From the IMG/VR virus record IMGVR_UViG_3300028384_000368, positions 1 through 22,018 of that record: a stretch of DNA of 22,018 nucleotides, one strand, 5' to 3'. Source of the stretch: a virus. Below, piece after piece: positions 1-22,018 of the stretch (positions within the stretch are counted from its first letter, which is position 1; the number at the start of each line of letters is the position of its first letter). The notes under the pieces are model-generated. The model was not told where the DNA came from, made no database searches, and was given only the letters and a program-made list of their open reading frames with translations. The translations under genes and the position numbers were made by a program.

Positions 1-1
1 G

Positions 2-85
2 GTGTTCGGTGGTATCACGATGTACTACTCACACAAAACGATACATAAAGATACGCTGAAAAGGTGGGGGAAGGATGAAGTTTAA
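2..85 (+). CDS. C-terminal end of an upstream gene (partial)
   Basis: An open frame enters from the window edge and ends at TAA 83-85, giving 27 residues that finish in KRWGKDEV. It overlaps the next gene by 11 bases in another frame, which is typical of the packed gene order here. Too little remains to name a product. The frame could be fortuitous, but no other frame leads up to the next start without an earlier stop. Confidence 0.5.
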   Translation: MFGGITMYYSHKTIHKDTLKRWGKDEV

Positions 86-452
86 GATAGTCTATAGGGG
101 TGAGAACCAATCAATCTTTCCTTGGAAGTCTCGTTACCGTGGTGTTGTATTGTGTCCGTATGTGATCATGCGACCAAAGAAATATGCAACAGGATCAGTC
201 GCACAGTCTGAGTTAATGACACGAAGTGCACTAGTAAAGTTGTACCGACACGAATTGCAACACTGCTATCAGATTAAACGAATGGGTATAATCAAGTTCT
301 ATGTACGATATGTCTGGTTGAATTTTCTGAAGGGTTATAAAAATCATCCCGACGAAATAGAAGCGAGACAGTACGAGAACGAGAAGTTGACTCAACTTGA
401 AGAAAAGTGGCTTCATGATGGAGTCATAGATTTGTCAGAGATGGAGGATTGA
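75..452 (+). CDS. small HExxH putative metallopeptidase-like protein (125 aa)
   Basis: The protein carries H59-E60-L61-Q62-H63, a zincin HExxH motif, within a predicted helix (KLYRHELQHCYQ). Acidic residues D93, E94 and E96 about 30 residues later could supply the third zinc ligand. The rest is short and rich in aromatic and basic residues, with no signal peptide, so it would act in the cytoplasm or virion. The start ATG follows a strong purine-rich ribosome site (GGGGGAAGG). Its stop TGA overlaps the ATG of the peroxiredoxin gene, so the two are translationally coupled. Small HExxH proteins are common in phages and mostly uncharacterised, so protease activity is inferred from the motif only. 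Confidence 0.65.
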   Translation: MKFKIVYRGENQSIFPWKSRYRGVVLCPYVIMRPKKYATGSVAQSELMTRSALVKLYRHELQHCYQIKRMGIIKFYVRYVWLNFLKGYKNHPDEIEARQYENEKLTQLEEKWLHDGVIDLSEMED

Positions 453-1045
453 TGACAGACAACAATGAACGGTGGAATAAAATCACCGGAATGAAAGTGG
501 GTGATACATTGCCCGAAGCGACGTTTCAGACACGAGTACGTGATGGTGAGATAGATGGTCCTAATCCATATCGATGGGAAGAGACTACAATGGCGGACTA
601 TACTGCAGGCCGTCGTGTTGTAATCTTCTCACTTCCAGGCGCATTCACGCCAACCTGCTCTACGATGCAGTTACCGACATTCGAAGAGAAGTTTGATCAG
701 TTTGTTGATTTAGGTATTGATGACATCTACTGTATGTCAGTCAACGACTCATTCGTGATGAACGCATGGGCACGACAACAAGAACTTAAGCGAGTCAAAG
801 TGATTCCAGACGGATCTGGTCACTTCACACGTGCGATGGGAATGCTTGTCGATAAAGACAATCTAGGGTTCGGATACCGTTCTTGGCGTTATGCGATGGT
901 CGTCACCGATGGTGTGATCGAGGCATTGTTCCGTGAAGCAAGTATCCGAGATAATGCGGATGATGATCCGTATGAGATGACCACCCCTGAAAACCTACTT
1001 GGGTATCTGCGCAACGCAATCCCACAAGCAGAAGAGGTGGCATGA
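452..1045 (+). CDS. peroxiredoxin (Prx5/AhpC-TSA type, 197 aa)
   Basis: This is a thiol peroxidase that would reduce hydrogen peroxide or organic peroxides in the cytoplasm. The peroxidatic site is PGAFTPTCS (residues 62-70, Cys69), the hallmark of the Prx5 subfamily. A conserved Arg in RYAMVV lies near the C-terminal third, where the family places its active-site Arg. Length fits a plain Prx5 domain with a short N-terminal extension, and there is no fused glutaredoxin. A TTG three bases upstream is possible, but ATG 452 is preferred: GGAGG at 443-447 then sits 4 bases before it. The gene overlaps the HExxH gene stop. Peroxiredoxin is an auxiliary metabolic gene, not a core phage function, and is presumably reduced by host thioredoxin or glutaredoxin. 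It ends 3 bases before the convergent minus-strand gene. Confidence 0.9.
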   Translation: MTDNNERWNKITGMKVGDTLPEATFQTRVRDGEIDGPNPYRWEETTMADYTAGRRVVIFSLPGAFTPTCSTMQLPTFEEKFDQFVDLGIDDIYCMSVNDSFVMNAWARQQELKRVKVIPDGSGHFTRAMGMLVDKDNLGFGYRSWRYAMVVTDGVIEALFREASIRDNADDDPYEMTTPENLLGYLRNAIPQAEEVA

Positions 1046-1048
1046 TAA

Positions 1049-1336
1049 TTAAGAGAGGATCTGCTGTACTTCGCAGTAGTTCCTTTCCTTGTCCACGATA
1101 ATAGCGATCATAGATTCTTCAACGATTCGACGACCGTTATTCTTCACCACGACTTTTGAGTCAGGTGAAAGTTTTAGATCACAGTTGTGAGATAACTTGA
1201 CTTCTCCGTGTTTCTGTGATATAATATGTACACTATTTGAGGATATAAGTAGTTGATCATCCTTACAGATAGTGACTGAGTTTGCAAGTGCCGCTGGTGT
1301 TGCTACCAACAGCAATAGGGTTAGTGCTAGTTTCAT
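1049..1336 (-). CDS. small exported protein with signal peptide (95 aa)
   Basis: The only convincing minus-strand gene in the window. The N-terminus MKLALTLLLLVATPAALA is a classical Sec signal peptide with an AxA cleavage site, leaving about 76 residues in the periplasm. The mature part has three Cys (24, 52, 88) and a likely beta-rich fold (alternating hydrophobics such as KVVVKNN and MIAIIVD). The start is supported by AGGAG just upstream. No family is recognised. Its 5' leader (1349-1411) contains three hairpins, two of them capped by GTGA. The opposite orientation to all neighbours suggests a separately controlled, moron-like gene acting on the host envelope; that role is inference. Confidence 0.75.
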   Translation of the reverse strand: MKLALTLLLLVATPAALANSVTICKDDQLLISSNSVHIISQKHGEVKLSHNCDLKLSPDSKVVVKNNGRRIVEESMIAIIVDKERNYCEVQQILS

Positions 1337-1348
1337 TTGCTTTCTCCT

Positions 1349-1410
1349 GTCGTCTCACGACGACTTTTGTTGCCTCACGGCAGTGAATTGTTACGGTTTT
1401 GTTTCCGTAC
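1349..1410 (-). promoter_or_regulatory. hairpin-rich 5' leader of the exported-protein gene
   Basis: Read on the minus strand, the leader contains TACGG/CCGTA (8-nt loop), then TGCC-GTGA-GGCA (1371-1382), then GTCGTC-GTGA-GACGAC (1349-1364), directly followed by the AGGAG ribosome site. Two hairpins carry GTGA, a GNRA-class tetraloop, on the sense RNA. A TATAAT lies on the minus strand at 1412-1417, so transcription could begin just before the first hairpin. The arrangement suggests mRNA stabilisation or translational control. Confidence 0.55.
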
Positions 1411-1416
1411 TATTAT
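1388..1416 (+). promoter_or_regulatory. sigma70-like promoter for the tRNA/HNH region
   Basis: TTGTTA (1388-1393) and TATTAT (1411-1416) are 17 bases apart, and the first transcribed bases would include TTAAATT, as at other promoters in this window. It points into the tRNA-Asn half and the endonuclease. Confidence 0.5.
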
Positions 1417-1436
1417 ATATACGTTAAATTATTTTT

Positions 1437-1473
1437 GGCACGTAGCTCAGTTGGTAGAGCTGATGACTGTTAA
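1437..1473 (+). pseudogene. 5' half of a tRNA-Asn (GTT), truncated
   Basis: The sequence has a full 5' acceptor strand (GGCACGT), a D-arm (GCTC-AGTTGGTA-GAGC), and the anticodon stem and loop CTGTTAA with anticodon GTT. After the loop the tRNA stops: no 3' anticodon strand, T-arm or 3' acceptor matching GGCACGT follows within the next 800 bases. The HNH gene and its promoter occupy the place where the 3' half should be. This is a tRNA remnant left by homing-endonuclease insertion, not a functional tRNA. Confidence 0.8.
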
Positions 1474-1490
1474 GTAGAAATATCATTTTT

Positions 1491-1498
1491 TATAAATA
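1491..1498 (+). promoter_or_regulatory. T4-type late promoter (TATAAATA) before the HNH gene
   Basis: An exact TATAAATA lies 31 bases before the HNH start codon, in AT-rich non-coding DNA. It would drive late expression of the homing endonuclease. Confidence 0.7.
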
Positions 1499-1528
1499 GT
1501 ATTATAATTAACAGTTTAGGTCACCAAG

Positions 1529-2146
1529 ATGAATTATCAAAAAATATATGATTCTCTTATTAATAGAGGCAAATCAAGAATACTTGAATCATATAGTGAG
1601 AGTCACCATATAATCCCTAGATGTATGGGAGGAACTGACGATAAAGATAACTTAGTTGATTTGACACCAGAAGAACATTACTTGGCTCATCAACTCTTAG
1701 TTAAGATTTATCCGGACAATCATGCATTGGTAAAGGCCGCTACAATGATGGTATCAAATAGACCATCGAATAAGATGTATGGATGGTTAAGAAGAAGGCA
1801 CAGTGTTGCTATGTCAGTTTCTCAAACTGGAGAAGGCAACTCTCAATTCAATACGATTTGGATAACAAATGGTATTGAAGAAATGAAAACAAAGTCTGGT
1901 ATTCCAGACGGGTGGTTTAGAGGTAGATTATCTTCGTATAAGAAGAAAGAATCTAATAAAGAAAAATCGAAAGCAAAACTTGAATCTAAACAAAAAGAGC
2001 TTCGTGATTTGCACGAAATATATAAGTTAAAAGGTTTTGATGGGGTAAAGGAAAGCGGATACAAATACAGTAAACCAAATTTGGTTTCTGCCTTTGCGAA
2101 ATACCTGCCGGAATTTATCCCTCAAAACGGAAAGAAAAGATCCTGA
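1529..2146 (+). CDS. HNH homing endonuclease (205 aa)
   Basis: This is a free-standing HNH homing endonuclease that would cut an allele lacking it. The motif is at residues 26-54: SHHIIPRCMGG, N41 and an EEHYLAH helix, the usual phage HNH beta-beta-alpha metal site. The C-terminal half (GNSQFNTIWITNG and a Lys-rich helix) resembles the DNA-binding tails of such nucleases. Base composition is more AT-rich than in neighbouring genes, as expected for a mobile gene. It follows a truncated tRNA-Asn half, has its own late promoter, and its weak ribosome site (AGG 1518-1520) precedes the ATG by 8 bases. Its TGA stop (2144-2146) lies inside the acceptor stem of the following intact tRNA-Asn. Confidence 0.9.
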   Translation: MNYQKIYDSLINRGKSRILESYSESHHIIPRCMGGTDDKDNLVDLTPEEHYLAHQLLVKIYPDNHALVKAATMMVSNRPSNKMYGWLRRRHSVAMSVSQTGEGNSQFNTIWITNGIEEMKTKSGIPDGWFRGRLSSYKKKESNKEKSKAKLESKQKELRDLHEIYKLKGFDGVKESGYKYSKPNLVSAFAKYLPEFIPQNGKKRS

Positions 2147-2222
2147 GTGGCAGACTTGGTAATGCAGCGGACTGTTAATCCGTGCGAAAGCAATGCTGGT
2201 TCGAATCCAGCCTCAGGAGCCA
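2141..2222 (+). tRNA. tRNA-Asn (GTT) with long variable region
   Basis: The acceptor TCCTGAG pairs with CTCAGGA. The anticodon arm GCGGA-CTGTTAA-TCCGT gives anticodon GTT, and the T-arm is GCTGG-TTCGAAT-CCAGC. The discriminator is G and CCA is encoded (2220-2222). The variable region has 11 bases with a mini-hairpin GC-GAAA-GC, whereas Asn tRNAs normally have about 5. Its first six bases double as the last codon and stop of the HNH gene. Confidence 0.93.
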
Positions 2223-2226
2223 TTTT

Positions 2227-2311
2227 GCGAGAGTGGTGGAATTGGTAGACACGCTGGTTTTAGGTACCAGTGCCGCAAGGCGTGAGAGTTCGAGTCTCTC
2301 CTTTCGCACCA
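2227..2311 (+). tRNA. tRNA-Leu (TAG)
   Basis: The acceptor GCGAGAG pairs with CTTTCGC. The anticodon arm CTGGT-TTTAGGT-ACCAG gives anticodon TAG, which reads CTA. A class II variable arm (TGCCGCAAGGCGT) and the T-arm GAGAG-TTCGAGT-CTCTC are present, the discriminator is A and CCA is encoded. It lies 4 bases after the tRNA-Asn, so the two are probably processed from one transcript. Confidence 0.96.
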
Positions 2312-2335
2312 ATATTATGATCAAGTGAGGGTATT

Positions 2336-3007
2336 ATGTGTGGTGTAATTGGTGTATATCTGACTGATGTTGTTGAGGAAGATATTAACCTAGTTGATCG
2401 CATTTTCCGGCAGACCATGATTCGTGGTAAGCATGCCACCGGTGTCACTTATGTGTCTCAAGATGGGTTGAAGACAATCAAAGAACCAGTTCCTGTCACC
2501 GAGTTCCTTAAGAACCATAACATTAAAGACTTCGTTTTTAACGGCGCACTGAAGTTGATCGGTCATATCCGATATTCAACCTCAGACCTTCGGTACAATC
2601 AACCGTTTCAAGGAGATGGTGTATCGATCGCCCATAACGGTGTTATCTCTCAGGATCCCGATATCTGGGAATATAAAACTAAGACGTTTAACGATTCAGA
2701 ATTGATACTTCGATGCATTGAGTCAGGGGATCATCCACTAGAAGTCTACAAAGACCGCAGTATGTCAGTCGTCTCGCTCGAAGAAGATCGACTACATGCA
2801 TTCCGAAATCACGAAAGACCATTGTGGCGAGCAGAACGTTGGAACGGATGCCTGTTTGCTTCTACTCAAGATATTTTTTCTCGTGCTGGGGTTTCCTTTG
2901 GAGTCTCTAAATGCGATCCAATGGTTCATTATAAGTATGATTTGTACAGCGGACTGATTGCTGACACGACATATTATGATCCAGAGTTGGAAGATTTACA
3001 ATGCTAA
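2336..3007 (+). CDS. class II glutamine amidotransferase (223 aa)
   Basis: An N-terminal nucleophile amidotransferase that would hydrolyse glutamine and hand on ammonia. MCGVIG places the catalytic Cys at position 2, to be exposed after Met removal. RGKHATG (30-36), GHIRYST (76-82) and HNG (100-102) match the glutamine site and oxyanion region seen in the GlmS and PurF glutaminase domains. Only the glutaminase domain is present; no synthase or phosphosugar-isomerase domain is fused. It is the first gene of a five-function overlapping operon with acyltransferase, transferase, oxygenase and kinase genes. The likely role is supplying an amine or amide group to a modified DNA base, inferred from this context. 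Confidence 0.88.
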   Translation: MCGVIGVYLTDVVEEDINLVDRIFRQTMIRGKHATGVTYVSQDGLKTIKEPVPVTEFLKNHNIKDFVFNGALKLIGHIRYSTSDLRYNQPFQGDGVSIAHNGVISQDPDIWEYKTKTFNDSELILRCIESGDHPLEVYKDRSMSVVSLEEDRLHAFRNHERPLWRAERWNGCLFASTQDIFSRAGVSFGVSKCDPMVHYKYDLYSGLIADTTYYDPELEDLQC

Positions 3008-3642
3008 ACCGATATACAAAAGAGCAAGTTGAGTCTCTCTTAGAATCTCAACCGGAGGGGCAGAACACTAAGTTCTTAAAGTCTGCACATAACCTTTGGT
3101 TTCGGTTTAAAAATTATGATAAACACCCTCCGTTCGTTCTAGAAGATAACGGTCTTCCTGTTGCTCTTGTTTTCATAACATTTAGTGCCCGAAGCAAGTA
3201 TGCTAACTTGTATGAGATCGTGACTCTTGAAGGCATGGAGGGGAACGGATATGCGTCTAAAGTTTATTGGGCGGTTATGAGTGAGGCTCACAGGCAGGGG
3301 ATGCAGAGACTGAAGATGTCTTGCACACCCAGTTCTGTTACTTGGCACAAACGCAACGGAACACTTTTTTGGGGCGTTGATCCTTCTGGTTCTCTCCGTT
3401 GTAATGTTCCCATTTTTCCCAACCTACATGAGCAACTAACGTTCCGAGAGTTGGCAGTAAAAGACCCTGATTCGGCATTACCTGACTCAAAGACAAGAGA
3501 TCAGTTGAAGTCAGACTCGCTTGAGTCTCATGGGTTTGGGGCAAAGAAAACGGCGAAGGTTGAGCAAGCGATTAATGATGTCGGTGACTATTGGTTACGA
3601 GACGCACTATTTAATGAAAACACACTGGAATCTTTCTTTTGA
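3001..3642 (+). CDS. GNAT-family acyltransferase (213 aa)
   Basis: Residues 45-120 look like a GNAT core: beta strands (PVALVFITFS), then EIVTLEGMEGNGYASKVYW, whose GNGYAS stretch corresponds to the acetyl-CoA pyrophosphate-binding loop (motif A, Q/RxxGxG/A). A helix and MSCTPSSVTWHKRNG follow, matching motif B. The C-terminal ~75 residues are unassigned. It would transfer an acyl group from a CoA donor to an amine. It overlaps the amidotransferase stop by 7 bases and its own stop overlaps the next TTG start, so it belongs to the base-modification operon. The substrate is unknown. Confidence 0.72.
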   Translation: MLNRYTKEQVESLLESQPEGQNTKFLKSAHNLWFRFKNYDKHPPFVLEDNGLPVALVFITFSARSKYANLYEIVTLEGMEGNGYASKVYWAVMSEAHRQGMQRLKMSCTPSSVTWHKRNGTLFWGVDPSGSLRCNVPIFPNLHEQLTFRELAVKDPDSALPDSKTRDQLKSDSLESHGFGAKKTAKVEQAINDVGDYWLRDALFNENTLESFF

Positions 3643-4634
3643 TTGACTACCGCGAAAACCGTAAGGAAGCGTTTGTTGATTGGTTCGGTAAGTCTCTAGA
3701 AATAGAAGACTGCGACTCTGCATTATTCATGACGAACTACTTCTTTGATCGGTTCGAATACAACACAGAGCAAAAACTTTGGTTGTCATGGATATATGGG
3801 ACAACGTACTACTGGCCAACTTCGTATGTGGTCTGGAACGAATTCCCTGATATGGAACTGGTTGGTGTAGACCGACTCACCGAGTGGAACAACGAGAACT
3901 ATAAGCGTCTCCGGTATCAGACTGACACTAAATGGAATAAGGGTCATCTTCCTTCGCAGTTTATCTCATACAAAGAGTTTGTCGGAGAACGCACGCAACG
4001 AGAGGCACTGACCGAGAACTTTGTGGGTGATCCTATAAAAGATTTCTACTCTCTTTGGGACACAGTAAATTCTTGGCATAAGTTCGGTCGATACTCTTCA
4101 TGGTTCTATATCCAGACGCTGAAACAATGCTGTGACATTGACGTCGACGTAGACAGTTTGTGGTTACATGACTACAGTGGTTCTCGTTCTCACCGGAATG
4201 GGCTATGTTATGCAGTCGGTAAGGAAGAGTGGATTGATACGAAACTAGACCAAACTCAGGTCGACTTCCTAGAGTCCGAAGGGCGAGAGTTACTTGCAGA
4301 AGTGAAACAACAATTCCCTAGAGCAAAGGGAAACGCAGACTATTTTGCTATGGAAACCGCGTTGTGTTCCTTCAAGAAGTTATTCCGGAAACGAGATGGT
4401 AGATATCTTGGATACTACCTTGACAGACAGGCAGAAGAAATCAAGAAAGTCGAAAAGGACAATTGGTGTGGTATTGACTGGCAACCAATGTGGGACGCTA
4501 GGCAAGAAAAAATACCAGTAGAGTACTTGACAAACTCGATTGATAAGAGTAGAATGGAGTTATTCTTGGATACTGGAGATTTCGATCCCCAGAATCAATC
4601 TATAGGTTTAGAGGCATTTTATGGAATTAATTGA
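3639..4634 (+). CDS. putative DNA-base hypermodification transferase (331 aa)
   Basis: I recognise this only by resemblance to proteins found beside hydroxymethyluracil DNA kinases in T4-like phages, described as alpha-glutamyl/putrescinyl thymine pyrophosphorylase-like (aGPT-PPlase). Those replace the pyrophosphate on an activated base with an amino acid or amine. Notable motifs are WLSWIYGTTYYWPTSY (48-63), YQTDTKW (93-99), FGRYSSWFYIQTL (149-161) and SRSHRNGLCYAVGKE (182-196). The protein is soluble, rich in Trp and Tyr, and helical. It starts at TTG 3639, inside the previous stop, with GGAA (3627-3630) eight bases upstream; no in-frame ATG exists nearby. The kinase lies two genes downstream. 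Substrate and catalytic residues are not established here. Confidence 0.6.
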   Translation: MIDYRENRKEAFVDWFGKSLEIEDCDSALFMTNYFFDRFEYNTEQKLWLSWIYGTTYYWPTSYVVWNEFPDMELVGVDRLTEWNNENYKRLRYQTDTKWNKGHLPSQFISYKEFVGERTQREALTENFVGDPIKDFYSLWDTVNSWHKFGRYSSWFYIQTLKQCCDIDVDVDSLWLHDYSGSRSHRNGLCYAVGKEEWIDTKLDQTQVDFLESEGRELLAEVKQQFPRAKGNADYFAMETALCSFKKLFRKRDGRYLGYYLDRQAEEIKKVEKDNWCGIDWQPMWDARQEKIPVEYLTNSIDKSRMELFLDTGDFDPQNQSIGLEAFYGIN

Positions 4635-5655
4635 AATTAATGGTCGCTCTTGGAAGAAGTACAAGGGTGACGAAGGGCAGGATGTTTACGTTGCCCAGTT
4701 TGTAGAACCACAAGAAAAGATCTTGGGTCAGTTCGCAAACGAAGAGTCATATGATATTTTAGTTGATGGGGATACCGATTTCTATCTTCCATCAGGTAAT
4801 GCGATGTTCAACGACACTCCCATTGAAGATGAGTCTAATGTCGCGTTCAAGTTTCGCAAAAACGTATTCAGTCAGGAAGAGCAAGACGGTGCGTTTGAGG
4901 GTTTATTCGATGCTGCGATCGAGTCTAACAACCGAGGTATGGCAGCAGGACCACGCGAGGAAACTCAGGGCAACCGTGACTGGGTGACTGGATTCCAGCA
5001 AGACGTTCTTGCTTGGTATGAGCAGAACCAACCACTTGATCTAGAAGGTGGGGATATGCTCGAGAATTTTGCTAAGAAACACGAGAAAGCAGAAGACGAG
5101 ATCCGTGGTGGTGTTTGGTTGCGCACCAAGGTCGAACCAGAGTTCGGCACATACAAAGAGTTTTTTCCGAAGATGATGGACAAACTTGCCAGCATGTCAA
5201 TTGAAGAAGCGTCAGATTATGCCAAAAATGTTAGGAAGGAGATGATTTCTTCGACTAACTACGCGACTGCTATCTGGTCAGGCATCGCTGGGTTCTATGG
5301 TCGATACCCTCGTATCCCATATGGTCGTGCGACAGCATATACCGACCATCATCGTGAGAAGTTTGAGAAGTGCTACCCGTTCGCGCGCAGACTCGATAAA
5401 GTATTCCGTGAGTTGCTACCAAACCGTTATCGCAATCAGAAAGAGTTTTCGGACCAACTTGATAATAAGTTCTTGATTGGCGAGGACACAACCTTTACCA
5501 CGATCACCGTCAACACAACTACCAGCGAACGTAATGCTAGAATGGCATGCCACCGAGACGCTGGGTCACTTAACGAAGGGTTTTCAAACCTGACCGTGAT
5601 CAGTGACGGTAAGAAAGACTGGAAGGGTGGGTATCTCTACTGCGTATGTCGCTAG
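4621..5655 (+). pseudogene. TET/JBP-type 2-oxoglutarate/Fe(II) dioxygenase, N-terminal fragment (344 aa)
   Basis: Residues 215-335 match phage members of the TET/JBP oxygenases that hydroxylate the methyl group of thymine or 5-methylcytosine in DNA. Key stretches are IPYGRATAYTDHHREKFEK (232-250), FTTITVNT (292-299), and the iron-binding H311-R-D313 followed by AGSLNEGFSNLTVISDG. Residues 1-210 form a family-typical N-terminal region. The reading frame then fails: after GGYLY it runs into TAG at 5653. The expected next ~50 residues, with the distal His of the HxD...H triad, are not found in any frame. The frame containing LLRMSLVFYFRE, the normal C-terminal continuation, is entered at about 5634. 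An internal deletion that also shifted frame explains this best; a sequencing or assembly error is the alternative. Confidence 0.8.
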
Positions 5656-5918
5656 TGTTCTACTTTCGTGAAGATATGATGAAACTTGGTTCTTGGGACT
5701 ATGAGCACCTTCGTCGCGCATTTGTTGATGACCGTCGCAAGAATGAAGATCACGAACTGTGGCGTCCATACTGGAACGGTGTCTCGCCGAGTATGTGGGA
5801 TACAGAAGAATGGTTTGAGTACTTGACTCAACACGGTGGAGAGGATATGCTTCGTCTCTATCATCCTAAAGCAGCTGCGATGAAAGAAGAAATATCACTT
5901 GAGGACTTTTTCGCATGA
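5646..5918 (+). pseudogene. C-terminal fragment of the TET/JBP oxygenase (90 aa)
   Basis: SLVFYFRED at the start matches the last beta strand of TET/JBP oxygenases. The following ~80 residues (FVDDRRKN, WRPYWNGVSPSMWDTEEW, and a tail ending SLEDFFA) look like the usual C-terminal extension of the phage family. It lies in the -1 frame relative to the upstream fragment. The codon for the 2-oxoglutarate-binding Arg (CGT 5643-5645) is just before this ATG, so a separately started peptide would lack it. A weak AAGGGTGGG lies about 14 bases upstream. The stop overlaps the kinase ATG, so the original operon coupling is preserved. On its own the fragment cannot be a working enzyme. Confidence 0.78.
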
Positions 5919-6472
5919 AAATCTTTTACATCATTGGTATGCCTGGAACTGGTAAGTCGACCATTATGAAAGAACTGATGAGTCGGTTCAATGACTGGAA
6001 ACAAGAACGAGTTGTTGAATTACTTGATACGCACGTGACAGGAAACTTGCGTGTTCTGGGAAAGTACCAAGATGATGGCGAAGGGACTTTCGACGGCACT
6101 GACAGATTGAGTATGGCAGTTCCACCCAGAGCAGTAGACTGGATCTCGACTCGACCTGATGAGTTCATAGTTGGAGAAGGCGACCGGCTTAACAACAAGA
6201 CATTTTTTCATTGCTGTGAACCTCACCTAACCATAGTCCACATAACTTCCTCTGATGAAGAACGTGAACGTCGATATGAGCAGAGAGGATCAAACCAGTC
6301 AGAGAAGTTCATCAAGACGACTCAAACCAAATGTCAGAACATCATTGAGCAATTTGGTGATAAGCAAACAGTCTTTGGCGAGGAGAAGGGTTGTGTTGTT
6401 GACTTCAAACACGAGAAGCCCGAAGACACCAAGTCTATTGTAGACTATATACTGAAAAGTTATAGACCATAA
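5915..6472 (+). CDS. P-loop kinase, 5-hydroxymethyluracil DNA kinase-like (185 aa)
   Basis: The Walker A motif is GMPGTGKST (8-16). Further motifs LGKY (48-51), DGTDRLSM (60-67) and GEGDRL (87-92), plus a C-terminal RGSNQSEKF...TKCQNI region, are those I associate with phage kinases that phosphorylate 5-hydroxymethyl-dU in DNA (HMUDK), the activating step of thymine hypermodification. It starts at ATG 5915 overlapping the oxygenase C-fragment stop (ATGA). It is the last gene of the operon and appears intact, as do the amidotransferase, GNAT and transferase genes, although the oxygenase is broken. If the oxygenase is truly dead, the kinase would need hydroxymethylated bases from another source. 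Confidence 0.8.
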   Translation: MKIFYIIGMPGTGKSTIMKELMSRFNDWKQERVVELLDTHVTGNLRVLGKYQDDGEGTFDGTDRLSMAVPPRAVDWISTRPDEFIVGEGDRLNNKTFFHCCEPHLTIVHITSSDEERERRYEQRGSNQSEKFIKTTQTKCQNIIEQFGDKQTVFGEEKGCVVDFKHEKPEDTKSIVDYILKSYRP

Positions 6473-6503
6473 CTCTTTATTCTAAATTAGTATCAGAAAG
6501 TTG

Positions 6504-6532
6504 TTGCCTAATTTGTTTTAATAACTTATAAT
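6504..6532 (+). promoter_or_regulatory. sigma70-like promoter with AAATTGA box
   Basis: TTGCCT (6504-6509) and TATAAT (6527-6532) are 17 bases apart. Seven bases later comes TAAATTGATGAGGA (6540-6553), identical in sequence and distance to the promoter at 7062-7090. It drives the HNH gene. Confidence 0.8.
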
Positions 6533-6561
6533 TCTTCTCTAAATTGATGAGGACTTTTGAT

Positions 6562-7023
6562 ATGAGAGAAGAACGCGTAATAAGTGGGATAAAATATAGA
6601 ACCCCTTACTATAAAGGAGAGATGCTGAAAAATTATCTGGTTTCTTCTTGTGGGAAAATCTATAGTCTACTGACAAGTAAGTTTCTGACGCCTACGGTTA
6701 GCGGCAACACAGCATACCCCAGAGTGGGAATACGGTTGAATGGTAAATCTAAGCATCCAAATGTACATCAGTTAGTGGCGTCTGCTTGGGTTAAAAAACC
6801 AATACCTGAAGGAATATCCAAAGAAATTTGGATCAAAACCCCAGCAGAAGTAAAATTCTTGATAGACAGAGATCTTTGGGAAATTGATCACATCAATACT
6901 ATTAAGGATGATTTTCGCGCTGAAAACCTTCGATGGGTTTCTAGAAGTAAAAATAAATCTGTTTACTATAATGAACAGAAACCTATTTTGGAATCTTCTA
7001 CACTTGAAGAGTTTTTAGCCTGA
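6562..7023 (+). CDS. NUMOD4-HNH homing endonuclease (153 aa)
   Basis: A free-standing homing endonuclease. Residues 25-76 (YLVSSCGKIYS ... HQLVASAW) match the NUMOD4-type segment common in T4-like phages. Residues 107-128 (WEIDHINTIKDDFRAENLRW) carry the HNH catalytic stretch, with D109, H110, N112 and N122 as the metal and nucleophile-activating positions. ATG 6562 is chosen because GAGG (6549-6552) sits 9 bases before it; an ATG at 6547 would overlap that site. It lies directly behind the base-modification operon with its own promoter. Composition is AT-rich relative to the operon, consistent with recent insertion. Confidence 0.88.
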   Translation: MREERVISGIKYRTPYYKGEMLKNYLVSSCGKIYSLLTSKFLTPTVSGNTAYPRVGIRLNGKSKHPNVHQLVASAWVKKPIPEGISKEIWIKTPAEVKFLIDRDLWEIDHINTIKDDFRAENLRWVSRSKNKSVYYNEQKPILESSTLEEFLA

Positions 7024-7061
7024 CCCTTCGAAGAAATGTGTAAAATTACCTAAATTTTCTG

Positions 7062-7090
7062 TTGCTTATTTTTACAACATACACTATAAT
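7062..7090 (+). promoter_or_regulatory. sigma70-like promoter with AAATTGA box
   Basis: TTGCTT (7062-7067) and TATAAT (7085-7090) are 17 bases apart, with TAAATTGATGAGGA beginning 7 bases after the -10 (7098-7111). It is nearly the same module as at 6504-6553 and drives the 64-aa gene and GIY-YIG gene. Confidence 0.82.
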
Positions 7091-7118
7091 GTATTTGTAA
7101 ATTGATGAGGAGTTAGTG

Positions 7119-7313
7119 ATGACTAAGCAAGAACTAAGAGTTGAACTTTTAAGAGACGTTGAAAGGTTTTTAGAAAACCGTAACAAGGTTACTGTCCTTA
7201 ATCCTAATAAGGCACCAGCTTCTTTGACCGCGTTTGTTAGGGTATCTCCAGGATCAAACGGGAACCGCGTAGATGGTTCCCGTCTTGGTTCTAAGGCAGG
7301 CCGGTTATCATGA
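7119..7313 (+). CDS. small protein of unknown function (64 aa)
   Basis: A short protein with a helical N-terminus (KQELRVELLRDVERFLENRN) followed by a basic, Ser/Gly-rich tail. No family is assigned; the segment NKVTVLNPNKAP resembles small uncharacterised proteins of other T4-like phages. ATG 7119 is preferred over the GTG directly before it because GAGGAG (7107-7112) then has ideal spacing. A 7-bp inverted repeat GGGAACC/GGTTCCC (7260-7281) lies near its 3' end. Its stop overlaps the ATG of the GIY-YIG gene, so the two are coupled. Confidence 0.65.
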   Translation: MTKQELRVELLRDVERFLENRNKVTVLNPNKAPASLTAFVRVSPGSNGNRVDGSRLGSKAGRLS

Positions 7314-7996
7314 AGAAGCCTAGCGGTGAAGTATTCTCTTCACTAGGCAAATACGTATACGGGTATAAGAACCCAGATGGGACTTGGGATTATTTCGGCA
7401 AAGGTGTAGATGATCGACTTTGGCATCACGTTACCGATAAAGGTCTAGACCCCGAAAACGCTTTTGTCTTCGCAAGAAACCTTGAAGTGTTTGATGAAAG
7501 AAAAGACGCTTCTCAGTTTTCAGTCGAATCAATACTCATCAACCTTCTTAACCCCAACCTTAACAAAGTATCTGGTCATAAAAAGGAATTATTTGAAATG
7601 GCAAAATTTAGTGATTATGTAAAAGACTACCAAGACGCGCAGTACGATAATTTTTCTCAGTTGCCTGAATGGTACATGGCGAATTACGACTCATTCTCTG
7701 GTCGGTTACGAGAAGTGAAGCTTGGCACCTCGAACACCTTTTTACACTCAAGTGTCAACAATGGTGTTTACCTTCAAGTATATGTCCCCGTAGTGGACTC
7801 AGAATTCGAAGCAACATTCGAAGTTGCTGGTGATCCTTCTAAAGATGATTCTGTCTTACAGAAGAAAAAAGGTCTTCAACAGTGGTTAAGTGAAGAAGGG
7901 TATGAGACAAGAGATGTCAATAACTCTAAGAAGGTGACTATAAAGGTTTCTTCTGTTTCCGAGATGTTGCAACTTTGGAATGACTTCTGGTCATGA
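7310..7996 (+). CDS. GIY-YIG family endonuclease (228 aa)
   Basis: The N-terminal ~90 residues match the GIY-YIG fold as seen in the LEM-3-like branch: YVYGYKN (15-21), WDYFGKG (26-32), R36, catalytic Glu in SVESILINLL (E73), and NLNKVSGH (83-90). Residues 91-228 are an unassigned C-terminal domain with beta-rich stretches (GVYLQVYVPVV, KKVTIKVSS), probably for target recognition. It overlaps the 64-aa gene by 4 bases and has no strong ribosome site of its own, so it depends on coupling. It is probably a homing endonuclease, adjacent to an HNH one, though a repair or restriction role cannot be excluded. Confidence 0.72.
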   Translation: MKKPSGEVFSSLGKYVYGYKNPDGTWDYFGKGVDDRLWHHVTDKGLDPENAFVFARNLEVFDERKDASQFSVESILINLLNPNLNKVSGHKKELFEMAKFSDYVKDYQDAQYDNFSQLPEWYMANYDSFSGRLREVKLGTSNTFLHSSVNNGVYLQVYVPVVDSEFEATFEVAGDPSKDDSVLQKKKGLQQWLSEEGYETRDVNNSKKVTIKVSSVSEMLQLWNDFWS

Positions 7997-8040
7997 TAGA
8001 TGGTGAAAAGAATGCCTAAGTAGTTCTTATCTCGCTTGCA

Positions 8041-8205
8041 ATGAGATCTGCCGGTATTGACTATCGTATGTATGATTTGGTGTTTGGTCTTGCTGGCATT
8101 ATTCTGTGGTTGTGGGTGTCCATTATTTGGAAGGATCGTGCATTGATCATGTTGAATGCCGTATCGGGGTTTATGTTAGCAACAACTATTTTGAGAGAGT
8201 GGTGA
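8041..8205 (+). CDS. small membrane protein (54 aa)
   Basis: This short frame encodes two probable membrane helices: LVFGLAGIILWLWVSIIW (13-30) and ALIMLNAVSGFMLATTIL (34-51), with a basic link WKDR and a short REW end. Its TGA overlaps the ATG of the next gene, giving the coupling seen elsewhere here. No clear ribosome site precedes ATG 8041, and ATG 8068 is an alternative start. No family is recognised. Confidence 0.55.
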   Translation: MRSAGIDYRMYDLVFGLAGIILWLWVSIIWKDRALIMLNAVSGFMLATTILREW

Positions 8206-8471
8206 TGAAAGTTAATTTGGAAATGGATTGTTCCCCTTGGTTGAACGAGGACGGAACTATCGCAGTTGGAATCTGGCTTGGTAATGATTGCGAACCTTCT
8301 TTGGAAGAGATTTTCTTGTTAAAAGAGATGGTAGACAATACTTTAGAGTCCATGAAAGTAGGCAATAAAATTGCAGAACATCACTTCGATGATGTTGAGA
8401 AACTATTGATTTCACTCAATGATTTGTATGAGTATGCCAAGACTAGGGCTGAGGATTTAGGTTATGTCTAA
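8205..8471 (+). CDS. acidic protein of unknown function (88 aa)
   Basis: A soluble acidic protein with a beta N-terminal part (DGTIAVGIWLG) and two amphipathic helices (EEIFLLKEMVDNTLESM and VEKLLISLNDLYEYAKTRAE). The frame could extend upstream to 8106, but ATG 8205 is chosen: a GAGAG precedes it, and the upstream stretch is the small membrane gene in another frame. It overlaps the following DUF3310-like gene by 8 bases. No function can be assigned. Confidence 0.7.
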   Translation: MKVNLEMDCSPWLNEDGTIAVGIWLGNDCEPSLEEIFLLKEMVDNTLESMKVGNKIAEHHFDDVEKLLISLNDLYEYAKTRAEDLGYV

Positions 8472-8742
8472 GAAGATAGATTACAAGTTCAACGAAGATA
8501 AATTGATCGCAGAATTTAAGTCTTATGTAGACGCTACATATAATCAACACTACGCCAAAGAGAAGTTTCAGGCGACTGAGTTTATTATTGATGGGGGGCA
8601 TGGTACAGGATTCTGTATCGGTAATGTTTTAAAGTACGCGCAACGATACGGTAAGAAGGGGACTCGTGACGATGCGCGCAAAGATCTAATGAAGGTTTTG
8701 CATTATGCGCTTATTCAATTACACGTTCACGATAGCGATTAG
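8464..8742 (+). CDS. DUF3310-like (SaV-like) protein (92 aa)
   Basis: The central part, GFCIGNVLKYAQRYGKKGTRDDARKDL, strongly resembles the DUF3310/SaV-like phage family, whose core is GNxxKYxxRxxxKG...DLxKxxxY. These are small helical proteins widespread in phages, often near nucleotide metabolism genes; their function is not settled. The overlap with the lipoprotein gene downstream (38 bases) is unusually long for this window. Confidence 0.75.
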   Translation: MSKKIDYKFNEDKLIAEFKSYVDATYNQHYAKEKFQATEFIIDGGHGTGFCIGNVLKYAQRYGKKGTRDDARKDLMKVLHYALIQLHVHDSD

Positions 8743-9085
8743 TCTATTCATCACCGGATGCGCATCATCTGGTGTCACCAATGCTTACCGTTACGGTACG
8801 GATGATTATAAGTTCCTAGAAAAGGAATACGAGAACTTGCATCCACAAGTTCATTTTGTTTTACTCAAAAACGAAGCCGAGTATAATTCAGCCAGACGAC
8901 AGAATCTAGGCGTACAATGGGACACAGTGAGTGCATTCACTCTCTGGATTCCTGAAACCGGCGAGTGCACCGTGTACATAAAGGACCCACAGTGGCAGTG
9001 GGAACCTGAGTTGATTGGACACGAAGTTGCACACTGCATATGGGGGAGATACCATCGAGGCAAAGAAGGCCTCAAACCTTATTAG
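8705..9085 (+). CDS. HExxH lipoprotein, putative metallopeptidase (126 aa)
   Basis: The N-terminus MRLFNYTFTIAISLFITGC ends in a lipobox (FITG-C19), so it should be a lipid-anchored envelope protein. Near the C-terminus GHEVAHCIWGRYH carries H106-E107-x-x-H110 plus H117, a plausible three-His/Glu zinc site. It could cleave a cell-envelope protein or peptide; only the motif supports this. The start lies 38 bases inside the upstream gene. The stop TAG ends on base 9085, which is also the first base of tRNA-Asp, so message and tRNA abut without any spacer. Confidence 0.78.
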   Translation: MRLFNYTFTIAISLFITGCASSGVTNAYRYGTDDYKFLEKEYENLHPQVHFVLLKNEAEYNSARRQNLGVQWDTVSAFTLWIPETGECTVYIKDPQWQWEPELIGHEVAHCIWGRYHRGKEGLKPY

Positions 9086-9161
9086 GAGCGGTAGTTCAGT
9101 TGGTTAGAATACCTGCCTGTCACGCAGGGGGTCGCGGGTTCGAGTCCCGTCCGCTCCGCCA
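9085..9161 (+). tRNA. tRNA-Asp (GTC)
   Basis: The acceptor GGAGCGG pairs with CCGCTCC. The anticodon arm CCTGC-CTGTCAC-GCAGG gives anticodon GTC, and the T-arm is CGCGG-GTTCGAGT-CCCG. The discriminator is G and CCA is encoded (9159-9161). It begins on the last base of the preceding lipoprotein stop codon. Confidence 0.96.
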
Positions 9162-9178
9162 ACATTTGAGAGAAAATT

Positions 9179-9391
9179 ATGAGATTTCTTGTTGTTGCAG
9201 TATTGACATTAGTAGTGGGTTGTAGTATAATTGTTGCCAATGAAGACGAAAGAATATGTCTTGATTGGAAATCAAGGGTGATAGTTCAAGAAAGATGTAT
9301 CCCTTATTATGGCACGATAATGTGTGCCGACGAAGAAAAAGTTCAAACGTGGTGTGTTCTCTATGAAGAGACACCAAAAGAAGAGGAATGA
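9179..9391 (+). CDS. small Cys-rich lipoprotein (70 aa)
   Basis: MRFLVVAVLTLVVGC is a lipoprotein signal with a VVGC box (Cys15). The mature part of about 55 residues has four further Cys (27, 40, 49, 59), suitable for two disulphides in the periplasm, and an acidic tail. A GAGAG lies before the ATG. No family is recognised. A full-consensus sigma70 promoter lies inside the signal-peptide codons (9203-9231). The gene is followed directly by a 65-aa gene. Confidence 0.68.
   Translation: MRFLVVAVLTLVVGCSIIVANEDERICLDWKSRVIVQERCIPYYGTIMCADEEKVQTWCVLYEETPKEEE
9203..9231 (+). promoter_or_regulatory. perfect-consensus sigma70 promoter inside a gene
   Basis: TTGACA (9203-9208) and TATAAT (9226-9231) are exactly 17 bases apart, within the lipoprotein coding sequence. 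It could express the 65-aa gene and tRNA-Tyr and tRNA-Pro downstream. Unlike the other promoters here it lacks the AAATTGA box. Confidence 0.6.
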
Positions 9392-9392
9392 T

Positions 9393-9590
9393 ATGCGAGG
9401 AAAGCATGTAGTCAAGCGCCGACGCGAAGGCGCACTCGATCGTCTTCAGGCGTCAACGTTCTTTGAGAAGAACGGCCGCACTGAACAACAGTGGCAGAAA
9501 CGTAAGGACAAGGAGATCGAGAGACTTGAGATCGCACTTGGTCTGAAGCAAGGTGCTAAGAAGAATCGTGAGGAAATAACCCTAGACTAA
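9393..9590 (+). CDS. small basic protein of unknown function (65 aa)
   Basis: A highly charged, probably helical protein (KHVVKRRREGALDRLQAS, RTEQQWQKRKDKEIERLE). Similar short proteins, ALDRLQ followed by a Lys/Glu helix, are common in phages but have no assigned role. ATG 9393 is preferred over upstream in-frame starts because AGAGG (9382-9386) lies 6 bases before it and the upstream starts lie within the lipoprotein gene. tRNA-Tyr starts 6 bases after its stop. Confidence 0.7.
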   Translation: MRGKHVVKRRREGALDRLQASTFFEKNGRTEQQWQKRKDKEIERLEIALGLKQGAKKNREEITLD

Positions 9591-9596
9591 AAGTCG

Positions 9597-9680
9597 GGGG
9601 AGGTTCCAGAGCGGCCAAATGGATCAGACTGTAAATCTGACGCGAGAGCTTCGGTGGTTCGAATCCACCCCTCCCCACCA
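9597..9680 (+). tRNA. tRNA-Tyr (GTA)
   Basis: The acceptor GGGGAGG pairs with CCTCCCC. The anticodon arm CAGA-CTGTAAA-TCTG gives anticodon GTA. A long class II variable arm (ACGCGAGAGCTTC) and the T-arm GGTGG-TTCGAAT-CCACC are present, the discriminator is A and CCA is encoded. Confidence 0.96.
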
Positions 9681-9782
9681 ATTAGTCCCGAGATGACTCT
9701 AAACTCGTGCTGGTCGTTACGCCCGTCACCTGAGTATGTGGAAAACTGCTCGCTTACACACAACACACAAAAGGAGACAATT

Positions 9783-9995
9783 ATGTCTAATACAAGTCCA
9801 TACGAACTTCGGTTCCAAATTTTCGAAACAGCAAGAGCCGTCTTAACCGATGAATACTGGGCTCAGGTAAATCGCCGTGAAGTATTGATTGAGACCGGCG
9901 GAGTTGATACTATTCCAGAATTCCCGACATATCCTACTATGCAGGATGTATTGGAACGAGCGAAAAGCATCAACGAGTTTGTTTCAAATAGTTAA
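9783..9995 (+). CDS. conserved phage protein of unknown function (70 aa)
   Basis: MSNTSPYELRFQIFETARAV is typical of a short helical protein seen repeatedly in T4-like marine phages, without known function. The start is fixed by AAGGAGA at 9771-9777, even though the frame stays open back into the tRNA. The ~100 bases between tRNA-Tyr and this gene show no promoter or gene. Its TAA ends directly against the first base of tRNA-Pro. Confidence 0.75.
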   Translation: MSNTSPYELRFQIFETARAVLTDEYWAQVNRREVLIETGGVDTIPEFPTYPTMQDVLERAKSINEFVSNS

Positions 9996-10072
9996 CGGAG
10001 ATTGGCGCAGTCTGGTAGCGCACCGCATTTGGGATGCGGGGGTCGTAGGTTCGAATCCTACATCTCCGACCA
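9996..10072 (+). tRNA. tRNA-Pro (TGG)
   Basis: The acceptor CGGAGAT pairs with ATCTCCG. The anticodon arm CCGCA-TTTGGGA-TGCGG gives anticodon TGG, and the T-arm is GTAGG-TTCGAAT-CCTAC. The discriminator is A and CCA is encoded. It starts immediately after the stop codon of the 70-aa gene. Confidence 0.96.
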
Positions 10073-10085
10073 ATAAGGAAATGTT

Positions 10086-10247
10086 ATGATACACGAGTGG
10101 AAGATTTTTTACAAAGGTATTCAAGTAGGTCTAACCTACTCAATAACAGAGTATGGTGCACGAGAAAGATGGTACAATAACCAGAGTACTAGTGCGTCTA
10201 AATATTCAGGTCTGAACTTTTCAGACATCTTAGCAAAGAAATCGTAA
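10086..10247 (+). CDS. small protein of unknown function (53 aa)
   Basis: A short frame beginning MIHEWKIFYKGIQVGLTYS, preceded by AAGGA at a good distance. Its TAA overlaps the ATG of the PsiE-like gene (TAATG), which supports it as a real coupled gene. The sequence looks beta-rich, then helical; no family is recognised. Confidence 0.6.
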   Translation: MIHEWKIFYKGIQVGLTYSITEYGARERWYNNQSTSASKYSGLNFSDILAKKS

Positions 10248-10615
10248 TGAATAAATTATTTGACTTGTTTGAAGAGTTGATACTCAGCGTCATTGTCCTT
10301 GCTACAATCTTCGCTGTCGGTGAAGAAGTTTGGAAGTTGGTCGAAGCGAGAACTGTCGCGTTGACTGATCTACTTCTTTTATTCATCTATGCAGAGGTTG
10401 TAGGCATGGTCGCGATCTTCTATCGCAGTCATCGCATTCCGGCAACACTGCCTATTATTATCGCAACGACTGCATTGAGCCGAATGATCATTCTGCAGAG
10501 CAAAGAACTTGACCCTACGATTATTCTCTTCGAAGCGGGCGGTATTGTTTTACTAAGTATAGCTGCATTCATAATGACATACCGAAATCGGTATGTGGGA
10601 GAAGATGAAATATAG
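10247..10615 (+). CDS. psiE: PsiE-like inner-membrane protein (122 aa)
   Basis: This small four-helix membrane protein matches the phosphate-starvation-inducible PsiE family. Marks are LTDLLLLFIYAEVVGMVAIFY (39-59), a short loop with RIPATLP, then IIIATTALSRMIIL (70-83) and a last helix around 93-112. E. coli PsiE has a similar but slightly longer layout and lacks a known biochemical activity; its expression follows phosphate starvation and CRP. Here it could adjust host phosphate-limited physiology, but no Pho-box-like repeats were noticed upstream. A near-perfect inverted repeat CATACCG...CGGTATG (10578-10595) lies in its last codons. Confidence 0.75.
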   Translation: MNKLFDLFEELILSVIVLATIFAVGEEVWKLVEARTVALTDLLLLFIYAEVVGMVAIFYRSHRIPATLPIIIATTALSRMIILQSKELDPTIILFEAGGIVLLSIAAFIMTYRNRYVGEDEI

Positions 10616-10665
10616 GGTCTGATTCCCCTATCCAAATAACTGAATCAGTGGTGCCCAGCAGAGGC

Positions 10666-10692
10666 GGGGGAGGAAACTCCCCCTTATCTTAT
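10666..10692 (+). terminator. stem-loop, probable terminator or mRNA end
   Basis: GGGGGAG-GAAA-CTCCCCC (10666-10683) is a 7-bp GC-rich hairpin with a GNRA loop, followed by TTATCTTATT. The T-run is interrupted, so termination may be partial. It follows the psiE-like gene and precedes the 56-aa gene. Confidence 0.55.
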
Positions 10693-10704
10693 TATGGAGA
10701 CAAT

Positions 10705-10875
10705 ATGAGTGTTACCCGAGAGTTAGAAAGAATGCAACAGAGCATTCGAGAAATGGATCAGTGCCTAGAAGCACTGAAAAATGCAACCGATAGACTTACT
10801 CCACCGGAGTACCCTAACGAGTTGCGTGAACCGGAAGAAGTGTCAAAGAGGTTCTATCGAGAACCTGAGTTATAA
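10705..10875 (+). CDS. small helical protein of unknown function (56 aa)
   Basis: TGGAGA precedes ATG 10705; the frame is open further upstream, but only across the terminator hairpin. The product is a predicted coiled-coil-like helix (RELERMQQSIREMDQCLEALKN) with a Pro/Glu-rich tail. It ends 5 bases before tRNA-Ser. No function is assigned. Confidence 0.65.
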   Translation: MSVTRELERMQQSIREMDQCLEALKNATDRLTPPEYPNELREPEEVSKRFYREPEL

Positions 10876-10880
10876 TATTA

Positions 10881-10968
10881 GGTGGGCTGGCTGAGTGGTC
10901 GAAAGCGGCGGTCTTGAAAACCGTTGAACCGAGAGGTTCCGTAGGTTCGAATCCTACGCCCACCGCCA
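10881..10968 (+). tRNA. tRNA-Ser (TGA)
   Basis: The acceptor GGTGGGC pairs with GCCCACC. The anticodon arm GCGGT-CTTGAAA-ACCGT gives anticodon TGA. A class II variable arm (TGAACCGAGAGGTTCC) and the T-arm GTAGG-TTCGAAT-CCTAC are present, the discriminator is G and CCA is encoded. Confidence 0.96.
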
Positions 10969-10997
10969 TTTATTTTTAAAAAGTGTAATATTAACGC

Positions 10998-11026
10998 TTG
11001 ACAGGTAACTGTCACTGTAGTATACT
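10998..11026 (+). promoter_or_regulatory. sigma70-like promoter with overlapping palindrome
   Basis: TTGACA (10998-11003) and TATACT (11021-11026) are 17 bases apart. GAAATTTGTGAG follows 7 bases after the -10, resembling the AAATTGA box of other promoters. TGACAG-GTAA-CTGTCA (10999-11014) is a perfect inverted repeat covering the -35, a possible operator. Confidence 0.75.
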
Positions 11027-11056
11027 TGTTTTTGAAATTTGTGAGAGAGGTTTCAA

Positions 11057-11629
11057 GTGATCAAGATTTTTTATGTCCACGGTTGGGGTTCTGAGTTTGA
11101 CCCGACTAGCGACAAGGTTCTTGCTTTGGCTGAGTTGGGTGAAGTTTACGGTATTACTGTGAATTGGGCTGACGGACATCGACGCGTATTTGACCAACTT
11201 ACTGAAGAGATCGGTGCGTATCAACCCGACCTCCTTGTTGGTACTTCTATGGGTGGGTATGGTGTTAATCATCTCGGCACTGAACTCGGCATTCCCTTCG
11301 TAGCAATCAACCCTGCCATCCGACCCTACGAGACTCTCATGAGTCGAGTCGGTGTTGGCACTGACTACTATGGTCGTGAGTATGAATTGACTTGGCAGAC
11401 CGTGAGTGCATTCCCTGAGTTTGCTACTGGTGGTTGCGGTCTCGTTCTCCTTGCGATGGACGACGACGTGATTGACGCACGAGAAACTATAAATAGTTAT
11501 TCAAACCATTATGACTGTCGCATCTTCGAAACAGGTGGCCACCGATTCGAACGTCTGCGAGAGGCATTACCATTGATAACACAATTTTATAGCAGTGCGG
11601 AAATCATCTATGGACTTGATGAAGTTTAA
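11057..11629 (+). CDS. YqiA/UPF0227-like alpha/beta-hydrolase esterase (190 aa)
   Basis: This is a compact alpha/beta-hydrolase. IFYVHGWGS (4-12) is the oxyanion-hole loop, and GTSMGG (62-67) is the nucleophile elbow with Ser64. AMDDDV (133-138) supplies the catalytic Asp, and GGHRF (160-164) supplies His162. The order and size fit the YqiA (UPF0227) family of small esterases acting on acyl-CoA or carboxyl esters; the substrate is unknown. There is no signal peptide, so it is cytoplasmic. It has its own sigma70-type promoter. A late promoter for the next gene is embedded near its 3' end (11488-11495). Confidence 0.85.
   Translation: MIKIFYVHGWGSEFDPTSDKVLALAELGEVYGITVNWADGHRRVFDQLTEEIGAYQPDLLVGTSMGGYGVNHLGTELGIPFVAINPAIRPYETLMSRVGVGTDYYGREYELTWQTVSAFPEFATGGCGLVLLAMDDDVIDARETINSYSNHYDCRIFETGGHRFERLREALPLITQFYSSAEIIYGLDEV
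11488..11495 (+). promoter_or_regulatory. T4-type late promoter (TATAAATA)
   Basis: This exact match is embedded in the esterase coding sequence as codons ACT-ATA-AAT-AGT. It lies about 115 bases before the next gene start and would express it late. Confidence 0.72.
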
Positions 11630-12227
11630 AACTTTTCTTAACGAAGGGTTCGTGAATCTTATTCAAGACGACCCTAAGAAATCAGACTATGTTGATGCGG
11701 TCTGGGATATGATACAGAATTCATATGCTCCGATCGGCGGCATCAAGAGTAACGGATTTCAAAGCAAAGAGGCAATGATGACGTTGCCTTTCTGGAAAGT
11801 CGGAACAGTTAAAGGTAAACCTGTCGCAGTAACTATCTACAAAGACAAGGGTGGACGAAAGTCTGTCGCTTCCGCAACCGATGGTTCTGACGAAGGTAAA
11901 GCAAGAATCAAGAACATGATGGCGGCAGAACTAAAACGATCTTATGGCGAGAAGAGTAAGGCGGCACTTGGTACCGCACTGAAAGTAACTCCACCAGATG
12001 TGATCAAACAGTTCCTCATTCTGCCTAAAGATGTTCAGGCACTAGACCCTAAAGACAAAATCATCCCTATCAAGGGAACACCCAAGAAAGATTGGCCTGC
12101 AGATGCCAAGACTACTATTGAGAAGTATCCGTACTTGATCGACTATGGTTACTTGCGAGACTTCGGTGGAACTATGTTGTTCAAGGTGATGATGGGTACG
12201 CCAGGAAATAAAGTAAAAAAGTTTTAA
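11610..12227 (+). CDS. capsid-signal protein of unknown function (205 aa)
   Basis: The N-terminus reads MKFKTFLNE after an in-frame ATG at 11619, matching the FxxF(L/I)xE capsid-targeting pattern of T4 internal proteins. ATG 11610 with GGAA upstream is the other plausible start and is used here. The body (IGGIKSNGFQSKEAMM, FWKVGTVKGKPVAVTIYKDKGGRKSVASATDGSD) looks like a mixed alpha/beta domain found in other T4-like marine phages, with no known activity. It overlaps the esterase end and is served by the late promoter at 11488. It is probably packaged in the head, if the signal works. Confidence 0.7.
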   Translation: MDLMKFKTFLNEGFVNLIQDDPKKSDYVDAVWDMIQNSYAPIGGIKSNGFQSKEAMMTLPFWKVGTVKGKPVAVTIYKDKGGRKSVASATDGSDEGKARIKNMMAAELKRSYGEKSKAALGTALKVTPPDVIKQFLILPKDVQALDPKDKIIPIKGTPKKDWPADAKTTIEKYPYLIDYGYLRDFGGTMLFKVMMGTPGNKVKKF

Positions 12228-12234
12228 AAAGTTC

Positions 12235-12264
12235 TTGACAAAGGACTTATTTTTATTATATAAT
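12235..12264 (+). promoter_or_regulatory. sigma70 promoter for the cytochrome c peroxidase gene
   Basis: TTGACA (12235-12240) and TATAAT (12259-12264) are 18 bases apart, and TAAATTGA begins 7 bases after the -10 (12272). The gene is thus independently transcribed, unlike its late-promoter neighbours. Confidence 0.85.
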
Positions 12265-12307
12265 TCTGTTCTAAATTGAAATAGAGTATTGAGAGGACTC
12301 TTATATT

Positions 12308-13726
12308 ATGAAGAAACTACTAACTGTAGCTGTGTCTACTGCACTTCTAAGTGCGTGTTCTGGTGGAGGTTCTGACACCCCACCGCCCGTCGTGGCAGAT
12401 CCTGTCACATCCACGCCCGTAACGACACCCGTCGACCCCGCAGTCGAGGCACGTGACAATCTACTCACGTTACTTGACTCTACGTCACCGACAGGTACTT
12501 ACGAGGCATACATCCTACCCGCAAGTGATGACTTCGACAACATCCCGCAGGATCCCAGCAATGAGATCACCGCAGAGAAAGTCGCACTAGGCAAGTTGAT
12601 TTATCACGAAACTGGTATCACTGAAGGTGATATCGGACCTAGTGAGAGCACGTTCTCATGTGCGTCATGCCACAATGCACAGAACGGATTCAAGTCTGGT
12701 ATCCGTCAGGGTATCGGTGAAGGCGGTATCGGTTTCGATCACCGCATGGTGATGGAGGGTATCAATCCCGAAGACATCGATGTGCAACCTGTTGCATCAC
12801 CCACTGTACTCAACACGGCATTCCAAGAAGTGATGTTGTGGAATGGTCAGTTAGGTAATGTGATTGCGGGTAATGTCAATGTTGGTATTGATCCCGATCG
12901 TCACTTCACAGAAGGTACTCCGAAAGAAGCAAACCTACGCAACTTTGCTGGTCTAGAGACACAAGCAGTTGCGGGTCTAGGTGTGCATCGTCAGGGTGAC
13001 ACAGATGATTCTATCCTGCGCACTAACGAAACTTATCGTGAGATGTTTGAATCTGCGTACGGTGTCGCAGAACCCGACGATATGTTAGAAGCGACTGCAC
13101 TGGCGATCGCCGCATACGAACGCACGATTCTTGCAAACCAAGCACCTTTCCAAGCATACTTGAAAGGCGACGAAACTGCGATGACTGAATCTGAAGTCGC
13201 TGGTGCAGAAGTGTTCTTTGGTAAGGGTAACTGTTATGCGTGTCATAACGGACCTGCGTTGTCATCTCCCGTTGGTGCGATGGCAGACGAAGTGTTCATG
13301 ACTGTCGGGTTCCATGATCTTGACATCTGGGAAGACACCATCGGTGAAGTTAATGAATCGACAAAGTTAGGTCGTGGTGGTTTCACAGGAGATGACCTTG
13401 ATCAATTTAAGTTCAAAGTTCCTCCGCTTTATAATCTTATAGATACAGAAGTATTTGGACACGGCGCTTCGTTTACATCCGTAGAAGAAGTGGTTCGATA
13501 TAAGGTGACTGCAATTCCGCAACACCCACAAGTAGAGATCAGTGATCTTGATTATAGGTTTACGCCAGTGGACTTAACAGAAGAAGAAATCGCTAATTTG
13601 ATCGAATTCCTTGAGAAGAGTTTGCACGATTCTGACTTGATGCGGTATGTGCCTGAGTCTCTACCAAGTGGTAACTGCCCTATCAATAATGACGAAGAAT
13701 CCCGTCAAGAGTTGGGTTGCGACTAA
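12308..13726 (+). CDS. di-haem cytochrome c peroxidase lipoprotein (472 aa)
   Basis: It would reduce periplasmic hydrogen peroxide to water with electrons from cytochrome c or a similar donor. The lipobox LLSAC (Cys17) and a Pro/Thr-rich linker (20-50) anchor it to the envelope. Two haem-c sites are present, CASCH (118-122) and CYACH (309-313), in the order and spacing of CcpA/MauG proteins. The family pattern SPTVLNTAFQEVMLWNG (164-180) and KVPPLYNL followed by H385 also fits. At 472 residues it is longer than typical CcpA (about 330) because of the linker and C-terminal extension. Haem attachment needs the host cytochrome c maturation system. It has its own promoter and ribosome site (GAGAGGA). 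This is an unusual phage gene. Confidence 0.92.
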   Translation: MKKLLTVAVSTALLSACSGGGSDTPPPVVADPVTSTPVTTPVDPAVEARDNLLTLLDSTSPTGTYEAYILPASDDFDNIPQDPSNEITAEKVALGKLIYHETGITEGDIGPSESTFSCASCHNAQNGFKSGIRQGIGEGGIGFDHRMVMEGINPEDIDVQPVASPTVLNTAFQEVMLWNGQLGNVIAGNVNVGIDPDRHFTEGTPKEANLRNFAGLETQAVAGLGVHRQGDTDDSILRTNETYREMFESAYGVAEPDDMLEATALAIAAYERTILANQAPFQAYLKGDETAMTESEVAGAEVFFGKGNCYACHNGPALSSPVGAMADEVFMTVGFHDLDIWEDTIGEVNESTKLGRGGFTGDDLDQFKFKVPPLYNLIDTEVFGHGASFTSVEEVVRYKVTAIPQHPQVEISDLDYRFTPVDLTEEEIANLIEFLEKSLHDSDLMRYVPESLPSGNCPINNDEESRQELGCD

Positions 13727-13728
13727 GG

Positions 13729-13736
13729 TATAAATA
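13729..13736 (+). promoter_or_regulatory. T4-type late promoter (TATAAATA) before tRNA-Ala
   Basis: An exact match 2 bases after the peroxidase stop codon and 9 bases before tRNA-Ala. Transcription would start at or next to the tRNA 5' end. Confidence 0.72.
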
Positions 13737-13745
13737 GAGGATATA

Positions 13746-13821
13746 GGGGCTATAGCTCAGTTGGGAGAGCGCTTGATTTGCATTCAAGAGGTCGTGGGTT
13801 CGACTCCCTCTAGCTCCACCA
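13746..13821 (+). tRNA. tRNA-Ala (TGC)
   Basis: The acceptor GGGGCTA pairs with TAGCTCC. The anticodon arm CTTGA-TTTGCAT-TCAAG gives anticodon TGC, and the T-arm GTGGG-TTCGACT-CCCTC is present. The discriminator is A and CCA is encoded. It sits directly after a late promoter and directly before a structured non-coding segment. Confidence 0.95.
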
Positions 13822-13993
13822 GTTTCCCCGAAGGGTGGTGGTCTGACACAAGAGTGAATTTTGCGCAGTGCGCACTGATATGATCTGCAGATCTCTCAAA
13901 ACGTGCATGTGAAAATGCCAGCAGAGATGTATCAAGTTTCACCGGATCAAAAAGTGTCCAGTAGGCTCCCACCCTTTCGGGGATCTTTTTTTT
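13822..13993 (+). ncRNA. candidate structured RNA ending in a terminator
   Basis: No credible gene lies in this ~170-base stretch, yet it folds into nested helices by eye. CCCCGAAGGGTGG (13826-13838) pairs with CCACCCTTTCGGGG (13969-13982, one bulge). Inside are CTGACAC/GTGTCCAG (13843-13849 with 13954-13961) and GTGAA/TTCAC (13854-13858 with 13938-13942). Further in are hairpin TGCGC-AGT-GCGCA (13862-13874), GATA/TATC (13877-13880 with 13930-13933), ATCTCT/AGAGAT (13891-13896 with 13923-13928) and GCAT/ATGC (13905-13908 with 13915-13918). The closing helix is followed by ATC and eight Ts (13986-13993), as in an intrinsic terminator. It would be co-transcribed with tRNA-Ala from the late promoter. 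Function is unknown; no known RNA family is recognised. Confidence 0.55.
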
Positions 13994-14016
13994 ATTATTG
14001 ACAAGTGAGTAATATT

Positions 14017-14160
14017 ATGTTAGACTATCTACTGTATTTTTTCGCGGCGGTTGGTGTATTGACTTCAGTTTCTTGGATTGTCCTGTACTGGATAATTATG
14101 GATGAATTTAAGAGTCTGGAAGACATCAATCCCGTAATTGACTTAGATGATTTTAAATAA
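14017..14160 (+). CDS. small membrane protein (47 aa)
   Basis: One N-terminal membrane helix (LYFFAAVGVLTSVSWIVLYWII, about 6-27) is followed by an acidic cytoplasmic tail (MDEFKSLEDINPVIDLDDFK). Its TAA overlaps the ATG of the nuclease gene (TAATG), and a GTGAG lies before its ATG. No family is recognised. Confidence 0.62.
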   Translation: MLDYLLYFFAAVGVLTSVSWIVLYWIIMDEFKSLEDINPVIDLDDFK

Positions 14161-14837
14161 TGTTTGAACACGTATTTACAGAATTAACCGAAATGAACGC
14201 TGTCACCACTGAAAAGGGTCGACAGTACCGCACACCTGAAGGCGTTAACCTTCCATCCATCACAACAGTTCTTTCGATACTGTCTCGTGAATCTATTGCA
14301 AAGTGGCGAGCAAGAGTAGGTCATGAAGAAGCGAATCGTATTTCGCACCGCGCATCTTCGCGCGGGACACGAGTCCACGAGATCGTGGAAAAGTATATTA
14401 ACAATGAGGAGAACTTTAAAGATGGATATACTCCAGATATTATCAGTAGTTTTACTGATCTTAAACCCATTCTTGATGCTCGTATTGGTCGAGTATATGC
14501 ACAGGAGGCGCCACTCTACTCAAACCATTTGGGTGTCGCTGGTCGTGTGGACTGTGTCGCTGATTTTGACGGTAAGTTATCTATCATCGATTTCAAAACT
14601 GCAATGAAGCCCAAGCGGAAGGATTGGATCACCAATTACTTCATGCAAGAGTCCGCCTACGCAATCATGTGGGAAGAGCGCACTAAACAACCAATCACTC
14701 AATTAGTGACTATTGTCTCAGTCGACAACCACGAACCACAGATCTTTATAGAGCATCGTGACAACTGGGTTCGTCCACTTCGCGAAACCATCGCACAATA
14801 TAACGAAGAAAATTCTGGAAATGCCCTTGACATATAA
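14160..14837 (+). CDS. RecB-like PD-(D/E)XK exonuclease (225 aa)
   Basis: The protein has the RecB-family nuclease motifs in order: RGTRVHEIVEKY (68-79, His73), GVAGRVDCVADF (125-136, Asp131), IIDFKTA (142-148, Asp144-x-Lys146) and QESAY (163-167, the QxxxY motif). The N-terminus PSITTVLS also fits phage members of this family, which are single-domain DNA exonucleases, possibly for recombination or host DNA breakdown. It is coupled to the small membrane gene. Its stop codon TAA is part of the TATAAATA late promoter that serves the next gene. Confidence 0.85.
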   Translation: MFEHVFTELTEMNAVTTEKGRQYRTPEGVNLPSITTVLSILSRESIAKWRARVGHEEANRISHRASSRGTRVHEIVEKYINNEENFKDGYTPDIISSFTDLKPILDARIGRVYAQEAPLYSNHLGVAGRVDCVADFDGKLSIIDFKTAMKPKRKDWITNYFMQESAYAIMWEERTKQPITQLVTIVSVDNHEPQIFIEHRDNWVRPLRETIAQYNEENSGNALDI

Positions 14838-14840
14838 ATA
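14833..14840 (+). promoter_or_regulatory. T4-type late promoter (TATAAATA) sharing a stop codon
   Basis: TATAAATA overlaps the nuclease stop TAA (14835-14837). It lies 40 bases before the TTG start of the 459-aa gene. Confidence 0.75.
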
Positions 14841-14880
14841 GTGTCTGTTATACTCAATAAAGAGTAAGAGGACACTAGGT

Positions 14881-16260
14881 TTGGCAGAATTATCATTAGC
14901 AGAATTGTCAAAAAAGTTTGCAAAAAATCATCCTGAATCTGGCACACTGCGATATAAAAAACTCGTATCTAAAATCGAGAATGGAGAAGAATTTGATCTT
15001 ACCAACGGTAAGAAAAAAATTCTTTTCTATGCTACGCCCGCGATAAAGAGAAATTTTGAAAGCGGCAACCTAAATGCATTAAAGGGTAATCAACGACTTT
15101 TTAAAGATATGGACAATAAGATTGTTCGTATGGAAGAATTAGAAAAGACCAAAGAATTTGGTGGTGGCGGTGGTTCTGGCGCAGGTTCAGATATCACCGA
15201 GTTAGTGGAATCTGCACAATGTCTGTACTGCGCGTTGGTTTTCTATGTTTTAAAAAGACCCATGAAACTCGATGAGATTATAACTCCAGCTCAATTTGAA
15301 CGAACCAAGCAGTACATTGATGTCTCTGAAAACTTTGATAACATGGTAAACAAATTGCCAGAAGATTGGGTAAAGTCTTCCATCTTAGGGGCAAACATGC
15401 TATACTCTAAGTATCGAGGTAAGCAATACATATTTCATAGAGGAAGCAGCAAAGTCGATATTATTGAGAACGCATTCAAAGCGTTGAACAGAAAAGAAAA
15501 GGCTTTTGGAGATTTAAACAAATGGTCTCCTGCTGACATGTATATGATATCTAGAAACTTTGGGGTGAACAAACTAAACGATGAAGAGACCTTGAAAGGT
15601 CTGAATGGTACAATGATGCACATGTACTTATCTAAAGATTGTGTAGGTGTTTCTTTGAAAAAAATGGAACGTCGCGCTCAGTATACTGAAGTCAATCTAG
15701 TTGAATCTAAAGGATCAAAAGGTGCTGTTAGTTATAAAGGTATGACAATCAAAGCAAACGATAAATCTACCATTTATGACTCTATGGACATCTATATTAA
15801 ATATGGACCAGGCCCTAAAGAAAGGATACAGTTTAGAAGTTTTGGTACAGGCGACGGATTAACTGGATACCAGTCCGAAGTGAAAGGAGAGACAGCAAAC
15901 CAAGGTAAGGCTTCGCTTGGTCCAGTTTCTTACATATTTAAACAACACTGCAATATCATACTACCCACTAGTGCTGATATCGCAGGAAAGGTTAGGCGTG
16001 ATGACGAGTCTATATGTAAGGGCATTTATGACATGGCTAAAGATCTAGGTGTTAATAATTTGCCTCCATATGATGAACACAAAGTAAGATATCAACAACA
16101 GGAATTGAAGTGGAGGTATTCTAAGTATCTTGGTCTTCTAATCCTAACGCACCTTGATGCGCAGACAAACGACACTAAAGATAAAATTGTAAAGGACATA
16201 TATTACTACGCGAGCTCTAAGAGTAGTTTCTCGGCAGTATATGCGAAAATTGAAGGATAG
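14881..16260 (+). CDS. late protein of unknown function (459 aa)
   Basis: A TTG start is used, with AGAGGA (14867-14872) eight bases upstream and no near in-frame ATG. Residues 1-95 (KKILFYATPAIKRNFESGNL, LNALKGNQRLFKDMD) form an N-terminal domain I recall from other T4-like phages. They are joined by a Gly-rich linker, EFGGGGGSGAGSD, to a larger domain. That domain contains YIFHRGSSK and LNKWSPADMYMISRNFG. The KWSPAD segment recurs in phage proteins of unknown role, and the second part could be an enzyme. It lacks the capsid signal seen in neighbours. The gene is more AT-rich than the ligase-like gene after it. I do not recognise a catalytic motif. Confidence 0.72.
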   Translation: MAELSLAELSKKFAKNHPESGTLRYKKLVSKIENGEEFDLTNGKKKILFYATPAIKRNFESGNLNALKGNQRLFKDMDNKIVRMEELEKTKEFGGGGGSGAGSDITELVESAQCLYCALVFYVLKRPMKLDEIITPAQFERTKQYIDVSENFDNMVNKLPEDWVKSSILGANMLYSKYRGKQYIFHRGSSKVDIIENAFKALNRKEKAFGDLNKWSPADMYMISRNFGVNKLNDEETLKGLNGTMMHMYLSKDCVGVSLKKMERRAQYTEVNLVESKGSKGAVSYKGMTIKANDKSTIYDSMDIYIKYGPGPKERIQFRSFGTGDGLTGYQSEVKGETANQGKASLGPVSYIFKQHCNIILPTSADIAGKVRRDDESICKGIYDMAKDLGVNNLPPYDEHKVRYQQQELKWRYSKYLGLLILTHLDAQTNDTKDKIVKDIYYYASSKSSFSAVYAKIEG

Positions 16261-16261
16261 T

Positions 16262-17482
16262 ATGGAAAATTTCAGTAACTTCATCACAGAACAAAAAAAT
16301 ACGCATATGACTCACATTGAGGACAAAGTTCTCTACGGTGGGGTCGACGGTACACGTCAGGCGATCAATGCGCTGCGTGGGTTGCGCGATATGTTGGCGG
16401 GTTCTAGTGGTGGTCGTGTCTCTGTGAAGTGGGACGGTGCGCCTGCTATCTTCGCTGGACAAGATCCACGAGACGGTCAGTTCTTTGTGGCTAAGAAAGG
16501 TATCTTCAACAAGAACCCTAAAGTCTACAAGACCGATGCGGACATCGACGCGGATACCAAAGGTGACCTTAACACGAAACTCAAGGCTGCACTCAAGTAT
16601 CTCCCAGACCTAGGCATCAAGGGTGTCGTTCAGGGAGACTTCCTATTCAGTCGCGCAGACCTACAGGGTAAAAAGATCGATGGTCAGAAGTATGTCGTCT
16701 TTCACCCCAATACAATCGCATACGCAGTACCTTGGGGTCAGGCGGCAGAACTACGCGCCGCAAAGATCGGTATTGTATGGCACACGACTTACACCGGAAC
16801 ATCTTTTGAGAACATGAAGGCATCCTACGGTGTGGACGTATCTCAGTTCCGCAAGTCGCGCAATGTATGGTCGCAGGACGCGATGCTCCGTGACGCGACT
16901 AACGCAACCATGAGTGAACGTGAGACGACAGAAGTCAATACTCTGTTGACGCAGATCGGTCGTTTGTTCAAACAGACCTCATCAACAACACTTAAAACAG
17001 TGGCCGACAATCCTAAGTTTGCTCAGGCGATTGAGACGTACAACAACACGTTTGTACGTGCGGGTACACTGATACCAAATTCGAAAAAACACGTTGCAGG
17101 TCTGATCTCGCATCGACAAAAGTACTATAAGAAAGAGATAGATAGTAAGAAGTCTCAACGTGGTAAGGACACTTGGATCGCTAAGATGAAGGACGAAATG
17201 GACTTTTTCTCTGCAGAAAATCGTGCGAACCTAGAAAAAATGTTCGAACTACAACGATTGATCGTTTTAGTGAAATTAAAACTTATAAATAGTTTGGACA
17301 AATTAAAATCAATTGATACTTTCGTGAAAACTTCTGATGGTTATAAAGTGACTGGAGAAGAAGGATACGTTGCAATTGATACACTTGGTGGTGATGCGGT
17401 GAAACTGGTTGATCGTATGGAATTTTCATACAACAACTTTTCATCTGATATATTAAAAGGGTGGGATTCTGCCCGTAGATAA
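16262..17482 (+). CDS. DUF6267-like, ligase-fold nucleotidyltransferase candidate (406 aa)
   Basis: This belongs to a family common in T4-like cyanophages (DUF6267 by memory). Its sequence suggests a covalent nucleotidyltransferase. VSVKWDGAPAIFAG (53-66) has the KxDG motif I of DNA/RNA ligases (Lys56), VVQGDFLF (122-129) resembles motif III, and AAKIGIVWHT (166-174) could be motif V. Activity is inferred, not shown. The N-terminus MENFSNFITE matches the capsid-targeting pattern of T4 internal proteins. ATG 16262 follows AAGGA (16253-16257); an earlier in-frame ATG (16241) lies in the previous gene. A late promoter for the next gene is embedded at 17284-17291. Confidence 0.78.
   Translation: MENFSNFITEQKNTHMTHIEDKVLYGGVDGTRQAINALRGLRDMLAGSSGGRVSVKWDGAPAIFAGQDPRDGQFFVAKKGIFNKNPKVYKTDADIDADTKGDLNTKLKAALKYLPDLGIKGVVQGDFLFSRADLQGKKIDGQKYVVFHPNTIAYAVPWGQAAELRAAKIGIVWHTTYTGTSFENMKASYGVDVSQFRKSRNVWSQDAMLRDATNATMSERETTEVNTLLTQIGRLFKQTSSTTLKTVADNPKFAQAIETYNNTFVRAGTLIPNSKKHVAGLISHRQKYYKKEIDSKKSQRGKDTWIAKMKDEMDFFSAENRANLEKMFELQRLIVLVKLKLINSLDKLKSIDTFVKTSDGYKVTGEEGYVAIDTLGGDAVKLVDRMEFSYNNFSSDILKGWDSARR
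17284..17291 (+). promoter_or_regulatory. T4-type late promoter (TATAAATA)
   Basis: An exact match inside the DUF6267-like gene as codons CTT-ATA-AAT-AGT, about 225 bases before the basic-protein gene. Confidence 0.7.
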
Positions 17483-17514
17483 TATGGAATAAACCAATAA
17501 AGGATTAGGTAGTT

Positions 17515-17886
17515 ATGCTATCATTTAAGCAGTTCGTGAGTGAAGTGTTAGATGCAACGCAGCGTCGTAAACTCGCGATGAAAATGAAAAAGAATAAAAC
17601 TCGCATTGCAATGGGTCGCAAACGCGCAGAACGTAAGATGGCCTCGAAAGAGGTTCTTTTGAAACGCGCACGTCGTCAAGCAAGAAAGGCGATGGTATCG
17701 AAGATTACCAAAGGTAAAGACAAAGGTGATATGTCGACCGCACGTAAGAAAGAAATAGAGAAGCGTCTAGAGAGACCAGCAGTACAAGCGAGAATAAATC
17801 GTCAAGCACGCAAGTTGATGAAAACGATCCGTCGCCAAGAGATAGATAGAAAGAGATCTAGAAGACAAGGCGGCGCGAACAAGTGA
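17515..17886 (+). CDS. very basic capsid-signal protein (123 aa)
   Basis: Roughly four in ten residues are Lys or Arg, in helical runs such as RRKLAMKMKKNKTR and LLKRARRQARKAM. This is consistent with a DNA-binding internal or core protein. The N-terminus MLSFKQFVSE matches the T4 capsid-targeting pattern. Similar Lys/Arg-rich proteins lie at the same relative position in other T4-like marine phages. It would help condense DNA or be injected with it; both are inference. It overlaps the GTG start of the next gene. Confidence 0.75.
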   Translation: MLSFKQFVSEVLDATQRRKLAMKMKKNKTRIAMGRKRAERKMASKEVLLKRARRQARKAMVSKITKGKDKGDMSTARKKEIEKRLERPAVQARINRQARKLMKTIRRQEIDRKRSRRQGGANK

Positions 17887-19286
17887 TTAAGAATTTCAGT
17901 CAGTACCTCGTTGAAGAAGAACGCGAGGTCTACTTTACATTCGGACGTATGAATCCACCTACCATCGGACACGGTAAGGTGATGGATACGTTAGCTCAAA
18001 AGTCAGGCAAATCCGACTATAAAGTCTTCGTGTCACAATCCCAAGACGCGAAAAAGAATCCCCTGTCGTATACCGACAAAATCAAACACACACGTAAGAT
18101 GTTTCCAAAACATGCACGGAACGTCATGGTTGATAAGACTGTGAAAACAGCGATCAACGCAATGGTCACACTGTACAATCAAGGTTACAAGTCAGTTACT
18201 ATGGTTGTCGGTGCAGACCGCATTACAGAATTCGAAGTCCTGTTGAACAAGTACAACGGGAAGAAAGCAAGACATGGTTTTTACAATTTTAAGAATATTA
18301 AAGTAGTATCTGCAGGTGAGAGAGATCCAGACGCTAACGGCGTAGAGGGTATGTCTGCCTCCAAACAACGAGAGAACGCACAGAAAAATGATTTCGTTTC
18401 GTTCTCTCAGGGCGTTCCTAAGTCCATGTCAAACCCCGACACACGTAAATTATTCAATGACGTACGTAAGGGTATGGGACTAAAGGAAGCCAACGAATTC
18501 CGTAATCATCTAGAACTAGAAACAGTATCAGAAACCCGTGAACAATATGTTTCGGGTGAACTGTTTGAAGTTGGTGATACGGTAGTTATTAAAGAATCTG
18601 AAGAGATCGCTACCGTATCCGTTCTAGGCGCAAACTACGTTATCGTAGAAACATCTGACGGTAAGAAAATGCGAAAGTGGTTAGATGCCGTCGAACTTGT
18701 TGAGAAACAAGATCCAGACATCAAAGACCGTAAGGGTACGCAACCAGCAAAATATCACGCCGGACTCAAGAAGTCCACCAAAGTCAAACGCGACGCTCAC
18801 TTCAAGAAGCATGGAAAGAAGGCAGACGACGATTCTTCTGCATACAAACCAGCGCCAGGCGATAAGACTGCCAAGACTAAACCATCCAAGTACACCAAGT
18901 CGTTCAAAGACATGTACGACGAAGATTGTTGGGATGGGTACAAGCAAGTTGGCATGAAGAAGAAAGGTGGTAAGATGGTTCCAGACTGTGTCCCAGAAGA
19001 ACACGGTGCGGGCGATGAAGGTACTGATAAGTTACGCAAACGTTACTTCAAAGACACTCCAGGACAAGATGACATCTTCGAGAACTGGGTGACTGATTTG
19101 ATGTCTCGTGTCGGTTCAAAAACTATAAATAAAGACAAATATCGCAAAGTAGCGCAACACATTAAACGTGAGATGGGTAAAGGTAAATACACGTCCCCAG
19201 AGTTTGCCGCTGCTGATACTATCCGTAGGTTTAACCTTGACATCGACGCCAAGGTACTTGCAGGAATGATTAGGAAATTAGCATGA
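17883..19286 (+). CDS. nucleotidyltransferase fusion with capsid signal (467 aa)
   Basis: Residues 15-200 look like a cytidylyltransferase/NMNAT-type domain: YFTFGRMNPPTIGHGKVM (17-34) with the HxGH-like TIGH motif, VVGADR (108-113), and MSASKQRENA (157-166) in the place of the ISSTxxR motif. A linker with a beta domain (VGDTVVIKESEEIATVSVLG) follows. Next comes a DUF5872-like segment (KGTQPAKYHAGLKKSTKVKR ... APGDKTAKTKPSKYTK), then CWDGYKQVGMKKKGGKMVP, a motif repeated in many T4-like phage proteins. The N-terminus MIKNFSQYLVEE carries the capsid pattern. The start is GTG 17883, overlapping the upstream stop. It may transfer a nucleotide in the capsid or in the newly infected cell; the substrate is unknown. 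Confidence 0.8.
   Translation: MIKNFSQYLVEEEREVYFTFGRMNPPTIGHGKVMDTLAQKSGKSDYKVFVSQSQDAKKNPLSYTDKIKHTRKMFPKHARNVMVDKTVKTAINAMVTLYNQGYKSVTMVVGADRITEFEVLLNKYNGKKARHGFYNFKNIKVVSAGERDPDANGVEGMSASKQRENAQKNDFVSFSQGVPKSMSNPDTRKLFNDVRKGMGLKEANEFRNHLELETVSETREQYVSGELFEVGDTVVIKESEEIATVSVLGANYVIVETSDGKKMRKWLDAVELVEKQDPDIKDRKGTQPAKYHAGLKKSTKVKRDAHFKKHGKKADDDSSAYKPAPGDKTAKTKPSKYTKSFKDMYDEDCWDGYKQVGMKKKGGKMVPDCVPEEHGAGDEGTDKLRKRYFKDTPGQDDIFENWVTDLMSRVGSKTINKDKYRKVAQHIKREMGKGKYTSPEFAAADTIRRFNLDIDAKVLAGMIRKLA
19124..19131 (+). promoter_or_regulatory. T4-type late promoter (TATAAATA)
   Basis: Embedded in the nucleotidyltransferase gene as ACT-ATA-AAT-AAA, about 150 bases before the next gene start. Confidence 0.7.
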
Positions 19287-19555
19287 TCTCTTTTAAAAAG
19301 TATTTGACTGAGAAACGTTATTCGACGTATGACAGCATTGATCTAGACGAAGGACCAGACGGTATCGCTGCAAAGGCGAAGAAGTCTGGTATCTCTGCAG
19401 ATACTTTGCGTAAGGTATACAATCGTGGTGTTGCCGCTTGGAAAACTGGACACAGGCCAGGCACTACACCGCAACAATGGGGAATGGCGCGAGTTAACGC
19501 GTTCATTGTAAAGAAAAAGAAAGGCAATTTAAACCACGATAAGGACTTGGCGTAA
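19283..19555 (+). CDS. DUF5824-like capsid-signal protein (90 aa)
   Basis: MISFKKYLTE matches the capsid-targeting pattern. The rest (KSGISADTLRKVYNRGVAAW, TGHRPGTTPQQWGMARVNAF) is a helical domain found in several phage virion-associated proteins and sometimes in bacteria (DUF5824 by memory). Its function is unknown. It overlaps the preceding gene by 4 bases and follows a late promoter. Confidence 0.75.
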   Translation: MISFKKYLTEKRYSTYDSIDLDEGPDGIAAKAKKSGISADTLRKVYNRGVAAWKTGHRPGTTPQQWGMARVNAFIVKKKKGNLNHDKDLA

Positions 19556-19559
19556 ACAA

Positions 19560-21287
19560 ATGGCTATCAAATTTTACGGCGGACATCAATTAAATTCTAA
19601 GGCAAAGGTATACGGGTCTCGACAAGACTTCGAAGTTATCGAAGTAGATGAAAACGGAGATCCGATAACTGAGCCATCATATATGCCTGAGAACACTAAC
19701 AATGGTTCTACCAATTGGAATACTATAGGCAGTAATCTTTCGGACACAAGAAGCGCAACTGAATTAACATGGAATATTGATAATTCAATTGCTCCACTGA
19801 CCGCATATGGCACGGATGGTTGGATGTTCCAGAAAGTGTCCGAACCATCTATTCAACTTGAATCTTCATATGTTGTATCACTAAAAGTTTTGAATGCTAC
19901 CAGTGATTTAACTGTACGTGTTGTGAAGGGCAATACTGAATACGGATTCACACCTTCAATGGTGGATTCACTAGCAGAACAAACTATTCCTGCTGGAGAT
20001 TATACAAACTCTCCTCAGTCGGTATCGATGGTAGTTGACATTGGAGCAACGCTCGGTACTTGGAACAATACTCTGATGATCCAGTTTGCTTCTGCGGCTG
20101 GTTACGGCACATTCTCAATTCAAGATGTTCTATTGACTGATGGAGCTCAGGTAGCACCAGCATCTTACTACAAGACGTTGGCGACACAGTATGTTCCGCC
20201 ACCACCGATGACGGTAGGTTGGTCCAATGCTGGATTATCGGAATCTGAAAGGGTTGCTCCTGCATCCAACGGAATGCAATTATACCGACATGATCAACCC
20301 TATACAAACGCACACTCTAATAGAACACTACACAACCTGCCTGAATATCTGGAAGGATTACCGTTCTCTGTTGAATCCGCTTCACCTAGTCCTGAAAATG
20401 GTATACAGGGAACAACTAATGCCTTTGAAGAATATACTTTTAATACAAGTGGGACGTTATACCTGATTCTTCGTGCTGATTGGGGTGGGTACATCCCTTC
20501 TACCCTTGAGTTACAATTAAGTGATAACAATATTGGCAGTACAGGTGTATCAGATCCATCAGCGTGGACTTTTGTAGAAGATAACGTTGGTTATATGGGT
20601 GGCGGTGGAGACTATGGAACACTCGTCTTTTCCAAATCTGTCGAATCTGGAACACACAGTTTAAATAACTTATATCACTATGCATTTAAGGCAGATCCAG
20701 CACCAGAATTTGCTCCGGCACCAACTGCTTTCCAATTATGGAGATTATATGCTAGTGAATCTCCAAGTTTTGCGTGGAATGGGGGTTATCTTTGGGATAT
20801 TCAAGGCGCTTCAGGGATTCGTTTGGGCGACAATACTGAATTGGCATCTTCTGAAACAACTGGAGGTCTTATGTCTGCAACATATGGTCAAATACCAGTT
20901 GCTGGAGAATACGGTATATACACTTCAAATGCCAGTAATCCATTTACAGAGACAACTTATAATGGTGGTTGGGATGCTGGTCCTGGCAATATGTTTAATG
21001 GTGAAAGAACATCTTGGTCATCTCAAGTAGGACACTGGATTTTATGGTATTTGCATCAACCAATTGAACTTACCGCAATGGAAGGCGGTGAAGTAAATAT
21101 GAGAACATATGTCGGTAACCGACCTGATAGATGTCCACGAGAAACATTATTGCAGTATTACACTGGAGATTTAAACAGTACTTATGATGCATCAAAGTGG
21201 GTAACCTTTTCGACCTTGAAATCAAATCAATATGACGGCAATCCGACATGGACAAACATAACACAAGGCAGTATCAAAACGGTATAG
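19560..21287 (+). CDS. large beta-rich virion adhesin candidate (575 aa)
   Basis: Composition is rich in Ser, Thr, Gly, Asn and Tyr and poor in Lys, unlike its basic neighbours. The sequence suggests several beta-sandwich modules. One, around 45-220, looks like a carbohydrate-binding jelly-roll (STNWNTIGSNLSDTRSATEL ... FSIQDVLLTDGAQV). A second, around 225-385, contains SGTLYLILRADW, and a third, around 395-575, resembles a discoidin-like fold (AFQLWRLYASE, GIRLGDNTELASSE). There is no signal peptide, so it is probably a tail-fibre or capsid-decoration protein that binds the host surface. The assignment is structural intuition, not a family match. The gene is more AT-rich than its flanks, suggesting exchange. 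Confidence 0.6.
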   Translation: MAIKFYGGHQLNSKAKVYGSRQDFEVIEVDENGDPITEPSYMPENTNNGSTNWNTIGSNLSDTRSATELTWNIDNSIAPLTAYGTDGWMFQKVSEPSIQLESSYVVSLKVLNATSDLTVRVVKGNTEYGFTPSMVDSLAEQTIPAGDYTNSPQSVSMVVDIGATLGTWNNTLMIQFASAAGYGTFSIQDVLLTDGAQVAPASYYKTLATQYVPPPPMTVGWSNAGLSESERVAPASNGMQLYRHDQPYTNAHSNRTLHNLPEYLEGLPFSVESASPSPENGIQGTTNAFEEYTFNTSGTLYLILRADWGGYIPSTLELQLSDNNIGSTGVSDPSAWTFVEDNVGYMGGGGDYGTLVFSKSVESGTHSLNNLYHYAFKADPAPEFAPAPTAFQLWRLYASESPSFAWNGGYLWDIQGASGIRLGDNTELASSETTGGLMSATYGQIPVAGEYGIYTSNASNPFTETTYNGGWDAGPGNMFNGERTSWSSQVGHWILWYLHQPIELTAMEGGEVNMRTYVGNRPDRCPRETLLQYYTGDLNSTYDASKWVTFSTLKSNQYDGNPTWTNITQGSIKTV

Positions 21288-21315
21288 GGTACTTGGCACC
21301 TTCCGTAGGATAATC

Positions 21316-21519
21316 ATGAAAAAGTTTACTGAAATAAGAGAAGCAAGGCGGTCTGCACAAGACCGTCTTTCCGCACGTGCGGCAAAACATGGTCTTGGTT
21401 CGCAGAAGAAATTAGACAAGATTAAGAAGGCATCTGACTTTTTCAGTAAGCCACCACCATCTTTCTCTAAGGATGAACTGAAGAAGATGGGTCATCCCGT
21501 AGAAGATAAAACAAAATAA
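21316..21519 (+). CDS. small basic capsid-signal protein (67 aa)
   Basis: MKKFTEIREARR is a shorter variant of the FxxxxxE N-terminal pattern. The body is Lys/Arg-rich (SAQDRLSARAAKHGLGSQKK) with a Pro/Ser-rich tail. AGGA lies before the ATG. It is likely an internal head protein; no family is recognised. Confidence 0.65.
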   Translation: MKKFTEIREARRSAQDRLSARAAKHGLGSQKKLDKIKKASDFFSKPPPSFSKDELKKMGHPVEDKTK

Positions 21520-21527
21520 GGACAGTT

Positions 21528-21707
21528 ATGAGCAAATCGAAGAAACCACGTAACAAGAAGATGTCTGCGGCAAAGAAAGAAAGACTGCAACAGGCAACCG
21601 ATAACAACTACGGCGGGACTAATTTTAACCCTATAAATAGTAAAGTTAAATCAGTCAATCCAGTTGCCGGAACGAAGGTATTTCGAGGCGCATCAAGAGG
21701 AAGTTAA
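21528..21707 (+). CDS. small basic protein of unknown function (59 aa)
   Basis: AAGGA precedes ATG 21528. The product starts MSKSKKPRNKKMSAAKKERL and ends in a Gly/Ser/Arg tail. A late promoter is embedded in it as CCT-ATA-AAT-AGT (21632-21639). No family is recognised. Confidence 0.6.
   Translation: MSKSKKPRNKKMSAAKKERLQQATDNNYGGTNFNPINSKVKSVNPVAGTKVFRGASRGS
21632..21639 (+). promoter_or_regulatory. T4-type late promoter (TATAAATA)
   Basis: An exact match in the 59-aa gene, 69 bases before the GTG start of the last gene. Confidence 0.7.
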
Positions 21708-21708
21708 A

Positions 21709-22018
21709 GTGAAAGATTTTTTTGAATTGAGAGAAAATAAAGATAAGTTTATCGTAAAGTATTCAATGTCAAAGAAAGGGACTATTCGACAGATGCCTTT
21801 TCACCTATTGGTATACGCCAAGAAATTCCTTGCCGATAAAGAAAAGGAAGGATACAAGGGTATCATTTCTAAAGGCGGTAAACCTGTAAAAGAGTCAGTT
21901 GAACTAGATGAAGCAGTATCTAAAGTCAAGACAACCATGCCTGATAAAGTTGCGTCAAGTGCAACAAGGTTTGGTTTGAAGTCAAAGTCTCAAGGTGGGC
22001 ATGTCTCTATCAGTGGTC
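21709..22018 (+). CDS. capsid-signal protein, 3' end outside window (partial)
   Basis: The GTG start has AGAGGA seven bases upstream, giving MKDFFELRENKDKFIVKYSM and an open frame to the window end (103 codons). FFELRE is a variant of the N-terminal pattern shared with neighbours. The visible part includes a helical stretch (RQMPFHLLVYAKKFLADKEK) and is Lys-rich. No family is recognised. Confidence 0.65.
   Translation, partial: MKDFFELRENKDKFIVKYSMSKKGTIRQMPFHLLVYAKKFLADKEKEGYKGIISKGGKPVKESVELDEAVSKVKTTMPDKVASSATRFGLKSKSQGGHVSISG

Follow-up and report, generated by a model that had tools for sequence, protein, structure and literature searches.

A conserved oxygenase and amino acid:DNA transferase cassette of T4-like phages as a candidate system for thymine hypermodification

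The stretch of DNA analysed here (the window) comprises positions 1 to 22,018 of the IMG/VR record IMGVR_UViG_3300028384_000368, whose source is a T4-like virus of bacteria. All features discussed lie on the plus strand. On the left, the cassette is flanked by an HNH homing endonuclease gene (1529..2146) and by two tRNA genes recognised by ARAGORN, tRNA-Asn(gtt) (2141..2222), which lies at the left flank of the swapped cassette, and tRNA-Leu(tag) (2227..2311), which the related record C48C1 also carries just upstream of its TET gene. The cassette proper begins with a stand-alone class II (Ntn) glutamine amidotransferase of the GATase_6 type (2336..3007, 223 aa; assigned by PF13522, phrog_4736, and conserved residues) and a GNAT-fold acyltransferase (3001..3642, 213 aa; PF00583, an AlphaFold2 model, and its C-terminal tail). 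These are followed by a predicted ADDT (amino acid:DNA transferase, aGPT-PPlase2-like; 3639..4634, 331 aa, TTG start), assigned by PF18724 and a match to the phiMAM1 ADDT. The TET/JBP oxygenase is split into an N-terminal fragment (4621..5655, 344 aa) and a C-terminal fragment (5646..5918, 90 aa) that starts with MSLVFYF and carries a clamp-type tail, the break being a frame-shifting deletion of 121 bp relative to C48C1 (at 5636..5637). A P-loop kinase with a profile match to Ploopntkinase3 (PF18751; 5915..6472, 185 aa, Walker A GMPGTGKST) completes the cassette, which is flanked by an HNH endonuclease (NUMOD4/HNH_3 by profile; 6544..7023) with another clamp-type tail (..STLEEFLA).

An earlier note on this DNA had described the five functions as one set joined throughout by overlaps of 4–14 bases, and had suggested a search for other genomes with the same gene order. 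Overlaps of this kind do exist at the first three junctions (GATase/GNAT, GNAT/ADDT, and ADDT/TET, with 7, 4, and 14 bases), but not between TET and kinase, where the 90-aa open reading frame (ORF) intervenes. The search bore the set out, though in several gene orders: TET, GATase, ADDT, and kinase occur together in 26 of 26 IMG/VR contigs (those with an ADDT and at least 5.5 kb of flank on the left and 2.5 kb on the right), and a GNAT of the window type is found in 17 of these and missing in 9. The five-gene block is thus a real conserved cassette beyond chance, and it is widespread in metagenomic phages. Bacterial genomes searched for the TET yielded nine matches, all of them short 2OG-oxygenase stretches, and no full-length TET.

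By profile and fold, the cassette oxygenase belongs to the TET/JBP 2OG-Fe(II) dioxygenases. The window fragment reaches 29 bits against PF12851, under the cut-off of 34.9, and the intact TET of C48C1 scores 62.6 bits; the family aligns with TET2 around HRD and the distal H..R, and the nearest PDB folds to the TET of an intact relative are CcTet, NgTet1, CMD1, and TET2, that is, mostly 5mC dioxygenases. Both ORFs of the window match phrog_24024 (positions 6–308 and 349–427 of 433, respectively) and hence represent two halves of one TET gene with about 40 codons missing; in full-length relatives, the TET is a single ORF of about 430–490 aa that mostly overlaps the next gene. The 121-bp loss takes out the relatives' VTPEVR..IIHGNTP..DLLR and shifts the frame. 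While the first iron ligands (HRD, reference-row residues 311–313, with H311 and D313 invariant) are kept, the distal iron-binding His and the 2-oxoglutarate-binding Arg (H365 and R382), which do not vary among 38 intact relatives, fell within the deletion and are absent. The oxygenase step is consequently dead in the contig as assembled, and judging from its sequence this copy should not start the pathway. An intact window TET was rejected on the basis of the two phrog_24024 halves, the gap relative to C48C1, and the alignment, and so was an intron or inserted gene as cause of the break, as the sequence lacks bases and contains no insertion. That the deletion is artefactual, a product of sequencing or assembly, and that the TET of the phage itself is intact, is a serious possibility that falls somewhat short of an even chance: no other cassette copy shares the deletion and the cassette genes other than TET are open and conserved in the window, but the junction is clean, with just 2–3 bp shared by eye, too little for a k-mer assembler to join under normal circumstances, and open reading frames remain in both halves.

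By profile, the transferase belongs to the ADDT/aGPT-PPlase2 family, with 81.5 bits against PF18724 (9.7e-23, cut-off 26.2) and 27 % identity to the phiMAM1 ADDT over 342 aa (127 bits). The placement of TET and ADDT in base-modification families by the earlier note is thereby sustained, and the transferase does not fall into the unrelated family that had been named there as grounds for refutation. The proposed classical HMU-DNA kinase had to be given up at the family level. Its best match is PF18751 (61.5 bits, cut-off 27), none of the 5-hmdU DNA kinase families PF18748, PF18747, and PF18723 is among the 25 of 31 families listed for the window, and there is no BLAST similarity between the window kinase and the HMUDK of 1.244.A. 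Among the records tested, PF18751 is present only in those with TET and ADDT; it was not found in classical ADDT phages, the kinases of which are PF18748/PF18747/PF18723. It counts against the mechanism outlined below that PF18751 is not a family shown to act on 5hmU-DNA.

The oxygenase is furthermore reused with different tailoring genes. In C48C1, the TET is 92 % identical over the aligned 339 aa, and the rest of the cassette is replaced by a different set of neighbours, including a UDP-galactopyranose mutase; in two other records, a glycosyltransferase is in place (L022) or a TAGT stands beside a related TET (L024).

With regard to the substrate, both a C5-cytosine methyltransferase (PF00145) and a dUMP hydroxymethylase of the thymidylate synthase type (PF00303) were found in 0 of 15 related records, which comprise C48C1 (complete, 156 kb), records of 154 and 162 kb, and otherwise mostly fragments, the window being itself a 22-kb fragment. 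The DNA methyltransferase annotated in C48C1 is of the D12 type (N6-adenine). Classical ADDT phages show the opposite, with PF00303 in 6 of 6 and TET in 0 of 6, and taken together this pattern points to thymine rather than 5mC. Against this stands the named isolate Caulobacter phage Cr30, which combines a strong thymidylate synthase match with a TET and an ADDT separated by less than 2 kb. In addition, PF00145 is absent from 13 records with other TETs (P12024L-type) that were meant as a positive control, so a missing C5-methyltransferase is not special to the cassette; against the thymine route, 5mC could come from the host or from a methyltransferase outside PF00145. We nevertheless consider it unlikely that the TET oxidises 5mC introduced by the host, or by a phage methyltransferase that escaped recognition, with kinase and ADDT acting on 5hmC. 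Such a cytosine route would agree with the nearest folds and with the phage TETs of proven activity, which act on 5mC according to what Burke et al. (2021) are said to have described, their TET/C5-methyltransferase systems reportedly making 5hmC. It is at odds with the lack of PF00145 in the 15 records, with ADDT being otherwise known from 5hmU pathways, and with the replacement of the base-reading residues N1387 and H1904 of TET2 by S/D and R in the cassette TETs (alignments read by eye).

A further feature of the cassette is that TET, ADDT, and GNAT end in (S/T/G)LExFF, resembling the DNA polymerase tail of their phage. In the window, the tails read ..ISLEDFFA (TET), ..GLEAFYGIN (ADDT), and ..NTLESFF (GNAT); the polymerase tails compared are those of relatives (e. 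g., ATLEDFFG in C48C1 and SLEDFFG in G001), as the window's own polymerase lies outside the fragment. The tail is present in 59 of 60 TETs, in 52 of 64 ADDTs by the strict form (most others having near-forms), and in 27 of 36 GNATs (strict), as compared to 29 of 699 other ORFs, several of which are DNA polymerases by size. Kinase and GATase have no clamp-type tail, which weighs against the mechanism outlined below. All six Leu and both Phe codons are in use in the tails, which indicates that the peptide itself is conserved. In ViI-type phages, the tails of ADDT and kinase match that of their own polymerase and differ in sequence by lineage, and tails resembling the own polymerase occur in lineages with quite different sequence (RKLW, VNLLSMMGK, and GLGAFF), in a ranking in which the enzyme sets are not fully independent (HMUDK_hel was recognised by its tail, and the ADDT and HMUD2 tails were seen beforehand) and in which the Cygsa01 ADDT and Cr30 TET are not properly ranked because ORF calling took wrong overlapping frames. 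Polymerase-like tails of ADDT and kinase were not seen in M6. The Cr30 ADDT has no tail, which likewise weighs against that mechanism. The tails shared by enzymes and polymerase are a new observation, in ViI-type phages too. In T4, the tails of DNA polymerase, gp33, and gp55 bind the clamp (PMC2988020, PMC7892883), and the alpha-glucosyltransferase binds the clamp gp45 in vitro (PMC13216743, citing Sommer 2004); the dominance of alpha-glucosylation is not chiefly due to this interaction, according to PMC13216743. The tail is accordingly presumed to be a clamp-docking motif, with TET, ADDT, and GNAT probably located on the phage sliding clamp. It seems distinctly improbable that the tails have no part in clamp docking and stem from ribosome-binding sites within overlapping genes, or are some generic signal: several do extend into the start of the following gene, a GAG codon can form part of a Shine-Dalgarno sequence, and the GATase tail EDLQ may be an instance of this, but there is free variation among synonymous tail codons, the tail is also found in the DNA polymerase and Dam of C48C1, where 15–25 bp separate it from the next gene, and the resemblance to the own polymerase persists where the lineage sequence differs. 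A Shine-Dalgarno by-product was thus rejected for the TET, ADDT, and GNAT tails given the synonymous variation and the non-overlapping carriers, the DLQ end of the GATase excepted.

The GATase scores 28.4 bits against PF13522 (cut-off 27) and 2.2e-20 against phrog_4736, and its active site is intact (C2, R79, N101-G102, D120; near-invariant over 66 sequences including the window). The GNAT scores 25.6 bits against PF00583 (cut-off 20.7), has the acyl-CoA loop GxGxA (G81-x-G83-x-A85), and gave an AlphaFold2 model with a pLDDT of 94.6 and 338 matches in the PDB (E<=0.001), headed by N-acetyltransferases including SpeG (E about 1e-6 to 3e-5). That both are small-molecule or peptide enzymes (amidoligase-type metabolism) loosely tied to the cassette, rather than DNA-tailoring enzymes, is very doubtful: the window-type GNAT is dispensed with in the 9 contigs, in several GNAT-less contigs the neighbour of the GATase is a protein that weakly matches Amidoligase_2, and the GATase is tailless, yet it is present in all 26 contigs, and the GNAT tail is of the same kind as those of TET, ADDT, and DNA polymerase, which suggests that the GNAT works at DNA. 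Among variant-cassette proteins, one of ~291 aa gave weak Amidoligase_2 matches only, below threshold, and one of ~435 aa, taken by eye for a GIY-YIG nuclease, gave only sub-threshold Pfam matches to other families.

On balance, we consider it reasonably probable that, once phage DNA has been replicated, the cassette hypermodifies one of its pyrimidines, most likely thymine, by means of clamp-bound TET, ADDT, and GNAT. As to the order of steps and the end product, we infer that the TET would convert T in DNA into 5-hydroxymethyl-U by hydroxylating its 5-methyl group, in the manner of JBP in base J formation, that the PF18751 kinase would phosphorylate the hydroxymethyl group, and that the ADDT would exchange the (pyro)phosphate for an amino acid, the new amine of which is probably acylated by the GNAT. 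The GATase may supply ammonia or handle a glutamyl or amide group. TET, ADDT, and GNAT would act behind the fork, held on the clamp by their C-terminal tails. The sequence of oxidation, activation, displacement, and tailoring put forward in the earlier note hence remains the best reading, but it cannot run from the contig as assembled, from which the distal His and Arg are lost. A more general picture, which we would give even odds, is that T4-like phages hypermodify thymidine by clamp-docked enzymes (oxygenase or 5-hmdU kinase, ADDT, acyltransferase) with tails co-varying with the polymerase, one branch replacing the dUMP hydroxymethylase by a TET that acts on T in DNA, with the TET as a hub for exchangeable amino-acid and sugar cassettes. 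If true, thymidine hypermodification can start on finished DNA by a base-J-like oxygenase, not from modified nucleotides, and one oxygenase serves decoration with amino acids as well as with sugars. Going by the shared tails, modification enzymes would travel with the replication clamp, also in classical ViI-type phages, and this would bear on the restriction of the modification to a subset of thymines and on how protection can keep up with replication.

Compared with known systems, the cassette resembles the ViI/M6/phiW-14 type, the route of which Lee et al. (2018, 2022) reportedly described as dUMP hydroxymethylase, 5-hmdU DNA kinase, and ADDT, with acetyltransferases as tailoring enzymes (said to be in the 2022 study). 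Both share an ADDT homologue (PF18724), the logic of kinase before ADDT, and, putatively, tailoring by an acyltransferase, and ADDT and kinase tails are polymerase-like in T4-like members of the ViI type; the cassette differs by its TET in place of a thymidylate-synthase-type hydroxymethylase, its PF18751 kinase, and its stand-alone class II GATase. As in phage TET/5hmC systems, a TET/JBP enzyme is clustered with tailoring enzymes, such as the TAGT near the related TET, but the 15 related records lack a C5-methyltransferase, and ADDT and kinase replace, or exchange with, glycosyltransferases. Base J is synthesised in kinetoplastids by JBP1/JBP2 and a glucosyltransferase. The proposed scheme would be alike in that a TET/JBP enzyme hydroxylates T within duplex DNA before decoration, but would differ in that an amino acid is transferred and probably acylated where base J receives glucose, and in that it belongs to a phage rather than a kinetoplastid; C48C1, which has a TET and a sugar-nucleotide mutase but lacks ADDT, may be closer to base J. 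The combination is not unique, given its wide occurrence, and in the genome announcement of Rhodococcus phage Tonitrus a cluster of tet-like protein, aGPT-Pplase2, and 5-hmU DNA kinase had already been named as thymidine hypermodification (PMC11955845); unlike here, that cluster has a ParB-like gene and a hypothetical protein, and no GATase or GNAT is named (PMC11955845). Lastly, T4 alpha-glucosyltransferase, which co-purifies with gp45, likewise ties DNA base modification to the phage clamp, but it transfers glucose to 5hmC, and the binding shown is in vitro only.

The fragmentary 22 kb IMG/VR virus record has as its closest sequenced relative Phage C48C1 (OQ984149.1), a 156 kb entry listed in the Kyanoviridae that is 87.5% identical across 58% of the window. 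The five-gene cassette (2336-6472, plus strand) directly follows tRNA-Asn and tRNA-Leu, and the GATase_6, Acetyltransf_1, ADDT (amino acid:DNA transferase) and Ploopntkinase3 matches of its ORFs exceed the curated Pfam cut-offs; the Tet_JBP match falls under its own. The window ORFs 4621-5655 and 5646-5918 match positions 6 to 308 and 349 to 427 of phrog_24024, respectively, and nucleotide alignment to C48C1 is collinear on either side of a single 121 bp gap. As assembled, the window oxygenase is, by these matches, broken. The absent stretch carries GDLLL..IIHGNTP..LLR. Aligned to TET2, it contains the distal iron-binding residue and the Arg that contacts 2-oxoglutarate, both invariant across 38 intact relatives; neither window fragment can provide either one. 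In the fetched loci, 80 of 84 TET matches are 409-488 aa long, the remaining four being shorter and beginning at or near the start of short contigs. Elsewhere, the window encodes a peroxiredoxin (449-1042; PF08534, 2.1e-28) that is kept in C48C1 and close relatives, and a 472-aa predicted lipoprotein (12308-13726) with two CxxCH motifs (CASCH, CYACH) that resembles a di-haem cytochrome c peroxidase, a rare thing in a phage; the C48C1 counterpart position holds a gene of similar length (CDS0082).

Conservation of the five-gene cassette is evident across IMG/VR, in which two scans found 22 TET and 80 ADDT loci. Once duplicate contigs were removed, 26 remained that extend 5.5 kb or more to the left of ADDT and 2.5 kb or more to its right. 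TET, GATase and kinase are all present in the fetched stretch of every one (26/26), and the window-type GNAT in 17/26; in several variant cassettes, a protein of about 291 aa (weak Amidoligase_2 match) together with another GNAT replaces it. The order seen in the window, GATase-GNAT-ADDT-TET-kinase, was found unchanged in 21 contigs; TET comes first in some others. In the window itself, the GATase catalytic residues are retained, as are the near-invariant positions in ADDT, GNAT and kinase.

In the known ADDT pathway, the substrate 5hmU is made at the nucleotide level by a thymidylate-synthase-type hydroxymethylase. PF00303 was found in all six classical ADDT phages searched (phiMAM1, Cygsa01, Vibrio 1.244.A, phiW-14, M6 and Vi01) and TET in none of these. 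Among 15 related records, most of them fragmentary, PF00303 was found in 0/15 and PF00145 (C5-cytosine methyltransferase) likewise in 0/15; control genomes gave the expected matches in these searches. Six viral contigs re-searched out of the 15 all carry both TET and ADDT. The simplest reading is that TET would hydroxylate thymine already in DNA, a reading weakened by the fragmentary records, possible host methylation and the lack of a positive TET plus C5-methyltransferase control. In Caulobacter phage Cr30, a named isolate, TET and ADDT occur together with a strong thymidylate synthase match. The cassette kinase belongs to PF18751, a family not found in the classical ADDT phages, whose kinase parts, where inspected, are PF18748, PF18747 and PF18723; similarity of the window kinase to the 1.244.A HMUDK is not above chance, and the kinase step is assigned from gene context.

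Around a constant TET, the tailoring genes are swapped. The window/C48C1 alignment blocks (75-1473, 2195-2329, 4594-5925, and 8029 onward) skip GATase-GNAT-ADDT and kinase-HNH, which are thus absent from the corresponding C48C1 place; ADDT and PF18751 were found nowhere in the whole C48C1 genome. C48C1 instead has an HNH gene there, and its copy of the same TET is followed by a 344-aa protein of unassigned family and by a UDP-galactopyranose mutase (PF03275, 5.6e-52; C48C1 record L001, 18038-20070), a neighbourhood that suggests galactofuranose decoration. In two further TET-bearing records, a group-1 glycosyltransferase (L022) and a TAGT (L024, 1e-16) lie behind TET. Close behind the L022 pair, a protein (6338-7708) has a sub-threshold match to GmrSD_N, a type IV restriction family. 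In Cr30 (NC_025422.1, 5995-11155), TET is followed by ADDT and then by a protein weakly similar to TAGT, which ends in SDLSKLF, much like the ADLSSLFD end of the Cr30 polymerase.

TET, ADDT and GNAT share a C-terminal tail, (S/T/G)L(E/D)xF(F/L/M/Y), presumed to dock on the sliding clamp. The strict pattern ends 59/60 TET, 52/64 ADDT and 27/36 GNAT unique proteins, most others ending in near-forms, and 29/699 other ORFs of the same loci, including several DNA polymerases by size and glycosyltransferases behind TET. In the 154 kb related record G001, 6/196 ORFs carry it (polymerase, ADDT, GNAT, TET and two small ORFs; cassette enrichment, Fisher p 1.6e-4), and in C48C1 the polymerase (..ATLEDFFG), Dam (..STLDAFFG) and TET do. 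Codon choice in the tails varies freely. The HNH endonuclease adjoining the cassette (6544-7023) ends in STLEEFLA, like a DNA polymerase tail; use of the clamp may extend to homing endonucleases. The GATase C-terminus (gene at 2336-3007) is a near-invariant (E)DLQ (52/58 unique relatives); this end may either serve for docking or encode the ribosome-binding site of the gene that follows and overlaps it.

Phage by phage, the last 13 residues of every ORF were then scored against the tail of that phage's polymerase. ADDT ranked 1/213 in phiMAM1, 2/208 in Vi01, 1/213 in 1.244.A and 2/229 in phiW-14; HMUD2 ranked 4 in phiMAM1, 3 in Vi01, 5 in 1.244.A and 7/241 in Cygsa01, and the PF18723 kinase part was among the top four in Vi01, phiMAM1, 1.244.A and Cygsa01. 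Tail sequences differ between lineages (VNLLSMMGK, KARKLW, MDFF, LGAFF, LEDFF), and for most enzyme tails the own-lineage polymerase is the best match; two exceptions, Cygsa01 HMUD2 and G001 ADDT, have their higher scores with the tail of a different phage. Permutation within each genome yielded 0/20000 in three phages and 0.0003-0.014 in the others, figures that are somewhat flattering because several tails were known before the test was chosen.

Iyer (2013) reportedly predicted that hydroxymethyl pyrimidines made by TET would serve as starting points; Lee (2022) is said to list acetyltransferases among tailoring enzymes. In phage Tonitrus, a tet-like protein, an aGPT-Pplase2 and a kinase have been named (PMC11955845). 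Given these precedents, the general kind of system is already known. What we believe to be new is the kinase from a different family, the swapped cassette round a constant TET, the exclusivity of TET and hydroxymethylase within ADDT phages and, above all, the shared tails. Cr30 is a partial exception to the exclusivity. For the tails, the titles and abstracts of a limited literature search held no link between hypermodification and clamp binding beyond one precedent, the T4 alpha-glucosyltransferase, which co-purifies with gp45 (PMC13216743). Tails similar to those of the cassette are known from T4 gp43, gp55 and gp33, where they are interchangeable and bind gp45, the clamp (PMC2988020; PMC7892883).

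Follow-up and report, generated by a model that had tools for sequence, protein, structure and literature searches.

The window analysed here is an entire IMG/VR virus record of 22,018 bp, linear and without end repeats, and the question it raises is whether a phage has lost the TET/JBP-type oxygenase that would start its DNA hypermodification or whether the broken gene seen in the record is a product of sequencing and assembly. Among named relatives, the 156-kb Phage C48C1 is the closest, with 87.5% identity across the 58% of the window that it covers, while IMG/VR contigs nearer to the window than C48C1 reach 88–90% identity, and no relatives were found among bacterial genome contigs. Every other window ORF that was compared with relatives has its full length, which speaks against poor sequence quality overall.

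The first-pass annotation had described an oxygenase gene at 4621–5918 broken by an internal deletion plus frameshift, and alignment confirmed this, as ORF1 and ORF2 represent opposite ends of a single gene from which exactly 121 nt are missing when compared to C48C1 and to the close relatives L005, L006, L007, L008, and L009. The flanks of the junction are colinear with the relatives with zero inserted sequence, and both breakpoints have the dinucleotide TC (5636–5637) in common in L006-like relatives. A homing element inserted in the gene was ruled out by this pure deletion, and slippage between longer direct repeats was ruled out by the 2 nt that the breakpoints have in common. In the numbering of the relatives, residues 1–339 are kept in ORF1, residues 340–379 (40 residues) are deleted, and residues 380–472 follow in another frame. 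As annotated, ORF1 contains the HxD site HRDAG (His311 and Asp313) and stops at the TAG of 5653–5655, which is preceded by a tail of five out-of-frame residues, YCVCR. The C-terminal piece is in the −1 frame, as had been claimed, but resumes at 5637 rather than at about 5634, and the loss of the distal, iron-binding His365, which accompanies the shift in frame, is correct while the estimate of about 50 missing residues is not. ORF2 (5646–5918, 90 aa) starts from an ATG that overlaps the ORF1 stop. The Arg382 codon (CGT, 5643–5645) survives in the DNA one codon upstream of this ATG and out of frame with ORF1, so the fragment does exclude the 2-oxoglutarate-binding Arg. Profile matches are split in the same way, with ORF1 matching positions 6–308 and ORF2 positions 349–427 of phrog_24024 (433 positions), and the Pfam Tet_JBP match in ORF1 covers only profile positions 27–114 of 164 at 29 bits, under the cut-off of 34.9.

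Table 1 Features of the broken oxygenase gene and its neighbours in the window
Feature	Position	Strand	Remarks
Glutamine amidotransferase domain protein (GATase_6)	2336..3007	+	Cassette member
GNAT acetyltransferase	3001..3642	+	Cassette member
ADDT amino acid:DNA transferase	3639..4634	+	PF18724, 81.5 bits; cassette member
N-terminal TET/JBP ORF1	4621..5655	+	344 aa, of which 339 are homologous to those of relatives
Deletion junction	5636..5637	+	121 nt of all close relatives missing; 2-nt (TC) ambiguity
C-terminal TET/JBP remainder	5637..5918	+	Relative residues 380–472
P-loop nucleotide kinase 3, putative hydroxymethyl-base DNA kinase	5915..6472	+	PF18751, Ploopntkinase3, 61.5 bits; cassette member

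The ancestral gene belongs to the TET/JBP family by both sequence and fold match. The intact relative L005 matches Pfam Tet_JBP (PF12851) over profile positions 27–164 with 61 bits against the cut-off of 34.9, and a profile built from 43 relatives matches TET2 in the PDB (E = 2e-4). In the TET2 alignment, HRD pairs with HRD, HATTP with H365GNTP, and RISLVFY with R382MSLVFY, the last identifying Arg382 as the 2-oxoglutarate-binding Arg. An AlphaFold2 model of an intact relative has a pLDDT of 80, and the best 26 PDB matches to this model are all TET enzymes (CcTet, NgTET1, CMD1, and TET2). Genes of C48C1 (OQ984149.1), Stenotrophomonas phage DLP6, and Caulobacter phage Cr30 fall in the same phage TET/JBP family (PF12851; phrog_24024), and the window copy is 92% identical to that of C48C1 across 339 residues, with the HxD motif and the C-terminal helical region alike; unlike the C48C1-type gene, it is frameshifted and has lost residues 340–379.

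Four residues, His311, Asp313, His365, and Arg382, do not vary across the 60 distinct full-length relatives compared (60/60), and no broken copy was found besides that of the window. In the window, the HxD…H iron triad is incomplete, as His311 and Asp313 are there and His365 is deleted, and Arg and HxD are not on one polypeptide, as the Arg382 codon is out of frame with ORF1 and precedes the ATG of ORF2. The deletion also takes the modelled strands at 339–341, 346–348, 355–359, and 365–367. From the established chemistry of 2-oxoglutarate dioxygenases, we strongly infer that no hydroxylase can be produced from the window sequence; the proposal that the enzyme is dead is thus supported for the gene as assembled, which, judged from its sequence, should be inactive without His365.

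The age of the break was estimated from changes unique to the window, counted at codons where four relatives agree. Over the first 339 codons, the window's lineage has 24 synonymous and 0 nonsynonymous changes, which, with the neutral nonsynonymous-to-synonymous opportunity set at 3.4 and on the assumption that ORF1 is not functional by itself, limits neutral drift to about 3.6% of the branch or less (95% bound). This indicates that the deletion is either very young or an artefact, and long-term pseudogene decay was ruled out on the same count. The C-terminal piece has 5 nonsynonymous and 7 synonymous unique differences over 90 codons, a small sample for such a count, in a region that evolves faster in all relatives. 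The dN/dS of the other cassette genes against their closest relatives is around 0.03–0.08, indicating strong purifying selection. With drift confined to about 4% of the branch or less and the cassette under such selection, the suggestion that the phage is losing its hypermodification fits poorly as a gradual process, while a very recent loss or a wrong assembly would fit. A search of IMG/VR for the junction sequence, with a tool that may skip the records most similar to that of the window, gave no second example, and the occurrence of the same deletion in another sample was rejected on this basis.

Given these results, we lean, by a little, towards the contig being a null allele of the phage TET/JBP gene that arose through a recent, real loss. 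The gene would have been intact until very recently, when a single 121-nt deletion, with ends nearly without homology, would have taken out the distal Fe ligand together with several strands from the core of the double-stranded beta-helix. The colinear flanks, the full length of the remaining compared ORFs, and the presence of all four residues in each of the 60 relatives were counted in favour of a null allele, which is weakened by its occurrence in a single contig and by a selection pattern also expected from an artefact in a healthy gene. Such an artefact, in which a chimeric or slipped read from assembly or library preparation joined points 121 nt apart in a gene that is truly intact, has a substantial chance of being correct, if a smaller one than a real loss. 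It would account for a break seen in 1 contig when 60 of 60 distinct relatives are intact, and for the 0 nonsynonymous changes over 339 codons, as purifying selection right up to the tip is what a healthy gene looks like; the 2 nt common to the breakpoints are typical of chimeras and of illegitimate deletions alike. However, a k-mer assembler had no repeat here to collapse and must have had reads crossing the junction, and the remaining compared genes are undamaged. A further step, that the deletion is real and has also gone to fixation in a population of phages that only recently ceased to hypermodify their bases but still keep the downstream enzymes, seems rather unlikely; host defence aimed at the modified base is one example of what could have driven it.

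Two other explanations keep a function for the broken gene. The persistence of purifying selection on the N-terminal part, and the ATG at 5646 overlapping the ORF1 stop, which makes re-initiation possible, are what might be expected if the 344-aa product, comprising the N-terminal domain and half of the oxygenase domain, or both pieces, had been retained in a structural, DNA-binding, or partner role rather than for hydroxylation. This retention, which the first-pass annotation had offered as an alternative, is improbable and fits poorly, since drift can account for no more than about 4% of the branch, the short form occurs in no relative, substitutions suggesting adaptation after the deletion are absent, and a product that has lost several core strands of the model would be unlikely to fold. 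Homologues of the same short architecture had been named as evidence against a broken gene, and none exists among the 60 distinct relatives. The position of the second piece in the −1 frame could also suggest that −1 frameshifting rescues expression and gives a shorter active enzyme, but this has next to no probability and programmed frameshifting was rejected, as 5501–5700 contains no −1 slippery heptamer in the correct frame and the fusion product would still be without the invariant His365.

The oxygenase gene lies in a putative pyrimidine hypermodification cassette, as genes for an ADDT and a predicted hydroxymethyl-base DNA kinase adjoin it. Starts and stops overlap among the TET/JBP gene and the flanking amidotransferase, GNAT, ADDT, and kinase genes, and all four neighbours are full length, in agreement with the initial description of an otherwise intact operon with coupled starts and stops. 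The identical five-gene set, in varying order, recurs in dozens of IMG/VR contigs. Among 12 long relatives, several of which are fragments, each record has exactly one Tet_JBP gene (12/12), while 9 encode ADDT and 8 encode the kinase; some relatives also have further 2-oxoglutarate oxygenases belonging to another Pfam family. A C5-cytosine methyltransferase (PF00145, DNA_methylase) was found in none of the 12 with positive search controls, and a thymidylate-synthase-family gene (Thymidylat_synt) in Cr30 only, so that in 11 of the 12 the TET/JBP gene is accompanied by no gene for a pyrimidine hydroxymethylase or a C5-methyltransferase. This makes thymine the likely substrate, with no backup route seen, and the TET/JBP enzyme of this group probably oxidises thymine in DNA. 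The lack of a phage C5-methyltransferase giving 5mC agrees with a JBP-type enzyme, an indirect indication as the host could supply 5mC.

From the named families, the pathway would begin with oxidation of the base 5-methyl group in DNA by TET/JBP, most likely converting thymine to 5-hydroxymethyluracil, after which the kinase would phosphorylate the hydroxymethyl group, and ADDT would swap the phosphate for an amino acid, with possible tailoring of the latter by the GNAT and amidotransferase proteins. As TET/JBP would make the hydroxymethyl base, losing this enzyme would leave the kinase and transferase with nothing to act on and should block the pathway; a backup hydroxylase could be encoded in the phage genome beyond the 22-kb record. 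If the deletion is real, hypermodified bases should be scarce or absent in this phage although its downstream enzymes are intact, and it would represent a natural mutant in the first step of a pathway started by TET/JBP, revealing if phages of this type can live on unmodified DNA. Should the deletion be an artefact, the TET/JBP gene is ordinary for its phage group.

Both the gene family and this kind of cassette are already known. Phages M6, ViI, and phiW-14 are thought to incorporate 5hmdU, followed by the action of a 5hmdU DNA kinase and then transferases (PMC6449724), and the window resembles these thymidine hypermodification systems in having a P-loop kinase and ADDT within one cassette. 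Whereas 5hmdU is believed to be made in these phages as a free nucleotide, in the window's group TET/JBP appears to take over that step, and the enzyme of the recurrent cassette is predicted to supply the 5-hydroxymethyl pyrimidine in place of a nucleotide-level hydroxymethylase. ADDT relatives below 60% identity come from 376 phage records, mostly of Salmonella, Vibrio, Klebsiella, and other enterobacterial phages. Rhodococcus phage Tonitrus has a predicted thymidine hypermodification cluster with a TET-like J-binding protein and a 5-hmU DNA kinase (PMC11955845), a predicted pairing also seen in the window cassette. Tonitrus uses an aGPT-PPlase2 domain protein where the window has ADDT, and its TET gene is not reported as broken (PMC11955845).

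The cassette of C48C1 (OQ984149.1, 4501–7948, compared with window 2336–6472) contains the same TET/JBP gene, 93% identical to that of L005, with ADDT and the kinase absent throughout the genome. Downstream of this gene are a 344-aa protein without a Pfam match and a UDP-galactopyranose mutase gene, which suggests that a sugar, perhaps galactofuranose, and not an amino acid is placed on the hydroxymethyl base, with modules swapped around a constant oxidase. In L007 (4827–5171) and L009 (7413–7691), ~280–340 bp separate TET/JBP from the kinase, as compared to the direct start/stop overlap in the window.

Two HNH genes also lie near the cassette. At 1436–2222, the 5′ half of a tRNA-Asn(GTT) resembling the intact gene of C48C1 ends directly after the anticodon loop and is followed by an HNH ORF (1529–2146) and a complete but different tRNA-Asn(GTT) (2141–2222), an arrangement that suggests an HNH element which interrupted the old tRNA-Asn and carries a replacement. 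A second HNH endonuclease (NUMOD4/HNH_3) lies directly downstream of the kinase at 6544–7023, with counterparts in L006 and L027. Elsewhere in this phage contig, the product of 12308–13726 is predicted to be a lipoprotein and has a domain of the di-haem cytochrome c peroxidase type (CCP_MauG), and a peroxiredoxin gene is present at 449–1045.

Follow-up and report, generated by a model that had tools for sequence, protein, structure and literature searches.

Introduction

Stable RNAs encoded beside phage tRNA genes, among them T4 RNA C and RNA D, GOLLD and ROOL, have no agreed function. RNA C and RNA D, the species 1 and 2 stable RNAs of T4, are 139 and 119 nt long and lie behind tRNA-Arg within the tRNA array, RNA D beginning only 1 nt behind that tRNA; we know of no function for either. 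GOLLD and ROOL are large structured RNAs of phages and prophages that are often found near tRNA islands and have no known function, and the level of GOLLD rises during lysis (PMC12286853).

The RNA described here was found in a 22-kb IMG/VR contig from a T4-like phage (22,018 nt in all, hereafter the window), where it directly follows a tRNA-Ala gene. Like RNA C and RNA D, it would be a small, stable RNA of a T4-like phage, and like RNA D it closely follows a tRNA, starting 0–14 nt 3' of the CCA of tRNA-Ala(TGC) in all members inspected. When RNA C and RNA D were compared without filters with our broader covariance model (R2, below), the best score was 10 bits and lay outside rnaC and rnaD, with at most about 2 bits inside them; by this model no homology to the tRNA-Ala-linked RNA is detectable. 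GOLLD and ROOL resemble it as structured phage RNAs positioned by tRNA genes, but many GOLLD RNAs exceed 800 nt, ROOL is also large and both form multimeric cages. No Rfam match links them to the present RNA: on the window, tRNA alone passed the gathering cut-off of Rfam 15 (GOLLD, ROOL, tmRNA and 6S included), and permissive Rfam scans of four diverse members returned nothing credible within the RNA. An intrinsic terminator of a phage tRNA operon likewise has a GC-rich stem followed by a U tract, but here the stem encloses more than 100 nt that covary and are in part invariant. No description of the tRNA-Ala-linked RNA was found among open-licence full-text papers, a weak negative given that most subscription papers fall outside that scope. 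By these comparisons the RNA is a new family of a kind already known, the tRNA-linked phage RNA without assigned function. The family is compact and well delimited, with a strong comparative structure model and a near-invariant head of ~30 nt.

Results

An RNA element behind a late promoter and tRNA-Ala

The nearest deposited relative of the window phage is Phage C48C1 (OQ984149.1, filed under Kyanoviridae), whose copy of the tRNA and RNA is 97% identical to that of the window. The first-pass annotation had placed a candidate new structured RNA at 13822–13993, abutting tRNA-Ala without a spacer, with a late promoter on its 5' side and eight Ts at its 3' end, and the coordinates, the abutment, the promoter and the Ts are in the sequence as claimed (Table 1). 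The RNA starts directly at the CCA of tRNA-Ala(TGC), whose last base is 13821, and the eight Ts occupy 13986–13993. Transcription from the promoter is predicted to begin a few bases ahead of tRNA-Ala, and either TATAAATA or TATATATA stands 5' of tRNA-Ala in 26 of the 27 loci listed; the genes of C48C1 include one for a late sigma factor and one for a regulator of late promoters. The strand assignment relies on tRNA, late promoter and U tract, as counts of G-U and A-C cells in the model alignment (13 and 14) carry no strand signal.

Table 1. Features of the late promoter, tRNA-Ala and RNA unit in the window
Feature	Position	Strand	Basis
T4-type late promoter TATAAATA	13729..13736	+	7 in window vs 0.9 expected
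tRNA-Ala(TGC), CCA encoded, G3:U70	13746..13821	+	read from sequence
P1 5' strand (UCCCCGAA GGGUGG, bulged U, GGUCU)	13825..13844	+	covariation
P2 5' strand (GACAC; relatives GGUAC)	13845..13849	+	double changes AU<->GC, CG<->UA
Purine joining segment AAGA, conserved	13850..13853	+	alignments
P3 5' strand (GUGAA; partner 13938-13942)	13854..13858	+	covariation
P4 hairpin UGCGC-AGU-GCGCA	13862..13874	+	alignments
P5 5' strand (UGAUA, UGA, UCUGC)	13876..13888	+	two-sided changes, all 5 lower-P5 pairs
Near-invariant head: AGAUCUCUCAAAACGU, putative P6 hairpin GCAU-GUGAAA-AUGC, CA	13889..13920	+	near-invariant columns
P5 3' strand (GCAGA ... UAUCA)	13921..13934	+	covariation
P3 3' strand (UUCAC)	13938..13942	+	covariation
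P2 3' strand (GUGUC; relatives GUACC)	13954..13958	+	covariation
P1 3' strand (AGGCU, C, CCACCC, bulged U, UUCGGGGA)	13963..13983	+	covariation
UC + U8 tract, presumed transcript end	13984..13993	+	sequence; L015/L056 identity ends just beyond

The family occurs in a single set of related phages

Querying IMG/VR with the downstream exonuclease and the upstream MauG-like protein, and then with the conserved RNA motif, identified relatives in about 49 contigs, in addition to the copy in C48C1. The relatives reduce to 25 distinct sequences, which represent one set of related phages known mostly from metagenomic contigs, with C48C1 as the one deposited genome. The order of late promoter, tRNA-Ala and RNA is constant in the members inspected. 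Overall RNA identity falls below 60% between distant members. A sequence search of 50,697 phage records found most of the element in C48C1 only. When 84,980 genomes of bacteria and archaea were scanned for the motif, two matches came up, neither of them with a tRNA-Ala or the flanking architecture, and we read both as chance. A looser motif scan added further matches (L158–L162) that were likewise set aside as chance.

Relatives of the same exonuclease that have no tRNA-Ala in that place gave no match to the covariance models; three long records of this type carry 1–3 tRNAs, as against 7–12 in the carriers. A second copy of the RNA was not found in C48C1 or in the other long records searched (E <= 0.001). 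On contig L055, a 5'-truncated second copy (the 3' half, 3794–3900, within L055:3532–3990) adjoins the intact one and stands behind a duplicated promoter, exonuclease start and short terminator.

Covariation defines a conserved fold

Two covariance models were built, R1 from six close relatives and R2 by rebuilding on 26 sequences. R1 recovered the tested carriers other than L014 and L081, which represent the most distant types, and recovered L011 weakly (E 0.05), while R2 also recovered L014 (2e-6) and L081 (5e-4), all of these E-values being rough. Because MAFFT alone misaligns P1 and P5 in distant members, we relied on the covariance-model alignment together with a table of helix strands compiled by hand. 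A covariation check in related phages, such as the first-pass annotation had proposed, brought out compensatory changes across the 25 distinct relatives, with two-sided changes at 26 of 42 pairs in P1, P2, P3 and P5 of the R2 alignment. Pairing holds in 96.2% of the cells of this alignment, compared with 79.1% when shuffled and 32–51% when slid, and the covariation score is 0.447 compared with 0.167 when shuffled (none of 500 shuffles was as high) and at most 0.074 when slid. The R2 alignment is itself fitted to the model, for which reason the hand table was made as an independent second test; there, in every varying helix, native strands pair at 93–100% and strands swapped between variants at 30–84%, with the caveat that pairs picked by hand favour the native values. 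Taken together, the comparative data are decisive for a conserved RNA fold, and its retention through many compensatory changes makes it very probable that the structured RNA behind tRNA-Ala is a working RNA, made late in infection.

The element has an MFE of -57.9 kcal/mol (z = -3.3), with 1 of 200 dinucleotide shuffles folding as well, which taken alone is modest evidence for structure; among 12 relatives folded singly, z ranges from -5.3 to -8.3 in 11 and is -2.7 in L010. The window's own MFE structure partly misplaces P2 and P3 relative to the comparative fold, which pairs GACAC (13845–13849) with GUGUC (13954–13958) and GUGAA (13854–13858) with UUCAC (13938–13942).

In the consensus fold read from the alignments, a long closing stem (P1) is followed by P2 and P3, beyond which lie P4, a hairpin that is optional, and the long P5, which carries the head. 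A closing stem had been predicted at 13 bp; the stem is indeed there, but it measures 14 bp plus a 5-bp inner part (13825–13838 and 13840–13844 with 13963–13967, 13969–13974 and 13976–13983). P4 was not found in the L026/L029, L011/L014 and L081 types, and some relatives have an extra hairpin in the region of the P5 3' strand. The two 12-base palindromes noticed earlier at 13866–13877 and 13882–13893 are present in the window, but the dimerization or protein-binding role suggested for them finds no backing in the relatives: of the 25 distinct versions, just 2 contain CAGTGCGCACTG and 5 contain GATCTGCAGATC. Judged by this poor conservation, the palindromes are incidental.

The head, about 30 nt with the consensus AUCUCUCA-n-CGYGCAUG-n-AUGCC, is near-invariant while the rest of the RNA diverges. 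Its GCAU and AUGC can pair as P6 around a loop of 6–13 nt; neither P6 nor the head ever varies, so neither yields a covariation signal, and P6 is plausible but unproven. The purine run between P2 and P3 reads AAGA, GAGA or AGAGA among the members, and the AAGA run is complementary to the UCUC of the head over 3–5 bases (the automatic segment choice missed some rows), a possible, as yet unproven, tertiary contact. A possible likeness of the head to ribosomal RNA was set aside, as chance alone would be expected to give one 8-base match.

Both neighbours of the RNA are exchangeable

Natural replacements separate the RNA from the genes on either side. In L015 and L056 the tRNA-Ala and RNA are identical, the sequences part just past GGGGAUUCUUAU at the RNA 3' end, and the downstream exonucleases belong to separate groups of the exonuclease tree; because the two contigs share the RNA but differ in flank and exonuclease group, the module is not tied to the exonuclease. 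On the other side, L079 and L081 have 100% identical RNAs with tRNA-Ala genes only 71% identical, L144 and L015 have 95% identical RNAs with 70% identical tRNA-Ala genes, and L144 and L055 combine identical tRNAs with RNAs 79% identical. Folding predictions keep the tRNA and the RNA apart, with 0 to 0.5 expected cross pairs. The unit thus appears to be late promoter, tRNA-Ala and RNA, with both the tRNA body and the downstream gene exchangeable. Retention of the RNA through swaps of both points to action in trans and away from a leader or mere terminator.

An unusual tRNA-Ala(TGC) body (GGGGGAAUAGUAUAACGGG..., with some 70% identity to the usual body and G3:U70 kept) is found at L055:3258–3331, at L079:123–196 and in L144, in each case taking the normal tRNA-Ala slot with the RNA behind it almost unchanged. 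The tRNA-Ala of L003 is missing 5 T-arm bases and receives no ARAGORN call, either through genuine decay or because of a faulty assembly, and is followed by an RNA that looks intact.

Discussion

On balance, we consider it probable that the locus is a gene for a small, stable, structured phage RNA that acts in trans late in infection through a head recognised by a partner. The unit would be transcribed late as one short transcript with tRNA-Ala, from which the RNA would be separated, perhaps by tRNA 3' processing, and the long closing stem with its U tract would fix the 3' end, giving a stable product of about 150–190 nt. A rod of P1-P2-P3-P5, with P4 optional, would then present the near-invariant head. 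That the rod varies, with covariation, and the tip stays constant is in keeping with an RNA offering its tip to a partner in trans. In such an RNA, UCUCUCAAAAC would be accessible unless bound, and P1, P2, P3, P5 and P6 would be protected.

The alternative to which we give the most serious hearing, while thinking it unlikely, is an antisense small RNA. Its loop AUCUCUCAA would base-pair with UUGAGAGA at ribosome-binding sites on mRNAs made early by the phage, or else with mRNAs of the host, for late shut-off. The complement of UUGAGAGA is matched exactly by UCUCUCAA, which is near-invariant, 5 of the 6 plus-strand copies of UUGAGAGA in C48C1 lie at most 40 bases 5' of annotated starts, and the RNA terminates in a stem and U8, as Hfq-binding RNAs end in a stem and U tract. 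UUGAGAGA merely resembles a purine-rich ribosome-binding site, however, and when genes were called uniformly on the two strands, covering phage mRNAs only, it precedes genes in 9 of 43 copies in five carrier phages, compared with 4 of 26 in three non-carrier relatives and 0 of 10 in G001. With no clear excess over non-carriers in these genomes, the comparison lends no support to pairing with phage mRNAs. A somewhat less probable proposal holds that the element only terminates, stabilizes or insulates the late tRNA-Ala transcript, its interior being filler. P1 and the U tract do stand at the end of the unit, and the downstream genes have their own promoter sequences of sigma70-like type (TTGACA) at their start, but P2, P3 and P5 covary, conservation is highest in the apical head, at the greatest distance from the transcript end, well over 100 nt is an unusual loop size for an intrinsic terminator, and many relatives have a poor U tract (GGGGAUUCUUAU).

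A role as a partner of tRNA-Ala, which the RNA would bind, protect or mimic, for instance as a decoy for an anticodon nuclease, is improbable to much the same degree or slightly more. The RNA always follows tRNA-Ala(TGC), even where the tRNA body has been replaced with the Ala anticodon kept (L055, L079, L144), and the invariant GCAU resembles the anticodon loop UUUGCAU; the similarity is only 4–5 bases long, however, no pairing between tRNA and RNA is predicted, and L003 keeps the RNA behind its defective tRNA-Ala (if that defect is not an assembly error). A cis-acting leader, riboswitch or attenuator, of the downstream exonuclease gene is very unlikely: the RNA lies 5' of the PD-(D/E)XK exonuclease gene in loci that were fetched through that gene, but identical RNAs precede two exonuclease groups (L015, L056), so that the association is not constant, a small ORF (14005–14160) intervenes between the RNA and the exonuclease gene in the window, promoter-like sequence lies 3' of the RNA and no alternative antiterminator pairing was noticed. 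We give almost no credence to a protein-coding or DNA-level element. A 31-codon CDS is annotated at 59600–59695 of OQ984149 (C48C1), but indels or early stops break its frame in relatives, such as AUGCCUUGA in L004 and AUGCCAAGCAGUUAG in L015, and no open frame is common to the members, in agreement with the first-pass annotation of the stretch as non-coding; the poor conservation of the palindromes speaks against a site in DNA. The CDS is probably spurious, an example of how phage annotation misses such RNA genes.

Returning to a late RNA that acts in trans, since pairing with phage mRNAs is not supported we favour, by elimination and analogy, a protein or the ribosome as the most likely partner to recognise the head, whether it comes from the phage or from the host. 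A doubtful extension is that the RNA founds a new class of late phage RNA acting on translation or alanine tRNA. The arrangement of promoter, tRNA-Ala and RNA would then have been kept through tRNA replacement because the head works with alanine tRNA or the ribosome, and the RNA might be, for example, a decoy against a tRNA-directed host defence. Together with the structure model and the near-invariant head, the natural swaps that separate the RNA from both of its neighbours make point mutants and pull-downs directly designable.

Other features of the window and of C48C1

Just 5' of the late tRNA and RNA unit, at 12308–13726, the window encodes a di-haem cytochrome c peroxidase (CCP_MauG, Pfam E 8e-23), which together with a peroxiredoxin at 449–1045 makes a pair of redox genes unusual for a phage. 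A 575-aa ORF at 19560–21287 lacks a Pfam match, and tblastn against 50,697 phage records likewise gave none, although its neighbours are conserved. In C48C1 (OQ984149.1), two genes at 106634 and 109354 have almost the same promoter and leader (tataat..., with aaagttgagTTGAGAGAGA following immediately 5' of the start codon), a repeated leader of early type.
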